The notes under the pieces were generated by a model that made no database searches, had not been told where the DNA came from, and worked only from the letters and a program-made list of their open reading frames with translations. Shown here in pieces: positions 1 to 64,000 of a DNA stretch of 64,000 nt (position 1 is its first letter; each line of letters begins with the position of its first letter). A program made the position numbers and the translations under genes. This DNA is from Haloplanus rubicundus (lineage in GTDB: Archaea > Halobacteriota > Halobacteria > Halobacteriales > Haloferacaceae), in the NCBI RefSeq assembly GCF_003342675.1, contig NZ_CP031148.1, positions 1,922,001-1,986,000 of the forward strand. The letters run 5' to 3'.

Positions 1-182
1 CCCACGTCGACGATGTCGGCACCCTCGCCGATCAGGTCCTCGTCGACGTACGCGGCGGCTTCGTCCGGGTCGTCGAAGACGCTCGGCGAGTACGGCGACT
101 CCTCGCTGACGTTCAACACCCCCATGATCCGTGGCGGGTAGTCGTCGCCGATGCCGAGGCCCGCGGCGTCCACGTTGCGCAT
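1..182 (-). CDS. folP: Dihydropteroate synthase-like protein, 5' part (gene continues beyond the window start)
   Basis: Only the N-terminal 60 or so codons are present. They read MRNVDAAGLGIGDDYPP followed by RIMGVLNVSEESPYSPSVF, which matches the pterin-binding strand of dihydropteroate synthases (I-M-G-I-L-N-V-T-x-D-S-F), and then an acidic stretch ending in GADIVDVG. The family condenses a pterin pyrophosphate with an aminobenzoate in folate or methanopterin-type cofactor synthesis. The usual D-S-F after LNV is replaced by E-S-P-Y, a pattern I associate with the haloarchaeal branch, so the exact substrate is uncertain. A start nine codons further upstream (ATG at 209) is possible; 182 is chosen because homologous N termini as I remember them begin M-R-x-V-D-A-A-G-L. 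Confidence 0.7.
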   Translation of the reverse strand, partial: MRNVDAAGLGIGDDYPPRIMGVLNVSEESPYSPSVFDDPDEAAAYVDEDLIGEGADIVDV

Positions 183-313
183 GAGCGTCCGTGGGGACGC
201 GACGACCATATGCGGACCGGTCGGGGTGACGGTGGGCCGGACGATGTCGACCGATTCGCCGCGCGGACGGCGAGACACGCTCTTTTTATCCGCCCGGCCG
301 CTACCGGGCGACA

Positions 314-910
314 ATGGCTAAGGTCAACATCGGGCTTCGTGGCTGGCGCTTCGAGGAGTCCGAGGTGTTCACCGAGGACGGCGAATTCAAGCCCCTCGAC
401 GAGGTGCCCGAGGAGCCTCGGGAACGGCTCGTTCGACTCACCTACCTCGTCGAACAGCCCTGCGACGCCTGTTATCTGATTCACGGCGAGGCGGACATCG
501 AGCGGTGCGCACAGGCGGCCATCGTCTACGGCGAACCCGGCGACGAACTCCTGTTGTGTGCCGACCACGAGGCCGACTTCCTCTACTGGTACCGCGAAGA
601 GGGGGGCAAGGCACACCGCGGCGAACCGACCTTCCGCGACCGCTTCCACGAGTGGTTCGCCGACGGCGGCCGCGCGCCGGCGGGCTACGAGGGGCTGGAT
701 CACGTCGATACCGACCCCGACGGGCTTCCCGACCCGCCGGACCCCGAGGAGATCCATCGGCGCTTGAACGAGGGGTTCGAGGGCCGGCGGATCGACCTGC
801 GTGAGGGGTGGGACGACGCGGACGACGCGGACGACGCGGACGAGAGCGAAGACGCCGAGGAACTCGACCTCGACGACGTCGACCTCGGCACCGACTACCC
901 GTCGCGATGA
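314..910 (+). CDS. Conserved haloarchaeal protein with a Cys/His cluster and acidic tail
   Basis: 198 residues, no family I can name. The first two thirds look folded: a basic N terminus (MAKVNIGLRGWRFEES), then CDAC near residue 55, a second Cys near 70 (ERCAQ) and CADHEAD near 90. Together these could bind one zinc ion. The last 45 residues are almost pure Asp/Glu with a DDA repeat and are probably disordered. Its TGA stop overlaps the ATG of the following trmJ gene (ATGA at 907-910), so the two are likely translationally coupled and may share a role in RNA modification or translation; that is inference from position only. Confidence 0.75.
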   Translation: MAKVNIGLRGWRFEESEVFTEDGEFKPLDEVPEEPRERLVRLTYLVEQPCDACYLIHGEADIERCAQAAIVYGEPGDELLLCADHEADFLYWYREEGGKAHRGEPTFRDRFHEWFADGGRAPAGYEGLDHVDTDPDGLPDPPDPEEIHRRLNEGFEGRRIDLREGWDDADDADDADESEDAEELDLDDVDLGTDYPSR

Positions 911-1680
911 GCCACGACCGCGACCCGCCGGTCGTCGTCGTCGTGGACGCCGAGACGCCGGGCAACGTGGGCACCATCGCCCGCGCGATGAAGAACTTCG
1001 GGCTGTCGGAGCTCAAGCTGGTGAACCCACCCGAACTCGGTCGCGACAGCGAGGCGTACGGCTTCGCCGGCCACGCCCGCGAGGACGTGCTCCCGAACGC
1101 CGAGGAGGTGACGTTCGACGAGGTGGTCGAGAACTACCACACCGTCGGCTGTACGGCCATCACCGGCGAGGACAGCCGTCGACACGTCCGCTTCCCGTTC
1201 AAGACGCCGCGGGAGCTGGCGGAGAGCCTGCGGACGGTCGATGCGCCGACGGCGCTCGTCTTCGGCCGGGAGGGCCGCGGCCTCGACAACGGGGAACTCG
1301 CCCGGCTGGACGAGGTGTGTTCGATCCCCGCGAGCGCCGACTACCCCGTCCTGAACCTGGGACAGGCGGCGACTATCCTCCTCTACGAACTCCGCGAGCT
1401 GACCGTCGAAGAGACGCAACTGCCCGACGTGGAGCGAGAACGCGCCGCGGAGGCGGACGTCGAGCGGTTCCACGACTTCGTGGCGGAGTTCCTCGACGCC
1501 AGCGGCTACAAAGAGATAAAGCGGGACAAGACCCGGCGACTGGTCCGCCGGCTGATCGGCCGCGCCCACCCGACCGACCGCGAGATTCACACCTTGCTCG
1601 GCGTGTTGCGTCGGGCGACGGGTCAGCTCGAACACCGATCCGAACTCCTCGCTGAGTACGACGAGCCGGATCGGTGGTGA
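907..1680 (+). CDS. trmJ: TrmJ-type tRNA ribose 2'-O-methyltransferase (SPOUT/SpoU family)
   Basis: 257 residues. The three SpoU motifs are clear: NVGTIARAMKNFG near residue 20, FGREGRGLDNGEL near 120, and LNLGQAATILLYEL near 150, which form the knotted SAM-binding fold. The C-terminal 90 residues are the helical extension typical of TrmJ. Archaeal TrmJ methylates the ribose of C32 in tRNAs; the window does not show which position this one modifies. The start ATG overlaps the stop of the upstream gene by ATGA. The stop codon forms the first three bases of a palindromic repeat (1678-1766). Confidence 0.9.
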   Translation: MSHDRDPPVVVVVDAETPGNVGTIARAMKNFGLSELKLVNPPELGRDSEAYGFAGHAREDVLPNAEEVTFDEVVENYHTVGCTAITGEDSRRHVRFPFKTPRELAESLRTVDAPTALVFGREGRGLDNGELARLDEVCSIPASADYPVLNLGQAATILLYELRELTVEETQLPDVERERAAEADVERFHDFVAEFLDASGYKEIKRDKTRRLVRRLIGRAHPTDREIHTLLGVLRRATGQLEHRSELLAEYDEPDRW

Positions 1681-1766
1681 CTCGTACGGTTTGCTGTGAA
1701 TCCGTATCGGTGGTTCGCCAAGACGGACGAGCGAACCACCGGTACACAGTCACAACAATCGTCTCA
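1678..1766. repeat. Stop-codon-anchored palindromic element, copy A
   Basis: Begins with the trmJ stop codon and ends in CGTCTCA. Inner arms CGGTGGTTCGC (1708-1718) and GCGAACCACCG (1731-1741) are perfectly complementary around a 12-nt loop. Outer arms TTGCTGTGA (1691-1699) and TCACAACAA (1750-1758) pair with one mismatch. Related copies lie at 25873-25908, 37632-37717 and 57305-57392, all against the stop codon of a gene. It could act as a transcript-end structure or be a small non-autonomous repeat. Confidence 0.8.
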
Positions 1767-1824
1767 CGCCCCGGACCCCGAACACCTTGCCGTTACTTCC
1801 CGACCCACTGCTCCGTCCACGGCG

Positions 1825-1983
1825 TCAAACGACGCCGAGGACGATGGCGAAAAAGAGCAGTGCGGCCGTCACGAGCACGATATGACCGGCGGCTCCCACG
1901 ACTGCCGCGAGGCCGGCGGCGACGCGCTCCGGAATCGTCAACGGTTCGCCGAACAGTTCCCCTTCGAGGGAACGGACGCTCAT
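1825..1983 (-). CDS. Small membrane protein (52 aa)
   Basis: Reads MSVRSLEGELFGEPLTIPER and continues into about 30 hydrophobic residues with a single polar dip (GAAGHIVLVTAALLFFAIVLGVV), which would make one long or two short membrane helices. The N-terminal 20 residues are amphipathic and acidic. Codon use is GC-rich at third positions, as in the neighbours, which argues for a real gene despite the length. I do not recognise a family. It lies alone between copy A of the palindromic element and the convergent-side MaoC gene; no operon partner is evident. Confidence 0.6.
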   Translation of the reverse strand: MSVRSLEGELFGEPLTIPERVAAGLAAVVGAAGHIVLVTAALLFFAIVLGVV

Positions 1984-2089
1984 TGTGACTCACCTCGGTT
2001 GAGAGTGGGGCCGACAGTAACGTATGCGACGCGCCGATTCCGAGCATCGGGGAATCGGCGAAGCCCGTTCCCGGAGCGTGGGAATCGGC

Positions 2090-2527
2090 CTACTCGGTCG
2101 CGACCAACACGAGCGCCTCGATGGCGAGAACGGTCTTCGCGCCGTCGTTGGCGGTCGTCTCGACCCCCCAGCGGACGACGCCGTAGTCCTCCGTCTCCTC
2201 CGCGACGCCCTCGATGGTCGAGTGGACGGTGAGTTCGTCGCCGGGGACGACCGGCTTCGGCCAGCGGAGTCGATCCAGTCCCTTCGCGCCGAGCGTCGCT
2301 GTCTCGCCGAGGAAGCCGTCGACGAACAGCCGCATCGACATCGAGGCGGTGTGCCAGCCGCTGGCGATGAGGTCGCCGTAGATGGAGTCGGCCGCGCGGT
2401 CGGGGTCCGTGTGGAACCACTGTGGGTCGTAGCGCTCGGCGAACTCCAGTATCTCCGCCTCGGTCACCTCGTAGGTGCCGTACGATTCGCCGTCCCAGCG
2501 CCGGATGTCGTCGAGAAAGACGGTCAT
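2090..2527 (-). CDS. MaoC-family (R)-specific enoyl-CoA hydratase
   Basis: 145 residues with the hot-dog fold hydratase signature: DPQWFHTDPD near residue 35 (catalytic Asp and His of R-hydratases) followed by GDLIASGWHT near 55. The family hydrates trans-2-enoyl-CoA to (R)-3-hydroxyacyl-CoA in fatty-acid or polyhydroxyalkanoate metabolism. The start MTVFLDDIRRWDG at 2527 is preferred over an ATG 11 codons upstream because the extra residues are charged and not part of the fold. Monocistronic as far as can be seen. The specific acyl-CoA substrate cannot be told. Confidence 0.85.
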   Translation of the reverse strand: MTVFLDDIRRWDGESYGTYEVTEAEILEFAERYDPQWFHTDPDRAADSIYGDLIASGWHTASMSMRLFVDGFLGETATLGAKGLDRLRWPKPVVPGDELTVHSTIEGVAEETEDYGVVRWGVETTANDGAKTVLAIEALVLVATE

Positions 2528-2739
2528 CGGTCGACGGTCACGTTCGGGAGTGAAGTGCATTGCTGTCGAGAGTAAACCGTCGAGCGCGATACGAAACCGG
2601 CCCCCCGTGGAAGTTGAGACTACACGGGTTTAGCGGGGATTCGGCTGCATCGAGGAGCCGAAACTGCTTCAAATCGCCGTTCAAACAGACTACTTGTTCT
2701 ACTACCAATCGTAAAGGGGAATTACGACGGCTTTCGGGA

Positions 2740-3012
2740 GCCTTGCTTCTCAAACTGCCCGCTAGCCCAGACAGACTGCCTCACTACCCGATTCCTGTTT
2801 CCTTCTTCAACAGCGTCGGCAGTCACGATTGGCGAATGCTCGTACCCACCGGTCAACTCCACCCGCACAAGCAGGTCCACCACCCGCCAGATCGAGTATA
2901 GCGAGCAGACGAACCGGAATCCGAAATCCTTCGACGTCGTCGACGCCACGAACCGCTTTATCGATCTGTAGCCGCTCTCGATCTCCCACCTGTAGCCATA
3001 CTCAATGAGGTG
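2740..3012 (-). pseudogene. Decayed C-terminal fragment of a haloarchaeal DDE (IS4/ISH3-like) transposase
   Basis: One reverse frame reads IEYGYRWEIESGYRSIKRF, then TTSKDFGFRF, then VCSLYSIWRVVDLLVRVEL and YEHSPIVTADAV. Y-x2-W-E-I-E carries the last acidic residue of the DDE triad, and the rest matches the C terminus of haloarchaeal IS4-type transposases as I know them. About five residues are missing between FRF and CSLYSIWR (the expected aromatic F-Y-F-A-F-A stretch), and no N-terminal two thirds or start codon can be found. The rest of 2528-3146 holds no gene I can support; base composition there is lower in GC than the flanks, fitting a relic insertion. Confidence 0.75.
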
Positions 3013-3146
3013 TCCACTCCCGCAATTCGCCCCTTTCCGACGGGGAGCGCGTCCAGCACGATTGGAACTTTCGAGGATGCGTTCTGGGTGTTCCTACTGC
3101 CAAACCCAGAGGTGGCAATCGTCGGTAGACTCCCGGAGGCGTCGGT

Positions 3147-3761
3147 TCAGGACTGAGGGGCCGTCACGCTGAGTCGAAGCGATTCTCGAGTCGGAGGAAC
3201 GTCGAAGATGAGTATCCTACGAACGGTCGCGTTCGGGCCCAAATCTCGAACGAGGAGCGCGTCTTCGTCGGCGTTCATCGCCTGCCCGTCCGTTGGATAT
3301 CTTTCCCCATCACCCGCGACCACGGTGAACGCATCGCCGGTGACGCGAGTGATGTTGTCGCCGAGGTTCGTCACCGTGACTCCCACGACGACGAACTGTG
3401 CGTCGGCGTCGATACCGAACTCACCCCCGACGCGATCTGCTCGATCAATACTGGTGATCGTGTAGCGGACCCGGTTCGATCCCGTTCCGACGACGAATGA
3501 TTCGTTGAGTATCCCCTCTGTGAGGGGGCGAACAGCCGTATCCGTTCCGCTGGATATCTCCGCCGATGTCCGAGTGATCGGTGTCGAGTCGACCGCTGTC
3601 GACGACGGTGCCGGCTCCGACGGCGATTCAGGTACGTCGGACCCGACGTCGTCCGCAGTGTTCGACGTGCCACCCGGGCACCCCGCCAGTACGACGACGA
3701 TTGCGACTAGGATCACGCGCCAGTGTCCACTGGGATCGATATGGGTTCTGTCGGTCCTCAT
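3147..3761 (-). CDS. DUF4352-type lipoprotein, last gene of the iron-type ABC operon
   Basis: 204 residues. A basic N terminus, a hydrophobic helix (VILVAIVVVLAGC) and a lipobox Cys near residue 28 mark a secreted lipoprotein. A Ser/Thr/Pro-rich linker to about residue 75 is followed by an immunoglobulin-like domain (FVVVGVTVTNLGDN, then DAFTVVAGDGERYP) typical of DUF4352 or telomeric-repeat-binding-factor-2-like surface domains. Its ATG overlaps the TGA of the ABC ATPase gene (ATGA at 3758-3761), so it is likely translated with the transporter. A role as accessory surface protein or ligand-binding partner of that transporter is inference. Confidence 0.8.
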   Translation of the reverse strand: MRTDRTHIDPSGHWRVILVAIVVVLAGCPGGTSNTADDVGSDVPESPSEPAPSSTAVDSTPITRTSAEISSGTDTAVRPLTEGILNESFVVGTGSNRVRYTITSIDRADRVGGEFGIDADAQFVVVGVTVTNLGDNITRVTGDAFTVVAGDGERYPTDGQAMNADEDALLVRDLGPNATVRRILIFDVPPTRESLRLSVTAPQS

Positions 3762-4600
3762 AGTGATCGGTCGTGCGATGGCGGCGAGAGCGGGCGGACG
3801 GGTCGTATCCGCACACCCTGCGAATCCGTTTCGACCGTCGCCTCGATGCCAAACACGTCCGCCAGCAGGTCGGCCGTGACGATCTCCGCTGGCGGTCCGC
3901 GGGCGGCGACCTCCCCGTCGGAGAGAACCACCATCTCGTCGGCGTACCGGGCCGCCTGTTCGATGTCGTGAAGCACGACGACGACCGTCGTGCCCACATC
4001 ATCTCGTAGCTCACGGACGACGTCCATGACGGCCAACTGGTGTCGCAGGTCGAGGAACGTCGTCGGCTCGTCGAGGAGGAGGACATCAGTGTCCTGTGCG
4101 AGGACCATCGCTAGCCACGCGAGTCGGCGCTGTCCCCCACTCAGATCGGCCAGTGGACGGTCGCGAAGCCGCTCGATCCCCGTCAACGAGAGCGCTCGTT
4201 CGATGGCGGCGACGTCCGCTTCGGACGGCCGTTCGAGGAACCCCCGGTACGGATAGCGACCGTGAGTGACCAGTTCCTCGACACGTATCCTCTCCATTCC
4301 ATCGGTCTCTTGGTGGAGAATCCCCAGCCGACGTGCGAGTTCGGTGTCGTCGTACGTCGCGACTGCCCGTCCGTCGAGAACCGTCCGTCCCGTTGTCGGT
4401 TCCAGTTGGCCCGAGAGTCCCTTGAGCAGCGTACTCTTGCCGCTCCCGTTCGGGCCGACCAGCGCCGTGATCCGAGCGGGGTCGACGCTGAGTGAGACGC
4501 CGTCGACGGCCGGCGACTCGCCGTTCGGATATTCGAGGGTCAGCGACGCCGTCGAGAGGGAGCTGTCGGTCGTGTCGGCTCCATATTTCGGATCGTCCAC
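3758..4600 (-). CDS. ABC transporter ATP-binding protein, iron/siderophore (FecE/BtuD) type
   Basis: 280 residues with Walker A GPNGSGKST near residue 43, Q-loop LHQET, signature LSGGQRRLAWLAM near 150, Walker B VLLLDEPTTFLDLRHQ and the switch His in VVLHDIEQA. FecE-type ATPases power uptake of iron chelates, haem or cobalamin. The start is a GTG at 4600 preceded by GGAGGG eight bases upstream; the preceding permease stop lies just inside this spacing, so the genes are tightly coupled. Together with the genes at 4603-5697 and 5715-6869 it makes a complete importer. Confidence 0.92.
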   Translation of the reverse strand: MDDPKYGADTTDSSLSTASLTLEYPNGESPAVDGVSLSVDPARITALVGPNGSGKSTLLKGLSGQLEPTTGRTVLDGRAVATYDDTELARRLGILHQETDGMERIRVEELVTHGRYPYRGFLERPSEADVAAIERALSLTGIERLRDRPLADLSGGQRRLAWLAMVLAQDTDVLLLDEPTTFLDLRHQLAVMDVVRELRDDVGTTVVVVLHDIEQAARYADEMVVLSDGEVAARGPPAEIVTADLLADVFGIEATVETDSQGVRIRPVRPLSPPSHDRSL

Positions 4601-4602
4601 GG

Positions 4603-5697
4603 TCAGAACCCTCCGAAGTCGCGGTGTTTCCGCATCAGATACAGGAAGTACGGACCGCCGACCAGTCCGGTCACGATACCGACCGGAATCTGTGCCGGGT
4701 TGAGTGCCAGTCGTGCCCCGGCGTCGGCAGCGGTCAGCAACGCCGGGCCGGCGAACACACAACCGACCAGTAGCCGCTTGTGATCCGTGCCGACGAGTCG
4801 CCGAACGATGTGAGGGACGACGAGTCCGACGAACCCGACGATGCCGGCGGCGGCGACGCTGGCCGCCGCCGCGAGTACCGCGACCCCGGAGAGTCCGAAC
4901 CGGGCGTGTTCGACGGACATGCCGAGCGACGATGCCGTTCGCTCCCCGAGTGTGAGGACGTTCAACTGCCGCGCGCCGAGTAGCGCCGCGCCGACGGCGA
5001 CGGCCGTCCACGGCAGTATCATCCGGACCTGTGCCCAGTCCGCCCCGACCAACGACCCAGTCGTCCAGGCCACCACGCTCTGGATGACGCCGACGTCCTC
5101 CAAGAGGAGAAAGAGGCCGGTCTGGACCGATCCGAACACGCTGCTGACGATGACGCCCGCCAGGACCAGTCGGACGGGACTGGTCCCTCCCTGCCACGCG
5201 ATACCGTAGACCAGCAGGAAGGCGACGCCGCCGCCGACGGCGGCAAACAGCGGGAGATACGGAAGCAGGCCGGTGAACACCACGACGGTCAGGAGGACGG
5301 CGAGGCCGGCCCCCGAGGAGACTCCGAGGACGAACGGACTGGCGAGTTCGTTGCGCGTCACGGCTTGGAGTATCGCGCCGGAGACGGCGAGGTTCATCCC
5401 GACGAGCATGCCCACCAGCACCCGGGGGAGTCTGATCGTCCACGTGACGAGCGTCCCCGTCTCGTACGCCGGGACGGGACCGCCGAACAGGAACGCGTGC
5501 CAAGCCCCGCCGCTCAGGAGGACCGTGGGGTCCAACAGCGTTCGCCAGGCCGCGACCGGTGAGAGCGGGTACGCGCCGAAGCTCAATTGCAACGTCGCCG
5601 CGACGAGGACGAGGAGGCTACTGCCGGCGACGACGATGCCCAACTCCCGCGTGATCCAATCGAACCGGTCGACTGGTAGGTGATCCTCGCTGGTCAT
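4603..5697 (-). CDS. FecCD-family ABC transporter permease
   Basis: 364 residues with about ten membrane helices. Family hallmarks: LRLPRVL-like motif seen as TIRLPRVLVGMLVGMNLAVSGAILQ near residue 95, SPFVLGVSSGAGLAV near 125, and VGFVGLVVPHIVRRLVGTDHKRLL near 300, the cytoplasmic loop that contacts the ATPase. One gene probably forms a homodimeric channel, since no second permease is present. It starts 17 nt after the binding-protein stop and ends next to the ATPase start. Confidence 0.92.
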   Translation of the reverse strand: MTSEDHLPVDRFDWITRELGIVVAGSSLLVLVAATLQLSFGAYPLSPVAAWRTLLDPTVLLSGGAWHAFLFGGPVPAYETGTLVTWTIRLPRVLVGMLVGMNLAVSGAILQAVTRNELASPFVLGVSSGAGLAVLLTVVVFTGLLPYLPLFAAVGGGVAFLLVYGIAWQGGTSPVRLVLAGVIVSSVFGSVQTGLFLLLEDVGVIQSVVAWTTGSLVGADWAQVRMILPWTAVAVGAALLGARQLNVLTLGERTASSLGMSVEHARFGLSGVAVLAAAASVAAAGIVGFVGLVVPHIVRRLVGTDHKRLLVGCVFAGPALLTAADAGARLALNPAQIPVGIVTGLVGGPYFLYLMRKHRDFGGF

Positions 5698-5714
5698 CGG
5701 TCAGGCTCGATGCG

Positions 5715-6869
5715 TCACCCGCGATCACCGGACACGATACGTGCAACCTGCTGTCTGTCGAACAGCGTCTCCTCGGTGAACTCCTCCGGATACGCCACCT
5801 TGGCGGCCTGTTCGATCTGGAACAGGGAGATCAACGGTCCCTGATAGTTGATGCCGCCGGCGTGAACCCGGCCGTTCTCGACGGCCGAAATGTCGCGGGT
5901 GACGGAGTTCTCACGCAGGAATCCGAGCGTGTACTCCCGAAACGACTCCTCCTCGAGGACGAAGTCGTCGGCGAACTGTGTTTCCATGACGATGACGTCC
6001 GGGTCGAGTTCCGCGAGTGCCTCGTAGCCGATCCGAACGCCCCACTTCGGGATGTCACTTCCCGCGAGCGCGTCCCGAATCTCGACGACGTTCCACTGGA
6101 GGTCGGAGACGGAGTCGTCGATGTACTGGGGAAAGAAGGACTGCGGTGGGACGCCTTGCGGACGCAACAGCAAGAGCTCCGGTCGCTCGTCGGGGAGACG
6201 GGACCGGATGGTCTCGGTCAGGTCCCGATGGACAGCGTTGAGCCGTTCGTACCGTTCTCGACGGTCGAAGAGCGTCGCCACCTTCTCGAAGGCCTCCCAC
6301 AGGGTGTAGTATCGGTAGTCGTGCCACGCGTCCCCTTTCTCGCGGATGTAGTTCCCGAAGAAGGGACCGACGTTGTTCGCTATCTCCGCAACGTCGCCCT
6401 CGGTCCAGCCGAAGGTGTTGACGATCCACACCGGATCCATGATGTGGATATCGGCATCGACGGCGTAGAACGACTCCTTCGGCAGCCGAGTCCCTCGGGA
6501 CAGGGCCGGATAGGCTCGCTTGTCCAGCGAAATCCCCGGCAACTGCTCGTAATAGCCCGTGTAGAATCGGCGCGGCGAACCGATCCCGGCGAGCCGATCC
6601 GTCAGTCCCAGCGCCATCCCCATGTCACAGTAGATACCCGCGTTGGCGACCCACGTCTCCGGCGGGGAATCCAACGTGAGACAGCCGACCGGCTCCATGC
6701 AGACTTCGGTGGCTGTCGGTGTCGGTGTCGACGTCGACGTCGACATCGCTGTCCCCGTCGCCGTCGATCGACCGGTTCCCGTTCGTCCGGACCGCCCACA
6801 GCCGGCGCCCAGCGCGAATGCACCGGCCATCGTCCCGAGGAATGCACGCCGTGATCGTGGTCCCATCAT
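5715..6869 (-). CDS. Iron-chelate ABC transporter substrate-binding lipoprotein (Tat-exported)
   Basis: 384 residues. The N terminus MMGPRSRRAFLGTMAGAF with a Cys in GAGC near residue 25 is a twin-arginine signal with lipobox, the normal haloarchaeal route for binding proteins. A Ser/Thr-Pro linker follows, then a periplasmic-binding-protein type III fold: LAGIGSPRRFY near 100, DADIHIMDPVWIV, a long helix and ELDPDVIVMETQF near 300. The start at 6869 is chosen because the reading frame upstream lacks any signal-like sequence. It leads the operon 6869-3147. The ligand is unknown; siderophore, haem or cobalamin are all possible. Confidence 0.88.
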   Translation of the reverse strand: MMGPRSRRAFLGTMAGAFALGAGCGRSGRTGTGRSTATGTAMSTSTSTPTPTATEVCMEPVGCLTLDSPPETWVANAGIYCDMGMALGLTDRLAGIGSPRRFYTGYYEQLPGISLDKRAYPALSRGTRLPKESFYAVDADIHIMDPVWIVNTFGWTEGDVAEIANNVGPFFGNYIREKGDAWHDYRYYTLWEAFEKVATLFDRRERYERLNAVHRDLTETIRSRLPDERPELLLLRPQGVPPQSFFPQYIDDSVSDLQWNVVEIRDALAGSDIPKWGVRIGYEALAELDPDVIVMETQFADDFVLEEESFREYTLGFLRENSVTRDISAVENGRVHAGGINYQGPLISLFQIEQAAKVAYPEEFTEETLFDRQQVARIVSGDRG

Positions 6870-6929
6870 GAGTGTTCCGTGGTATCGTTTCTCACGACGA
6901 TATGTTGAGTATGACATAACGACTTCGAG

Positions 6930-6946
6930 GGCAAAACTGTTTTCCC
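6930..6946. promoter_or_regulatory. Palindromic candidate operator upstream of the iron-type ABC operon
   Basis: GGCAAAACTGTTTTCCC is a 17-bp dyad (AAAAC-T-GTTTT core) with one asymmetric pair, 61-77 bp before the binding-protein start. An A/T-richer stretch containing TATGTCATAC lies between it and the gene. Position and symmetry suit a DtxR/Fur-like metalloregulator, but no binding data can be read from sequence. Confidence 0.4.
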
Positions 6947-7134
6947 TCTCGTACCGTCGTGTTCGCGGCCGAGACCATCGGGACGTAGCGATCGTTGGGA
7001 ACTCCGCTGTCGGGGTCGGATCGAGGGCCACATGTCCGATCCCGTTCCGGTATCCGCTACGTTTCGGTGGTGTACCACCGAACGGATCACACCGCATCTA
7101 GGTCCTCGGGCCGATCGACATCGCGTCGAACCCC

Positions 7135-7365
7135 TTGATTGCCGGTCTCGACGACGGCTCCGGCATCCCCGAGACCGATCGCGACACCGTCTTCGACAGC
7201 GGCTACCCCACCGCGGCCGAAGGCACGGGCGTCGGCCTCACCACCGTCCAGCACATCGTCGACGCCCGCGGCTGGTCGGTCACAGTGACCGAGAGCGAGG
7301 CGGGCGGCACCCGCTTCGAAATCACGGGCGTCGAATGCCCGTCGCGCACGCCGGCGCAAAACTGA
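7135..7365 (+). pseudogene. C-terminal remnant of a HATPase-type sensor histidine kinase
   Basis: 77 codons reading DDGSGIPETDRDTVFDSGY, then EGTGVGLTTVQHIVDARGW and TESEAGGTRFEITG. These are the N-G1, F and G2 boxes at the end of a histidine-kinase ATPase domain; no HisKA region or sensor precedes them. The segment closely parallels the C terminus of the kinase at 58094-59164 (ADDGPGIPESERDDVFEAGY and ARFEITGLSP), but the join LDDGSGIP fuses two motifs that are separate there, indicating an internal deletion. Its TGA abuts the stop of the SHOCT gene (TGATCA at 7363-7368). Confidence 0.75.
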
Positions 7366-7740
7366 TCAGCGCTCGTCCCGTTCGAGCGTCTTCCGTCGGC
7401 GTTCGTACTCCTCGTCGTCGATGTCGCCGCGGGCGTACGCGAGTCGGAGTTCGTCCATCGCCTCGTCAATCCCCTCGTCCGACTCCGTCAGTGCGCGGTA
7501 GATGAGATAGCCCACACCCACGACGACGAGGAGAGTGAGGACACGACCCAAGAGACCGACGAGCAGCCACCAGCCGGACACCCCCCCGTCGCTCCACATG
7601 TGGCCGCCCCACATCCCGCCGCCCATCATTCCGCCACCCATCATCCCGCCGCCCAGCCCCATCGTCAACAGCGGCAGCAGAATCACCGCCGCGACGAGCA
7701 ACAGGACGAGCGTCCGCGTATCGAGGCCGTCCGACGCCAC
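7366..7740 (-). CDS. SHOCT-domain membrane protein with a Met/Gly-rich segment
   Basis: 124 residues from the GTG at 7740. Two hydrophobic helices (TLVLLLVAAVILLPLLTMGL and LLVGLLGRVLTLLVVVGVGYLIY) flank a Met/Gly/His-rich loop GGGMMGGGMMGGGMWGGHMW. The C terminus AMDELRLAYARGDIDDEEYERRRKTL is a SHOCT (short C-terminal) domain, which usually mediates oligomerisation. The Met/His loop could bind copper or another soft metal, but this is conjecture. GTG is preferred because GGGGGGAG lies just upstream; an ATG 30 codons earlier gives a charged, unlikely N terminus. Confidence 0.8.
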   Translation of the reverse strand: MASDGLDTRTLVLLLVAAVILLPLLTMGLGGGMMGGGMMGGGMWGGHMWSDGGVSGWWLLVGLLGRVLTLLVVVGVGYLIYRALTESDEGIDEAMDELRLAYARGDIDDEEYERRRKTLERDER

Positions 7741-7951
7741 GGTCAGTCTCCCCCCGCGACGCTCGTGTTCGTCCCTTGCGGGACGGATCGACCGGCGATT
7801 ATCGCTGGTACTGTCTGGTACATACTGCAAATTACCATTCAGAGCTACTTAATGGTGGATGCGTGAGCGGCGTCAGTCGTTCGAAAAACCGCCGTTTCCG
7901 CATTAGAATTGTGCATTTTCGTCCCACGTCTGGTCCGGCGAACCGAGCGCG

Positions 7952-9820
7952 CTACGTCCGCTTGCCGATCTCTTCGCGGAGCACGTCGCTGACGATTTCG
8001 CCGTCGGCCTTCCCGCGGAGCGCACCCATGCACTCGCCCATGAGCGCGGAGAAGGCGCCCATCCCTTCGCTCTCGACCTGTTCGGCGTTTCGCTCGACCA
8101 CCTCGCTCACCGCCTCGCGCACCTCGGCCTCGGAGACACCGGCGAGGCCGGCTTCCTCGACGGCTTCGTCGGCGGAGAGGTCGGGGTTCTCGGCGAGCGT
8201 CGACAGCACTTGCTCGACTCCCTCCTTCGCGAGGTCGCCGTCCTCGACGAGTAGGAGCACCTCGCGCAGGTGGTCGTCGGTGAGGCGCTCGACCGGCACG
8301 TCGTCGCGGCGGAGTTCGGTCAGCGTCCCCTCCAGCACGCCGGCGGCGAAGGTGGCGTCGACGCCCGCCTCGACGACGGACTCGAAGAGGGGCATCCGGC
8401 GGCCGTAGGCCACCTGTTCCGCGAGGCCGGCGTCTAAGTCGTAGTCGCCCTGATAGCGCTCGACCTTCTCGGTCAGCAGCTCCGGCAGGTCCACGTCCGT
8501 GGGGTCGAGTTCGACGGGCGGCACGTCCGTCTCGGGGTACATCCGCGCCGCGCCGGGGAGGGGACGGAGGTAGCGGGTGGTCCCCTCGGGGGTCGCGTCG
8601 CGGGTCTCCTCCGGGACGCCCTCGATTGCCGTCTCGGCGCGCTCGGCGACGGCTTCGATGGCTAACTCGGCCGTCTCGGGGTCGTCGGCGACGATGGCGA
8701 CGGCGTCGTCGGGACCGGCTCCGACGGCGTCGCGGAGGGCCGCCACTTCGTCCTCGGTCACGCCGTACGCCGGGAGTTCGTCGGTGTGGAAGATCCCGCC
8801 GGCGCCGTGGCGCTTGGCGTGGTCGGAGCATTCGGTGCCGAGGCGGCGGTCGGGCTGGATCTCGCGGCCGACGAGGCCGTCGAAGCCGTAGAGGGGAACA
8901 GCGGTGACGTGGCCGCCCGAGTTCAGGGCACCGCGGATCACCCCGCTGTCGGTGTCCTCGAACACCGCACTCACGTCCTGCGTGTCCCCGACCGACGCGT
9001 CGCGCCGCCGGAGTTCGTCGGCGATGTCGAGGAGTTCGACCTGTCGGCCCACCTCCAGCCGGACGATCTCCTCGATCTCGTCGAGCGCCTGCACGCCCTT
9101 GATCTCGACGCGGGCCCCGTCGGCGATGGAGACGTTCACGTCCTGGCGGATAGTGCCGAGGCCGCGCTTGACCGACCCGGTCGAGCGCAGGAGCATCCCG
9201 ATGCGCTCGGCGGCCTCGCGGGCCTGCGCGGGCGAGGAGATGTCCGGTTTCGTCCCGATTTCGACCAGCGGGATGCCGAGGCGGTCGAGGCTGAAGCGGA
9301 CGCCCGCCGCCGTCTCCTCGACGCGACCGGCGCTCTCCTCCTCGAGGAGGAGGTCCTCGACGCCGACGGGCCCCTCGCTCGTCTCGATTTCGCCGTCCTG
9401 TCCCACCAGCGCCGTTCGCTGGAAGCCGGAGGTGTTGGAGCCGTCGACGACGATCTTCCGCATCACGTGGGCCTGATCGACCGCGGTCATGTCGAGCAAG
9501 GCGGCGATCTGCAGCGCCACGTCGAGGGCCTCGTCGTCGATGCGGTGAGGTGGTTCGTCGTCCTCCTCGACCAGACAGGTGGTGTCGAAGGCGAGATACT
9601 CGAACTCGCGGTCGACGCGGCTCTCCTCCACCGCCGCCTCGTCGAGTTCGCCGAGTTCGCTCTTGGTCGGGTGGAGATACCGGGAGAAGGTCCGACTCGA
9701 TTCCTCGGGTTCCCGACGCTCGGTCGGGCACGCACAGAACAGCTTCGTCGCGGTGTCGAGTTGCTGGTGGATCTCCAGCCCCGCGACGAGGCCGAGCGCC
9801 TCGTAGTCGTACTCGCTCAT
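7952..9820 (-). CDS. gatE: Glutamyl-tRNA(Gln) amidotransferase subunit E
   Basis: 622 residues, the usual length. The start MSEYDYEALGLVAGLEIHQQLDT is the GatB/GatE cradle domain, with the C-x-C of LFCACPTE near residue 30. DGSNTSGFQRTALVG near 125 and RLGIPLVEIGTKPDI near 190 are catalytic-core motifs. The AspRS-like insertion specific to GatE spans about 290-420 (GHVTAVPLYGFDGLVG, GIFHTDELPAYGV). The C-terminal YqeY-like tail recognises tRNA (ALMGECMGALRGKADG). GatD and GatE convert Glu-tRNA(Gln) to Gln-tRNA(Gln) in archaea; gatD is not in this window. No other gene is cotranscribed. Confidence 0.95.
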   Translation of the reverse strand: MSEYDYEALGLVAGLEIHQQLDTATKLFCACPTERREPEESSRTFSRYLHPTKSELGELDEAAVEESRVDREFEYLAFDTTCLVEEDDEPPHRIDDEALDVALQIAALLDMTAVDQAHVMRKIVVDGSNTSGFQRTALVGQDGEIETSEGPVGVEDLLLEEESAGRVEETAAGVRFSLDRLGIPLVEIGTKPDISSPAQAREAAERIGMLLRSTGSVKRGLGTIRQDVNVSIADGARVEIKGVQALDEIEEIVRLEVGRQVELLDIADELRRRDASVGDTQDVSAVFEDTDSGVIRGALNSGGHVTAVPLYGFDGLVGREIQPDRRLGTECSDHAKRHGAGGIFHTDELPAYGVTEDEVAALRDAVGAGPDDAVAIVADDPETAELAIEAVAERAETAIEGVPEETRDATPEGTTRYLRPLPGAARMYPETDVPPVELDPTDVDLPELLTEKVERYQGDYDLDAGLAEQVAYGRRMPLFESVVEAGVDATFAAGVLEGTLTELRRDDVPVERLTDDHLREVLLLVEDGDLAKEGVEQVLSTLAENPDLSADEAVEEAGLAGVSEAEVREAVSEVVERNAEQVESEGMGAFSALMGECMGALRGKADGEIVSDVLREEIGKRT

Positions 9821-10012
9821 TGGGCGTACCTCTACCCGGCGAGCCTAAAAGCGTTCAGTCTGCGGTCCGGGTCGGGGCGCCGCCGCGGAGGATATCGTTT
9901 TCCATTCGACCATTGTCGACAACGAACGAAATCACGTACGTCAGCCCCCGAAAATACGGATACTAAGGAATCTTTATCTGTCAGCGAGCGGCTTTTATGG
10001 GTGGTAGAAATC

Positions 10013-10927
10013 ATGTCTGAAGACGTCGAACTTCGGCGCACGCAGCTCGCGACGCCGGCCAGCGACCCTGACTTCATGGAGAGTGCTTCGCGGAGCGACG
10101 CGGACGAAGTCTTCCTGGACCTGGAAGACTCCGTGGCGCCCAACGCGAAGGTGGAGGCCCGCCAGCCGCTCATCGAGGCCGTCGAGGAGCACGACTGGTC
10201 CGACAAGATCCTGTCGTACCGGATGAACGGCATCGACACCCAGTGGTGGTACGACGACATCATCGAGGTCGTCGGCGCCGTCGGCGAGGGGATCGACGAC
10301 ATCATCATCCCGAAGGTCGCCGGCCCGAGCGACATCCACACCGTCGAGAACCTGCTCGAACAGGTCGAGGAGAACAACGGGCTGGAAGTCGGCGCCATCG
10401 GCCTCGAACCCCAGATCGAGGACGGCGACGGCATCCACAACGTCTACGAGATCGCCCACGCCTCCGACCGGCTCTCCTCGATCATCTTCGGTCCCGGCGA
10501 CTACTCCGCCGCGATGGGCACGCCCGGGCTCGACATCGGGCAGTTCCCCGAGTACCCCGGCCACTACTGGCACCACGCGCTCTCGGAGTGTAACTCCGCC
10601 GCGAAGAGCGCCGGCCTCCCCTGCATGGACGGCCCGTACGCTGACATCGACGACCCCGACGGCTTCCGCACGTCCGCGGAGCGCGCCAACATGCTCGGCT
10701 GTGACGGCAAGTGGGCCATCCACCCGAGTCAGATCGAAATCGGCAACGAAGTGTTCGCGCCCGACCCCGAGGTCGCCGAACGCGCCGAGCGCATCGTCGA
10801 CGCCTACGCCGAGGCGATGGAGGAAGGCAAGGGCGCCGTCTCCGTCGACGGCCAGATGGTCGACGAGGCCACCAACAAGATGGCGCAGGACATCGTCGCC
10901 AAGGCCCGCGCGGCCGGCATCCTGTAA
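10013..10927 (+). CDS. HpcH/HpaI-CitE family malyl-CoA/beta-methylmalyl-CoA lyase
   Basis: 304 residues. VFLDLEDSVAPNAKVEAR near residue 33 carries the acidic CoA-lyase motif, IIIPKVAGPSD near 100 and IGLEPQIEDGDGI near 130 the metal-binding Glu region, and IIFGPGDYSAAMG near 160 the metal-binding Asp. GKWAIHPSQIEI near 240 is the C-terminal lid motif. Haloarchaeal enzymes of this type cleave beta-methylmalyl-CoA to glyoxylate and propionyl-CoA in the methylaspartate cycle for acetate assimilation. That assignment is family knowledge; CitE relatives with other substrates exist. Possible TATA elements are CTTTATCT near 9975 and CTTTTATG near 9995. Confidence 0.85.
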   Translation: MSEDVELRRTQLATPASDPDFMESASRSDADEVFLDLEDSVAPNAKVEARQPLIEAVEEHDWSDKILSYRMNGIDTQWWYDDIIEVVGAVGEGIDDIIIPKVAGPSDIHTVENLLEQVEENNGLEVGAIGLEPQIEDGDGIHNVYEIAHASDRLSSIIFGPGDYSAAMGTPGLDIGQFPEYPGHYWHHALSECNSAAKSAGLPCMDGPYADIDDPDGFRTSAERANMLGCDGKWAIHPSQIEIGNEVFAPDPEVAERAERIVDAYAEAMEEGKGAVSVDGQMVDEATNKMAQDIVAKARAAGIL

Positions 10928-10952
10928 CTCGGCGTTTCGCTCTCCCGACTTC

Positions 10953-11528
10953 CTATTTTTGCAGATCGACCGGACAGCCGCGAATCTCGCCCCCGCGCAT
11001 CCCGTCGGCCAGCCAGTGGATGGAGAGGACGAGCGCGGCGAGCGCCAGCAGCGCGAACTCCAGCCCGTCGAGCGGCAGGAGCGTCACCAGCCCCGCGGCG
11101 CCGAACAGGGAGAGGACGCCGGCGAGGATGGCCGATCCGCAGGCGGCACACCCCGCGCCGAGCGTCCCGAGGAGGACGCCGAGCAGGCTCCCGCCGCCCC
11201 CCTCCGCCGAGAGGCGGTGTTCGCGGACGTGGTAGGCGACGAGCGCGATGTCGACGCCGACGAGGAAGGAGACGAGGAGCAACACGGTCCCCGTCACCGG
11301 GTCGTACGAGATGCCCACGAACGGGTAGAGTTCGAGGAGGGCCGCGGCCGGCACGCGCCCCGCGAGGGCGTCGGCGGTGAAGGGCAGGTTCTGCGAGAGG
11401 ACGAAGCCCGTGAGGGCAACGGCGGCGGCGACGACGGCGACGGCGGCGTAAACCGGGCCGGCGAGGACGAGTCGCGTGGTCCGTCCCATCAACCGCCAGT
11501 CGGCGACGCGGGTGGGAAGCGAGATCAC
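10953..11528 (-). CDS. Polytopic membrane protein with a CAAC redox-like motif
   Basis: 191 residues from a GTG that overlaps the upstream stop (GTGA at 11525-11528); an ATG at 11489 would shorten it by 13 residues. About five hydrophobic helices. LLGVLLGTLGAGCAACGSAI near residue 125 places C-A-A-C within or at the edge of a helix, the geometry of membrane disulfide or metal-handling proteins. A further Cys lies in RGCPVDL at the C terminus. It is directly coupled to a secreted CPRC thioredoxin-fold lipoprotein, so a role in reoxidising or reducing that partner is plausible. It is not an obvious VKOR or DsbB by sequence. Confidence 0.75.
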   Translation of the reverse strand: MISLPTRVADWRLMGRTTRLVLAGPVYAAVAVVAAAVALTGFVLSQNLPFTADALAGRVPAAALLELYPFVGISYDPVTGTVLLLVSFLVGVDIALVAYHVREHRLSAEGGGGSLLGVLLGTLGAGCAACGSAILAGVLSLFGAAGLVTLLPLDGLEFALLALAALVLSIHWLADGMRGGEIRGCPVDLQK

Positions 11529-12232
11529 AGTCCGAGCGACTGCCTGACGAGGTCGAAGCTCACCGATCCCGTCACGCGCGTTCGATACTCGCCGTCGCGG
11601 AACAGGAAGACGGTGGGGGTGCCGCTCACGTCCGCCGCCTCGGCGGCGTCGACGTCCACGCCAACGGCGTCGTCGGACGCTCCGCTCTCGGCGTCGGCGG
11701 CCACCGCCGCGCCGTCCACGTCGGTTTCGGCCGACAGGAACGTCTCCGTCCGATCCAGCACGTTTCCGGTGTCGAAGGCGTCCTGCTCGGCGAAGTAGTG
11801 ACCGAGAAGCGCCCAGAAGGCGTCGGCGTCGCGGGCGTACGTGGCTTCGAGCGCGTGAATCGCCGGCTCGCCCCACGGGTAGACGAGCGGAGCCGTCCGG
11901 ACGACGTAGGCCGCGTCGCCGGGGTCGACGAGTTCCGACTTGATCTTCGGGACCGTCTGCTTCTCGAAGGCTGCACACCGTGGACAGGAGGGGTCCTCGA
12001 AGGCGACGATGGTCCCCGCCGCCGTGGTGGGTTCGGGACCGAGTCGCGGCTGGGCGTCGAGGTTCCCGCCGACCGGGTGGTCGGCGAGGGTGGGGGTATC
12101 GCCGCCCCCCTCGTCTCCGCCGCCGTTCCCGCCCCCGCCACCGGCACTCCCCAGACACCCCGCACCGAGCATCGAGACGCCGCCGGCGAGGACGGCACGG
12201 CGCGTCGGCCAGCCGGTCGGATCGTCGGTCAT
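11525..12232 (-). CDS. Tat-exported DsbA-like thioredoxin-fold lipoprotein
   Basis: 235 residues. TRRAVLAGGVSML with Cys in GAGC near residue 27 is a Tat lipobox signal; a Gly-rich linker follows. FEDPSCPRCAAFEKQTVP near 80 is the thioredoxin-fold active site with CPRC, followed by the DsbA-like helical insert (HALEATYARDADAFWALLGHYF) and the cis-Pro loop GTPTVFLFRDGEY near 205. The protein should act outside the membrane in disulfide formation or isomerisation. It is translationally coupled to the CAAC membrane protein at 10953-11528. Confidence 0.88.
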   Translation of the reverse strand: MTDDPTGWPTRRAVLAGGVSMLGAGCLGSAGGGGGNGGGDEGGGDTPTLADHPVGGNLDAQPRLGPEPTTAAGTIVAFEDPSCPRCAAFEKQTVPKIKSELVDPGDAAYVVRTAPLVYPWGEPAIHALEATYARDADAFWALLGHYFAEQDAFDTGNVLDRTETFLSAETDVDGAAVAADAESGASDDAVGVDVDAAEAADVSGTPTVFLFRDGEYRTRVTGSVSFDLVRQSLGL

Positions 12233-12297
12233 ACCGGATGGAGGCACCGGGAGGGAAAAGACGCTTCGCCGGGTGTGAGCGGCGGGCGCACGACCCG

Positions 12298-12666
12298 CTA
12301 TTCGAGCGGTTCGACGAGTTCGACGACGTGGCCGTCCGGGTCCTTCACGAACGCGGTGCGGGCGCCGGCCGCGGGCTGATCGCCGGGTTCCTCGACGACG
12401 CCGTAGTGGTCGATGTCCTCGAACGTGGCGTCCACGTCGTCGACGCCGAGGGCGAGGTGGTCCCACGCGGTACCCTGTTCGAACGCCGTCTCACCCTCGG
12501 TTTCGGAGAGTTGAATCTCGACGCCGTCGGGGTCCGCGACGTAGCGGTTCTCCGTCTCGCCGTCCGGCGTCTCGAACGACCACGACTCCTCGAAGCCGAA
12601 CTGCTCGTAGAACTCGATGGACTCGTCGGCGTCGGCGACGTTCAGACAGACGTGAATCAGGTTCAT
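12298..12666 (-). CDS. VOC-superfamily (glyoxalase I-like) protein
   Basis: 122 residues made of two beta-alpha-beta-beta-beta units: MNLIHVCLNVADADESIEFY at the start and WDHLALGVDDVDATFEDI near residue 65. Metal-ligand candidates are H5, E49 in GVEIQLSE, H69 and E117 in HVVELVEP, the usual H-E-H-E arrangement. Length and pattern fit lactoylglutathione-lyase-like proteins. Haloarchaea use other thiols than glutathione, so the substrate is open. No operon partner. Confidence 0.85.
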   Translation of the reverse strand: MNLIHVCLNVADADESIEFYEQFGFEESWSFETPDGETENRYVADPDGVEIQLSETEGETAFEQGTAWDHLALGVDDVDATFEDIDHYGVVEEPGDQPAAGARTAFVKDPDGHVVELVEPLE

Positions 12667-12790
12667 TGCGTCCCGAAGAGGGTGACACGACGACAAAAAG
12701 ATGGCTGAGTCGGGTCGACCCACCGCTCGTCGAGAACGACGATATCCACGCTCTCCCCTCGAATAGTATTTGACGATGAGGAACTGAAAT

Positions 12791-12803
12791 CCATATATAA
12801 AAT
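12791..12803 (+). promoter_or_regulatory. TATA box upstream of the acetamidase gene
   Basis: CCATATATAAAAT is the best TATA match between the two divergent genes. Transcription would start about 25 bp downstream, leaving a leader of some 60 nt before the GTG at 12887. A weaker TTATTAT at 12847-12853 could give a leader of about ten bases. The rest of 12667-12886 shows no gene. Confidence 0.5.
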
Positions 12804-12886
12804 CGGTTACGGCCACTTTTAGCACACAAAATTGCAACGTAGGAAATTATTATCCGATACGAGCGTAAATTCGTCGCTCACACACC

Positions 12887-13810
12887 GTGACGACACACGA
12901 ACTCACCGAAGGCGTTCAGGGCGAGTACCACTACACGGTCGGGCCGTACCCCGATCCAGTCCTCGAGGTCGCCCCCGGCGACACCGTCGAGGTCGAGACC
13001 CACGACGCCTTCGAGGGCGCCATCGAGACGGAAGACGACCTCCCGAGCGAGGTGCTGGGCGACAACCTCAACCCCCAGAACGGGCCGATCTACGTAGAGG
13101 GTGCCACGCCGGGGGACGCACTCGCGATCACCATCGACGAGATCGAACCCCGCGGCCCACAGCCCCGGGGGACGACCTGTACGGTTCCGCACTTCGGCGG
13201 CCTCTCGACCACCGACCGGACGGCGATGCTCCACGAGCCGTTGCCGGAGATCGTCAAGAAACTCGAGGTGACGACGGACGGCACCGTCTGGAACGACGAC
13301 ATCACCATCCCCTACGAACCCTTCGTCGGCACGATCAGCACGTCGCCGAAGATCGACTCGGTGAACGCGCTGACGCCGTTCAAACACGGGGGCAACATGG
13401 ACCTGCCCGACGTCCGGCCGGGCAACACCATCTACCTCCCCGTCGAAGTCGACGGTGGCTACGTCTACCTCGGCGACTGTCACGCGGCACAGGGTGACGG
13501 CGAACTCTGTGGTGTCGCCTTGGAACACCCCACCAACACGACGATCACGGTCGATCTGATCGAGGACTGGGAACTGGAGTGGCCGCGGCTCGAATCCGAC
13601 GACTTCGTCATGAGCATCGGGAGCGCCCGTCCGATGGAGGACGCGGCGCGGGCGGCGTACGCCGATCTGGTGACGTGGATGGCGGACGACTACGGCTTCG
13701 ACGAGATGGAGGCGTACATGCTCCTCACGCAGGTGGGCCACGTCCGCCTCGGCAACATGGTCGACCCGAACTACACCATCGGTGCCGGCATCGACAAGTC
13801 GTACCTGTAG
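12887..13810 (+). CDS. Acetamidase/formamidase family amidohydrolase
   Basis: 307 residues. The FmdA/AmdA family hydrolyses formamide or acetamide to ammonia and the acid. Visible features: PVLEVAPGDTVEVETHDAFEG near residue 25 with the conserved Asp/His, NGPIYVEGATPGDALAI near 65, HGGNMDLPDVRPGNTIYLPV near 168, and the hallmark GDCHAAQGDGELCG near 198. The GTG at 12887 fits the family's short N terminus. It is monocistronic; the next gene, 227 bp on, has its own promoter. Which amide is used cannot be told. Confidence 0.9.
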   Translation: MTTHELTEGVQGEYHYTVGPYPDPVLEVAPGDTVEVETHDAFEGAIETEDDLPSEVLGDNLNPQNGPIYVEGATPGDALAITIDEIEPRGPQPRGTTCTVPHFGGLSTTDRTAMLHEPLPEIVKKLEVTTDGTVWNDDITIPYEPFVGTISTSPKIDSVNALTPFKHGGNMDLPDVRPGNTIYLPVEVDGGYVYLGDCHAAQGDGELCGVALEHPTNTTITVDLIEDWELEWPRLESDDFVMSIGSARPMEDAARAAYADLVTWMADDYGFDEMEAYMLLTQVGHVRLGNMVDPNYTIGAGIDKSYL

Positions 13811-14004
13811 CATCGATCGCGAATTTTTGTGTGATGGTACCTATTGTCATTGGCAACCACTCGCGACCGACTGGTCATCCCGAAGCTGTCCCACGGTCGG
13901 GAGAGTGCGGCGTGTGATCACCTATCGAACGCGGCAACAATTACTCCCGAACGTTCGTGTAAAATCGGGGGACGGCGCCGAGAGTCGACCATCTCCGCAA
14001 CGTA

Positions 14005-14015
14005 GGACTTATACC
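14005..14015 (+). promoter_or_regulatory. TATA box for a leaderless transcript of the FAD/Fe-S dehydrogenase gene
   Basis: The TTATA core at 14009-14013 lies about 27 bp before the ATG at 14038, so the mRNA probably begins at or next to the start codon. About 55 bp upstream is the perfect palindrome CGAACGTTCG (13948-13957), a possible regulator site. Nothing else is evident in 13811-14037. Confidence 0.55.
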
Positions 14016-14037
14016 TGCTGAGTCCGGTGTGCGACGC

Positions 14038-17000
14038 ATGGCCATTGATGAACGATCAACGGGATTAGAGACCTCAGCCGACTCCCTGGGGCACGAGCAT
14101 CCCGATGCGGAGGAGTATCAGGCGCTCGCCGAGGACCTACGGGCGGGAGTCCGCGGTGACGTTTCCTTCGACAAGTACGCGCAGGTGCTGTACGCGACGG
14201 ACGGGAGCATCTACCAGGCGGAGCCGGCCGGGGTCGTCCTGCCGCAGACGATCGAGGACGTCCAGCACACGGTCGAGACGGCGGCCGAACACGGCGTGCC
14301 GATCCTGCCACGCGGCACCGGATCGTCGCTCGGCGGTCAGACGGTCGGACCGGGCTGTGTCGTCGTCGACTTCACGCGATACATGGACGACATCGTCGAC
14401 GTCGATCCCGACGGCCAGCGGGCGGTCGTCCAGCCCGGCGTCGTGCAGGACCACCTCGACAACCACCTCGAACAGTACGGCCTGAAGTTCGCCCCCGACC
14501 CGGCCTCCTCCAATCGGTCGACCATCGTCGGTGGCATCGGGAACAACTCCACGGGGGCACACTCCGTTCGGTACGGCATCACCGACGCCTACACCGAGGA
14601 ACTCGACGTGGTGCTCGCGGACGGCTCGCTGATTCACACGGAGGAGATCGTCCTCGACAGCGACGAGTGGGACGAGAAGGTGTCCGGTGACGACCTCGAA
14701 GCCCAGATCTACGAGACGACCCGCCGCCTCGTCGAGGACCACGAGGAGGAGATCGAGGAGAAGTATCCCGATCTCAAGCGCTCGGTGTCGGGCTACAACC
14801 TCCAGAAGGTCATCTACGAGAACGACGAGGGTGAAGCGGTCATCAACCTCTCGAAGCTCTTCGTCGGTGCCGAGGGGACCCTCGGCGTCATCGTCGAGGC
14901 CGAGGTGTCGCTCGTCACCCTGCCCGAGGAGACGGCGCTCGTCCTCTACTGTTTCGACGACCTGGTCGAGACGATGGAGGCCGTGCCCGAGGCGCTCCAG
15001 TTCGACGTGGGCGCGGTCGAGTTGATGGACGACGAGGTGTTCGCCCTCGCCGCCGACTCGACGGAGTACGCCCAGTACGTCGAGATGATCCCGGAGGGGA
15101 CGAAGGCGGCCCTGATGTTGGAGTTCGACTCCGAACTCGCCGACGACTTCCACGAGGCCATCGCGGAGACCAACGAATACTTCGTCGAGAACGGGGACGC
15201 CTTCCACGCCATCGAGGCCTACACCGAGGAGGACCAGGCCGACATCTGGAAGCTCCGCAAGGCCGCCATCCCCCTGCTGATGGGGATGAAAGGCGACCCC
15301 AAGCCGTACCCGTTCATCGAGGACGCGACGGTGCCGCCGGAGGAACTCTCCGAGTACGTCTTCGAGTTCGAGGAGGTACTGGAGGACCACGACACCTCCG
15401 CCGCGTACTTCGCCCACGCCGGGAGCGGGACGCTCCACATCCGCCCCATCCTCAACCTCAAGGACGGGGAGGGCATCGAGAAGATGCACTCCATCACGGA
15501 GGACGTAACCGACCTCGTGCTCGACCACTACGGGTCGTTCTCTGGCGAGCACGGCGACGGGATGGCGCGCACGGAGTTCAACCCCAAGATGTACGGCGAC
15601 GAACTCTGGCAGGCGTTCAAGGAGCTGAAGACGGCGTTCGACCCCGACTGGCACATGCATCCGGGCAACGTCGTCTACCGCGACGGTCCCGAGGACATCG
15701 GGCCGGATTCGGACCGCGGCGTCGGCGCCGACATGCGCGAGAACCTCCGGTACGGCACCGCCTACAAGTCGGTCGAACCGCAGACCACCCTCGACTTCGA
15801 GGACGAGGGCGGCTTCTCCCACCTCGTCGAACTCTGTAACGGCTGTGGGACCTGCCGCCAGACCGACTCCGAAGTGATGTGTCCGACCTACCGCGCGAGT
15901 CAGGAGGAGATTCAGACGACGCGTGGCCGCGCGAACATGCTCCGGGCCGCCATCAGCGGCAACCTCGACGAGGACGAAATCTACTCCGACCGCTTCCAGG
16001 AGGAGGTAATGGACCTCTGTGTCGGCTGCAAGGGCTGTAAGAGCGACTGCCCGACCGGCGTCGACATGGCGAAGCTGAAGACGGAGGTCAAACACCAGTA
16101 CCACCAGGAGGAGGGCGTCAGCCTGCGCGAACGCGTCTTCGCCAACATCGACACGCTGTCGAAGCTCGGGTCGATGACGGCGCCCATCTCCAACCTCGCG
16201 CCGAAGATTCCGGGCGCGCGCGCGGTGATGGAGGAGGCGCTCGGCATCTCCCGGGAGCGCGAACTCCCCACCTTCGCGAGCGAGAGCCTCGAAGCGTGGT
16301 TCGAGCGTCGCGGGCGCTGTAAAGTCGCCCCGAGCGACGCGCGCGACCAGGTGCTTCTCTTCCCGGACACCTACACCAACTACATCTACCCCGAGGCGGG
16401 GAAGGCGGCGATCCGCGTGCTCGAAGCCGCGGACGTGTTCGTCCGCATCCCCGATGACGTGGCGCCGTCCGGGCGCGCGGCCTTCTCGTCGGGGATGCTC
16501 GACCTCTGCCGTGAGCGCGCGGAGACGAACGTCTCGGCGCTCCGCGAGGACGTCGAGAACGGCTGGTCGGTCGTGTTCATCGAGCCGTCCGACGCCGTGA
16601 TGTTCCAGGACGAGTACCGCGACCTGCTCTCCGGGCCGGCCGCGGAGGCCGTCTCCGACGCCGCCTACGGCGTCATGGAGTACGCGGACGTGACGGGCCT
16701 GACCGAGGTGGCCGACTTCGGCGAGCCGCCGCAGTCGCTGTCCTACCACGGCCACTGCAACCAGAAGGCGACGAACAAGGACCACCACGCCGTCGGCGCC
16801 CTCCAAGGTGCGGGCTACGAGGTGGACACGCTCAACACGACCTGTTGTGGGATGGCCGGCTCCTTCGGCTACCACGAGGAGCATTACGACATCTCGCAGG
16901 CCATCGGCAGCCTCCTGTTCGAGGAAGTCGAGGAGAGTCCGGGCGACGTGGTGACCGCCCCGGGCGCCTCCTGTCGTTCGCAGCTCGGCGACGAGTACGA

Positions 17001-17049
17001 CGAGCATCCGCCGCATCCGGTCGAGAAGCTCGCGGACGCGCTGAACTGA
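14038..17049 (+). CDS. Fused FAD-binding oxidase / Fe-S (GlpC-like) D-lactate or glycolate dehydrogenase
   Basis: 1003 residues joining the GlcD- and GlpC-type modules. Residues 40-270: FAD_binding_4 domain with ILPRGTGSSLGGQTVG and STIVGGIGNNSTGAHSVRYG. Residues 280-550: FAD-linked oxidase C domain ending GEHGDGMARTEF. Residues 590-690: two 4Fe-4S motifs, CNGCGTCRQ...CPTYRA and CVGCKGCKSDCPTG. Residues 760-1000: cysteine-rich CCG domains with NTTCCGMAGSFGYHEEHYD. Such fusions oxidise D-2-hydroxyacids (D-lactate, glycolate) and pass electrons to the membrane quinone pool. A LarA-like lactate racemase is encoded at 48216-49439, which would fit L- to D-lactate use. An in-frame GTG at 14029 is less likely than the ATG. 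Confidence 0.9.
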   Translation: MAIDERSTGLETSADSLGHEHPDAEEYQALAEDLRAGVRGDVSFDKYAQVLYATDGSIYQAEPAGVVLPQTIEDVQHTVETAAEHGVPILPRGTGSSLGGQTVGPGCVVVDFTRYMDDIVDVDPDGQRAVVQPGVVQDHLDNHLEQYGLKFAPDPASSNRSTIVGGIGNNSTGAHSVRYGITDAYTEELDVVLADGSLIHTEEIVLDSDEWDEKVSGDDLEAQIYETTRRLVEDHEEEIEEKYPDLKRSVSGYNLQKVIYENDEGEAVINLSKLFVGAEGTLGVIVEAEVSLVTLPEETALVLYCFDDLVETMEAVPEALQFDVGAVELMDDEVFALAADSTEYAQYVEMIPEGTKAALMLEFDSELADDFHEAIAETNEYFVENGDAFHAIEAYTEEDQADIWKLRKAAIPLLMGMKGDPKPYPFIEDATVPPEELSEYVFEFEEVLEDHDTSAAYFAHAGSGTLHIRPILNLKDGEGIEKMHSITEDVTDLVLDHYGSFSGEHGDGMARTEFNPKMYGDELWQAFKELKTAFDPDWHMHPGNVVYRDGPEDIGPDSDRGVGADMRENLRYGTAYKSVEPQTTLDFEDEGGFSHLVELCNGCGTCRQTDSEVMCPTYRASQEEIQTTRGRANMLRAAISGNLDEDEIYSDRFQEEVMDLCVGCKGCKSDCPTGVDMAKLKTEVKHQYHQEEGVSLRERVFANIDTLSKLGSMTAPISNLAPKIPGARAVMEEALGISRERELPTFASESLEAWFERRGRCKVAPSDARDQVLLFPDTYTNYIYPEAGKAAIRVLEAADVFVRIPDDVAPSGRAAFSSGMLDLCRERAETNVSALREDVENGWSVVFIEPSDAVMFQDEYRDLLSGPAAEAVSDAAYGVMEYADVTGLTEVADFGEPPQSLSYHGHCNQKATNKDHHAVGALQGAGYEVDTLNTTCCGMAGSFGYHEEHYDISQAIGSLLFEEVEESPGDVVTAPGASCRSQLGDEYDEHPPHPVEKLADALN

Positions 17050-17082
17050 TCGCCGCAGCCGCAGCCGCGATTCCACTTTTCC

Positions 17083-17098
17083 CCGGGATATATCCCGG
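17083..17098. promoter_or_regulatory. Perfect 16-bp palindrome containing the TATA box of the cyclophilin-like gene
   Basis: CCGGGATATATCCCGG is perfectly self-complementary. Its GATATATC centre is 28 bp before the ATG at 17119, exactly where the TATA box of a leaderless gene should be. A protein binding this dyad would block TBP directly. Confidence 0.6.
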
Positions 17099-17118
17099 TT
17101 CGTGACGACCGCACGCCC

Positions 17119-17505
17119 ATGTCAGAGTCGGATCTGGTCGCCACGGTCGATGGCACCGAAATCGAGGCCTCGTGGGCGTCGGAGAGCCCGGAGACGCGCC
17201 GGGCGCTCGCCGACGTCCTCCCGGTCGAGGGACGGGCGGCCCGCTGGGGCGACGAACTCTACTTCGACGTGTCCGTGAACGTCGACCTCGAACCGAACGC
17301 CCGCGCCGAAGTCGAACCGGGGACGATCGCCTACTGGCCGCAGGGGCCCGCGGTATGTCTGTTCTGGGGGCCGACGCCGGCGAGTACGGGAACCCAACCA
17401 CGGGCGGCGTCGCCGGTGAACGTCGTCGCGCAACTCGACGACATTACTCCGTTGTCACGCCTCCCCGATGGGGCCGGCGCGACGGTCCGAATCGTGGACA
17501 ACTGA
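17119..17505 (+). CDS. Cyclophilin-like fold protein (TM1367/PF04126-type)
   Basis: 128 residues. A beta-rich protein with GRAARWGDELYFDVSVNVDL near residue 40 and TIAYWPQGPAVCLFWGPTPAS near 72, the signature of small bacterial and archaeal cyclophilin-like proteins whose function is not established; residues of the prolyl isomerase active site are not conserved in this group. It may share regulation with neither neighbour, since a palindromic TATA lies directly upstream and the transporter downstream has its own promoter. Confidence 0.8.
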   Translation: MSESDLVATVDGTEIEASWASESPETRRALADVLPVEGRAARWGDELYFDVSVNVDLEPNARAEVEPGTIAYWPQGPAVCLFWGPTPASTGTQPRAASPVNVVAQLDDITPLSRLPDGAGATVRIVDN

Positions 17506-17718
17506 CACGTAGCCGACATCGGGGTACTTCCTCTGTTACGTCCGAATCCCCGGAATTCGGCGTTTGAGTGGCTGTTACTCGCTCTGTGCCTCCAGAATAG
17601 TAACCACGCTGTCACGCATCGATGATTATTTATGATATGACAAACCTGGATAACATGGATCGCACAGACGATGGTAGCATGACCCACGAAGTATGATCCC
17701 GCAAATCAAGGGGAGATT

Positions 17719-19452
17719 ATGACAGACGACCACGACGAACCACAAGTAGAAACCGACGGCGGGTTGACGGAGGACGACGTCCATACGACCGCCGAAGTCG
17801 GTGAACAGTATCGTGCGACAGTGTATCGTGACGTTGATTACGAGGCCCTCGAGGTTGCGCCCGAAACGAGCGAGTACCCCTCGACCGACGGCAAATGGGG
17901 CTTCCGGAAGTACGACATGCCGAAAGTCCCGAAGGTGTCCCACCTCGTCGGACCGAGCGCCATCATGCTCGGTGCGTCACTCGGGAGCGGCGAGACGATG
18001 TTCTGGCCGACGCTCGTCGCCCAGAACGGCTGGGGCCTCTATTGGGCCTTCTGGGTCGGTGTGATCACCCAGTTCTTCATCAACACTGAGATTCAGCGCT
18101 GGACCATCGCCACCGGGGAGAGCATCTTCCGGGCGTTCGACCGGATGAACGGCATCTGGCCGTGGTTCTTCCTCGTCGCCGGCTTCTTCCACGTCGGGTG
18201 GCCGGGCTGGGCGGCCGGTGCATCAGAAGTGTTCGCCGTCTGGACCGGGGTCGTCCCCCGTGAGGACTGGGCGATCATCGGCGTCGTGACGATGGTGCTC
18301 ATCTGGCTCAGCTACCAGGCTGGCCCGATTCTGTACAACGCCATCGAAAAGGCCCAACTGATCCTGATGATCGTCGCCATCTTCGGGGCCGTGGTGCTGG
18401 CGTTCATCGCCGGCTCCGTCGGTCAGTTCGCTAACATCCCCGCGGGCGCCGTCAACTTCGGCGCGCTCCCGCAGAACATGGACATCGCGACGTTCCTCGG
18501 TGGCCTCGCCTACGCGGGTGCCGGCGGGTACATCAACCTCGCCCAGGGTATCTGGGCTCGCGAGAAGGGGTACGGCATGGGTACCTACCAAGGCCGCATC
18601 AAGAACCCGCTTCGGGGAGCCGAACCCGAAGAGGTTCACGGCGGCTTCACCTTCGAACCGACCGAGAAGAACCTCCTGCGCTGGAAACAGTGGTGGAAGG
18701 TCACCCAGCAGGAGCACTTCCTGACGTTCGTCGTCGGCCTGCTCGTCGTCGCGACGGTCGCGATGACCATCTCCGCGCAGTACGCGAGTGGGACGGATCA
18801 GGGCGCCATCAACATGTGGCTCGACGTGATCATCCCGCAGCTCGGCGCACTGCAACAGCAGCTGATGTACGTGGTGATCTTCATCGCCCTCTTCAGCACG
18901 CAGTACGCCATCCTCGAAGCCTTCGTCCGCAACAGCGTGGACATCATCTTCGAGGGGTACGGGCGGTCGGCCGGCTGGGACCTGTCGCGGGTCTTCCTCG
19001 GCCTGCTCACCCTGTTCACGCTGTGGGGCATCCTCATCATCGTCGCGCAGTTCCAGCAGCCGTGGATCCTGCTCGTCATCGGTGCCGCAATCGCCGGTGC
19101 GATGATGTGGCCGTACAACGCGCTGGTCACCATCCTGAACTCGACGCGGCTGCCCGAACACACCCAGCCCGGCTGGGGACGCATCATCGCGATGTGGTGG
19201 GCAACCGGCTTCTTCGGCTACTTCACCATCCTGCTGATCGGTGGGGTGCTGAACTCGCCGCAGGCCTACGGACTCAGCTTCCCGGCCTTCGAGACGACGG
19301 TCGGTATCGTCGGTAGCGGTCCGGGCGGCTACGCGCTGTGGGTCTTCGCGCTCGTCGTGCAGATCTACACGATGTACCGCTCGGCCACCGGGAAGATGAA
19401 CGCCTCGGGCACCGTCGACGGGGCGGATACCGCGCGCGGCTTCCTCTCGTAA
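17719..19452 (+). CDS. Nramp-like/APC-superfamily membrane transporter
   Basis: 577 residues, about 11-12 membrane helices after an 80-residue acidic cytoplasmic N terminus. GPSAIMLGASLGSGETMFWPTLVAQ near residue 75 corresponds to helix 1 of Nramp proteins, but the canonical D-P-G-N metal motif reads L-G-S-G-E, so divalent-metal transport is doubtful. A long soluble loop near 275-330 (KNPLRGAEPEEVHGG) is unusual. GGGGAG lies just before the ATG, and an A/T-rich ATTATTTATGATA at about 17625-17637 is a probable promoter. Its position 670 bp after the D-lactate dehydrogenase might mean organic-acid transport; that is a guess. Confidence 0.75.
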   Translation: MTDDHDEPQVETDGGLTEDDVHTTAEVGEQYRATVYRDVDYEALEVAPETSEYPSTDGKWGFRKYDMPKVPKVSHLVGPSAIMLGASLGSGETMFWPTLVAQNGWGLYWAFWVGVITQFFINTEIQRWTIATGESIFRAFDRMNGIWPWFFLVAGFFHVGWPGWAAGASEVFAVWTGVVPREDWAIIGVVTMVLIWLSYQAGPILYNAIEKAQLILMIVAIFGAVVLAFIAGSVGQFANIPAGAVNFGALPQNMDIATFLGGLAYAGAGGYINLAQGIWAREKGYGMGTYQGRIKNPLRGAEPEEVHGGFTFEPTEKNLLRWKQWWKVTQQEHFLTFVVGLLVVATVAMTISAQYASGTDQGAINMWLDVIIPQLGALQQQLMYVVIFIALFSTQYAILEAFVRNSVDIIFEGYGRSAGWDLSRVFLGLLTLFTLWGILIIVAQFQQPWILLVIGAAIAGAMMWPYNALVTILNSTRLPEHTQPGWGRIIAMWWATGFFGYFTILLIGGVLNSPQAYGLSFPAFETTVGIVGSGPGGYALWVFALVVQIYTMYRSATGKMNASGTVDGADTARGFLS

Positions 19453-19470
19453 CGGCTCCCGACCAACCCT

Positions 19471-19480
19471 TTTTATTTAT
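19471..19480 (+). promoter_or_regulatory. TATA box of the gene pair 19501-20488
   Basis: TTTTATTTAT lies 21-30 bp before the ATG at 19501, the spacing of a leaderless haloarchaeal promoter. It follows the transporter stop by only 18 bp, so the pair downstream is transcribed independently. Confidence 0.55.
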
Positions 19481-19500
19481 CGGCATCGCCAAGTGAGCGC

Positions 19501-19944
19501 ATGGCATCCGAGACGCAGTCCGCAGCGCGTCCGTTCGGAACCCTGTTGCGGCTTCTGGTCGCCTATCGACTGTTCATCTATCTGGGCGGACTGATCGCAA
19601 TCGGTATTCCACTCGCCTTACAGCGGGCCTACAGCATGGAGCTCTCGCCGGGCGCCCGAACCGCAATCGTCGTCGTGAGTCTCGGCCTGATGATCGTCAC
19701 CTACATCGGCGAGCGACGGGTCGGGCGGGAACACTCCGGCTCCGGCACCGGCCTCGACGACGCCTCGGAGTCGTACTCGCTTCGCCTCCGTGCCTCCATC
19801 GCCACTGCCGTCGTCGGCCTCGCGGTCGGCATCTACGTCCTCATGGAGGTCAATCCGCTCACCGGCGCCTTCTTTATTCTCGGTGCGTTCCTCTTCGCCT
19901 ACATGGGCTACCGCACCGAACTGGAGGGACCCGATGGCGTCTGA
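19501..19944 (+). CDS. Four-helix membrane protein of unknown function
   Basis: 147 residues with four predicted membrane helices, near residues 22-40, 53-70, 98-116 and 120-138, separated by a charged loop rich in Gly and Ser (GREHSGSGTGLDDASES). I do not recognise a family. It overlaps the next gene by 11 nt in a different frame, so the two products are probably made together and may interact at the membrane. Confidence 0.7.
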   Translation: MASETQSAARPFGTLLRLLVAYRLFIYLGGLIAIGIPLALQRAYSMELSPGARTAIVVVSLGLMIVTYIGERRVGREHSGSGTGLDDASESYSLRLRASIATAVVGLAVGIYVLMEVNPLTGAFFILGAFLFAYMGYRTELEGPDGV

Positions 19945-20488
19945 GTCCGAGTCGCCGTCCGCGTCCGACCTCGAAGTCGATCTCGAAGAGTTCGACGACC
20001 TTCCCACGACCGACATCGAGACTGAGTTACACGTCCACTTCGGGATGGCCGGGTCCTTCCCGCTCCGGCTCGCCGATCTGTTCTTCGCGGACGACGGACT
20101 CCACATCGTCGAGTACAGTTACATCACCCCGATGTTCGGGCTGGGGACGAAGAAACACCGGCGTGAGGCGAGCGCGATGCAGGAAGTGTACGACGTGCAC
20201 GGTCTCGACGAGGTGTTGCTGCAGGGCGACACCGTCCACTGGCTGAACTACCGGGCCATCGACCGGGTGGTCCTCCACCGTGGTGGCTACTTCGGGCGGC
20301 CGAAGCTCACCGTCTACCCGGCCGACGAGTCGGCACGCTCACACGCCGTCCGCCTCCACGAGGAGGACGACCCCGACGCGCTCGCCGCGTCGCTCCGGGA
20401 GGTCGCCGAGGGCCGTCCCTTCGACGTCGTCGTCGAGACGGGGTCCGGATTCGACCCACGAGAGAACGTCCAGCGGTTCTTCAGTTAG
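19934..20488 (+). CDS. Soluble conserved haloarchaeal protein, unknown function
   Basis: 184 residues, acidic Ser/Glu-rich N terminus to about residue 30, then a compact mixed fold: TELHVHFGMAGSFPLRLADLFF, IVEYSYITPMFGLG, and TVHWLNYRAIDRVVLHRGGYFGRP, ending in DPRENVQRFFS. The strand-loop pattern in the middle resembles small PH-like or GRAM-like domains, but I cannot assign it. Its stop TAG shares the tetramer TTAG (20485-20488) with the stop of the convergent CFI-box gene. Confidence 0.7.
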   Translation: MASESESPSASDLEVDLEEFDDLPTTDIETELHVHFGMAGSFPLRLADLFFADDGLHIVEYSYITPMFGLGTKKHRREASAMQEVYDVHGLDEVLLQGDTVHWLNYRAIDRVVLHRGGYFGRPKLTVYPADESARSHAVRLHEEDDPDALAASLREVAEGRPFDVVVETGSGFDPRENVQRFFS

Positions 20489-21111
20489 CGAGCGATCCGC
20501 TCGCGGCCACGGAGCCAGCCGTGCCCGAGCGCCGCGACGCAGATGCCGACGACGTAGAGACCGATCAACGCGAGCGACAGCACGGCACGCTCGCCGTCCG
20601 CGGTCGACGCTCGGCGTCGATCGGCGAGCGAGCCACAGCGGCCGACGAGCCACCGAACGAGTCGGGTCGCCGCTGCCTCGGGATGCCGGTCGAGCGTCGC
20701 CGCGATCGGTGGACTGAGCGCCTCGTAGACGCGGAGCAACGCTCGCCCGGAGCGGGTGGGCGTCATCACGTCGGCGCGGAATCCCCGGAGCGAGTCGAGG
20801 GTCGGCCCCTCGCCCGCGGCGGCCGTCGTGATGAAGCAGTTCGAGTGGTGCTGGGTGATCTTCACCCGGTCGATGTTCTCTTTCCGGTATCGCGTGGTCT
20901 CCCCCGGTGGGAAGTCGGGGTCCGCACAGACGAGATACTCCGTCTCGGTGTGCCGGAGGAACACCTCGTCGTGATCGATCTCCTTGCCGCTCGCGGTCAC
21001 CACGAGGACGTGTTTCTCCCGCCCGTCGCCGACGCCACGCTCCGACAGCGGGCGCTCCGCGTCGTCACTTTCCGGCTCCGGGTTCGTCTCCGACCCCTCG
21101 TCGATGCTCAT
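20485..21111 (-). CDS. CFI-box C-terminal domain protein, membrane-anchored
   Basis: 208 residues. Residues 35-85 form a small beta domain (KHVLVVTASGKEIDHDEVFLR and RYRKENIDRVKITQHHSN). Then CFITTAAAGEGPTLDSLRGF near 92 and GRALLRVYEALSPPIAA near 120 match the CFI-box module (C-F-I-A-T-A-x-Y-G, R-F-R, S-P-x-I-A), a short conserved Cys-containing segment of unknown role found near the ends of many secreted proteins. One membrane helix (AVLSLALIGLYVVGICVAALG) sits at the C terminus. No signal peptide, so the CFI box should face the cytoplasm or lie at the membrane. Confidence 0.75.
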   Translation of the reverse strand: MSIDEGSETNPEPESDDAERPLSERGVGDGREKHVLVVTASGKEIDHDEVFLRHTETEYLVCADPDFPPGETTRYRKENIDRVKITQHHSNCFITTAAAGEGPTLDSLRGFRADVMTPTRSGRALLRVYEALSPPIAATLDRHPEAAATRLVRWLVGRCGSLADRRRASTADGERAVLSLALIGLYVVGICVAALGHGWLRGRERIAR

Positions 21112-21200
21112 AGGTAGCACACGAGCCGGTGGGGTAATGAGCCATGGGGTTCTCCCCCGGCGGCGACTTTTTGTTGTTCGCACTCTAACAGAAGACGACC

Positions 21201-21380
21201 GTGTCCAGTTCCGTTACCGTCCTGTTGAGCACCCTCCTCTTCCGGATGATCATCGTCGGTGCCGTCCTCCTCGTGATCAAATACATCTACGAGGGCGTGT
21301 TCATGATGGCCGGCATGCTGTTGCTCGCGCTCTCCTTTCTTGCCTACCTCTCTTTCACCGAAGCGCGGCTGATGGACTAG
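21201..21380 (+). CDS. Small two-helix membrane protein (59 aa)
   Basis: Starts at GTG and reads VSSSVTVLLSTLLFRMIIVG, then AVLLVIKYIYEGVFMMAGML, then [19 protein letters not shown]. Two hydrophobic helices joined by KYIYEG. Codon use matches surrounding genes. I do not recognise the family. Its TAG overlaps the stop of asd in the palindrome CTAG (21377-21380). Confidence 0.65.
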   Translation: MSSSVTVLLSTLLFRMIIVGAVLLVIKYIYEGVFMMAGMLLLALSFLAYLSFTEARLMD

Positions 21381-22411
21381 AGATACCCGTTCTCGTGGAG
21401 CAGTTCGCCGTTCAGCAGGCTGGCGCCCGCGGCGCCGCGGACGGTGTTGTGCGCGAGGCAGTTGAACTTGACACCCTGTGGCGTCTCCTGTACGCCGCCG
21501 ACACAGATCTGCATGCCCCCGCCGCGCATCCGGTCCATCCGGGGCTGGGGTCGCTCGGGGTCGTCGAAGACGTGGATCAACTGGTTGGGCGCGCTCGGCA
21601 GGTCGACACCGGGGAACTCCCGCATCGCGTCCTCGATTTCGCTGGGGTCGGGGTCGTCGGCCAGGTCGACGAAGGCGTTCTCCAGGTGGCCGTCGAGGGT
21701 CGGGATGCGGTTACAGGAGGCGGCGACCTCCATGTCGTGCCACGACACCTCGGCGCCGTCGAACTCGCCCAGCAGCTTGCGGGACTCCGTCTCCATCTTG
21801 TCCTCCTCGCCGCCGATGTGTGGGAGGGCGTTGTCGATGATCTCCATGGAGGTGACGCCGGAGTAGCCGGCGCCGGAGACGGCCTGCAGGGTGGAGACGT
21901 TGACGCGTTCGAGACCGAACCCGTCCAGCGCCGCCAGCGGCGGGATCATCGTGATCGTCGAGCAGTTCGGGTTCTTCACCAAGGCCCCGTCCCACCCGCG
22001 CTCGTCGCGTTGCACCTCGATCAGGTCGATGTGGTCGGGGTTGATTTCCGGGATGGTCAGGGGAACGTCCTCCGCGAGCCGGTCGTTCGAGGAGTTCGAG
22101 GAGATGACGTAGCCCGCGCGGGCGAAGTCCTCCTCGACGTCGACGGCGACGCTGGAGGGAAGCGACGAGAAGAGCAGGTCCACGTCGTCCGGGACGGCGT
22201 CCGGTTCGGTCCGGCGGACGGTCATCTCCGCCACGTCGACGGGGATGGGCGAATCGACCCGCCACTTCGCCGCCTCGCGGTACGGGTCGCCCGCGCTGTC
22301 CTCGCTCGCGGTGAGCGCCGCGAGTTCGAACGTCGGGTGGTCGTCGAGAAGTTGGATGAAGCGCTGTCCGACCGCGCCGGTCGCACCGAGGATGCCGACT
22401 CGTACTGACAT
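21377..22411 (-). CDS. asd: Aspartate-semialdehyde dehydrogenase
   Basis: 344 residues. NADPH-binding [17 protein letters not shown] at the N terminus, catalytic Cys in [18 protein letters not shown] near residue 148, and substrate-binding [18 protein letters not shown] near 205. Reduces aspartyl phosphate to the semialdehyde for Lys, Met and Thr synthesis. The sequence is of the archaeal/fungal type (long NPNCSTI motif). The ATG at 22411 is chosen over one eight codons upstream because TTATG about 26 bp before it would serve as a TATA element of a leaderless mRNA. A GTCGGG-ACA-CCCGAC dyad lies at 22454-22468. Confidence 0.93.
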
Positions 22412-22627
22412 TACATAGCCGTGTGGTTCTCTCACATAAGGCCGTTTGGATTCGTCGGGACACCCGACGCGGGGGTGAACCGACCGAACGTCCAGTTAGT
22501 CACGATGTATCGGGTACGAAATCGTCTTTCGACGACTTCGACCGCCATCTCGCTTTGGATCGTCACGGAACGATGCCCGATCACCCCGACCGATACACTA
22601 ACGGGGGAAATGGTCGTACAGGGGTAC

Positions 22628-24424
22628 ATGTTCAGGAAGGTCCTCGTCGCCAACCGGGGCGAGATCGCGGTGCGTGTCATGCGCGCCTGCGAGGAACTGG
22701 GGGTTCGAACCGTCGCGATCTACAGCGAGGCCGACAAACACGCGGGTCACGTCCGCTACGCCGACGAGGCGTACAACGTCGGCCCGGCGCGGGCGGCGGA
22801 CTCCTATCTCGATCAGGACGCGGTGCTCGAAGCGGCGCGGAAGGCCGACGCCGACGCCATCCACCCGGGCTACGGGTTCATGGCCGAGAACGCCGACTTC
22901 GCGGCGCGCGTCGAGGATAGCGAATGTACGTGGATCGGCCCGCCTTCCGAGGCCATGGAGCGCCTCGGCGAGAAGACGAAAGCACGGAAAGTGATGCAGG
23001 CGGCCGGCGTCCCGGTCGTCCCCGGGACGACCGACCCCGTCGAGGACCCCGCAGAGGTCGAGGCCTTCGGTGAGGAGAACGGCTACCCCATCGCCATCAA
23101 GGCCGAGGGCGGCGGCGGCGGCCGCGGCATGAAGATCGTCGAGGGTCCCGACGAGATCGAGGACCAACTCGCCGCGGCCAAACGGGAGGGCGAGGCGTAC
23201 TTCGACAACGACTCCGTCTACCTCGAACGCTTCCTCGAAGCGCCCCGGCACATCGAGGTCCAGATCGTCGCGGACCAACACGGCAACGTCCGCCACCTCG
23301 GCGAGCGGGACTGCTCGCTCCAGCGTCGCCACCAGAAGGTGATCGAGGAGGGACCGAGCCCCGCGCTCTCCGACGACCTGCGCGAACGCATCGGGCAGGC
23401 CGCGCGCCGCGGCGTCGGCGAGACGAACTACACCAACGCCGGGACCGTCGAGTTCCTCGTCGAGGACGGCGAGTTCTACTTCCTCGAGGTCAACACGCGC
23501 ATCCAGGTCGAACACCCCGTCACCGAGGAGATCACGGGCATCGACATCGTGAAAGAGCAGATCAAGGTGGCGACGGGCGCGGAGATCGGCTTCTCGCAGG
23601 ACGACGTGGAGATCGAGGGCCACGCCATGGAGTTCCGGATCAACGCCGAGAACGCCGCTCGCGACTTCGCGCCCGCGACGGGCACGCTCACGACGTACGA
23701 CCCCGCCGGCGGTATCGGCGTCCGCGTCGACGACGCGGTGCGTCAGGGCGACGACATCGGCGGCGACTACGACTCGATGATCGCGAAGCTGATCGTCGAC
23801 GCGAGCGACCGCGAGGAGTGTCTCGCACGCGCCGAACGCGCCCTCCGCGAGTTCGACATCCAGGGCTTCCACACCGTCATCCCCTTCCACCGGCTGATGG
23901 TGACCGACGAGCGGTTCACCGAGGGGACGCACACGACGAACTACCTCGACGAGGAACTCGATCCCGAGCGTATCGAGCAGGCGGTCGAACGCTGGGGCCC
24001 CGAGGAGACGGACGGCGACGACGACGAGGAGGTGACCGAACGCGAGTTCACGGTCGAGGTGAACGGCAAGCGCTTCGAGGTGAACTTAGAGGAGCGCGGC
24101 GCGCCCCCGATTCCGTCGGGTGGGGGTGGGGGTGGCGGCGGTGGGGGCGGCATGCAGCGCCCCGACGTCGCGACGAACGACGACGACGGCGGCGCCGTCG
24201 CCGCCGGCGAGGGCGAACGGATCACCGCCGAGATGCAGGGGACCATCCTCTCTGTCGACGTGGAACCCGGCGACGAGGTGGCGCCCGGCGACGTGGTGCT
24301 CGTCCTCGAAGCCATGAAGATGGAAAACGACATCGTCGCCGAGGGCGGCGGCACGGTCAGCGAGGTGCTCGTGAGCGAGGGCGAGAGCGTCGACATGGGC
24401 GATCCGTTGATCGTCCTCGAATGA
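22628..24424 (+). CDS. Acyl-CoA carboxylase alpha chain: biotin carboxylase plus biotin carrier domain
   Basis: 598 residues. Biotin carboxylase domain to about residue 450: [24 protein letters not shown]-grasp glycine loop [14 protein letters not shown] near 160, [16 protein letters not shown] near 230, and [14 protein letters not shown] near 283. A charged stretch and a poly-Gly linker (11 Gly before MQRP) lead to a carrier domain with the biotin attachment motif EAMKMEND near 563. Haloarchaeal enzymes of this kind work with a carboxyltransferase beta chain on acetyl- or propionyl-CoA; that chain is not nearby. It overlaps birA by ATGA, so the biotin acceptor and its ligase are co-translated. 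Confidence 0.92.
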
Positions 24425-25353
24425 GCGACACGCGCCGTGCGCTGCTCCGGGCGCTCGCCCGCGCCGACGATCCGGTTTCGGGACCGGCGCTCGCGGACGA
24501 CCTCGGCGTCTCCCGGGCGGCCGTCTGGAAGCACGTCGAGGCGCTCCGGGAGGCGGGCTTCGAAATCGAGAGCGGCGCCGACGGCTACGCCGTCCGGTCG
24601 GTCCCCGACTACGGCGGCGACGCCATCGCCTACGGCCTCGACGCGCCCTACGCCGTCGACTACCACGACCGCCTCCCCAGCACGAACGACCGGGCGCGGG
24701 AACTGGCGGTCGAGGGCGCGGCGGACGTCCTCGTCGTCGCGGGCGAACAGACCGGCGGCCGGGGCCGACTCGACCGCACTTGGAACTCGCCGTCCGGCGG
24801 CGTCTACGCCAGCCTCCTCGTCCGGCCGGACCGGCCGCCGGCGCACGCGCCGATCTTCACGCTCGCGGCGGCCGTCGCCGTCACCCGTGCCTGCCGCGAG
24901 GCCGGCGTCGACGCGGTGATCAAGTGGCCCAACGACGTGCTGGTGGCGGGGTCGGAGCGAAAGCTCGCCGGAATTCTGACCGAGATGGAGGGCGAGGCCG
25001 ACCGGATTTCGTGGCTGATCGTCGGTATCGGCGCGAACGTCGACGTGGCGGCCGCCGACCTGCCGGAGACGGCGACGAGCGTGCGCGAGGCGGGAGGCGA
25101 CGCCGACCGTCGCCGGTTCTGCCAGCGGATCGTCGAGACGTTCCACGACCTGCGACTCGACCCCGACGACGTCCTCCCCGCGTGGCGCGAGTACGCCGTC
25201 ACCCTCGGCCGCGCGGTGCGGGTCGAGACGCCCGGTGGCGTCGTCGAGGGCGAGGCCGTCGACGTCGCGTTCCCGGGCGCGCTCGTCGTCCGCACCGACG
25301 ACGGGGAGCGGACCGTCCACGCCGGCGACTGCGAACACCTGCGTCCCGCCTAG
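24421..25353 (+). CDS. birA: Bifunctional biotin-protein ligase with N-terminal winged helix
   Basis: 310 residues. Winged-helix domain at 1-60 ([25 protein letters not shown]). Ligase core: [20 protein letters not shown] near 105 binds biotinyl-AMP, and [21 protein letters not shown] near 165 carries the catalytic Lys. A BPL C-terminal SH3-like domain closes the protein. It biotinylates the carrier domain encoded by the overlapping upstream gene. The winged helix suggests it may also repress its own operon, as in bacterial BirA; the two dyads upstream of asd/accC were not matched to a known BirA site. Confidence 0.93.
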
Positions 25354-25354
25354 C

Positions 25355-25813
25355 CTACGCCTCTCCCTCGGTGCCGACCGGGACGGCCGTCACCGGAATC
25401 GACGACGCCCGGATGACGGACTCCGCGACGCTCCCCAGCAGCAGGCGGTCGATACCACCGCGGCCGTGGGTTCCCATCACCACGAGGTCACAGCCCTCGC
25501 GCTCGGCGTAGCGGACGATTTCGCGGCTGGGTTTGCCCTCCACCACTGCCGTCTCGACGGGGACGCCGGCGTCCATCCGCTCGGCTATCTCCCGGATCCG
25601 CGCCACCGCCGTCTCCGCGTCCTCGCGGAGGAGGCGGTCGACGCTCTCCCACGACGACTCCATCGCCAGCCCCGCGTAGGCGTCCGTACTGAGGACGTAG
25701 AGGCCGTGGACTGCCGCGCCGTTGCTCGCGGCCACCTCGACGGCGTGTTCGATGGCCCGCTCCACGCCCTCCGAGCCGTCGGTCGGGACGAGAATCCGGT
25801 CGTAGGTGCCCAT
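25355..25813 (-). CDS. UspA-family universal stress protein
   Basis: 152 residues, one Usp domain. MGTYDRILVPTDGSEGVERAI at the start and MGTHGRGGIDRLLLGSVAESVIRAS-I-PV near residue 110, with the G-x2-G-x9-G-(S/T) ATP-binding pattern. Such proteins bind ATP and accumulate under stress; targets are usually unknown. Its stop is one base from the convergent birA stop. It reads away from a truncated copy of the palindromic element lying 60 bp upstream of its start. Confidence 0.9.
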   Translation of the reverse strand: MGTYDRILVPTDGSEGVERAIEHAVEVAASNGAAVHGLYVLSTDAYAGLAMESSWESVDRLLREDAETAVARIREIAERMDAGVPVETAVVEGKPSREIVRYAEREGCDLVVMGTHGRGGIDRLLLGSVAESVIRASSIPVTAVPVGTEGEA

Positions 25814-25872
25814 GTGTAATGGTAACTCGTGTCAGAACATAACTCTTCATGCGATTCGTCGCCCCGTCTCGG

Positions 25873-25908
25873 CGAACCACCGGCACACAGTTACACCAAA
25901 CCGTATCA
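25873..25908. repeat. Stop-codon-anchored palindromic element, copy B (left half degenerate)
   Basis: The right half is well kept: GGCGAACCACCGG, then ACAGTTACACCAA, then CCGTATCA whose last three bases are the stop codon of the amidohydrolase gene on the minus strand. The inner left arm survives as GATTCGTCGCC about seven bases earlier; the outer left arm is gone, possibly overwritten by the uspA promoter. Confidence 0.7.
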
Positions 25909-26919
25909 GAGAATCACACGCTCCACGTCGTCGACCCCCGCCCGCCGCACGACGGCGCGAACGGGGTCGCGCGCCCCCGCGAGGTTGTCGGAGTCGCCGT
26001 CGAGGACGAGCAGTTTCGCCGCGCGGCCCGGTTCGATCAGGCCGCAGTTCAGTCCCACGAGGTCCGCGCCGTTGACCGTCGCCATCCGCAACACGTCGGC
26101 GGCGTCGACGCTGCCCACCTTCGACGCGAACTCCATCTCGCGGAACATCGAGGGGCTGTTGAGCATGACGTTGTCGGTGCCGAGCGCCACCGTCGTCCGG
26201 TCCAGTAGGTCGGCGATGGGCGGCGACCCGACGCCGGTGACGAGGTTCGACCGCGGGCAGACGACGACGGGGACGCCTTCGCGTTCGATTCGGTCGAGAT
26301 GCTCGGGTTCGGGGTGGACGACGTGGACGAGGAAGGTCGGATCGAGGTCGAGCGCGGGGGTGAGGTCGTGGGGGTCGCGCTCGCCGGCGTGGATGCCGAA
26401 CGGCTTGCCCGCCTCGCGGGTCGCGGCACGGCGCTCGGCGAAGTCGTCGTCGCGGGCGCCGCTGGCGCCGAAGCCGTCCGCTTCCGCCATCGCCGCCGTC
26501 GTCTCGCGGCCGAGGACGGTCGCCTCGATGTCGAGGCCGTCGAGTGCCTCCCTGATGGCCGCGACGCCCTCGACGCCGCCCTCGCGGAATTCGACGGTCG
26601 CCGCGGTGCCCGAGCGCTCCATGAACCGGAGCGAGCGGCGCATCGCCTCGATTTTCTCGTCGGCCGAGGCCGCGCGGAGCAGGCGGTGTTTGAGGCCGTC
26701 CGGCGGCGCGACGAGTTCGTCGAGCGAGAGGCCCGCGCCGGCTTCCTTGGCGATGGAGTCGCCGATGTGCGTGTGGGCGTTGACGAACGCCGGACAGACG
26801 ATGGCGTCCGAGTCCGTCGTCGTCTCCTCGACGGCGACGACGTCGCCCCCCTCGACGACGACGCGTCCCTCGACCGGTTCGAACGCGCGGCCGCGGAGGA
26901 TCGTTCCCTCGACGTGCAT
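25906..26919 (-). CDS. Amidohydrolase-superfamily metal-dependent hydrolase
   Basis: 337 residues. VCPAFVNAHTHIGDS near residue 45 is the HxH metal motif; further ligands are in FGIHAGERD near 195, VHVVHPEP near 220 and the catalytic Asp in ALGTDNVMLNSP near 275. The small composite beta domain is formed by both ends, as in cytosine-deaminase or chlorohydrolase relatives. The substrate could be a nucleobase-like or hydantoin-like amide or amidine. Its stop codon is inside repeat copy B. Confidence 0.85.
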   Translation of the reverse strand: MHVEGTILRGRAFEPVEGRVVVEGGDVVAVEETTTDSDAIVCPAFVNAHTHIGDSIAKEAGAGLSLDELVAPPDGLKHRLLRAASADEKIEAMRRSLRFMERSGTAATVEFREGGVEGVAAIREALDGLDIEATVLGRETTAAMAEADGFGASGARDDDFAERRAATREAGKPFGIHAGERDPHDLTPALDLDPTFLVHVVHPEPEHLDRIEREGVPVVVCPRSNLVTGVGSPPIADLLDRTTVALGTDNVMLNSPSMFREMEFASKVGSVDAADVLRMATVNGADLVGLNCGLIEPGRAAKLLVLDGDSDNLAGARDPVRAVVRRAGVDDVERVIL

Positions 26920-26949
26920 ACCCCTACGGGGGCCGCCCGACCCTTCAAC

Positions 26950-28173
26950 CTATCCGAACTCGTCGAGGGTGGCGTCGAGGCCGCCGCGTACCTCCGAGAT
27001 GGGCGCGCCGTCGATATCGAGACCGAGCGTCCGGACGGCCTCCCGGCCGACCCGGTCGACGGCGCCCGTGGGGGCGTAGACGCCGAGTCGCCACTGGTTG
27101 CGGCCGGCGACCCGGAGCGCGCTCACGAGTGGCGACTGCCGGTCCAGACGCCTGATGTCGCCGTTGACGACCACTCGGGACGACGACTCCCTGATCTCCG
27201 GCGGCGGCGGTACGTCGAGGACCACCGCGTCGGGGTCGAGGTCGGCCGCCGCCGCCACGTCGCGTTCGAGTTCGCGGATTCGCTCGTGGTCGGCGTCCAG
27301 CAAGTCCTCGGGCACGTCGGGGAGTTCGGCCCACACCGCGCGCTTGAACAGGTCGCGCGTCGAGAGTCGGTCGGCGAAGTCGACGGTGGCGTCGGTTCGT
27401 CGGAGCGTCGCCAGCAGATCCGCGTCGTCCCACCGACGCACCGTCTCGGCGTCGTACTCCGCCTCGCGGATCAGGCGCTCGGTGGCCCGCCGGAGCATCG
27501 CCTTCCCGATGCGGGCGACGTGGTGCTGGTAGACGGTCGGGTTCATCAGCGCGCGGGCGAGCAGGAGGCTCTCGGCCGTCTGGACGTTCCCCTCCGCGAG
27601 GACGAGTTCGCCGTCGACGAAGGTCAGTTCGCGGATCAGGCGCCCGTGGTCGATGGTGCCGTACGGCACGCCGGTGTGGTGGGCGTCGCGGACGAGGTAG
27701 TCCATCCGGTCCACGTCGAGTTCGCCGGAGACGAGTTGGCCGTAGCGACCCCCACCGGCGACGAGTTCGGCGACGGCCGCGGGGTCGATGTCGTGGTCGC
27801 GGAGGACAGCGCCCACCCGACCGCTCGCGAGCAGGTCGGCCACGTCGTCGTGGTACTTCCCCGTGTGGCGATGGAGGAGGTCCTCGACGTTGTGGCTGAA
27901 CGGACAGTGCCCCACGTCGTGGAGGAGGGCGGCGGCGCGGACCCGCTCGGCCGTCCGCCCGGCCACGCCGAGGTGATCGAGCGTCTCGCTCGCGAGGTGG
28001 TAGACGCCGAGGCTGTGTTCGAAGCGGGTGTGGTTCGACGACGGATACACCAGCGAGACGGTGCCGAGCTGGCGAATTCGGCGGAGCCGCTGCATCGCCG
28101 GCGTGTCCAGCAGGTCCTCGGCGACACCCGTCACCTCGATGTGGTCGTGGACGCTGTCCTTGATCGTCGCCAT
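26950..28173 (-). CDS. HD-domain phosphohydrolase (dGTPase/SAMHD1-like)
   Basis: 407 residues. MATIKDSVHDHIEVTGVAEDL and RLRRIRQLGTVSLVYPSSNH lead into RFEHSLGVYHLA, ALLHDVGHCPFSHNVE near residue 100 (the HD pair) and ELDVDRMDYLVRDAHHTGV near 175 (the second Asp). This is the arrangement of archaeal dNTP triphosphohydrolase-like HD proteins. Substrate specificity is not visible. The TATA box 28 bp upstream (28195-28207) implies a leaderless mRNA and is only a few bases from the end of the TnpB element. Confidence 0.88.
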   Translation of the reverse strand: MATIKDSVHDHIEVTGVAEDLLDTPAMQRLRRIRQLGTVSLVYPSSNHTRFEHSLGVYHLASETLDHLGVAGRTAERVRAAALLHDVGHCPFSHNVEDLLHRHTGKYHDDVADLLASGRVGAVLRDHDIDPAAVAELVAGGGRYGQLVSGELDVDRMDYLVRDAHHTGVPYGTIDHGRLIRELTFVDGELVLAEGNVQTAESLLLARALMNPTVYQHHVARIGKAMLRRATERLIREAEYDAETVRRWDDADLLATLRRTDATVDFADRLSTRDLFKRAVWAELPDVPEDLLDADHERIRELERDVAAAADLDPDAVVLDVPPPPEIRESSSRVVVNGDIRRLDRQSPLVSALRVAGRNQWRLGVYAPTGAVDRVGREAVRTLGLDIDGAPISEVRGGLDATLDEFG

Positions 28174-28194
28174 GGTGACACTATCGTCGGCCTC

Positions 28195-28207
28195 GGATTT
28201 ATACTCC
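28195..28207 (-). promoter_or_regulatory. TATA box of the HD phosphohydrolase gene, next to the TnpB element end
   Basis: On the minus strand this reads GAGTATAAATCCG, about 28 bp before the ATG at 28173. It lies within the first 20 bp outside the right end of the TnpB element, the stretch that a TnpB-associated RNA would carry as guide. Confidence 0.6.
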
Positions 28208-28212
28208 CGGCC

Positions 28213-28400
28213 GTGACATCCTCCCCAGCGTAAACGCCGAGGCTTCCCGTACCGCAGGTGGGATATTTGCCGGTTTACGACACGACCTGTTCTCGCGGGG
28301 CGAATACCCCACTCTCTGAATCGAACAAGTACGCCGATGGCTGTGCCACACAGCCGTTACTCCTATCCTCGCCGTGAGGACTTGGAGTTATCTTTTGACG
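28213..28400 (-). ncRNA. Probable TnpB guide RNA (omega/reRNA) region
   Basis: TnpB proteins use an RNA made from the 3' end of their own gene and the element's right end, with about 20 nt of flanking DNA as guide. Here that RNA would run leftward through the end of tnpB and the GTTTACG hairpin and exit into the HD gene promoter. Extent is inferred from the family; no transcript data are available. Confidence 0.4.
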
Positions 28401-29522
28401 CATGTTCTCCGCCCCGTTACAGTCCGCGTTTCCGACTAACCCGCACGACGAGCAAACGTACAGGCCACGATGCTTGCGGTTCGCTTTCGTGTTGTCGCCA
28501 CACGCTGAACACGTCTTCGAGGTGTCCCACTCGTTCTTTTTCAGCACCTCGACGCCACGAATCTCTCCTTTGTATTCGAGGTACTGATAAATGCGGTCGA
28601 ACGCCCACGTATGGAGTTTCTTGCTGCCGGTCTTCCCCCAGTCCGACTCACGAAGGTTTTCGGGCCAGCTCACCGCAAGCGTGCCAATCCCCCGTTCGAC
28701 ACATTCGGTGATGATTGTGTCCGTGAGAACGTGGTAGAAGTGGGCTTCGCGGTCAGCGAGTTTCCGACGTGCCCACATCGACTTCTCAGACGGGCCGTTC
28801 TCACCCTCTGTGTCATACTCGGCGCGGGTGAAGTAGTGTTTGTCCTGTTTGAGCGAGTTACCGGGGTAGAGAACGTATTCGTCGGGGAACGCGACCGTTG
28901 CGATGTTCTTGATGCCGAGGTCGATGCCAGCAACACCATCGCCTTCGGAGTCGTTGGTTTCGAGTTCGACTTTACAGACGAAGTGTAGTTCCCACTCATC
29001 GCCTTTCCAGACGGCACGAACGTTCTGTACTGAATTGACTTCCGAGAGGTCAACGTTGGGGCGGGTCTGGTACTCGCAGAGCAGGAAGTCCGACCAGTTC
29101 TCTTTGAGGTTCGATCCTTTACTGAGTCGGACGCGGTTGTTCTCGGGATCGTGCTTGAAGCCGTCTGCCTTGAACGTCACCGTACTACGCGGTCGGTTAT
29201 CGCCGTATTTGCGGTAGCCGGGTGGATTTGCCTCTGGGTCTCTCTGTCGCAGGTCGAACCATGACTGGAAAGCGTCGGAAAGTTCTTCGATGACTTTCTG
29301 ACTGGATTGTGCGTTCAAGTCTTTCCAGCACGACCGGTTCTTCATGTACGCTTTCAGCGCTCCCTCATCTGGAATTTCGCCGGTTGCGGTCCGGATGCGG
29401 TCGGCTGTCCAGCGTGCGACGTTCCAGATTTTTGAGGCGGAATCGCCGAGCGAATCGAGACCATCACACACCTGCCGGTGGTTCTGGATGGAACCAACGT
29501 AGGTGCGCGTGACCTTAATCAC
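28275..29522 (-). CDS. tnpB: TnpB RNA-guided endonuclease, intact
   Basis: 415 residues. RuvC-like catalytic acids are all present: Asp201 in AGIDLGIKN, Glu288 in SWPENLRE and Asp367 in GNADCNGAEN. The zinc ribbon CSAC (338-341) and CSSC (357-360) is intact. The N-terminal region (residues 1-190) carries the helical and beta-barrel parts that contact RNA. Complete motifs and no stop codons argue that it is functional. TnpB keeps its element in place by cutting empty target sites. GC content is lower than in flanking genes, consistent with transfer. Confidence 0.93.
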   Translation of the reverse strand: MIKVTRTYVGSIQNHRQVCDGLDSLGDSASKIWNVARWTADRIRTATGEIPDEGALKAYMKNRSCWKDLNAQSSQKVIEELSDAFQSWFDLRQRDPEANPPGYRKYGDNRPRSTVTFKADGFKHDPENNRVRLSKGSNLKENWSDFLLCEYQTRPNVDLSEVNSVQNVRAVWKGDEWELHFVCKVELETNDSEGDGVAGIDLGIKNIATVAFPDEYVLYPGNSLKQDKHYFTRAEYDTEGENGPSEKSMWARRKLADREAHFYHVLTDTIITECVERGIGTLAVSWPENLRESDWGKTGSKKLHTWAFDRIYQYLEYKGEIRGVEVLKKNEWDTSKTCSACGDNTKANRKHRGLYVCSSCGLVGNADCNGAENMRQKITPSPHGEDRSNGCVAQPSAYLFDSESGVFAPREQVVS

Positions 29523-29611
29523 TATACATAGCCTATGTAAATAAATCTACTTAATTGTGTGGGTCGACTTTGAATATCCGGCCTGAGTGTCGTCAGTGGT
29601 TATGTAGTGGT

Positions 29612-29697
29612 TGTCGAATTCACTCCCGCCCCTAGAACGCGAAGCGTCTCGTCAACGCCGTAAACGACGGGATTCTCTCCTCGAAGAAAGATAGCTT
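29612..29697 (-). mobile_element. Remnant of a second IS200/IS605 right end
   Basis: The minus strand reads AATCCCGTCGTTTACGGCG and, further along, GGGGCGGGAGTGAATTCGAC. The C-G-T-T-T-A-C-G core matches the terminal hairpin of the complete element at its other end (CGGCGTTTACGC), and AATCCCGTCGTTTACGGC is a form common at haloarchaeal tnpB ends. No tnpB coding sequence precedes it, so it appears to be a leftover end from an earlier or nested element. Confidence 0.5.
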
Positions 29698-29724
29698 GAA
29701 ACCCGACCGTTCCGAGCGTGGGGT

Positions 29725-30318
29725 ATGGTGACGACTATCGAAATCGTCTGTTTCGATGGCTTCGAGGAACTGGACGCCATCGGCCCGTACGAGGTGTTGC
29801 AGGTCGCGGCCTCGCGGGGCCTTCCCCTCGACGTGTCGCTGGTGACGCTCGAGGCGTGCGACCGCGTGACGGCCGCCAACGGCCTCCGGATCGAACCCGA
29901 CGGCGTCCTCTCGGTCGCCGAGCCTCCGGATATCGTGGTCGTCCCCGGCGGGGGATGGAACGACCGCGATTCGGCGGGCGCGTGGGCCGAAGCGGAGCGG
30001 GGGGCGATCCCGTCGGCGCTCGCCGACCTCCACGACGCGGGGACGACGGTCGCAGCCGTGTGTACTGGCGGGATGTTGCTGGCGCGAGCGGGGCTGCTCG
30101 ACGGCCGGCCGGCAGTCACTCACGCCGGCGCCCTCGACGACCTGCGGGAGACGGGTGCCGAGGTGGTCGACGCGCGATACGTCGACGACGGCGACGTGTT
30201 GACCGCCGGCGGCATCACCGCAGGGTTGGACCTGGCGCTGCACCTGATCGAGCGACTGGCGGACGCCGAGACGGCCGACGCCGTGGCGACCCACATGGAG
30301 TACGAGCGGCGGGGATAG
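29725..30318 (+). CDS. DJ-1/PfpI-family protein
   Basis: 197 residues. IEIVCFDGFEELDAIGPYEVL at the start is the DJ-1/GATase1-like pattern with the conserved acidic residue in FEELD; the nucleophile elbow is AAVCTGGMLLARAGLLDGRPAVTH near residue 115, where Cys is followed by T-G. This resembles the ligand-binding half of GlxA-type proteins more than the peptidase PfpI. Proteins of this group act as glyoxalases, deglycases, amidases or isonitrile hydratases. Separated by one base from the convergent MFS gene. Confidence 0.88.
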   Translation: MVTTIEIVCFDGFEELDAIGPYEVLQVAASRGLPLDVSLVTLEACDRVTAANGLRIEPDGVLSVAEPPDIVVVPGGGWNDRDSAGAWAEAERGAIPSALADLHDAGTTVAAVCTGGMLLARAGLLDGRPAVTHAGALDDLRETGAEVVDARYVDDGDVLTAGGITAGLDLALHLIERLADAETADAVATHMEYERRG

Positions 30319-30319
30319 G

Positions 30320-31489
30320 TCAGGAACGCGTCAGGACGGTCAGCCACCCCGTCAGCAGCGCCGCGACGCCGACGCCGCCGGCGAGGGCGAACCATCCGGC
30401 CGTGTAGCCCGCGGTGTCGACGAGGTAGCCGAAGGCCGGCGGCGCGAGGAGGCCGCCGGCGTTGATGGTGAGCTGGCCGCCGGCGGTCGCCTCACCCACC
30501 CGATCCGACGGCACCAGCGCCGTCATGCAGGCGTAGTAGGTGGCGGGAACGCCGAAGACGAAGAGGCCGAGCGCCGCGAAGCCTACGGCGGCCGCGAGTT
30601 CGGTGTCGACGGCGGTGACGGTGACGATGCAGGCGACGCCGAGCGTCGACTGGCCGACGAGGACGAACGCGCTCGCCCGCGCGTCGCCGAGGGGGAGGCG
30701 GTCGACGAGCGCGCCGCCCCCGATACGCCCGCCGCTCCCGGTGAGTTGGACCAAGGCGAGCACCGACCCCGCGACGCCGGCGGCGGCGCCCACCGACTCG
30801 GTGAGATAGAGGACGACGTACGCCGTCGTGGTGAAGATGGCGGCGCCGTAGAAGAAGCCGGCGGCGACGAGCAGCCGGTAGTCGGGACGGGAGAGTAGCC
30901 CCCGCACGTCGGGCAGGCCCATCGATCCGGAACCGCCGTCGCCGCGGTACCAGTGACCGAAGGCGACGGCGACGACGAGGGCGACGGCGGCGACGGTCAC
31001 GAAGCCCGCGCGCCACCCGAAGCGCGTGGCGGCCGTCCACGTCACGAGGAGGGCGCCGAGGCCGCTCCCCACCGTGACGCCCACCTGTTTGATGCTCATG
31101 GTGAGGTTGCGCCGGCCGGGCGGGGCGACGGCGAGGACGGCCCGGTTGGTCGCGGGCATGGCCGTCGCGTACGCCCCGCCGAGGACGAGGAGGACGACGA
31201 GGAGGACGGCGTAGGAGGGGGCGACGGCGACGCCGGCGGCGCCGAGGCCGAGGGCGAGGAGGCCGCCGACCATCACGGGCCGTTCGCCGTAGCCGTCGAC
31301 GGCCGCGCCCATGACGAACAACAGGAGCGTGTAGCCGAGCATCGTCACGGTGATGGTGACCCCGACGAGGGTGCGTGAGAGGCCGAAATCGGCCCGAAGA
31401 AACGCCGTCGCGGCGAAGATGGCGTAAAACGAGAGGCTGGCGACCGCCTGCCAGCCCGTCACCAGTCCGACGCCGTGCCAGCCACGCAT
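30320..31489 (-). CDS. Major facilitator superfamily transporter
   Basis: 389 residues, 12 hydrophobic helices. The inter-helix 2-3 motif appears as GAAVDGYGERPVMVGG near residue 60 and the symmetric one in the second half as IGGGALVDRLPLGDARASAF near 265. LAVAPPGRRNLTMSIKQVGVTVGSGLGALL near 118 is typical of nitrate/organic-acid-like MFS branches. The ATG at 31489 is preferred, since 17 residues upstream look unstructured. Substrate unknown. Confidence 0.85.
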   Translation of the reverse strand: MRGWHGVGLVTGWQAVASLSFYAIFAATAFLRADFGLSRTLVGVTITVTMLGYTLLLFVMGAAVDGYGERPVMVGGLLALGLGAAGVAVAPSYAVLLVVLLVLGGAYATAMPATNRAVLAVAPPGRRNLTMSIKQVGVTVGSGLGALLVTWTAATRFGWRAGFVTVAAVALVVAVAFGHWYRGDGGSGSMGLPDVRGLLSRPDYRLLVAAGFFYGAAIFTTTAYVVLYLTESVGAAAGVAGSVLALVQLTGSGGRIGGGALVDRLPLGDARASAFVLVGQSTLGVACIVTVTAVDTELAAAVGFAALGLFVFGVPATYYACMTALVPSDRVGEATAGGQLTINAGGLLAPPAFGYLVDTAGYTAGWFALAGGVGVAALLTGWLTVLTRS

Positions 31490-31616
31490 CGTTCCTCGGT
31501 CTGCCAGCCCGACGTAAGTCCCTATCCATCCGCTCGTCACGGTGTGGCAGGCGTTAGCGTACGGTTCCTCAAAGCTTAACAGCGTCCCGATACATCCTAC
31601 GTGTGGAGGTTATATC

Positions 31617-32216
31617 ATGAGCTACGAACTCGATCCCCTGCCGTACGATTACGACGCACTGGAGCCGCACATCTCGGAGCAGGTGCTGACCTGGCATCAC
31701 GACACCCACCATCAGGGCTACGTGAACGGCTGGAACAGCGCCGACGAGACGCTCGAAGCCAACCGCGAGTCGCACGACTTCGGCTCCTCCGCCGGCGCCA
31801 TCCGGAACGTAACCCACAACGGCTGTGGGCACATCCTCCACGACCTGTTCTGGAACTGCATGTCGCCGGAGGGTGGCGACGAGCCGAGCGGTGACCTCGC
31901 CGACCGGATCGAGGAGGACTTCGGCTCCTACGACGCCTGGAAGGGCGAGTTCGAGGCCGCCGCGGGGGCGGCCAGCGGCTGGGCGCTGCTGGTGTACGAC
32001 AGCTTCTCGAACCAGCTCCGCAACGTCGTCGTCGACAAGCACGACCAGGGCGCGCTCTGGGGTAGCCACCCCATCCTCGCGCTCGACGTCTGGGAGCACT
32101 CGTACTACCACGACTACGGTCCGGCCCGCGGCGACTTCGTCGACAACTACTTCGAAGTCGTCGACTGGTCCGAGCCGAGCGCCCGCTACGAGCAGGCCGT
32201 CGAACTCTTCGAGTAA
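31617..32216 (+). CDS. sod: Superoxide dismutase, Mn/Fe family
   Basis: 199 residues, normal length. MSYELDPLPYDYDALEPHIS, first metal His in LTWHHDTHHQGYVNG near residue 28, GCGHILHDLFW near 75 and the C-terminal ligands DVWEHSYYHDYGP near 160 (Asp and His). Haloarchaeal members use manganese. GTGGAGG precedes the ATG by about ten bases, a rare clear Shine-Dalgarno in this region, so the mRNA has a leader. Cytoplasmic detoxification of superoxide. Confidence 0.95.
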   Translation: MSYELDPLPYDYDALEPHISEQVLTWHHDTHHQGYVNGWNSADETLEANRESHDFGSSAGAIRNVTHNGCGHILHDLFWNCMSPEGGDEPSGDLADRIEEDFGSYDAWKGEFEAAAGAASGWALLVYDSFSNQLRNVVVDKHDQGALWGSHPILALDVWEHSYYHDYGPARGDFVDNYFEVVDWSEPSARYEQAVELFE

Positions 32217-32340
32217 GCGACGACTCGGCCGATCCAACATTTCTTTCGCGCTCACCCGAGCAGTGGCGACGCCGTTCGTCCCCGTCTGTTTCGACGCGCC
32301 GACCAGATGCTACAAGCCGACCAGCCGCGTACTCCGGGCC

Positions 32341-32910
32341 GTGCGCACCTCACTCTCTCGCCGTCGCCTCGTCGTCGCCGCGGGCGCCCTGACCGTCGGC
32401 CTCGCGGGGTGTACGGGCGGCGACGGCGACGCGACGCCCACGGCTACTCCCACCTCGACCACCGCCCGCACCGACCCCGCACCCGTCCCCGCGGAGGCCT
32501 CGTGTGCGGTCTGTAACATGGTGCCCGCGAACTTCCCCGACTACAACGCCCAGTTGACCGTCGAGGCGGGGGATCGCGTCTTCTTCTGCTCGTCGGGCTG
32601 TTTCGGCGCGTACTACGTCGATCCCGGGCACTTCGAGCCGTCCCACGAGGGGACGACGTTCGCGGGGCTCTGGGTGCACGACCACGAAACGAAGGAACTG
32701 ATCGACGCCCGGTCGGCGTGGTTCGTCCGGGAGACGAACGCCGACCGGGTCGACGATCCGATGCAGCGCAACCCCCTCCCGTTCGCCGACCGGGCCGACG
32801 CGGAGGCGTACGTCGCCGGGTACGACGACCTCTCCGAGGCGGATATCCTCCGACTGGACGACTTCGATACGGACCTGGCGACGTTCTATCGCGGACGGTT
32901 CTTCGAGTAG
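32341..32910 (+). CDS. nosL: NosL-like lipoprotein (copper-binding)
   Basis: 189 residues from a GTG. SRRRLVVAAGALTVGLAGC is a Tat-type signal with the lipobox Cys near residue 20. EASCAVCNMVPANFPDY near 55 contains the C-x2-C-N-M copper motif of NosL, followed by FFCSSGCFGAYY near 85. NosL supplies copper to nitrous oxide reductase. No nosZ, nosD or nosF is seen in the window, so here it may be an orphan serving another copper enzyme or a remote nos locus. Confidence 0.88.
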   Translation: MRTSLSRRRLVVAAGALTVGLAGCTGGDGDATPTATPTSTTARTDPAPVPAEASCAVCNMVPANFPDYNAQLTVEAGDRVFFCSSGCFGAYYVDPGHFEPSHEGTTFAGLWVHDHETKELIDARSAWFVRETNADRVDDPMQRNPLPFADRADAEAYVAGYDDLSEADILRLDDFDTDLATFYRGRFFE

Positions 32911-32952
32911 CGGTCCGGTACCGTTTACGGGGACGCCCGTCTACCCCTCCCC

Positions 32953-33219
32953 ATGCCCCGACCGAAAGACGCGTTCGACGGCATCTACCCCTGTGACTTC
33001 TACACACCCGAGGAACTGTTCGATCCGGACCAGATGTACACGATCCGCGAAATCGGCCGGCTGCTTCAGGGATTAGAGCCCGACGCGGACCTCGACGAGG
33101 GGACGGAGGCCGTCCTCGTCGACTGGGCGGTGCCGTGGGTGATGCGAAACGCCGACGACCTCGTGATCGGTGAACCGCCGACAGACGACGACCCCGGCTA
33201 CTACGGGCTGAAAGATTAG
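32953..33219 (+). CDS. Conserved haloarchaeal protein (DUF5827-like)
   Basis: 88 residues, no transmembrane segment. DGIYPCDFYTPEELFDPDQM and YTIREIGRLLQGL and AVLVDWAVPWVMRNADDLV form a compact helical protein; the pattern is one I recall as the haloarchaeal DUF5827 group, function unknown. Its stop shares TTAG (33216-33219) with the stop of the convergent metallo-beta-lactamase gene. Confidence 0.75.
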   Translation: MPRPKDAFDGIYPCDFYTPEELFDPDQMYTIREIGRLLQGLEPDADLDEGTEAVLVDWAVPWVMRNADDLVIGEPPTDDDPGYYGLKD

Positions 33220-33794
33220 AAGCGCCGCGCCGCCTGCCCGGCACGCTCGATGGTCTCGTACGCGTCGGTCGTCACGCTCGGCCCGTGACCGGTGTGGAGT
33301 TCGGTGAGGTCCGGATCGACCGATTCGAGGAGGCGGTCGATGCTCCGGATCAGCGTCTCGCGGTCTCCTTCCTCCAGATCGGTCCGACCGAACGACCCGC
33401 CGGCGAAGACCAGGTCGCCCGCGAAACAGATCCCCGCGTCCGCCGCGTAGAGACAGACGTGATCGTTCTTGTGGCCGGGTGTATGGAGGACGGCGTAGTC
33501 GTGATCGCCGAGCCGGACCGTCGCCCCGAGTTCGGCATCGACGGCGGGGTGGGATGGATCGTAGCCGACGGTGTCGACGCCGAACGCCGAGCGGACGGCG
33601 TCGACGTTGCCCACGTGGTCGCGGTGGGTGTGGGTGAGGACGACGGCGTCGAGGCCGTCGACGCGCGCTTCGATCGCCGACACGACGTCGAAGTTGGCGC
33701 CGGTGTCGACGAGGGCGGTGCGGTCGCCGGCCACGAGGAAGACGTTGCTGGTGAAGGCCGTCACGTCGGCCGCGAGGTTCTCGATGGTGGGCAT
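33216..33794 (-). CDS. Metallo-beta-lactamase fold hydrolase (glyoxalase II-like)
   Basis: 192 residues. The zinc motif THTHRDHVGNVDA near residue 55 provides H-x-H-x-D-H; further ligands are HTPGHKNDHVCLY near 110, CFAGDLVFAGG near 128 and LHTGHGP near 172. The group hydrolyses thioesters or lactones. The ATG at 33794 begins MPTIENLAADVTAFTSN; upstream codons overlap the thyX promoter region and do not resemble the family. Substrate unknown. Confidence 0.85.
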   Translation of the reverse strand: MPTIENLAADVTAFTSNVFLVAGDRTALVDTGANFDVVSAIEARVDGLDAVVLTHTHRDHVGNVDAVRSAFGVDTVGYDPSHPAVDAELGATVRLGDHDYAVLHTPGHKNDHVCLYAADAGICFAGDLVFAGGSFGRTDLEEGDRETLIRSIDRLLESVDPDLTELHTGHGPSVTTDAYETIERAGQAARRF

Positions 33795-33867
33795 GGGGTC
33801 CCCTATCGTCGCCGGCGGCTTGATCCTGTCCAATACGTTTAGGTGGGCCGGCGCCCCCGTCGAACGC

Positions 33868-34611
33868 ATGGAGGTCACACTGCTCGAAGCGACGCCCGAC
33901 CCGGAGCGCGTGGTCTGTACGGCGGCGCGAAACGACTACCTCTCGGAGTTCGTCGGCGACATCTCCTTCGAGGAGGCGATGGACGGCATCGAGGGGGAGA
34001 GTCTGGAGGACAAACAGCGAACGCTCATCGGCCACCTGATGGATCACGGCCACTTCGGGCCGTTCGAACACCCGCAGGCCACGTTCGCCATCAAGGGCGT
34101 CAGCCGGTCGTGTATGGCCCAGATCACCCGGCACCGACACGTCAGTTTCGACATCCAGAGCATGCGCTACGTCTCCTTCGACGACGTGGACCCCGCCGAC
34201 GTCGAGGAGGGCGCGATGGTGGTGACGCCGCCGTCGGCGACCGATCCCGACTGGATCGGCCGCAACCAGTCGAGCGGCGCCGTCGACGAGGAGACGGTCG
34301 CCGAGCGCGAACGGGTGTTCCGCGAGTCGGTGCGCGAGTCCGTCGAGTCGTATCAGGAACTCCTCGATCTGGGGATGCCCCCGGAGGACGCCCGCTTCGT
34401 CCTCCCCATCGGCACCGAGGTCAACATCGTCATGTCGCTGAACGCCCGGATGCTGATGCACGTCGCGGACATGCGCGCCGCCGCCGACAGCCAGTGGGAG
34501 ATCCGCGAGATGACCGAATCGATCCTCGACCTGGCTGCCGAGTGGTGTCCCATCACGTTCGAACACTACGAGAAGCACATGAAAGGCCGGAAGAACCGGC
34601 TGGCGCCCTGA
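33868..34611 (+). CDS. thyX: Flavin-dependent thymidylate synthase
   Basis: 247 residues. The ThyX signature R-H-R-x7-S-x-R is seen as ITRHRHVSFDIQSMRY near residue 92; GHFGPFEHPQATFAIKGVSR near 63 and FVLPIGTEVNIVMSLNARML near 175 provide FAD- and dUMP-binding residues. Converts dUMP to dTMP using methylenetetrahydrofolate and NADPH with FAD. It is longer than many bacterial ThyX proteins by an insert near 105-135 (VDPADVEEGAMVV). Monocistronic. Confidence 0.95.
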   Translation: MEVTLLEATPDPERVVCTAARNDYLSEFVGDISFEEAMDGIEGESLEDKQRTLIGHLMDHGHFGPFEHPQATFAIKGVSRSCMAQITRHRHVSFDIQSMRYVSFDDVDPADVEEGAMVVTPPSATDPDWIGRNQSSGAVDEETVAERERVFRESVRESVESYQELLDLGMPPEDARFVLPIGTEVNIVMSLNARMLMHVADMRAAADSQWEIREMTESILDLAAEWCPITFEHYEKHMKGRKNRLAP

Positions 34612-34646
34612 CGGAAGGATCTGTCACTCCCGCAACTACTTTCTGT

Positions 34647-34671
34647 CCATGTGTGGTACTGTCACACATGG
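34647..34671 (+). promoter_or_regulatory. Inverted repeat overlapping the TRAM-protein start codon
   Basis: CCATGTGTG (34647-34655), seven-base spacer, CACACATGG (34663-34671). The nine-base arms are perfectly complementary and the right arm contains the ATG start (34668-34670). As RNA it would hide the start codon in a hairpin; as DNA it would be a dyad operator at the transcription start. Confidence 0.65.
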
Positions 34672-34877
34672 TCGATCGCCCCGTCACGACCGGCGAGACG
34701 CACGTCGTCGCCATCGAGGAACTCGGTTCCGAGGGCGACGGCGTGGGGTACGTCGACGACTTCGCGGTGCTCGTCGACGACGCCGCACTCGGCGAGACGG
34801 TACGGGTAGAGATTACGGCTGTGGGGTCGAACTTCGCGCGCGGCGAAGTCGTCGACGCCGAGTTCGGCTTCGGCTGA
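34668..34877 (+). CDS. Stand-alone TRAM-domain RNA-binding protein
   Basis: 69 residues. TGETHVVAIEELGSEGDGVGYVDDFAVLV then GETVRVEITAVGSNFARGEVV is a complete TRAM (beta-barrel, OB-like) domain, the same unit found in TrmA-type and MiaB-type tRNA enzymes. Free-standing archaeal TRAM proteins act as RNA chaperones. The start codon lies in a nine-base inverted repeat, so feedback on its own mRNA is possible. Its TGA is the first codon of another palindromic element. Confidence 0.9.
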   Translation: MVDRPVTTGETHVVAIEELGSEGDGVGYVDDFAVLVDDAALGETVRVEITAVGSNFARGEVVDAEFGFG

Positions 34878-34957
34878 TACTGCCGGCTGTAAGTCAACCG
34901 AGATGTCCGTCACCCCGGGGCGAGGGATATCTTGAAACAGTTACAGCCGACAGTATG
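34875..34957. repeat. Stop-codon-anchored palindromic element, second subtype (copy D)
   Basis: TGA of the TRAM gene begins the element: TGATACTGCCGGCTGTAA on the left and TTACAGCCGACAGTAT (34941-34956) on the right. Arms of 16 bp match with one mismatch around about 48 bp. The sequence differs from copies A, B, C and F, but the layout is the same: a stop codon at the outer end, long arms, and a central region with lower conservation. Confidence 0.75.
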
Positions 34958-35064
34958 AGGCGGATACGTGGTCCCCGGCGGTCGTCGACCACGGGCGGCG
35001 ACGCTCGATACGGGCGCGGGCCGACGGGGATAGTGGCTTATCCGACGGGGCCGAACGGGGAGTG

Positions 35065-36087
35065 ATGAGTCGCGCCCGGACGCTGTACGACTTGCTCGCC
35101 GACGCCGACGCACTCACCGTCGTCTGTCACAACAACCCCGATCCGGACTGTCTGTCGAGCGCGCTGGCGCTGGGTCGCATCGCCGCCGCGGCCGGCGTCG
35201 ACGAGCGGCGCATCCTCTACAGCGGGCAGATCTCACACCAGCAGAACCGCGCGTTCGTCAACCTCCTGAACGTCGACCTCCAGCCGTTCGATCCGGCGGC
35301 GATCCGTAACCGTCCCGAGGGGTCCCTCCTCGCGTTCGTCGACCACGCGGTTCCGGGCGCGAACAACGAGGTGCCGGCCGACACGCCGGTCGACGTGGTG
35401 ATCGACCATCACCCGGCCGAGGGGATCGAGGCGCGGTTCGTCGACCACCGTGAGGCCGTCGGCGCGACGGCGACGATTCTCACCGAGTACGTCGTCGAAC
35501 TCGACGTCGAGGTGGATTCGACGCTCGCGACGGCGCTCGCGTTCGCCATCCGGCGGGAGACGCTGGGCTTTCTGCGCGGGGCGACCGTCGCCGAGTACGA
35601 GGCGGTGATCGACCTCTACGACCGGACGGACCTGGACCTGTTGCGTCGGCTGTCGACCCCCTCGGTCAGCGGCGCGACGGTCGACACCATCGCGGACGCC
35701 GTCCACAACCGCGTCGTCCGCGGATCGACGCTCGTGACGAGCGTCGGCCACACGAGCGAGCGTGACGCCCTGCCACAGGCCGCGGACTACCTCGCGACGC
35801 TCGAGGGCGTCCAGACGGCCGTCGTGTTCGGCATCGTCGACGACTCGGTCCAGCTCAGCGCCCGGTCGACCGACTCCAGGGTCCACGTCGGCAACGCGCT
35901 CTCGGCGGCGTTCGACGACGTTGGCAGTGCCGGCGGGCACCGCGAGATGGGCGGCGGCGAGATTCCGCTCGGCATCTTCGCCGGCTACGACCTCGACGAC
36001 GAGACGTTTCTCGACATCGTCGAACGGGTCGTCACCCGGCGACTGAGCGCCGCGCTCGGACTCGACGACGAGGAGTCGGGCGACTGA
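35065..36087 (+). CDS. DHH/DHHA1-family phosphoesterase
   Basis: 340 residues. Motif I HNNPDPDCLSSALALG near residue 22, FVDHA near 93, DHHPAEGIEARFVDHR near 115 (the DHH motif), and the DHHA1 C-terminal GGHREMGGGEIPLGIF near 295. The group includes RecJ-like nucleases and NrnA/Pde-type enzymes that hydrolyse short oligonucleotides or cyclic dinucleotides; the length fits an NrnA-like phosphodiesterase. GGGGAG directly precedes the start. An in-frame GTG one codon upstream is possible. Confidence 0.85.
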   Translation: MSRARTLYDLLADADALTVVCHNNPDPDCLSSALALGRIAAAAGVDERRILYSGQISHQQNRAFVNLLNVDLQPFDPAAIRNRPEGSLLAFVDHAVPGANNEVPADTPVDVVIDHHPAEGIEARFVDHREAVGATATILTEYVVELDVEVDSTLATALAFAIRRETLGFLRGATVAEYEAVIDLYDRTDLDLLRRLSTPSVSGATVDTIADAVHNRVVRGSTLVTSVGHTSERDALPQAADYLATLEGVQTAVVFGIVDDSVQLSARSTDSRVHVGNALSAAFDDVGSAGGHREMGGGEIPLGIFAGYDLDDETFLDIVERVVTRRLSAALGLDDEESGD

Positions 36088-36133
36088 GCCGCCGACCCGA
36101 ACCCATTTCCCCGACGCCCACCCACGCCCCGCC

Positions 36134-36874
36134 ATGCGCCTCACTTTCCTCGGCACGGGGAGCGCGATGGCCCTCCCGGACCGGGCACAGACCGGCCTGT
36201 TGCTCGAACGCGACGACCGTCGGGTGCTCGTCGACTGCGGCGCGGGCGTCCTCCATCGCCTCGCCGCCACCGACCCCGGCTACGAGGGCGTCTCGACCGT
36301 CCTCCTCACCCACCACCACCTCGACCACGTCTCCGACCTCCTCGCGCTCGTGAAGGCGAGGTGGCTGGCCGGCGCGGGCGGCATCGAAGTCGTCGGTCCC
36401 GACGGAACGAAGGCGCTCGTCGACGACCTGTTCGACGCCTTCGACTACCTCGACGGCCGGGTCGACGTGCGCGTCCGCGAGGTGGGCGCCCACGACTTCT
36501 CCGTCGCCGGCTTCGACGTGTCGGCCCACGAGACGCGCCACTCCGTCGACGGTCTCGCCTACCGATTCGACGGCGACGAGGGCGACCTGACGATCAGCAG
36601 CGACACCGAGGCGTTCGAGGGGCTCGCGGCCTTCGCCGACGGCTCCGCCGTCTTCGTCCACGACTGCTCGTTCCCGGACGACGTGGACGTGTCGAACCAC
36701 CCGACGCCCGCGAAACTCGGCGACGCCCTCGCGGGCCACGACTACGGCCGCGTCTACCTGACCCACCTCTACCCCCACACCGAGGGGCGCCACGAGGAGA
36801 TGCTCGACTCGCTGGCACGACGCTACGACGGCGACGTGCGGTTCGCGCGGGACGGGTTGCGGGTGGAGTGTTGA
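36134..36874 (+). CDS. Metallo-beta-lactamase fold phosphodiesterase (RNase Z/ElaC-like)
   Basis: 246 residues. MRLTFLGTGSAMALPDRAQT is the typical RNase Z-like start; THHHLDHVSDLLAL near residue 58 is the zinc motif. Further ligands are HETRHSVDGLAYRF near 135, SSDTEA near 155 and LTHLYPH near 212. It lacks the exosite arm of true tRNase Z, so cyclic-nucleotide or other phosphodiester substrates are likely. Its TGA begins the palindromic element shared with the convergent gene. Confidence 0.85.
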   Translation: MRLTFLGTGSAMALPDRAQTGLLLERDDRRVLVDCGAGVLHRLAATDPGYEGVSTVLLTHHHLDHVSDLLALVKARWLAGAGGIEVVGPDGTKALVDDLFDAFDYLDGRVDVRVREVGAHDFSVAGFDVSAHETRHSVDGLAYRFDGDEGDLTISSDTEAFEGLAAFADGSAVFVHDCSFPDDVDVSNHPTPAKLGDALAGHDYGRVYLTHLYPHTEGRHEEMLDSLARRYDGDVRFARDGLRVEC

Positions 36875-36954
36875 GACGGGAACCGTAGCTGTCGGTCGCT
36901 GCTCGTCGTCGCGGGACGGCCGAGCAGCGACCGTGACCTCCGATCACCGTCTCA
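36872..36954. repeat. Symmetric palindromic element holding the stop codons of two convergent genes (copy E)
   Basis: Outer arms TGAGACGG (36872-36879) and CCGTCTCA (36947-36954) are perfect complements and contain the stop codons of the plus- and minus-strand genes. Inner arms CGGTCGCTGCTCG (36893-36905) and CGAGCAGCGACCG (36921-36933) form a 13-bp perfect stem around 15 nt. TGAGACGG/CCGTCTCA equals the end of copies A and F. Confidence 0.8.
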
Positions 36955-37230
36955 TATCACGTCCTCGGGATCGTGTTCGGCCGCCATCCGCCGCGCTTCG
37001 GCCGCGTACGCCTCGCGGTCGTCGGGGGCGGTCGACCCCAGATTCTCCGGGGCGGCGTCGACGGCGGCGGTGGTGTCCCGCACGTCCGAAAACGAGGTGA
37101 GCGAGCGCTCCTTCCGGAAATACTGCTCTCCGTCCGGCGTCGCGTAGGTGAGGATGACGATGTTCTGTTCGTCGTCGGAGTACGTTCTCTCGACCAGCCA
37201 GACGCGGATGGCGTCGTCGCTGTCGGTCAT
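36952..37230 (-). CDS. Conserved haloarchaeal small protein, unknown function
   Basis: 92 residues, acidic. AIRVWLVERTYSDDEQNIVILTYATPDG forms two strands, then REAYAAEARRMAAEH a helix. No cysteine, signal or membrane segment. I do not recognise the family. It ends inside the symmetric palindromic element and is followed upstream by an independent lipoprotein gene. Confidence 0.7.
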   Translation of the reverse strand: MTDSDDAIRVWLVERTYSDDEQNIVILTYATPDGEQYFRKERSLTSFSDVRDTTAAVDAAPENLGSTAPDDREAYAAEARRMAAEHDPEDVI

Positions 37231-37269
37231 CGGTCTCGCGTAGACGCGCGCGGCGCTTGAGTCCCGGGG

Positions 37270-37635
37270 CTACGCGGCCCGCGCGCGATTCAGTTCGACC
37301 GAGCCGTCGGCGCCGACCACCACGTCGAGCTGGTTGAACCACTCCTCGGAGCGGAACGTCTCGTCGAGCGCCGATTCGCCGTCGACGCGGGCCGTCACCC
37401 GGTAGCGACCGGGTCGCCACGGCGTCGTGCCGAGTTCCGCGACGCCCTCGGCGTCGACGGTGACGGCGTTCTCGATCACTACCCGTTCGTCGCGGGCGAT
37501 TCGCACCGCGACGGTGTGGCTCGTGTCGTCCCGATTCACCGCGAGCGACGTGATCGGATCGCCCGGCCCGCCGGTACAGCCGGCGAGGGGGAGCGAGCCG
37601 AGGAGCGCGAGCAGGCGACGGCGCCGCACGGTCAT
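37270..37635 (-). CDS. Small secreted lipoprotein with an immunoglobulin-like domain
   Basis: 121 residues. MTVRRRRLLALLGSLPLAGC is a Tat-like signal with a lipobox Cys at residue 20. The mature part has alternating beta strands (HTVAVRIARDERVVIENAVTV, GRYRVTARVDGE, QLDVVVGADGSVEL), suggesting a small Ig-like or carboxypeptidase-regulatory-like domain. Function unknown. Its start lies at the left edge of repeat copy C, so the promoter must be within or overlap the element. Confidence 0.75.
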   Translation of the reverse strand: MTVRRRRLLALLGSLPLAGCTGGPGDPITSLAVNRDDTSHTVAVRIARDERVVIENAVTVDAEGVAELGTTPWRPGRYRVTARVDGESALDETFRSEEWFNQLDVVVGADGSVELNRARAA

Positions 37636-37717
37636 ACGGTTTAGTGTAAATCATTATCAGTGGTTCGCCGAGACGGTCCGGCGAACCACCGGTAACCAGT
37701 TACACTAATCCGTATCA
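37632..37717. repeat. Stop-codon-anchored palindromic element, copy C (most complete)
   Basis: Nested perfect arms: GTGGTTCGCC (37660-37669) with GGCGAACCAC (37680-37689), and TTAGTGTAA (37641-37649) with TTACACTAA (37700-37708). The right edge CCGTATCA contains the stop codon of the isopentenyl phosphate kinase gene; the left edge TCATACGG touches the start codon of the lipoprotein gene. It fills the whole spacer between two genes read leftward. Confidence 0.85.
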
Positions 37718-38446
37718 GTCGATCCGCGTCCCCGGTTCGCCGCCCGCGAGGAAGGGTTCGAGGTCGTCGGCGCCGAAGACGTAGGCGGGGGCGTCGAGGT
37801 CGAGGAGGGTTCGCACCTTGCCGGCCATGCCGCCGGTCACGTCGGTGGCGTCGCTCCCGCCGAGGGCGTCGGCCACGGCGTCGAAGTCCGTGATCCGGTC
37901 GATCACGGCTCCGTCGGCGTCGTAGACGCCGTCGACGGTCGAACAGAGCCCCACGCGGTCGGCGTCGAGAGCGTCGGCGAACCGCACGATCACCTCGTCG
38001 CCGGAGATGATTGTCGTGCCGTGCCCCTCGTGGGCGATGACGTCGCCGTGGGCCACGGGGACGAACCCCTCGCCGACCATCCGCTCGACCGCCGGTAGCG
38101 GCATCTCGAGCGTTCCGTCGGCGTCGCGGGCGCCCGTCGAGAGCGGGTGGACGGGGAGGGCGGGCACGTCCCGGTCGTGGAGCCGCGAGAGCACGAACCG
38201 ATTGAGGGTGGTCATCGAGCCGTGGATTTCGAGGGCGGCGCCGGCCTCGTGGGTCCCCTCGCTCACGCTCACGCCGTGTTTCTCGGCGTAGTGGTGGCCG
38301 AAACTCCCGGCGCCGTGGACGAGGGCGAGGTCGTCGGCCGCCGCGGCGATGGCGTCGGCCGCCGCGTCCAGCGCCGCGCCGTCCAGCGTCTCCGCGCGCT
38401 CCTTGTCCGTGATCAGGCTCCCGCCGAGTTTGAGAACGGTCGTCAT
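37715..38446 (-). CDS. Isopentenyl phosphate kinase
   Basis: 243 residues of the amino-acid-kinase fold. VLKLGGSLITDKER near residue 5, VHGAGSFGHHYAEKHG near 44 with the catalytic His characteristic of IPK, GDVIAHEGHGTTIISGDE near 133 and DVTGGMAGKVRTLLDL near 200. Phosphorylates isopentenyl phosphate to IPP, the last step of the archaeal alternative mevalonate route for membrane lipids. Overlaps the mevalonate kinase stop by ATGA (38443-38446). Confidence 0.93.
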   Translation of the reverse strand: MTTVLKLGGSLITDKERAETLDGAALDAAADAIAAAADDLALVHGAGSFGHHYAEKHGVSVSEGTHEAGAALEIHGSMTTLNRFVLSRLHDRDVPALPVHPLSTGARDADGTLEMPLPAVERMVGEGFVPVAHGDVIAHEGHGTTIISGDEVIVRFADALDADRVGLCSTVDGVYDADGAVIDRITDFDAVADALGGSDATDVTGGMAGKVRTLLDLDAPAYVFGADDLEPFLAGGEPGTRID

Positions 38447-39465
38447 TCGAGCCTCCGGACGCCGTCGGTCGCCAGTTCGGCGCGGAACGCCTCCTCGCAG
38501 CCGGGGGTGAAGCGCAGCGCCGTCAGCGTCTCGGGGGTGGGATCGAGCGCGACGATACAGCCGCCGCCGCCGGCGCCGGTGAGTTTCGCGCCGTGAGCGC
38601 CCGCCTCCCGCGCCGCCCAGACCATGCTGTCCAGCGACCGCGAGGAGACGCCGAGCGACTCCAGCAGGCCGTGGTTGAAGTTCATCAGGTCCCCCACCTC
38701 CGCGATCCGGTCCGCCGCGTCGACACCCGCCCCGGAATCGTCGGCGTCGGGGTCGAGGAGGCGTTCCCCCGTGCGGACGATGTCGCCGATGGTTTCGACG
38801 GTGTCGGCCGCGAAGCCGTACCGCTCCTTGAGCGCCCGGACGCCCGAGACGAGTTCGCCGGTGTCGCCCGCGCCGCCGTCGAAGCCGACGACGATGGGGA
38901 GGTCGGGGGCGTCGATGCGCCGGCAGTCGTCGCCCTCGACGCGGACGGCGCCGCCGACGGCCGAACAGAAGGTGTCGGCGCGTGACGCCTCCCCCTTCTG
39001 GACCGCCGACTCGGCGCGGTAGGCGCGGTCCGCGATGGCCTCGGGGGAGAGAGTCGTCCCGAGTTCGCGCGTCGCGGCGTCGATGCCGGCGACGGTCACC
39101 GCCGCCGACGACCCCAGGCCGGCGCCGAGCGGAATCTCGCTCTCGACGGTGATGTCGAAGCCCGCGCCGGGCGCGTCGGCGGCGTCGCGGGCCTGCTCGA
39201 CCGCGGCGTCGATGTAACCCATCGCCGCCTCGACCAGGCCCGCGGGCACGTCCACGTCCGGCCGGTCGTCGGTCGACCCCGCGTACTCGACGGTGAAGCC
39301 GTCGAGGCTGAGGTCGGACGCCTCGACGCGGACGTGGTCGTCGTCGCGGGCGGTAACGCTCACCGTGGCTCGCCGTTCGATGGCACAGGGGACGGCGGGT
39401 TCGCCGTAGACCACGGCGTGTTCGCCGAAGAGGTACACTTTGCCCGGTGCGCTCGATACCGTCAT
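38443..39465 (-). CDS. mvk: Mevalonate kinase
   Basis: 340 residues, GHMP fold. SAPGKVYLFGEHAVVYGEPAV at the start, IPLGAGLGSSAAVTVAGIDA near residue 110 (ATP loop), QKGEASRADTFCSAVGG near 155 with the catalytic acid, and KLTGAGGGGCIVAL near 295. It supplies mevalonate 5-phosphate. Being coupled to IPK links the first and last kinases of the haloarchaeal isoprenoid pathway; the decarboxylase between them is not in the window. Confidence 0.94.
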   Translation of the reverse strand: MTVSSAPGKVYLFGEHAVVYGEPAVPCAIERRATVSVTARDDDHVRVEASDLSLDGFTVEYAGSTDDRPDVDVPAGLVEAAMGYIDAAVEQARDAADAPGAGFDITVESEIPLGAGLGSSAAVTVAGIDAATRELGTTLSPEAIADRAYRAESAVQKGEASRADTFCSAVGGAVRVEGDDCRRIDAPDLPIVVGFDGGAGDTGELVSGVRALKERYGFAADTVETIGDIVRTGERLLDPDADDSGAGVDAADRIAEVGDLMNFNHGLLESLGVSSRSLDSMVWAAREAGAHGAKLTGAGGGGCIVALDPTPETLTALRFTPGCEEAFRAELATDGVRRLE

Positions 39466-39506
39466 ACGCGTGTTATTCCGCGGCCGTCGCTTAAGCGGAC
39501 CGGATA

Positions 39507-39791
39507 TCAGGCTTCCTCGTCGAGCTCTGCGAGCTCTTCGAGTTCCTCCAGGTCGTCGCCGCCGCCGAGGACCTTCTTCAGACCGAGCGCGAGGACGGCG
39601 AGCACCAGGAAGACGACGAGGAGTTTGCCGGCTTTGCGACCGGCACAGCAGTCGCCGCTCTCGCTCTCGTCCGAGTCCTTCGATTCCGGTTCGGTGATCG
39701 TGTTTTGCTCGTCGCCGATGACCGACGGACCGACCTGAATCGATCCCTCGTCGAGGTGGAGCTCCAGGAGGGTGAATTTCTTGTCTGCCAT
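39507..39791 (-). CDS. Conserved single-helix membrane protein, acidic
   Basis: 94 residues. An N-terminal beta-like part (KKFTLLELHLDEGSIQVGPS), an acidic linker, CCAGRK, one membrane helix (LLVVFLVLAVLALGLKKVLGG), and a highly acidic tail LEELEELAELDEEA. The twin Cys at the membrane face could bind a metal or be lipid-modified. I know this architecture only as a haloarchaeal protein of unknown function. Confidence 0.75.
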   Translation of the reverse strand: MADKKFTLLELHLDEGSIQVGPSVIGDEQNTITEPESKDSDESESGDCCAGRKAGKLLVVFLVLAVLALGLKKVLGGGDDLEELEELAELDEEA

Positions 39792-39856
39792 ACTGAGTGT
39801 AGCGCCACCGCGAACTTAGCGGTTGTGTCTACGGACCGCCGCCGGGACGCCCCTGC

Positions 39857-40660
39857 TCAGGTCAACGCGTCGAGCGTCTCCCCGAGTGAGTCCCGGAGAA
39901 TGGCGAACTCGTTGCCGATGCCGATCAGTTGGTAGCCCCGGTCGACGGCCGACCGTGCGTCGTCCAGCGTGTCGAAATTACTCCCGAGGATCCCGAGTAG
40001 CGGGACGTCGTGTTCCAGACAGGTCCGTTCGACCGTCTTCAAAGCCGCACTCACGTCCGGATGGCCGTACTCTAGCGTGTGTCCCATCGAGACACCCGTA
40101 TCGCCCGGCCCGGGGAAGACGAAGCCCAGCTCCGGCACGTCGACGATTTCCTCGATGTTCTCCACGGCCGTCTCGTTCTCGATGAGGACGCCGACGAGGA
40201 CGCTGTCGTCCTCTCGCTCGTGGAAGTCCGAGCCTCCGTCCATCGACAGGGATTTGCCGTAGTTGCTCGCTCGTCCGAAACTCACGCCTCGTTCCCCGGG
40301 GCCGCCGTCGTACTCGTATCGCGACGCCTCGACGACGCGTCGAACCTCCGCTGCGGTCTCGACGCGCGGGACGACGACGTTTCGAACGCCCGCGTCGAGT
40401 ACCTTCCGCACGCACGACGGATCCGAGCCAGCGATCCGGACGATCAACTCCGTGTCGGTGCACTCAGCGGCCCTGACGAGTCCCTCCAGATAGTTGCTAT
40501 CGAACGAACTCGGGTTCTTGTGTTCCATGTCGATCCAGACCCAATTGAGACCCACCGAGCCGTACACTTCGACCAGGGCCGGCGCTCCCGTCTCGACGCC
40601 CGCACCGAAGAGTGCATCGCCCGCTTCCAACCCCGCTTTGACCGCGTTTTGTTGCTTCAT
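39857..40660 (-). CDS. HpcH/HpaI-family class II aldolase
   Basis: 267 residues. VEVYGSVGLNWVWIDMEHKN near residue 27 and IVRIAGSDPSCVRKVLDAGVRNVVVPRVE near 75 are HpaI hallmarks (substrate Arg and metal region). VGVLIENETAVENIEEI near 155 carries the metal-binding Glu, and FPGPGDTGVSMG near 178 the metal Asp. These enzymes cleave 2-keto-3-deoxy acids or related hydroxy-keto acids. A TrmB-site-like dyad (40700-40720) sits over its promoter, and it is in the same direction as the regulator and nitrilase, so it is likely part of the same catabolic route. Confidence 0.88.
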   Translation of the reverse strand: MKQQNAVKAGLEAGDALFGAGVETGAPALVEVYGSVGLNWVWIDMEHKNPSSFDSNYLEGLVRAAECTDTELIVRIAGSDPSCVRKVLDAGVRNVVVPRVETAAEVRRVVEASRYEYDGGPGERGVSFGRASNYGKSLSMDGGSDFHEREDDSVLVGVLIENETAVENIEEIVDVPELGFVFPGPGDTGVSMGHTLEYGHPDVSAALKTVERTCLEHDVPLLGILGSNFDTLDDARSAVDRGYQLIGIGNEFAILRDSLGETLDALT

Positions 40661-40699
40661 TTGTACCGATCGACGGCCGTAGCGACTATGAAGTTCGTT

Positions 40700-40720
40700 A
40701 ACCACTCTGGGGGAGTGGTT
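40700..40720. promoter_or_regulatory. Candidate TrmB-family operator at the aldolase promoter
   Basis: AACCACTC-TGGGG-GAGTGGTT is a 21-bp dyad with perfect eight-base arms, containing CACT-N7-AGTG. It lies just downstream of a minus-strand TATA (GTATAAG, near 40727) and before the ATG at 40660, so binding would block transcription. The same CACT-N7-AGTG format occurs at 42477-42491. Confidence 0.6.
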
Positions 40721-40749
40721 CCTTCTTATACGTCACTTGCCACGGACTG

Positions 40750-41568
40750 TCACTCCGCTCTCTCGAACCGCGGCGGCGTCGGATCACCCTCCTGCCACAC
40801 CAGTTCGAAGCAGTACGCGAGCGTCCGGTAGAGCGCCGCCGAACGCGTGTTGAACCCCACCTCCGTGTCGTTGGTCTCCGTCGCGTACGCCATCACGACC
40901 TCCCGACTGTCGTACAGGTAGATCTTTCCCCAGATGTTGTCGACGAACCGGATGTCCGCCCAGTTTGACGCGGACTCGTAGATCTTCGGATGCAAGCTTT
41001 CGTCGCTCGAGAGGACGATCCTGATGGAGACTCCGTTCTCGCTGCTCTTGGCGAACTCCTCGCAGTGGTGGTTCGTGAGCCGTTTCAACCCGTATGGAGT
41101 CGTCATCATCAGAATCTCGGATTCGGCCTCCTGACAGAGGTGGCGCATCTCCTCTCTGATGTGCTCTCGGTCGGTGTAGTACCACCCCACGTCCATCTCC
41201 CCTCCCGCGTCTTCCGTGACGATCGAATCCTGTGCCTCCTCCACCATCCGTCGACCGACCTCCTTCGTACGGTCGATCTGCTCTTCGAACTTCTGTGACT
41301 TGTACCGACAGAACTGATCGATCGCCCGTTCGGGGACCACCGGCCCGTACTTCTTCGGTCGGCCCTCCTGAATCATCACGAATCCCTTCGTCTCCAGTCG
41401 TTCGAGGACGTCGTAGATACGGGACTGTGGGATGCCTGCGTTCGTCGAGACCTGCTTCGCGGTCGAGATGCCACAGATCAAGAGCGTGGGATACGCTGCG
41501 GCCTCGTATTCCGACAGACCCAGATCTTTCAGATACCGCTCTATCGCCTGTACATCCGTTTTCTTCAT
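40750..41568 (-). CDS. TrmB-family transcriptional regulator
   Basis: 272 residues. Winged helix at 8-75: [21 protein letters not shown] and [21 protein letters not shown], a TrmB signature (usually G-L-T-x-x-E-A-x-x-Y). A coiled coil follows ([20 protein letters not shown]), then a C-terminal effector region ([29 protein letters not shown]). TrmB proteins sense sugars or related metabolites. It lies between the nitrilase and aldolase genes, all leftward. A repressor of the island is the simplest reading. Confidence 0.88.
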
Positions 41569-41618
41569 CAGAGGGGTGTTGTTAATGTGCCCGGATAAAT
41601 CCTCGTTCGTGTGCCCGA

Positions 41619-42440
41619 TTACTGACTCTCGTAGACGTCGGGTCTGGTGTGTTCGCGACAGGGGAGTTCCTCGCGAACCGTGTCGATGTAGTCCGTATCG
41701 ATCGTCGCGGTGATCATCTCACTCCGATCGCTCGCCTGACTGACGACGTTGCCCCAAGGGTCGATCACCACGGACTTGCCGTACATCGGTACCGACTCCG
41801 GCTTGTCGCCGATCTGGTTCGCCGCGACCACGTACACTTGATTCTCGATGGCTCGCGTCCGGAGAAGCGGGATCCAGTGGTCCTTCCCGGTAAAGAGGGT
41901 GAAGGCCGCGGGCACGAACACGACTTCCGCCCCTGCGTCCGCCAGCGCGTTGTACAGTTCGTTGAACCGAAGGTCGTAACAGATGCTCAACCCCAGCGTC
42001 GAAAACGGGGTGTCGACGGTTTTGATCTGCTCTCCCGGGGCGACCCGTTTCGACTCCTGATACGTGACCCCATCTTCCACGTCGATGTCGAACAGGTGGA
42101 TCTTCCGGTAGCGCTCCACGATTTCACCTCGGTCGTCGATGACGACGGACGTGTTGTAGACACGGTCGCCGTCCGACTCCTCGAAGATGCTCCCCGCGTG
42201 GACGTAGATGTCGTGTTCGGCCGCCGCGCGGGCGATGGCGTCGGTCGTCTCGCCCGGAATCGGTTCCGCAACACGTTGCAGGCGCTCCTCGTCGCCGACG
42301 TAGGTCGACATCTCCGGAAACGCCACCAGATCGGCGCCCTCGGCGGCGGCCGACTCGACGTATTCGAGCATGGTGGCGAGGTTTTCGTCCGTGTCGATTC
42401 CCGAGTCGAGTTGACACACTGCAACCTCGAACGTCGTCAT
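41619..42440 (-). CDS. Carbon-nitrogen hydrolase (nitrilase superfamily amidase)
   Basis: 273 residues. The catalytic triad is visible: Glu in [11 protein letters not shown] near residue 45, Lys in [11 protein letters not shown] near 113, Cys in [13 protein letters not shown] near 150. [19 protein letters not shown] near 178 is also typical. The closest pattern is omega-amidase/predicted amidohydrolase (Nit2-like), which hydrolyses alpha-ketoglutaramate-like amides. The start [14 protein letters not shown] at 42440 diverges from dctP across 90 bp. Confidence 0.9.
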
Positions 42441-42476
42441 AGTCGTAGTCCGTTCGCCTCGTGACTGAATGTTGTT

Positions 42477-42491
42477 CACTACCGACGAGTG
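42477..42491. promoter_or_regulatory. Candidate TrmB-family operator in the nitrilase/TRAP divergent spacer
   Basis: CACT-ACCGACG-AGTG, the same CACT-N7-AGTG format as in the aldolase promoter. It is 37-51 bp from the nitrilase start and 40-54 bp from the dctP start, so one bound regulator could control both directions. Confidence 0.55.
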
Positions 42492-42530
42492 GTCGTCAAT
42501 CGTGATATGGTGTATCGTGTATGTTGGTGT

Positions 42531-43583
42531 ATGGAACGCGAAAACAAGCAGTACGGGTCGTCTCGAAGACGTGTTCTCAAACACACCGGCAGCGCCGTCG
42601 CCGCGGCTAGTCTGATCGCCACGGCAGGATGTGCCGGCGGGAACGGGGGCGGGTCCGGGCCGACGAATCTCCGGTTCAACATTCCGACCAACGACAAGTC
42701 GATCCAAGGAAAGATTCCGGGATGGCTGAAGGAGAACGTGGAAGAGCGCTCCGGCGGGGATCTGACGCTGGAACTGTTCTACAACGGCGAACTCGGTGGG
42801 CAGGTCGAGTCCTTCGAGAACCTCTCCAGTGGAGCCATCGACATGTTCATCACGGGATACTCCATCGCTGGATCGCAGTACGGGCCGGCGGCCATGTTCG
42901 ACGCACCGTACCTCTATGACGACTACGACCACCTGCTCCAGTCGGCGGACCCGAACCACTCGGAGATCGCCGAGCGTGTCGTCTCGAACATGGTCGAGGA
43001 GACGAACATCCGGGTGATCGGAACGGGTATCATGGGCACTCGGCGGTTGACGCTGGCCGACGAGGCCGTCTACCATCCCGACGATCTCGAGGGCAAACAG
43101 GTCCGTGCAGTTCCGGACGAACTGATGTTCGAGACGGTCAACGGACTGGGGGCGAAGGCCGTCAACATCGACTGGTCGGAGCTTCCATCGGCGCTGTCGA
43201 CCGGATCGGTTAGCGGGCAGGAGAACCCCTACAACATCATCTGGAACTCCGGCATCTGGGAGAGCCAGAACTACCTGATGGAGACCGACCACCTCGACCA
43301 GACGCTCCCCGTCTACATCAGCGAACACGCGTGGAGTGAGCTCTCGTCCGATCAGCAGGACATGATGACCGAGGCGATGCTCGAGACACAGGAGACCGCC
43401 CTCGAAGAGCTTCGATCGTCGCTGGGCGACCTCAAAGAGCAGATGGGTGCGGAACTGGAAATCGTCGGTCAGGACCAACTCGACATGGACGCGTTCAGGA
43501 CCTCGGTTCGATCCCGCATCCGGGAGAAGTTCCCCGATTCCGTCGACCTCATCGAAGAGATACGCGGCAGCGAGTACGTCTAA
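42531..43583 (+). CDS. dctP: TRAP transporter substrate-binding protein (DctP)
   Basis: 350 residues. SSRRRVLKHTGSAVAAASLI then ATAGC is a Tat signal with lipobox, so the protein is tethered outside the membrane. LRFNIPTNDKSIQGKIPGW and the ligand-clamp region VIGTGIMGTRRLTLADEAVY near 165 with the conserved Arg, PDDLEGKQVRAVPDEL near 185 and VSGQENPYNIIW near 235 (the DctP Q-E-N-P motif) identify the family. The Arg usually binds a carboxylate, pointing to an organic or sugar acid. Confidence 0.92.
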   Translation: MERENKQYGSSRRRVLKHTGSAVAAASLIATAGCAGGNGGGSGPTNLRFNIPTNDKSIQGKIPGWLKENVEERSGGDLTLELFYNGELGGQVESFENLSSGAIDMFITGYSIAGSQYGPAAMFDAPYLYDDYDHLLQSADPNHSEIAERVVSNMVEETNIRVIGTGIMGTRRLTLADEAVYHPDDLEGKQVRAVPDELMFETVNGLGAKAVNIDWSELPSALSTGSVSGQENPYNIIWNSGIWESQNYLMETDHLDQTLPVYISEHAWSELSSDQQDMMTEAMLETQETALEELRSSLGDLKEQMGAELEIVGQDQLDMDAFRTSVRSRIREKFPDSVDLIEEIRGSEYV

Positions 43584-43589
43584 GTGACC

Positions 43590-44156
43590 ATGGCGGACAA
43601 ACTGACAGCAAGTTCGGCCGACGAGGCTTCCGGCGACGGATCATCCCACGAGACGCTCGTGCGAAACGACGTCCTGAACGGCCTCCTGCAGTTCAAGTAC
43701 ACCGTCGCAGTCGTCTGTTTGTTCGGGGTCACCGTGGCATTGCTCCTCCAGATCGCCACCCGCACGTTGAACGTGAGCGTCCCGGGACTGCAGGCACTGG
43801 CCCAACTCCTCGCGGTCTGGATGGCGTTCCTCTTGATCGGCAATCTCGAAGTCGAGGACAAGCATATCCGGGTCAACTACTTCGCCGAGAAACTCCCGGC
43901 GCCCGTACGGTCGGTCGTCGACATCGCCGTGCTGAGTCTCAGCGCACTCTGGGCGGCGATCATCTTCGTGGCCGCCGTGCTTGGCAGTCTCGCCTCCGCG
44001 GGTACCACCATCCCGACCCTCGGGGTCCCGACGTTCGTCCTCCACGCGGCTCCGCTGTTGGGAATGTTGCTCCTAACGCTCGCGTATCTGGCCAAAATCA
44101 AGACGTCGCTGGCCGAGTGCCTCGGATTCGAGGAGGGGACCCGTGTTAGAAATTAA
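43590..44156 (+). CDS. dctQ: TRAP transporter small permease (DctQ)
   Basis: 188 residues, four membrane helices near 38-58, 68-88, 103-128 and 140-162. VWMAFLLIGNLEVEDKHIRVNYF near residue 75 is the family motif (usually W-x-x-F-L-G-A-x-x-x-x-R-x-x-x-H). A GTG two codons upstream of the ATG is also possible; only six bases separate the dctP stop from that ATG. It overlaps dctM by 14 nt. Confidence 0.9.
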   Translation: MADKLTASSADEASGDGSSHETLVRNDVLNGLLQFKYTVAVVCLFGVTVALLLQIATRTLNVSVPGLQALAQLLAVWMAFLLIGNLEVEDKHIRVNYFAEKLPAPVRSVVDIAVLSLSALWAAIIFVAAVLGSLASAGTTIPTLGVPTFVLHAAPLLGMLLLTLAYLAKIKTSLAECLGFEEGTRVRN

Positions 44157-45432
44157 TCAGGGCCTCTTGGTCTTGCTCGGGTTCGTCGTGCTGATCATGC
44201 TCCGTGCGCCGGTGTTCGTCGCGCTCGGGGCGCCACCGATGGCGTACATCCTGCTGAACGGGTTTCCGCCGGTGTTTCTGTCCCAGCGACTGGTCCGCGT
44301 ACTGGACTCGTACACCCTCCTCTCGATTCCGTTGTTCATCCTCGTCGGAGGGCTGATGAATCACGGCGCGATCACCGACAAGATATTCGCGTTCGCCAAC
44401 AACCTCGTCGGCCACTTCCAAGGCGGGTTGGCGCAAGTAAACATCGTCACGAGCCTCATTTTCTCGGGTATCTCCGGCTCCGCCCTCGCCGACATCGGTG
44501 GCGTCGGGCGCATCTTGATCGAGGCTATGGAGGCCGAGGAGTACGACAGCGACTACGCCGCAGCACTCACGAGTGCCTCCGCGACGGTCGGACCGATCTT
44601 TCCGCCGAGCATCCCGCTGATCATCTTCGGTCTCGTCGCACAGGTCTCGGTACTCTCCCTGTTGCTCGCCGGAGCGATTCCGGCGATTCTGGCGACCGTC
44701 GCGCTGATGATCAGTACGGCTTGGATCGCCCGTCAGCGGGATCTCCCACAACACAACGAGCGCGCGGACACTGACCAGATCCTGTCGTCGTTCGTGGAGG
44801 CGCTGCCGGCGTTGCTCACACCCGTCGTGTTGCTCGGCGGCATGTTTCTCGGCTTCTTCGGCCCGACGGAGTCGGCCGCCGTCACCTGTGCGTACATCAT
44901 CCTCATCAACACCGTCTGGTACCGCATCGTCAGGGTGGATTACATCTGGTCTGCCGGACTCGAGACGGCCAAGACGACCGGGACGATCATCGTCATTCTC
45001 GCGGCCGCTGGACTGTTTAGCTGGGTGATCGCTGCCGAGAACGTCGACGCTCTCTTCGCGACGTATCTGTTTTCGATTTCGCAGAATCCCGTCGTCGTCT
45101 TGCTACTGGTGAACGTCCTGTTGATCTTCCTCGGCCTGTTCCTCGAACCGATCGCGGCGATGATCATGTCCATTCCCATCGTCGTCCCGCCGCTCGTCGA
45201 ACTCGGCTTCGATCCCGTCCACGTGGGCGTCGTCGTCGTGTTCAACCTCATGGTCGGACTGCTGACGCCACCGCTCGGGCTGTCGATTTTCCTCTCGGCG
45301 GACATCGCCAACACACCCGTCGAGCGGGTGATTCAGCAGGTGAAGCCGTACTACGTCGTTCTCGTCGTCGTCTTACTCATCCTCAGCTACGTGCCTGCGC
45401 TCAGCTTGCTTCTCCCGAACTTCGCACTGTGA
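44143..45432 (+). CDS. dctM: TRAP transporter large permease (DctM)
   Basis: 429 residues, about 12 helices. GTG start inside dctQ. ISGSALADIGGVGRILIEAM near residue 105 and ATVGPIFPPSIPLIIFGLV near 147 are the substrate/sodium-binding repeats; FLGFFGPTESAAVTCAYI near 235 and LGLFLEPIAAMIMSIPIVVPPL near 328 are the symmetric second set. With DctP and DctQ it imports a carboxylate using a sodium gradient. A strong hairpin follows the stop codon directly. Confidence 0.94.
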   Translation: MLEINQGLLVLLGFVVLIMLRAPVFVALGAPPMAYILLNGFPPVFLSQRLVRVLDSYTLLSIPLFILVGGLMNHGAITDKIFAFANNLVGHFQGGLAQVNIVTSLIFSGISGSALADIGGVGRILIEAMEAEEYDSDYAAALTSASATVGPIFPPSIPLIIFGLVAQVSVLSLLLAGAIPAILATVALMISTAWIARQRDLPQHNERADTDQILSSFVEALPALLTPVVLLGGMFLGFFGPTESAAVTCAYIILINTVWYRIVRVDYIWSAGLETAKTTGTIIVILAAAGLFSWVIAAENVDALFATYLFSISQNPVVVLLLVNVLLIFLGLFLEPIAAMIMSIPIVVPPLVELGFDPVHVGVVVVFNLMVGLLTPPLGLSIFLSADIANTPVERVIQQVKPYYVVLVVVLLILSYVPALSLLLPNFAL

Positions 45433-45433
45433 C

Positions 45434-45455
45434 GTGTTCGGTTCGCTCCGAACAC
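45434..45455 (+). terminator. Hairpin directly after dctM
   Basis: GTGTTCGG-TTCGCT-CCGAACAC begins one base after the dctM stop. The eight-base stem is perfect. It probably terminates or protects the TRAP operon mRNA; the following lhr gene starts 35 bp later. Confidence 0.6.
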
Positions 45456-45489
45456 AACCCACTTGATCGTCCGCCCCAACTCACGACCG

Positions 45490-48219
45490 ATGGATCGGTC
45501 GACCGACGGGGAGACGGACCCGCTGGCAGGCGTGGACGTGCTAGACGGCGTCGATGCAGCAGCGGCGGCCGATACGGACGTCCTCTCGCTGCTCGACCCC
45601 GCCGTCCGCGACTGGTGGGTCGACCAGTTCGGCGCGTTCGTCTCCGAGAACGGCGGCTTCTTCACGCCACCACAGCGCGAGGCCATCCCGCTGGTCCACG
45701 AGGGGCGAAACACCCTCGTCTGCGCACCGACGGGGAGCGGCAAGACCCTCGCATCCTTCACCGCCATCATCAACGAACTGTTCCGCCGGGAGCGAAACGG
45801 GGGCCTCGACAACGCGGTCTACTGCCTCTACATCTCGCCGCTGAAGGCCCTCGCCAACGACGTCCACCGGAACTTGGCCGACCCTCTCGACGGCATCCGC
45901 GAGCGGCTGGCCGAGCGCGGCGAGTCGACGGAGGTGCGCCACGCCATCCGCCACGGCGACACCGCCGACGCCGAGCGACGGGGGATGCTCTCGGAGACGC
46001 CACACATCCTCAACACGACGCCCGAGACGCTCGCCATCCTCCTCAACTCGCCGAAGTTTCGGGAGAAGCTGCGGAGCGTCGAGTACGTCGTCGTCGACGA
46101 GATTCACGCGCTCGCGGCGAACAAGCGGGGGACACACCTCTCGGTGTCGCTGGAACGCCTCGAACGCCTTGCCGACGGCTCGCCGACCCGCATCGGCTGT
46201 TCGGCGACCGTCGAACCCCTCGACACGATGGCCGAGTTCCTCGTCGGCTGCGAGGACGGGACGCCCCGCGACTGCGAGGTGGTCGACGCCCGCTTCGCCC
46301 GCGAGTTCGACCTGGAGGTGGACTGTCCGGTCGACGACTTGGTGGGCACGCCGGGCGAGGTGGTCCGGAGTCGGTTCTACGAGCAACTGCACGACCTGAT
46401 CGCCGACCACACCAACACGCTCGTGTTCACGAACACGCGGTCTGGCGCCGAGCGAACCCTGCAGGCGCTCCGGGAGCGCTTCGACTACGACGAGTCGAAC
46501 TCCGCCTGTCACCACGGCAGTCTCTCGGCGGACCGCCGGAACGCGGTGGAGGCCGGTCTCAAGGAGGGCGACTTCGACGTGGTCACCACCTCGACCAGCC
46601 TCGAACTCGGCGTCGACATGCCCCACGTCGACCTCGTGGTGCAGGTCGGGTCACCCAAATCCGTGGCCGCGCTCCTCCAGCGTGTGGGCCGCGCCGGCCA
46701 CCAGGTCGGGCAGGTCGTCGAGGGCCGGGTGATCGCCCTCGACCGCGACGACCTGGTGGAGTCGGCGGTGATGGTCCGCAAAGCCGAGTCGGGGTTCGTC
46801 GACCGCGTGTTCGTCCCGGAAAACGCCTACGACGTGGCCGCTCAGCACGTCTACGGCATGGCGATCAACGCCGTCCGGCGGGAGAGTGCGGTGCGCGAGA
46901 CCCTCCGCCGGGCCTACCCCTACCGTGACTTCTCGGACGCGCGGTTCGAGACGCTGTTTCGCTACCTCACCGCCGACTACGAGGGGTTAGAGGAGCGCAA
47001 CGTCTACGCGAAGATCTGGCGGGACACGAACGACCCGCCCGACGGCGACCACCACTACCCGGACTTCACGGTTGGCGAGCCCCTGATCGGCAAGCGCGGC
47101 CGCCTCGCGCGGATGATCTACCTGACGAACGTCGGCACCATCCCCGACTCCTTCTCGTGTGACGTGTTCGTCCGCGGCGGCGACGAGTGGGTGGGCGAAC
47201 TCGACGAAGACTACCTCGACACGCTCGACTCGGGCGACGTGTTCGTCATCGGCGGCGAGCGCTTCGAGTTCCGGTATCGCCGAGGGTCGAAGGTGTACGT
47301 CGACCGGACGAGCGCGCGCCCGACGGTGCCGTCGTGGTACTCCGAGCGCCTGCCGCTCGCCTACGACCTCGCCCGCGAAATCCTCGCCTTCCAGCGGGAT
47401 CTGCTGGACCGACTCGACTCGGGCGGCGTACCCGCCGTTCGGGTCTGGCTCCGCGAGTCGCCGCTCTCGGAGCGGGCGGTGCGCGCAGTCACCCGACTCT
47501 ACGACCAGCAGGTTGCCTTCGCCGGGTCGGAGAGCGTCTCGACGCCGGAACGGATCGCGGTCGAGGAGGAGCGCGACCGCGAGGAGTACCGCCGGCGCTA
47601 CTACGTCCACACCCTCTACGGGCGGCGGTTCAACGACGGTCTCTCCCGGCTGCTCGCGGCCGCCTGTGCGAGCGAGTCGAACGCCTCGGTCACCGTCGCC
47701 GTCGCGGACAACGGCTTCGTCCTCTCGATGCCGCTGAACCGCCGGGTCGACGCGGCCGGCATCCTGCGGGGACTGGACCCTGCGGACGCCCGTGCGGACC
47801 TCCGGGACGCGCTCCGGGGGACCGACCTCAGACAGCGCTACTTCCGCATCGACGCCACGCGCTCGCTCATGATCCTGAAGCGGTACAAGGGACACGAAAA
47901 GTCGGCGGCCCGCCAGCAGGTCGAGAGCGAGACGCTGCTCTCGCTGGCCGACGACCTGGACGACTTCGCCGTCGTCGAGGAGACGGACCGGGAGTTACTG
48001 GAGGACAAACTCCACGTCGCGGGGATCGAGGCCGTCCTGGCGCGGATTCGGGCGGGGGAGGTCGAGGTGGTGGAACACACGGTCGAGACGCCGACGCCCC
48101 GCGCGTTCGGGCTGGCGACCCTCGCCGCCACCGACACGGTCCTCGCCGAGGACGAGAGCGCGGCGCTTCGGGACTTCCACGAGCGGGTGGTGGCCGAAAT
48201 CGAAGGCGCGGACGACTAA
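45490..48219 (+). CDS. Lhr-type superfamily 2 DNA/RNA helicase
   Basis: 909 residues. Q-motif FTPPQREAIPLVHEG near 58, Walker A CAPTGSGKTLASF near 77, YISPLKALANDVHRNL, DEIH box VVVDEIHALAANKRGTHL near 200, SATVEPLDTMAEFL near 237, and the RecA2 motifs TNTRSGAERTLQALR near 315, TSTSLELGVDMPHVD near 365 and LLQRVGRAGHQVG near 395. The long C-terminal part is the Lhr winged-helix and beta-sheet core. Archaeal Lhr2-like proteins act on branched DNA/RNA hybrids in repair. The ATG at 45490 is preferred to a GTG/ATG slightly upstream. Confidence 0.9.
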   Translation: MDRSTDGETDPLAGVDVLDGVDAAAAADTDVLSLLDPAVRDWWVDQFGAFVSENGGFFTPPQREAIPLVHEGRNTLVCAPTGSGKTLASFTAIINELFRRERNGGLDNAVYCLYISPLKALANDVHRNLADPLDGIRERLAERGESTEVRHAIRHGDTADAERRGMLSETPHILNTTPETLAILLNSPKFREKLRSVEYVVVDEIHALAANKRGTHLSVSLERLERLADGSPTRIGCSATVEPLDTMAEFLVGCEDGTPRDCEVVDARFAREFDLEVDCPVDDLVGTPGEVVRSRFYEQLHDLIADHTNTLVFTNTRSGAERTLQALRERFDYDESNSACHHGSLSADRRNAVEAGLKEGDFDVVTTSTSLELGVDMPHVDLVVQVGSPKSVAALLQRVGRAGHQVGQVVEGRVIALDRDDLVESAVMVRKAESGFVDRVFVPENAYDVAAQHVYGMAINAVRRESAVRETLRRAYPYRDFSDARFETLFRYLTADYEGLEERNVYAKIWRDTNDPPDGDHHYPDFTVGEPLIGKRGRLARMIYLTNVGTIPDSFSCDVFVRGGDEWVGELDEDYLDTLDSGDVFVIGGERFEFRYRRGSKVYVDRTSARPTVPSWYSERLPLAYDLAREILAFQRDLLDRLDSGGVPAVRVWLRESPLSERAVRAVTRLYDQQVAFAGSESVSTPERIAVEEERDREEYRRRYYVHTLYGRRFNDGLSRLLAAACASESNASVTVAVADNGFVLSMPLNRRVDAAGILRGLDPADARADLRDALRGTDLRQRYFRIDATRSLMILKRYKGHEKSAARQQVESETLLSLADDLDDFAVVEETDRELLEDKLHVAGIEAVLARIRAGEVEVVEHTVETPTPRAFGLATLAATDTVLAEDESAALRDFHERVVAEIEGADD

Positions 48220-49439
48220 GCCGACACCAACAGCGTGTTCAGGGCATCCGGGACGACCAACACGTCGCAGCCCGGGTCGACCGCGTCCTCGACACGGTCG
48301 GCGGCGTGGAGCAGGCACTCCTCGACCACCTCGGGACGTTCGCTGTTCGTGACGTACACGTCCGCCTCGCGGAGGGTGCGGGCGACGACGAACGCCCGCT
48401 GTGCGCCGGGGTCGTAGCCGGCGCGCATCGCCTCGTACAGCGCGTCTGCGCTCGTCGCCGTCCGCAGGCGCTCGTAGAAGCGCCGCTCGCCCGTCCCCTC
48501 GCCGACGCCCTCCGGCAAGCGCGCGGGGACGACGACCCGGCCTCCCGGGCGGACGGGGTTGTGGTCGCCGAGGACGAGGTAGGTCGGGGCGCGGGTCGTC
48601 TGGTAGAGGTTGGCGTCTTTCGGCGCGCCGACGCCGCCGATCACGGCGTCGAAGGTGTCCGAGAGGGGCACCGAGAGCGCCGCCCGGGCCGTCTCGGCGA
48701 GGTCGGCGACCACCGCCCGGGGCCGGCCGGCGCTCGCGCCGAGGAAGCCGTTCGGACCCTTCGTCACGTTGAGACAGAAGTCGAGACCGATAGCGTCGCC
48801 CGCGCGGTCGACGACCTCGCGGAACGGGTTGTCCTCGATCCGGCCGAGGCGCACGTTCGGGTGCGAGAGCACCTCGGGGCCGTGGGTGTAGCCGATCAGT
48901 GAGCCGTCACCCGCGCCGATGGCGGCGGTCTTCGCGCCGCCCGAGAAGCCCGCGTACTGGTGGGGTTCGACCATGCCCGTCGAGAGCAGGCAGTCCGCCT
49001 CGGCGACGAGGGGGTGGACGCGAACGGGAACTGCCTCGCCGTTCAGACCGTCGACAGTTCCCACCTCGACCGTCGCCTCGGGGTCGTGGTTCACCGCGAG
49101 GTCGGCGTACTCGCCCAGTCCCGCGCGGAGTTCGGCGTCGGTCATCGGCCGGTGCAGGCCGAGGCCGACGAGGATCGACACCTCGCAGTCGGGCAGGCGG
49201 TCCAGCATCGCCTCGACCAACACGTCGTCCGGCGTCGCACGCGTCACGTCGGTGACGACGACGGTCACGTCGTCGCCGGGGTCGACGAGGGTCCCGAGCG
49301 ACGGCCCGTGGGGGTCGTCGAGGGCCGCCCGCGCCGCCGCGGCCGGATCGACCGTCTCGCCGCCGGGGCGCTCGACGGTCCGGACTTCGCAGTCGGGCAA
49401 CGACATGTCGACCGTCCCGGTGCCGAGCGGGAGTTGCAT
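48216..49439 (-). CDS. LarA-like nickel-dependent racemase (DUF2088 family)
   Basis: 407 residues. VVVTDVTRATPDDVL near residue 58 is the D-x-T-R-x-x-P motif; GLGLHRPMTDAEL near 90 and NHDP near 112 supply histidines; MVEPHQYAGFSGGAKTAAIG near 155 has the His and the Lys that holds the nickel-pincer cofactor. LarA interconverts L- and D-lactate; many homologues racemise other 2-hydroxyacids. The NPN cofactor genes larB, larC and larE are not in the window. A shared CTAA tetramer (48216-48219) is the stop on both strands with lhr. Confidence 0.82.
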   Translation of the reverse strand: MQLPLGTGTVDMSLPDCEVRTVERPGGETVDPAAAARAALDDPHGPSLGTLVDPGDDVTVVVTDVTRATPDDVLVEAMLDRLPDCEVSILVGLGLHRPMTDAELRAGLGEYADLAVNHDPEATVEVGTVDGLNGEAVPVRVHPLVAEADCLLSTGMVEPHQYAGFSGGAKTAAIGAGDGSLIGYTHGPEVLSHPNVRLGRIEDNPFREVVDRAGDAIGLDFCLNVTKGPNGFLGASAGRPRAVVADLAETARAALSVPLSDTFDAVIGGVGAPKDANLYQTTRAPTYLVLGDHNPVRPGGRVVVPARLPEGVGEGTGERRFYERLRTATSADALYEAMRAGYDPGAQRAFVVARTLREADVYVTNSERPEVVEECLLHAADRVEDAVDPGCDVLVVPDALNTLLVSA

Positions 49440-49557
49440 ACCTTCGCTGGTGTGGCACTGTCCCTCAACCTGTCGGTCACAGTCGGCTCGTGGTTGGATG
49501 CGTGGCGTCGAGTCAGCGCACGCCGTACGTGCTCGGTGTCCCTCACGACTGCGCGGT

Positions 49558-50790
49558 TCAGTACCACGTTCCATCCCCTCTGGTCACGTCGCCGTCTTCT
49601 CCCGCCACCGATTTGACGACCCGGACGAGCAGTCGTTCGGAGAACCCCGCGACGAACGACAGGCTGAACACCAGTGCGACCGAGAGAGTGGTCCCCAGGT
49701 TGAGGGTCAGTATCCCGGTCGTCGCGTCGCCGTCGAGCGAGACGACTCCGGATAGCAAAAAGAGAAACAGCATCAGCGCGGCGACGCCGCCGGTGGCGAG
49801 CCGAGCGATCGCGAACCAGACCGTCCCAGCCTGTTCCGGAATTCTCGACTCCCGAAGTTCCCGGGAGAGGGATAGAATTCCGCTGACGGAGGCACCCATG
49901 ATCCCCAACACCACGATGAGAACGAGCACGATCAGTTGCGCGAACGTCGGCAATCCGACGAGTCCGGACACCGGCGACTGGAGCAACTCGATGCGGTCGA
50001 CCAACCCCTCTCCTTCCCGCAGGGGGATGCTGAGGAACGCGACGATGAAGGTGATCGCCGATACCGCCATGATGACGATAAACGACCGGAGGTGGATCTC
50101 CAGTATCCGGCCGGTCAACCGCTGGTCGACGTAAAATTCGTGGAGAACGTGCATCGCAGCCCCCACCCGATCCGCAGTCAGTCGACCTGCCTGCTCGGTC
50201 GCCGGCGCCTGTTCGCCATAGTTGCCCACGTCACCGAGGATGTTCTGGATCGCCTCCTTTCGGGGCGGGTCGAGACGGAGCAGTCCGTTGCGAGCGGCCA
50301 GCCCCGCCGCCTCGAGTTTGATACTCTGTGCCTGCATCTCGAGGTACTCCCCGCCGAGTCCTTCGAGACCGAACAGTTCCATCCGGCGGGCCGCGTAGAA
50401 CTCTCGCCAGAACGTCACCTTGTCGCCGTCCTCCAGCGCCATCCGCGCCTGCCTGACGTGGAGGTACGCGAGCGCGCCCCACTCTGTCGACGCCTCGGGA
50501 AGCGTCCGAACGGACTCACCACCGAACGGGGAGCGAATCTCGGGCATCGGTCCCTCTCGTGAGGATTCCAACGCCGCCGTGAAGTCGCCCCCTTCCTCCC
50601 GCCCCGCCTCGCCGGCGACCAGTCGCTCCAGTTCACGGATTTCGCCCGAAAGCTGAGACAGCAATCGCCAGAGCTTCGCCGAGGGCACTGACGAAACCGT
50701 GAGCAGTCCGGCCACGGTCGACCGTAGTCGACTCCAGACCGCCGGTCCAGTCCCGTCGGCGCCGTCCACATCGTTCCTGTCTGGTATCAT
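49558..50790 (-). CDS. Membrane protein with long soluble N-terminal helical domain, unknown function
   Basis: 410 residues. Residues 1-220 are soluble and helical, with a coiled-coil-like region (WRLLSQLSGEIRELERLVAGE) and a helix-rich repeat-like segment (LHVRQARMALEDGDKVTFWREFYAARRMEL). Four membrane helices lie near 238-258, 285-305, 330-352 and 365-387. The layout is of a membrane sensor or channel-like protein. I do not recognise a family. It is not obviously part of an operon. Confidence 0.72.
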   Translation of the reverse strand: MIPDRNDVDGADGTGPAVWSRLRSTVAGLLTVSSVPSAKLWRLLSQLSGEIRELERLVAGEAGREEGGDFTAALESSREGPMPEIRSPFGGESVRTLPEASTEWGALAYLHVRQARMALEDGDKVTFWREFYAARRMELFGLEGLGGEYLEMQAQSIKLEAAGLAARNGLLRLDPPRKEAIQNILGDVGNYGEQAPATEQAGRLTADRVGAAMHVLHEFYVDQRLTGRILEIHLRSFIVIMAVSAITFIVAFLSIPLREGEGLVDRIELLQSPVSGLVGLPTFAQLIVLVLIVVLGIMGASVSGILSLSRELRESRIPEQAGTVWFAIARLATGGVAALMLFLFLLSGVVSLDGDATTGILTLNLGTTLSVALVFSLSFVAGFSERLLVRVVKSVAGEDGDVTRGDGTWY

Positions 50791-50963
50791 GCGATCCCCC
50801 ACCGACTCGTAACCTCGCCCGGATCGGACGAAGGCCCCCACCTACCAGCTACCCGATCGGCACCCGATCGGAGATACGCTACGACGGTATTTTAGTGTGT
50901 GGTGTGGTGACACGAATCACTCCCGCCGAAATCTTTTGCAATTCGGTAACACACGTCTATTCC

Positions 50964-51701
50964 ATGCGACCGAAGACGTGCGTGGTCACGGGGGCATCGA
51001 AGGGGATCGGTCGCGGCATCGCCGAGCGACTCGGCGCGGACGGCTGCGACGTCGTCGTCAACTACCGGAGTTCCGAGGCCGCGGCGGCCGAAACCGTCGA
51101 CCGCGTCGAGGCGGCCGGCGGGTCGGCCATCGCGGTCCAGGCCGACGTGACGAACCTCGCGGAGGTCGAGGCGATGCGCGACGAGGCTCACGAGTCGTTC
51201 GGCCCGGTGGACGTCCTCGTGAACAACGCCGGCATCACACAGGACGTCCGGTTCACGGAGATGTCCCACGAGGAGTGGGACACCGTCCTCGACGTCCACC
51301 TCGACGGCACCTTCCACTGCACGCAGGCGTTCTACGACGACCTGGCCGACGCCGAGGAGGGTCGCCTCGTCAACATCTCCAGCATCATCGGCAAGGAGGG
51401 GAACTTCGGGCAAGCGAACTACGCGACGGCCAAGGCGGGCATCTTCGGGTTCACCCGGACGCTGGCGCTCGAACTCGCGTCCACGGGGTCGACCGCCAAC
51501 TGCGTCGCCCCGGGATTCGTCCTGACCAGCATGGTCGAGGAACTCCCCGACGACATCAAAGAGACCATCCGCGCGGACACGCCGCTCGGTCGACTGGGAA
51601 CCGTCGAGGAGATCGCCGACGTCGTCACCTTCCTCGCCAGCGACCGGTCCTCCTTCATCACCGGCGAGGTCATCGACGTGAACGGCGGCAAGGACCTCTA
51701 G
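50964..51701 (+). CDS. phaB: Short-chain dehydrogenase, acetoacetyl-CoA reductase (PhaB/FabG) type
   Basis: 245 residues. TGASKGIGRGIAERLG binds the cofactor, NNAG in VLVNNAGITQD near 88, catalytic Ser in ISSIIGKEGNFGQANY and YATAK at about 152-156. HCTQAFYDDL and FGQANYATAKAGIFGFTRTLALE follow the PhaB pattern. In haloarchaea such enzymes make (R)-3-hydroxyacyl-CoA for polyhydroxyalkanoate. No pha synthase is nearby, so other keto substrates remain possible. It shares the CTAG tetramer at 51698-51701 as stop with the convergent helicase gene. Confidence 0.85.
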   Translation: MRPKTCVVTGASKGIGRGIAERLGADGCDVVVNYRSSEAAAAETVDRVEAAGGSAIAVQADVTNLAEVEAMRDEAHESFGPVDVLVNNAGITQDVRFTEMSHEEWDTVLDVHLDGTFHCTQAFYDDLADAEEGRLVNISSIIGKEGNFGQANYATAKAGIFGFTRTLALELASTGSTANCVAPGFVLTSMVEELPDDIKETIRADTPLGRLGTVEEIADVVTFLASDRSSFITGEVIDVNGGKDL

Positions 51702-54361
51702 CGCCGCGCCCAGTCGAGCATCCGGGCGTAGAACGGCTCGGAGTCCAGCGCCGCCGCGTCGCCGACGAGGACGAGGGCCTTCTTCGCCCGCGTGAGCGCC
51801 ACGTTCACCCGACGGGTGTCCTCGAAGATGGGACCGTCGAGGTCCCCCGTGGCGACGAAGGAGACGACGACAACCTCGGCGCTCGACCCCTGGAAGCGGT
51901 CGACGGTGTCGACGGCCACGTCCACTCGCCGACTGATTTCGGCCACCTGCGCGCGGAAGGGGGCGATCACCACCACGTCGTCGGGGTCGACGCCGGCGTC
52001 GATGTACTCCTCGACGACCGCCGCCACCCGGTCGGCCTCGACGGGGTTGGCGTTGCCCGCCTGCCGGCCGTCGGGGTCGATAAAGCGGACGCCCTGACGG
52101 AGGTGTGCCGGCAGCGACGCCGCGTCGACGCCGGGGAGGTCCCCGAGCGACCCGCCCGCCACCGCCGGCGTCGCGGGGCGGAGTGCGCCGTCGTAGAACT
52201 CTCGGGAGGCGAAGGCCTGGATGCGCTGGCTCATGCGGTACTGGCGGTCGAGCATGACCGCGGCGTCGGGGTGGTCGTCGTGGAGGCGCTCGAACAGCGA
52301 CGTGGCGAGCCGTTCGTCGCCCGACTGGACGACTGGCGGGAGCTGCTGGTGGTCGCCGACGAGAACGAACCGATCCGCGAGGTTGACGGCCGCGAGCGTT
52401 CCGGGCTCGGTGAGTTGCGAGGCCTCGTCGACGACGGCCACGTCGAAGTCCGCCTCGCGGAGGACGCGGGAGCCACAGGTGGCGGTGGTGGCGGCGACGA
52501 CGGGGGCATTCCGGAGCGCGGCCGCCCGGTCGTTCGGCTCCCCGCGGCGTTCGAGGCGCACGTCGAGCATGTCCTCGCGGACGCCCGTCTTCGTCCCGAC
52601 GCGGGCCACGTCCTCGAACCCCTGTTCGCGGAGGGCGTCGAGCGCGTTGTCGACGGCGCGGTTCGTGAACGCCGAGAGGAGGACGCGGTCGCCGCGGTCG
52701 ACGAGCGCCCGGACCAGACGGGCGATGGTGTAGGTCTTGCCCGTCCCCGGCGGGCCGTGGACGAGCGCGAAGTCGTCGGCGCCGACGGCGCGCTGGACGG
52801 CCGTGTTCTGGGCGTCGTTGTTGTCGATGAACGTCTCCGAGACGCCGGTGAACGTCGGATCGCGCCGCCCGAACAGCACGTCCTTGCGGTCGGGGTCGCC
52901 CTTCAGCAGGACGTCGTGGAGCGCCGTCAACTGTCTGGAGACGGATATTTCGGAGGGATACACGTCGAGTCGCCGGAGGTCCAGGGGTTCGTCGACCGTG
53001 ACGACCGCCTCGTCGCCGAGCGACCGAATCCGGCCGAGTTCGGCGTCGCCGTGGACGGGGTTACCCGAACTCGCGAGTGCCACGTCACCCTCGCGGAGCT
53101 TCGACACCGCACCGTCGGGGACTCGGGCGCGAAGTTCCCAGTCGCCGTCGGGCAACTGCCGCCTGTCGAGGGGGTCGAGGTCGATCAGCGCCCGGTCGGC
53201 GTCGGCCCGTTCCCTCGCATCCTGTTCCCACAGCTTCCGGTACTCGTCGTGGACGGCGCTGCGTTCGTCCTCGATGGCGCGGTAGAAGTCGGCGAAGTAG
53301 TCGCGCTCTTCCTCGGGGATCGCGGTGCCGATCTGTCCGGCCTTGGACTCCTGATCGAGTCGGCCGGAGACGACCATGCAGGTGTCCTGTTCGAAACACC
53401 ACTCGCACTTGGCGTCGGCCTCGTAGCCCGTCGGTACGTCGCGCTCGGCCTCCATGGCCGCGATTTCGTTGCGGGTGCGGACGACGAACTCGAGCAACCC
53501 GCGCCCGACCGAGAACTCCTTGGCCGGCGAGAGGTCGCCGCTCGCCTCGCTCCGGTCGAGCGCCGCGTTCTTGGTGTAGAGGAGGGTGCCCGTGTTCGGC
53601 GGGTCGCCCGACTCGCCCAGCAAGAGCGCGTACGTCGCCGCCTGAATCTTGTCGTGAAATCGGGGTTCGCGCTTCGTGTTCTTCCCCGTCTTGAGTTCGA
53701 CCGGACTGTCGCGCCGCAGGGCGTCGGCCCGCCCTTTCACCCCGAACGTGGGGCTGATGAGCGTGTATTCGGAGCGCCACTCGTCCTCCTCGGTGAGCGT
53801 CCCCTGTGCCAGCCACCCCTCGATGGCGGCGGCGTTGCGCCGCACCTCGTCGCGCACTTCCCCCGCCTCGCGGCCCAGCAGGCCGAGTTCGAGGCCGGCC
53901 GCCTCGACGTGGTCCGCGACCGACTCGTCCAGGTCCCGACCCCGCAACAGGTCGCCGAACACCTCGTGGACGATAGTCCCCTTGACCACCGGGTACGCGA
54001 GGGGGACGCCGGAGAGCTTGTTCAGGTAGTACATCCGCGGGCACTGCACCCACGAGCGCACGTCGGTCACGTCGACGAGGAAGTCCGGTTCGAGGACGAC
54101 GTAGGAGTCGCCGCCCGTGGCGTAGCCCGACTCCCCCCGGAACTCCGTCCGCTCCGCGTCGGTGACGAGGAGGTCCATCCCCGGGGCGGCGTGGTCGGCG
54201 GTGTGGGTCCACTTGCCCCAGAGGGTGACCGTCGTCTCGGCGGCGTCGACCCCCGCATCGTCGTCCGGGCGAGCGGTCACCTCGACCAGGTCCCGCTCGC
54301 CGTACTGCGTCGAGACGGACCGCACCTCGCCAACGTCCAGAATCGTCCCGCGAAAGTTCAC
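51698..54361 (-). CDS. Dna2-like protein: OB-like, Fe-S PD-(D/E)XK nuclease and SF1 helicase
   Basis: 887 residues. Residues 1-90: small beta domain (MNFRGTILDVGEVRSV, TLWGKWTHTAD). Residues 95-350: Cas4/Dna2-like nuclease with first Cys in VRSWVQCPRMYYLN near 107, PDK-like KGRADALRRDSPVELKTGK near 210, and the closing C-x2-C-x5-C (CEWCFEQDTC) near 320, which would hold a 4Fe-4S cluster. Residues 500-880: UvrD/Upf1-like SF1B helicase with HGPPGTGKTYTIARL, AVVDEASQLTEP, VGDHQQLPPVV, LDRQYRM and NVALTRAKKALVLVG. This is the eukaryotic Dna2 order; archaeal versions likely process DNA ends or flaps. Confidence 0.88.
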   Translation of the reverse strand: MNFRGTILDVGEVRSVSTQYGERDLVEVTARPDDDAGVDAAETTVTLWGKWTHTADHAAPGMDLLVTDAERTEFRGESGYATGGDSYVVLEPDFLVDVTDVRSWVQCPRMYYLNKLSGVPLAYPVVKGTIVHEVFGDLLRGRDLDESVADHVEAAGLELGLLGREAGEVRDEVRRNAAAIEGWLAQGTLTEEDEWRSEYTLISPTFGVKGRADALRRDSPVELKTGKNTKREPRFHDKIQAATYALLLGESGDPPNTGTLLYTKNAALDRSEASGDLSPAKEFSVGRGLLEFVVRTRNEIAAMEAERDVPTGYEADAKCEWCFEQDTCMVVSGRLDQESKAGQIGTAIPEEERDYFADFYRAIEDERSAVHDEYRKLWEQDARERADADRALIDLDPLDRRQLPDGDWELRARVPDGAVSKLREGDVALASSGNPVHGDAELGRIRSLGDEAVVTVDEPLDLRRLDVYPSEISVSRQLTALHDVLLKGDPDRKDVLFGRRDPTFTGVSETFIDNNDAQNTAVQRAVGADDFALVHGPPGTGKTYTIARLVRALVDRGDRVLLSAFTNRAVDNALDALREQGFEDVARVGTKTGVREDMLDVRLERRGEPNDRAAALRNAPVVAATTATCGSRVLREADFDVAVVDEASQLTEPGTLAAVNLADRFVLVGDHQQLPPVVQSGDERLATSLFERLHDDHPDAAVMLDRQYRMSQRIQAFASREFYDGALRPATPAVAGGSLGDLPGVDAASLPAHLRQGVRFIDPDGRQAGNANPVEADRVAAVVEEYIDAGVDPDDVVVIAPFRAQVAEISRRVDVAVDTVDRFQGSSAEVVVVSFVATGDLDGPIFEDTRRVNVALTRAKKALVLVGDAAALDSEPFYARMLDWARR

Positions 54362-54397
54362 GCCCGAGGATGGGGGTCGGCGGCGAAAAACCCTGTG

Positions 54398-55006
54398 CTA
54401 CTCGCCCTTTCGCACGTCGCGCAGGCGGTCGACCGCCTCGTCGTCCGCCGTCGACACCGCAGTCCGACCGCCGCGCGTGAACGGTTCCGCATCCTCGGCG
54501 TCGGCGTCGGCCACCGGCACCACGTCCGTCGACCGACAGAGTGGACAGGGTTCGGACGGGTCCTCGACGGTCGTGCCACACACCGAACACGCGACGGCGC
54601 CGTCGGCGTCGCGGGCGTCCACCGACTCGGCGTCCGGGTGCGCGCCAGCCTCGGTCGCGGCTTCGGCCCGCTCCACACCCTCGTCTCCCGCCGTGGTCCC
54701 GTCCGTCGGCGGCGCCACACTGCCGGGCTCCGACGCCCCCGCCGTCGCCTCGGCGTCCGGAATCGACACCGTCGGCTCGTCGGGGGCCGGCGCACTCGCC
54801 GCCGAGCCGGGCGACTCGCTCTCGGCCGACGGCGGATCCGGCCGCTCCATCGTGCTCGGCGTCTCCAGCGGGCGGTCGTCGCGGTGGACGACCCGGGGCG
54901 ACGCCTCGTCGGCCGACGCCGCCGCCTCCGTCTCGTCGTCCGCCGTCGTCCCGCCGTCGAAGAGGCCGCCGAGCCACGCCCGGAACCGCGCGAACAGCCC
55001 CGTCAT
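54398..55006 (-). CDS. Low-complexity acidic protein with a C-terminal zinc ribbon
   Basis: 202 residues. A short amphipathic N terminus (MTGLFARFRAWLGGLF) may touch the membrane. Residues 20-130 are an Ala/Glu/Asp/Pro-rich disordered stretch, and VACSVCGTTVEDPSEPCPLCRST near 145 is a zinc ribbon with two C-x2-C pairs. Function unknown. Its ATG overlaps the stop of the gene upstream (ATGA at 55003-55006), so both belong to one mRNA. Confidence 0.7.
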   Translation of the reverse strand: MTGLFARFRAWLGGLFDGGTTADDETEAAASADEASPRVVHRDDRPLETPSTMERPDPPSAESESPGSAASAPAPDEPTVSIPDAEATAGASEPGSVAPPTDGTTAGDEGVERAEAATEAGAHPDAESVDARDADGAVACSVCGTTVEDPSEPCPLCRSTDVVPVADADAEDAEPFTRGGRTAVSTADDEAVDRLRDVRKGE

Positions 55007-55488
55007 CGGTAGTGTTTGAACAGGAGCGCCTTCACGTCGTCTTTCGTCCGCACCTGTTCGGTGGAGCCGTCGGGCAGGTCGACCTGGTATCGCTCGTCGC
55101 CCGACGACTCGCCCCACTTGTCGCTGTGGGTGTCGAGCAGGCTCATCATCTCGTTCAGCATGGCGTCGCCGCCGGCACCGTCCGTCGCGTCGCCGTCCTC
55201 ATTCGCGACGACGCGTGCCGCCGCGGCGTCCGTCCCGCCGGTGTCGCCGTCGGCCTCCGTGTCGTCGTCCGCCGCGTCCGTGTCGCCCTCGGGGTCGGCG
55301 TCCGCGTCTCCCCCGGCGTGCGCGGCTCCGGGATCGGCGTCGTCGTCGTCTTCGTACCGGTCGAGGAGATACTCCACGGCGTCGCGGGGGCGGACGTGGC
55401 CGTACTTCCCGACCACGTCGCGCGCGATGTCCTCCTGGAGGGCGCGCAGACGCTCCTCCTGTTCGGGCGTGATCTCGATTTCGGGCAT
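55003..55488 (-). CDS. Conserved haloarchaeal protein with disordered acidic middle
   Basis: 161 residues. An N-terminal helical unit EIEITPEQEERLRALQEDIA, then HVRPRDAVEYLLDRYED (resembling an antitoxin- or ribbon-helix-like region), a 60-residue Asp/Ala/Gly-rich spacer, then MLNEMMSLLDTHSDKWGE and a beta-hairpin-like YQVDLPDGSTEQVRTKDDVKALLFKHY. No family name known to me. Coupled to the zinc-ribbon gene downstream. Confidence 0.7.
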   Translation of the reverse strand: MPEIEITPEQEERLRALQEDIARDVVGKYGHVRPRDAVEYLLDRYEDDDDADPGAAHAGGDADADPEGDTDAADDDTEADGDTGGTDAAAARVVANEDGDATDGAGGDAMLNEMMSLLDTHSDKWGESSGDERYQVDLPDGSTEQVRTKDDVKALLFKHYR

Positions 55489-55574
55489 TGTCGGGGCTTG
55501 CGGCCCGTGGAGTATCAATGTGCGTCATCCGTGCGACCGACAAACTCACCTGAATCGACGCCCAACGCCCGCCC

Positions 55575-56126
55575 ATGCGGGTCAGGGACTGGCAGGATAT
55601 CCTCGACGACGTGACCGACGCGAACGCCGACCCGGACGGCTGGCGAGCCATCGCCGGCCAGCGGCAGGGCGGCGTCGGCGAGGACCTCTATCTCGGTCAC
55701 CCCGGCGTCGGCGTCTACCACCTCAAGACGTACGCGAAAAATCCCTACGACGTGCGCGGCGTCGGCGCGAAGGTCGCCCGAAAGATCGACGACGGGATCG
55801 ATCCCCACCTCCCGACCGAGGAGTTGCGCCGGCGCTTCGCCGTCCAGTCGCCGCCGGAAGACGAGGAGGAGGCCGACTCGATGGCCCGACGGCTGGAGGA
55901 GACGGTGAAGGTCCACGCCGAGGCGCCGACCACGCCCGACGACCTGTTTCGGGACGTGATGGACGCCGTCGACAGCCCCGCCTACGGACCGATGGCGTTC
56001 GAACTTTCCGACCGACCGGACGACCTCGACGCGCTCGCGGAGACGTTCGACGAGGCCGAGGAGTTGCTCTCTGCGGAACTCGACGACCTGATCGAACGCG
56101 ACGAGGTCGACAGAGGGTTCTACTGA
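55575..56126 (+). CDS. Conserved haloarchaeal protein, unknown function
   Basis: 183 residues, soluble, acidic. GEDLYLGHPGVGVYHLKTYAKNPYDVRGVG near residue 35 is a dense, probably ordered segment, followed by RKIDDGIDPHLPTEELRRRF and a long helical C-terminal half (DDLDALAETFDEAEELLSAEL). No cysteine or membrane segment. I do not recognise it. It overlaps the convergent tfb stop by seven bases. Confidence 0.72.
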   Translation: MRVRDWQDILDDVTDANADPDGWRAIAGQRQGGVGEDLYLGHPGVGVYHLKTYAKNPYDVRGVGAKVARKIDDGIDPHLPTEELRRRFAVQSPPEDEEEADSMARRLEETVKVHAEAPTTPDDLFRDVMDAVDSPAYGPMAFELSDRPDDLDALAETFDEAEELLSAELDDLIERDEVDRGFY

Positions 56127-57097
56127 GCGTCCGCCGCGCCTTTCGCTTCCAGCAGCTCCTTGTACCGGTTGCGGATGGTGACCTCGCTGATGTTGGCCAC
56201 CGCGCTCACTTCGCTCTGGGTCACCGTCTCGTTGGTGAGCAGCGCGGCGGCGTAGACGGCGGCGGCCGCGAGGCCGACCGGGCTCTTGCCGCTGTGGACG
56301 CCGGCGTCGCGGGAGGACTGGAGGAGTTCGCGAGCCTGTCGGGTCGCCTCCTCGGAGAGCCCGAGTTCGGAGGCGAACCGGGGGACGTACTGCTCGGGGT
56401 CCGCGGGCTGAATCTCTAGCTTGAGTTCGCGGACGACGTAGCGGTACGTCCGCGTCAGTTCCATCTTGTCGACGCGGGAGACGGTGGCAATCTCGTCGAG
56501 GCTCCGGGGCGTGCCGGCCTGTCGTGCCGCCGCGTACAGCGCCGCGGTGGCGACGCCCTCGATGGAGCGGCCGGGCAGGAGGTCCTCGGCGAGCGCGCGG
56601 CGGTAGATCACCGACGCGGTTTCGCGAACGTTCTCGGGAAGCCCGAGCGCGGACGCCATCCGGTCGATTTCGCCGAGCGCCTGCTTCAGATTGCGCTCTT
56701 TCGAATTCCGGGTCCGGAACCGCTCGTTCCAGGTGCGCAGGCGCTGCATCTTCTCGCGTTGGCGCGAGGAGAGCGCCCGCCCGTAGGCGTCCTTGTTCTG
56801 CCAGCCGATGTTCGTCGACAGTCCCCGGTCGTGCATCATCGTCGTCGTCGGCGCACCGACGCGTGACTTGGAGTCGCGCTCGCTCGAATCGAAGGCGCGC
56901 CACTCGGGGCCGTGGTCGATTTCGTCCGACTCGACGACCAGGCCGCAGTCGCCACACACCGTCTCACCGTGTTCCTCGTCGGTCACGAGGTTGCCGGTAC
57001 ACTCCGGGCAGGCCGGCGTCGTCCCAGTCCGTTCGCCCTCTGTCCGTTCCTGCTCCTGTTCCGTCGCGTCCGTTCGGTAGGTCGTGGTATCGCTCAT
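56120..57097 (-). CDS. tfb: Transcription initiation factor IIB
   Basis: 325 residues. Zinc ribbon CPECTGNLVTDEEHG...CGDCGLVVESDEIDHGPEWR near 30-65, B-reader/linker STNIGWQNKDAYGRAL near 90, and two cyclin folds beginning NLKQALGEIDRMASALGLPENV near 135 and YVPRFASELGLSEEATRQA near 230. DNA-contact helix SVAGVAAAAVYAA-type pattern is SIEGVATAALYAAARQAG. Recruits RNA polymerase with TBP. Haloarchaea have several TFBs; which paralogue this is cannot be told. Start ATG at 57097 with a TATA about 85 bp upstream gives a leader of about 60 nt. Confidence 0.95.
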   Translation of the reverse strand: MSDTTTYRTDATEQEQERTEGERTGTTPACPECTGNLVTDEEHGETVCGDCGLVVESDEIDHGPEWRAFDSSERDSKSRVGAPTTTMMHDRGLSTNIGWQNKDAYGRALSSRQREKMQRLRTWNERFRTRNSKERNLKQALGEIDRMASALGLPENVRETASVIYRRALAEDLLPGRSIEGVATAALYAAARQAGTPRSLDEIATVSRVDKMELTRTYRYVVRELKLEIQPADPEQYVPRFASELGLSEEATRQARELLQSSRDAGVHSGKSPVGLAAAAVYAAALLTNETVTQSEVSAVANISEVTIRNRYKELLEAKGAADAQ

Positions 57098-57177
57098 TGT
57101 GACTGTCGAGGCACCCTCGCCGGGAGAGAAAAGCGAGACGAGCGACGGGGGCGTCCTTACCAGAAGTACGCGCGTAA

Positions 57178-57191
57178 GATTTATAAAAGTT
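57178..57191 (-). promoter_or_regulatory. TATA box of tfb
   Basis: On the minus strand CTTTTATAAATC is a near-ideal haloarchaeal TATA box, about 85 bp before the tfb ATG. A second TATA-like GATATATACG lies near 57281-57290 with no gene assigned. Nothing coding is seen in 57098-57389. Confidence 0.6.
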
Positions 57192-57304
57192 TCGAGAGCA
57201 ATTCGGCCGATATCTGGTCTTTCACGGTCTTACACACACATTTGCGTCGTTCGACGAATCCCCGGAACGGGGCGTGACGAGATATATACGTTGTGGTGGA
57301 TTCC

Positions 57305-57392
57305 TGCCCGTACGGATCGGTATCACTCGGTACCGGTGGGTCGCCGACCAGCCTTGCCGAACTACCGGTACACGTTACGACGAACCGTCTCA
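57305..57392. repeat. Stop-codon-anchored palindromic element, copy F (divergent)
   Basis: The right edge CCGTCTCA includes the stop codon of the gene at 57390-57821. Left arm GTACCGGTGGGTCGCC pairs with GCCGAACTACCGGTAC at 13 of 16 positions. The left part starts with CGTACGG, as in copy A. It is the most decayed full-length copy. Confidence 0.65.
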
Positions 57393-57821
57393 GCCGAGGC
57401 GCTTGATTTCGACCCGGTGGGGGCCGTCGTCCGTCGGGAGCGCCACGGTGTCGACGATTGCCTCGCGGGTCGCCGCCCGCCACTCCCGGACGGCCGCGGC
57501 GTGGCGGTCGTGGTGTCGCTTGGTCGTGTACTCCCCCGCCGCCCGCAGTCGGTCCGCCGTCTCGTCGGGGTCCGGATACGGGGGGAGGTCGGCGACGAGC
57601 GCCGACGGGTCGAGGTGGATTGCCTCCGTCGCGTCGTCGCCGGTCGGACGGTGGAGGCGGGCGCGCATCCGCCCGGAGAACGGCGGCGTGATCCGGAGGA
57701 CGGTTCGGCGGTCGCTCCGACGCGTCGCTTCGAGGGCCGTCACCACGTCGTCGACGGTCACTGCGATGGAGCGAATCGCGTTCGGATCGGCGTCGTCCGA
57801 CGCCGCTCCGTGTTCGGTCAT
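57390..57821 (-). CDS. Conserved haloarchaeal protein, unknown function
   Basis: 143 residues. SIAVTVDDVVTALEATRRSDRRTVLRITPPFSGRMRARLH at the start suggests a small beta-alpha fold, followed by LPPYPDPDETADRLRAAG and a basic helix TTKRHHDRHAAAVREWRAA. Haloarchaea encode many such proteins next to signalling or translation genes; I cannot give a function. Its stop codon is the edge of repeat copy F. Confidence 0.72.
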   Translation of the reverse strand: MTEHGAASDDADPNAIRSIAVTVDDVVTALEATRRSDRRTVLRITPPFSGRMRARLHRPTGDDATEAIHLDPSALVADLPPYPDPDETADRLRAAGEYTTKRHHDRHAAAVREWRAATREAIVDTVALPTDDGPHRVEIKRLG

Positions 57822-57894
57822 CGCTCGGCTAGAGTGGCGCCGCGGACGAAAACGTGTCGCCAGGATCGACTTCGCTCCCGATCCGACCGTCCCG

Positions 57895-58011
57895 CTACTG
57901 TACCCGTCGTCGGCGGAGGCTCCCGCCGCAGGCCGGACACGCCGACCGATACGAAATCGGGCTCACGCGCTGCTCACAGCACTCACACTCGAACGACGAA
58001 CGTTCCGGCAT
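57895..58011 (-). CDS. Very small zinc-ribbon protein (38 aa)
   Basis: Reads MPERSSFECECCEQRVSPI, then SYRSACPACGGSLRRRRVQ and stops. Four cysteines in two pairs (C-E-C-C and C-P-A-C) and a basic tail make a single rubredoxin-like zinc knuckle. Haloarchaea carry many such mini-proteins, often labelled rubrerythrin-like. An A/T-rich ATTTAACATA about 25 bp upstream on the minus strand could be its TATA box. Confidence 0.75.
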   Translation of the reverse strand: MPERSSFECECCEQRVSPISYRSACPACGGSLRRRRVQ

Positions 58012-58093
58012 CGATACCGGCTACGGCCTTTGGTATGTTAAATGTTACCACGGCCTGTCGGCGCAGTGACCGGTCGCCGTCCGGAGCGACGCG

Positions 58094-59164
58094 TCAGCAG
58101 TCGTCTGGGGAGAGCCCCGTGATCTCGAAGCGGGCGCCGCCGGTCTCGCTCTCGGTGATCGAAATCGACCATCCGTGGGCATCGACGATTTCACGGACGA
58201 TGTCGAGACCGAACCCCGTCCCGTCCTCGTTCGTCGTGTAGCCGGCCTCGAACACGTCGTCGCGCTCGGATTCGGGGATGCCGGGGCCGTCGTCGGCGAC
58301 GTAGAACCCGTCGTCGAGAGCGCCGACGGTGACTCCCACGGACGAGCGGTCGTCCGCGTGCTCGACCGCGTTTCGAAACAGGTTCTCGAACAGTTGTGTG
58401 AGCCGACCGGCGTCGGCCGTGGCGGTCCCCGCGACGTCGACGCCGAGGGTACTCGCCGGCGCCTCGACGTTGCTCCACGCCGACCGTGCGGTGTCGGCCA
58501 CGTCGACCGACTCCGTCGCGTCGATGTCACGGCCGTCCCGCGCCAGGTCGAGGAGATCGTCGACGAGTTCCTCCATCCGGTCGAGGGCGTCCACCGCCTC
58601 GTCGAGGTGCTCCGCCGTGTCACCGGGATCGACGTGTGTCAGCCGTCCCTGTGCCACCTGCAACGGGTTGCGGAGGTCGTGGGAGACGATGCTGGCGAAG
58701 CGCTCCAGTCGCTCGTTCTGTCGTTCCAGGATTCGCTCCTGGCGGTGCCGTTCCAGCGCGTATCGGACGGCGCGTTCGAGGAGTTTGGCTTCGAGGTGGT
58801 CCTTGAGGAGATAGTCCTGTGCCCCCTGCTGGATCGCTTCGAGCGCCGTCTCGTCGTCGGTCAGGCCGGTCAGGACGACGACGGGGAGCGGCGACACGTC
58901 GTCGTCTTCGCCGATCCGGTCGTTCAGTCGCTCCAGCGTTTCGATGCCTCGGCTGTCCGCGAGACCGAGGTCGAGCAACACGAGGTCGAAGGTCGTCGTT
59001 TCGAGCCGTTCGAGGGCCGCATCGAGCGTCTCGACGTGGGTCACCGACGGCGCGATGAAGGCGTCGCTGGTGTCGGATCGGAGGTGGTGCCGAATCAGCC
59101 GCGCGTCGCCGGGGTTGTCCTCCACGAGCAGGAGTTGCAGTTCGTCCGTCAGATCGGCGGCCAT
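58094..59164 (-). CDS. Hybrid receiver-histidine kinase
   Basis: 356 residues. Receiver domain 10-125: LLLVEDNPGDARLIRHHL, phospho-acceptor Asp in DLVLLDLGLADSRG near 66, and LLKDHLEAKLLERAV. HisKA near 150: ASIVSHDLRNPLQVAQG with the phosphorylated His. HATPase near 240-350: LFENLFRNAVEHADD, VADDGPGIPESERDDVF and GTGFGLDIVREIVDAHGW. No membrane segment, so it senses a cytoplasmic signal or takes phosphate from the small receiver at 59167-59604, whose stop it overlaps in GTGA. The ATG is preferred over a GTG two codons upstream. Confidence 0.9.
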   Translation of the reverse strand: MAADLTDELQLLLVEDNPGDARLIRHHLRSDTSDAFIAPSVTHVETLDAALERLETTTFDLVLLDLGLADSRGIETLERLNDRIGEDDDVSPLPVVVLTGLTDDETALEAIQQGAQDYLLKDHLEAKLLERAVRYALERHRQERILERQNERLERFASIVSHDLRNPLQVAQGRLTHVDPGDTAEHLDEAVDALDRMEELVDDLLDLARDGRDIDATESVDVADTARSAWSNVEAPASTLGVDVAGTATADAGRLTQLFENLFRNAVEHADDRSSVGVTVGALDDGFYVADDGPGIPESERDDVFEAGYTTNEDGTGFGLDIVREIVDAHGWSISITESETGGARFEITGLSPDDC

Positions 59165-59166
59165 GG

Positions 59167-59604
59167 TCACTCCGGCGGTAACTTCACGACCTGCAGCCAG
59201 AACTCCTCCAGCGTCCCGACCACGTCGATGAACCCGTCGAAATCCACCGGCTTGGTCAGATAGGCGTTCGCGTGCAGATCGTACGAGCGGAGCACGTCCT
59301 CCTCGGCTTCGGAACTCGTCAGGACGACCACCGGAATCCGCTTGAGTTGCCTGTGCTCTTTGATCTCCTCCAGCACCTCCCGGCCGTCCTTCCGCGGCAT
59401 GTTGAGGTCGAGAAGGACCAGATCGGGCCGCGGTCGGCCCTCGTACTCGCCCTCCCCGAGGAGGAACTGCATGGTTTCGACCCCGTCGTTGACGACGTGG
59501 AGGTTGTTTGCCAATCGGCCTTTCTCCAGGGCCTTGCGCGTCAGCTTCACGTCGCCGGGGTTGTCTTCAGCGAGGAGGATTTCGACGGGTTCCCGCTCTG
59601 GCAT
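59167..59604 (-). CDS. Single-domain response regulator (receiver, Rcp1-like)
   Basis: 145 residues, one receiver domain. [19 protein letters not shown] near 8 gives the acidic pocket, [14 protein letters not shown] near 62 the phospho-Asp, [13 protein letters not shown] the Thr, and [13 protein letters not shown] near 112 the Lys. No output domain, as in Rcp1 proteins that carry phosphate between kinases. It is followed by the hybrid kinase at 58094 and preceded by the kinase at 59644, all leftward. Confidence 0.92.
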
Positions 59605-59643
59605 ACGACGGTGGTTGCGACCACACCCTGTTGACTGTTGCGG

Positions 59644-61122
59644 CTACCGCTTCGGGAAGGACGCGTAGAACGTCGCGCCTTCTCCGGGCGTCGACTCGAT
59701 CCAGATATCCCCCTCGTGACGGTTGACGATGCGCTGGCAGATGGCGAGGCCGATGCCGGTACCCTCGTCGTCGCGGTTCGACTGCTCGAAGAGTTCGAAG
59801 ACGCGCTCCTGCTGGTCCGGCGGGATCCCCGACCCGTCGTCGGAAATCGAGAAGACGACCGCGTCCTCGCCGTCCTCGCCGCTCACGTGTACCACCGGCG
59901 GGTCGTCGCCGTCGCCGCCGTGTTCGATGGCGTTGGAGAGGAGGTTCTGGAACAGCTGCCCGAGTTGGTTCTCGTCGGCGACGACGCGGGGGAGGTCGTC
60001 GTGGGTAACCGTCGCGTCCGTCTCGGCGATCAGGAGTTCGAGGTCCTGTAACACCCGGCCGAGGACGGCGTCGGCGTCTACTTCCTCGAACGACTCGCCC
60101 TGCGTGTGGACCCGGGAGTATTCGAGCAGGTCGCCGATCATCGCCTGCATCCGCTGGGCGCCGTCGACGGCGAAGCCGATGTACTCGTCGGCCTCGTCGT
60201 CGAGTTCGTCGCCGTACTCCGAGGCGAGCAGGTCGACGTAGCTCGACACCATCCGAAGGGGCTCCTGCAGGTCGTGGGAGGCGACGTAGGCGAACTGCTG
60301 GAGCTGTTCGTTCGAGCGTTCGAGCTGTTCGACGGTTCGTTCGAGCTCCATCTCGGCTTCGCGGATCTCGGTCACGTCCCGGTAGAGCAGGTAGCTGCGG
60401 ACGCCGTTCAACGCCGCGTCGCCGCCGTACGGGACCAGTTGCACGACGTAGTGTTTCCGCCCCTCGGGCGCGTAGTGGGTCGTCTCGACTGTGTGTCGCT
60501 CGCTCGCTTCGGCCGCGTGCTCGAACGCCCGAATCGTCTCCTCGTCGAGCGCGGGCAGGACCGTCCCGTGGTCGTCGCTCACCGCCCCGAACTGCGCCTC
60601 GTACTCGGGATTGACCATCTCGACGACGAACCCGTCGTCGTCGAGGCGCAGATCGGCTATCGCCGCCGGATCGTTCTCGAACAGCGATTCGAAGCGGGCC
60701 CGTTCGCGCTCGCTCCGCTTCCGTGCGCGCTCGACGGTCGCCGTCCGCCGGCCGACGAGCACCCCGGCACCCGTGCCGACGACCGTCGTCTGCAGGACGA
60801 TGATCCACGGCTTCAGCTCGTTCTGGAGGCTCTGGATGCCCACGACCCAGCCCACGAGCGTCGCCGTCGTCACGGCGCCGGCGACGGTCCACAGCGTCAC
60901 GGATTCGACGAACGAGTCGCTGTACGCCCCGTGCCGGAGTTCCCAGACGGTGTAGAACAGTCCCAGCAGGAGCACGAACGGGAGGGCGTTCTCGACGGCG
61001 GTCGACGCGAGCGTGTTGCCCTGCACGGCCCAGTCCTCGACCACGTCGAAGAGGAGGACGCCGGTGAGCGACAGGCCGATCCCCGACAGTACGGTCAGCG
61101 ACACTCGCCGATTCAGTCGCAT
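59644..61122 (-). CDS. Membrane histidine kinase with PAS domain
   Basis: 492 residues. Four to five membrane helices in residues 1-135 (VSLTVLSGIGLSLTGVLLFDVV, ALPFVLLLGLFYTVWELRHG, LWTVAGAVTTATLVGWVVGI, PWIIVLQTTVVGTGAGVLVG). A PAS domain at about 150-270 (FESLFENDPAAIADLRLDDDG), coiled coil, HisKA AYVASHDLQEPLRMVSSYV near 290 with the phospho-His, and HATPase with LFQNLLSNAIEHGG and GTGIGLAICQRIV. This is a phytochrome-like HWE/HisKA architecture common in haloarchaea. Signal unknown; phosphate acceptor is likely the small receiver next door. Confidence 0.9.
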   Translation of the reverse strand: MRLNRRVSLTVLSGIGLSLTGVLLFDVVEDWAVQGNTLASTAVENALPFVLLLGLFYTVWELRHGAYSDSFVESVTLWTVAGAVTTATLVGWVVGIQSLQNELKPWIIVLQTTVVGTGAGVLVGRRTATVERARKRSERERARFESLFENDPAAIADLRLDDDGFVVEMVNPEYEAQFGAVSDDHGTVLPALDEETIRAFEHAAEASERHTVETTHYAPEGRKHYVVQLVPYGGDAALNGVRSYLLYRDVTEIREAEMELERTVEQLERSNEQLQQFAYVASHDLQEPLRMVSSYVDLLASEYGDELDDEADEYIGFAVDGAQRMQAMIGDLLEYSRVHTQGESFEEVDADAVLGRVLQDLELLIAETDATVTHDDLPRVVADENQLGQLFQNLLSNAIEHGGDGDDPPVVHVSGEDGEDAVVFSISDDGSGIPPDQQERVFELFEQSNRDDEGTGIGLAICQRIVNRHEGDIWIESTPGEGATFYASFPKR

Positions 61123-61268
61123 TCGGTGGTACCTGCTCCGTACGGCCACTTAGTCCTTCGTCGTCCGCTTCTCAGGACTGGTAATCCGGGGGGACGTATT
61201 TTGTAACCCTCCATCCCACGATTAGTCGTGATGTACTTCACGAACCGTCCGTCGCGTTGCGATCCGGT

Positions 61269-62405
61269 ATGAGCGCTATCGACGAACCGCGCCTCCTGCA
61301 CGTCGACGACGACCCCGCGGTGCTGGATCTGACGGCTGCGTTTCTCGACCGCGAACTCGACTGGCCGGTCACGACCGTCACCGAGACGTCGGTCGACGCC
61401 GCGCTCGAACGGCTCTCGGCGGGGGCGTTCGACTGCATCGTCAGCGACTACGACATGCCCGAGATGGACGGTCTCGCCTTCTTCGACGCGCTTCGGGACC
61501 GCGACGTCGACGCCCCGTTCATCCTCTATACGGGCAAGGGGAGCGAGGAAATCGCCAGTCAGGCGCTCAACGCCGGCGTCACCGGCTACTTCCAGAAGGG
61601 TGGTCCGGAACAGCAGCGCCGACTCGCGAACCGCGTCGGGCAGGCCATCGAGGAGAGTCGGACCCAGACCGTCGCCGACCGCTACTCGACGGTCATGGAG
61701 GCGCTCGGCTACCCCATCTACGTCGTGGACGAGACGGGACATTTCGAGTTCGTCAACGAACCCTTCGCGGAACTCACGGGCTACGACGTGTCGACCATCG
61801 TCGGGAGCAAGCCCGAACTGATCAAAACCGACGCCGCCGTCGAGCGGGCGTCGGACGAACTCGGCTCGATCCTCTCGAGCGAAGGGCCGTCGATCAGCCG
61901 CTTCGAAGTCGACATCGTGCCGAAGGAGGGTGAGCCGATCCGGTGTCGCGACCACATGGCCGCCCTCCCGTACGACGGCGAGTGTTTCGAGGGGAGCGTC
62001 GGCATCCTCCGCGACGTCTCGGCGGAGCGGCGCCGGGCGCGCGAACTCGAACGGCGGACCCGCGCCATGGACGAGGCGCCCATCGGGATCACGATGAGCG
62101 ACCCCTCGAAGCCGGACACTCCCCTGACTTACGTCAACGACAGGTTCGTCGAGATGACGGGGTACGACCGCGAGACGCTGCTCGGACGCAACCTCCGATT
62201 CCTCCGCGCTTCCGACGCCGCCGACGACTCGGTCGCCGAACTCCGAGCGGCGGTCGACGCCGGCGAGTCCGTGACGACCACGCTCCGCACCCAGCGGCGC
62301 GACGGCGAGGCGTTCCGAACCCGGGTGAGCCGCACGCCCCTCCGCGACGAGGACGGCGACGTCACCCGCTGGGTGGGCTTTCACGAGCGGCAGACCCGCC
62401 GGTGA
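61269..62405 (+). CDS. Receiver-PAS-PAS protein, second PAS LOV-like but lacking the photoactive Cys
   Basis: 378 residues. Receiver 5-125 (LLHVDDDPAVLDLTAAFLD, phospho-Asp in CIVSDYDMPEMDG near 58, GYFQKGGPEQQRRLANRV). PAS1 140-250 (PIYVVDETGHFEFVNEPFAELTGY). PAS2 265-375 (YVNDRFVEMTGYDRETLLGRNLRFLRASD). The last motif has the LOV-domain layout G-R-N-C-R-F-L-Q, with Leu where the flavin-adduct Cys belongs. No kinase or DNA-binding output, so it may pass signals by protein contact to the kinases encoded opposite. Confidence 0.88.
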   Translation: MSAIDEPRLLHVDDDPAVLDLTAAFLDRELDWPVTTVTETSVDAALERLSAGAFDCIVSDYDMPEMDGLAFFDALRDRDVDAPFILYTGKGSEEIASQALNAGVTGYFQKGGPEQQRRLANRVGQAIEESRTQTVADRYSTVMEALGYPIYVVDETGHFEFVNEPFAELTGYDVSTIVGSKPELIKTDAAVERASDELGSILSSEGPSISRFEVDIVPKEGEPIRCRDHMAALPYDGECFEGSVGILRDVSAERRRARELERRTRAMDEAPIGITMSDPSKPDTPLTYVNDRFVEMTGYDRETLLGRNLRFLRASDAADDSVAELRAAVDAGESVTTTLRTQRRDGEAFRTRVSRTPLRDEDGDVTRWVGFHERQTRR

Positions 62406-62463
62406 CTCGAAGACGCGACCGGGCCGCCATCGCCGACGAGGGACCGACTGCGTTCAGTAAGGG

Positions 62464-62621
62464 GTGCGAAACTGTTTCTGCGGGGAGGTCGAAACGGTGG
62501 ATGTGACGTTTCAGATAGGGCTTCCGCGCGACGCGACGGCCGCCACGAGTACCGACCGCTCGGCACGGACTGTCACTGCCACCCCGAAGGCGGCGCCTTC
62601 GTCGAGCGGGTGACGGAGTGA
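62464..62621 (+). pseudogene. Cys-rich small gene with an apparent frameshift, coupled to cobyric acid synthase
   Basis: From the GTG at 62464 one frame reads [20 protein letters not shown] and RDATAAT, then becomes Ser/Thr/Ala-rich. In the frame one base back, the DNA over the second half reads [18 protein letters not shown] then VERVTE and a TGA (62619-62621) that overlaps the GTG of cbiP in GTGA. That second frame has no ATG or GTG start of its own. Joined near 62540 they give a ~50-residue protein with C-F-C-G and C-H-C-H pairs. It is either a mutated gene, a sequencing slip or recoding. Confidence 0.45.
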
Positions 62622-64000
62622 CCCGGACGATTCTCGTCGCCGGCACCGCCAGCCACGTCGGCAAGAGTACGGTCGCGGCCGGTCTCTGTCGCCACCTCGC
62701 CGACCGGGGCGTCGACGTCGCTCCGTTCAAGGGACAGAACATGAGCAACAACGCCCGGGCCGTCCTCGCCGCCGACGGCGACGCCGAGTGGGGCGAAATC
62801 GGCGTCTCGCAGTACGTGCAAGCGCGGGCGGCACGCGTGACGCCGACGACGGACACGAATCCAGTGTTGCTCAAACCCCGCGGGGACGGCGAGAGCCAAC
62901 TCGTCGTCCACGGGGAGGCGGTCGACGACGTCGAGGCGGGCGACTACTACGAGACCCACTGGGAACGCGCCCGCGACGCCGCCGCGGACGCCTACCGCCG
63001 ACTCGCCGCGGCACACGACGTGGTCGTCGCGGAGGGCGCGGGGAGCGTCGCGGAGCCGAACCTCCGACACCGCGACATAGCGAACGTCGAGACGGCGCGG
63101 TTCGCCGACGCGGACGTCCTCCTCGTCGCGGACATCGAACGTGGCGGCGCGTTCGCCAGCATCGTCGGCACGCTGGAACTCGCCCCGGACGACGTCGTCG
63201 AGCGGGTGGTCGGCGTCGTCATCACGAAGTTCCGCGGCGACCGGTCGCTGCTCGATCCGGCCATCGAGACGGTCGAGGATCGGACGGGCGTCCCCGTGGT
63301 CGGCGTCCTGCCGTACGACGACCCCGGCCTTCCGGCGGAGGACAGCGTCTCCCTCCCGGACGACGAGGGGGTCCGCGGCGACGACGACGGCGTGCCCGAC
63401 GGGCGGGCCGTCACCGTCGGCGTCCCGCGCCTCCCCCGCGTCTCCAACGCCACCGACCTCGAACCGCTGGCTCGGGTGCCGGGCGTCCGCGTCGCGTACC
63501 TGCCACCCTCGGCGTCGCTCGACGGCGTCGACGCCGTCGTCGTCCCGGGGACGAAGAACACGGTCGACGATCTGCTCGCGCTCCGCGAGACCGGCTTCGA
63601 CGCGGCACTCGCCGCGTTCGACGGCCCAGTCGTCGGGATCTGTGGCGGCTACCAGCTACTCGGCGAACGCATCGAAAACGCCCACGTCGAGGGGACCGGG
63701 GACCGGCGGGTCGTCGACGGGATCGGACGGCTGCCCGTGGCGACGACGTTCTCGGCCGACAAGCGCGTGGAAGCGGTGACCCGGGCGGTGTCGGGGGCGG
63801 GACCGCTTTCCGGCGCGAGCGGGACCGTCTCGGGCTACGAGATTCACATGGGCGACACCCACGCGCTGGCTCCCGTCGACCGGCCGGTCGGTCCCGAGAG
63901 CGCCGCGGTCGGCGACGTCGCCGGGACGTATCTCCACGGCCTCTTCGAAAATCGGACGATGCGCGAGGCGTTCGTCGAAGCCGTCTACGACGCGGCCGGT
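62618..64000 (+). CDS. cbiP: Cobyric acid synthase, 3' end beyond the window
   Basis: 461 codons are present without a stop. [24 protein letters not shown] is the dethiobiotin-synthetase-like P loop; [14 protein letters not shown] near 40 is the classic CobQ/CbiP motif. [29 protein letters not shown] near 140 and [11 protein letters not shown] near 200 follow. The glutaminase part has nucleophile [16 protein letters not shown] near 335 and [11 protein letters not shown] near 410. It amidates adenosylcobyrinic acid diamide at four positions in B12 synthesis. GTG start, coupled to the upstream small gene. Confidence 0.93.

Follow-up and report, generated by a model that had tools for sequence, protein, structure and literature searches.

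Why do two convergent genes of Haloplanus rubicundus both end on the edges of one palindrome? The element lies in a 64,000-nucleotide stretch of DNA (the window), and an earlier note on this stretch had named a two-sided terminator shared by the two transcripts as its simplest role. The genome carrying the window (G000; 3.77 Mb) was compared with those of eleven congeners. The features discussed are listed in table 1.

The palindrome and its junction

The structure attributed to the element in the earlier note is confirmed. The octamers at its ends, TGAGACGG and CCGTCTCA, are exact reverse complements, the gene that runs into each edge has its stop codon there (TGA and, on the forward strand, TCA), and the inner stem pairs over 13 bp with no mismatch. 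This stem is unique in the 64-kb window among perfect stems of at least 13 bp with a loop of less than 20 nt. The arms of the palindrome are 34 nt each and 79 per cent complementary overall. The predicted fold has an energy of −57.5 kcal/mol (z = −5.9), and none of 200 shuffled sequences folds as well. Taken alone, the end octamer occurs in the window about as often as expected by chance (5 matches against 4.7). It had been equated with the edges of two other palindromes, copies A and F; the identity is exact for F (57385–57392), and the edge of A (1759–1766) reads TGAGACGA, which agrees in seven of eight positions.

Table 1. Features of the focal junction and copies of the palindrome family in the window (window coordinates).
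Feature	Position	Strand	Remark
MBL-fold hydrolase, ribonuclease Z-like, 246 aa	36134–36874	+	match below NCBIfam cut-offs; stop TGA 36872–36874
92-aa protein, function not assigned	36952–37230	−	stop is the minus-strand TGA 36954–36952
Palindromic element, 83 bp	36872–36954		very probably a diverged copy of the family with 80-bp core and 3-bp target site duplication
Left edge TGAGACGG	36872–36879	+	its TGA is the stop of the MBL-fold gene; family edge consensus TSATACGG
Right edge, TGAGACGG on the minus strand	36947–36954	−	its TGA is the stop of the 92-aa gene
Inner stem, 5′ arm CGGTCGCTGCTCG	36893–36905	+	
Inner stem, 3′ arm CGAGCAGCGACCG	36921–36933	+	
CTGT motif of one arm	36889–36892	+	adjoins the inner stem, as in the family
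GTCA motif of the other arm	36934–36937	−	adjoins the inner stem, as in the family
Family copy (A of the earlier note)	1682–1766		not at a stop codon
Weak, probably decayed family copy	25823–25908		25.1 bits, E = 0.002
Family copy TGA..TGA	34875–34958		left TGA is the stop of a TRAM-domain gene (34668–34877)
Family copy TCA..TCA	37632–37717		right TCA is the stop of an isopentenyl phosphate kinase gene (37715–38446, −)
Family copy (F of the earlier note)	57308–57392		right TCA is the stop of a minus-strand ORF

The MBL-fold gene has its closest named relatives in Haloplanus. The 92-aa protein gave no NCBIfam match and no significant Pfam match, and its gene adjoins the MBL-fold gene in several Haloplanus genomes. 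In five of these, G009, G001, G008, G007 and G002, the same convergent pair is present and the junction is empty: the two stop codons overlap or are separated by about 10 bases or fewer, with no palindrome. Before its stop, the 92-aa protein ends in DVI in the genomes compared, or in DII in one of the relatives. The 83 bp are thus specific to G000 in the sample compared, even against the nearest relative, G009, whose MBL-fold protein is 95–96 per cent identical. With five empty relatives, loss of the element from them rather than its gain in G000 is unlikely. A deletion scar was considered at the G009 junction and rejected, its resemblance to the right arm of the element being limited to seven bases. 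The empty site of G009, GTGTGACCTATATTACG, does not join cleanly to the G000 flanks, so that the original duplication at this locus cannot be read off. In G008, three copies of the family described below surround the MBL-fold gene (locus L305, positions 2498, 4106 and 5980), although the focal junction itself is empty.

A dispersed family of palindromes

Alignment of the other palindromes of the window revealed a shared layout: an 80-bp core (TACGG...CCGTA) with outer arms, an internal loop in which GTCA and CTGT do not pair, and an inner stem. The open-access papers searched contain no account of such a family. A covariance model was built from 30 copies, the focal copy being left out. In a search of the window, it matches the focal element at exactly 36872–36954, over model positions 1–86, with a modest score of 31.4 bits (E = 5.9e-5). 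The earlier suggestion that the edge, and not the sequence of the stem, is the conserved signal agrees with this end-to-end placement. It agrees also with the copies found in other haloarchaeal families, which have other inner stems (for example CGGCGCAACCGC in place of CGGTGGTTCGCC) and the same ends, TGATACGG...CCGTATGA. Within Haloplanus, 11 of 30 pairs are changed on both sides.

A covariance model of the family gives at least 148 matches in G000, counted on both strands, which correspond to at least about 75 places. All the matches listed are on the main chromosome contig (C2), and none on the smaller contigs C1 and C3. The family is present in all 12 Haloplanus genomes, with copy numbers from very few to large (the highest counts are lower bounds), and in 36 of the 119 sampled genomes of the taxonomic family, representing 11 of 28 genera. 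Plasmid-borne copies occur in Haloplanus, Halomicrobium, Natronomonas, Halomontanus, Natrinema and Natrialba. This patchy distribution fits a mobile element. Several copies in G008 are identical and lie at different sites, a sign of recent movement.

The copy at 37632–37717 is also found in G009, at the same place, and the orthologous copies differ mostly on one side only; resident copies thus seem, from this comparison of sequences, to decay without compensation. Two copies about 0.9 kb apart occur at locus L127 (1501–1586 and 2368–2516; G000 contig C2 near 712796). The second is apparently interrupted by other sequence and ends at the stop of an MsrA-like gene; a nested insertion is possible.

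Among 170 genomes of the taxonomic family, none yielded a close DNA relative of the focal element, the numerous weak hits being short GC-rich matches. Rfam has no family at its position, and phages gave no match. Arm matches in viral contigs were AT-rich chance hits with no palindrome.

Target triplets and stop codons

At three loci with clean flanks (L148, L149 and L157), a single TGA or TCA in G009 corresponds in G000 to triplet, 80-bp core and triplet, the triplets being partly altered by later mutation. Identical triplets stand at the two ends of 81 of 116 copies, against a mean of 39.5 and a maximum of 56 when the partners are shuffled. TGA/TGA and TCA/TCA account for most of them; TAA or TTA is seen in a few. 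The terminal triplet of the family is therefore a 3-bp target site duplication, TSA.

In 90 of 116 copies (78%), namely 53 of 67 in G000 and 37 of 49 in other genomes, an ORF has the duplicated triplet as its stop codon when ORFs are called with a codon-usage score trained on the long ORFs of G000; with a stricter and simpler score, the count is 80 of 116. Public annotation of distant haloarchaea, including plasmids, also places the start of the element at an annotated stop, as for a glycoside hydrolase of Halomicrobium, a PHP-domain protein of Halomontanus and an archease of Natrinema.

Stop codons make up 20 per cent of the TGA sites open to insertion without gene disruption. The target preference is palindromic over 9 bp, GNC-TSA-GNC, and is seen also at insertions away from stop codons. 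Weighted by this preference, the expectation for stop codons rises to 40–50%. Part of the stop-codon bias is thus due to the GNC-TSA-GNC preference plus selection. The excess over an expectation of 50 per cent has P < 1e-9, a value that ignores shared descent, the approximate nature of the gene calls and selection on gene ends. For these reasons, recognition of stop codons as such by the mobilising machinery, beyond the 9-bp preference and for instance through action at the 3′ ends of genes while transcription or translation terminates, is only possible and, in our judgement, rather unlikely; if real, it would account for the difference between 78% and the expected 40–50%.

Origin of the focal copy and known systems

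We conclude that the focal element very probably belongs, as a diverged copy, to a mobile, MITE-like palindrome family of haloarchaea. In this family, the 80-bp core is inserted at a 3-bp TSA target, which is duplicated; as the duplicated triplet is usually a stop codon, the upstream gene regains its stop. A DDE-type transposase acting in trans may have moved the focal copy into the TGA stop of the MBL-fold gene. The right-hand duplicate would later have changed from TGA to TCA, with some change in the flanks, and the changed triplet would have given the convergent 92-aa gene its TGA stop on the other strand. The present end triplets, TGA and TCA, form an inverted and not a direct repeat, i.e. 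the copy's own duplication is not intact.

A bidirectional terminator, kept for its function at the end of two convergent genes, appears improbable. It would explain the strong hairpin, which can form on either strand, and the position of each stop at an edge of the element. It would also have a precedent in Haloferax volcanii, where 59% of transcripts ended at a hairpin in one reporter test (PMC7237163). The main intergenic termination signal of that organism is, however, a T stretch (PMC7237163), and no terminator-like stem with the 3′ T tract of archaeal intrinsic terminators was found at the element on either strand. The element is moreover missing in five relatives with the same gene pair, so that the search for compensatory changes proposed in the earlier note found no stems kept at the junction, but simply no element. 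Among the 116 copies, the focal one alone bears the stop of a neighbouring gene at each of its two edges; serving convergent genes is therefore not a trait of the family. In E. coli, stalling of ribosomes has been reported for REPs near a stop codon (as cited in PMC12306157). By analogy with this report and with the H. volcanii hairpin, a side-effect of the element on transcript ends or translation is plausible, and termination by the hairpin alone is possible; any such role would be a by-product of the hairpin carried by the mobile palindrome.

The hairpin could also have formed locally between the two genes, with a likeness to the family that is due to chance. Its inner stem has a sequence of its own, it opens with GACGG where the family has TACGG, and the search of 170 genomes yielded no close DNA relative. 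Accepted copies elsewhere also vary in the inner stem, however, and the model built without the focal copy aligns it end to end at the family boundaries. The length is 83 bp against 86 bp for a typical copy, and CTGT and GTCA stand beside the inner stem as they do in the family. A chance likeness is thus very unlikely. We consider equally that a palindrome of the REP or IS200/IS605-derived (PATE) kind, which a tyrosine (HUH) transposase would mobilise in single-stranded form, is a highly improbable source. Hairpin form and extragenic position would suit such an element, GTAG-tagged REPs do supply TAG stop codons (PMC3733652), and PATEs are common in Haloquadratum (PMC3119063). Yet the family has inverted terminal repeats, which PATEs lack, and it makes a 3-bp target duplication, whereas IS605-type elements and PATEs make none (PMC3119063).

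For the mobile palindrome, no transposase was found. G000 yielded no longer partner that shares its arms, and arm searches in a further five Haloplanus genomes gave no autonomous one; each unpaired arm inspected in G008 proved to be part of a full palindrome. The pair at L127, about 1 kb apart, was considered as an autonomous partner and rejected, being two distinct copies that flank ordinary genes. Such searches would overlook a partner with no more than a few terminal bases in common, and we therefore call the class MITE-like and not MITE. In the IS1031 subgroup of the IS5 family, target duplications are 3 bp long and of the form TNA. The palindrome family has a 3-bp target of the same form, a link by analogy only; five Haloplanus genomes contain no IS5-type DDE_Tnp_1_2 genes.

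Where genes are densely packed, an element that duplicates a stop codon can spread and leave them unbroken, and it can remodel their ends and 3′ UTRs at dozens of sites. Together with the empty sites of close relatives, the family constitutes a natural set for studying how, in archaea, termination, translation and mRNA stability respond to a hairpin directly behind a stop codon. It also poses the concrete question of the transposase by which the palindrome is moved.

Among described elements, SMR-A and SMR-B of Haloquadratum walsbyi are likewise haloarchaeal and mobile, 80–110 bp long, with terminal inverted repeats that are not related to those of any known transposon and a mobiliser that is not known (PMC3119063). 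In contrast to our family, which duplicates 3 bp and lies at gene ends, they are reported to make no target duplication and to lie mainly inside other mobile elements (PMC3119063). GTAG-tagged REPs are also palindromes near gene ends, and their termini often supply the stop codon TAG (PMC3733652). They differ in being 20–40 bp long and in their association with RAYT tyrosine transposases (PMC3733652); the family copies measure 86 bp, their consensus has no GTAG tag, and the stop codon is the duplicated target triplet rather than a part of the element. With MITEs, the family shares short length, non-coding sequence, terminal inverted repeats, target duplication, many copies and presence or absence between close relatives: the whole element, TACGG...CCGTA, is palindromic, the family duplicates a 3-bp TSA (no longer intact in the focal copy), and its 83–86 bp, too short for a transposase, occur at no fewer than about 75 places in G000. 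The searches described above gave no parent transposon sharing its ends, and it differs from MITEs in its nearly perfect palindrome and in a target duplication that is mostly a stop codon.
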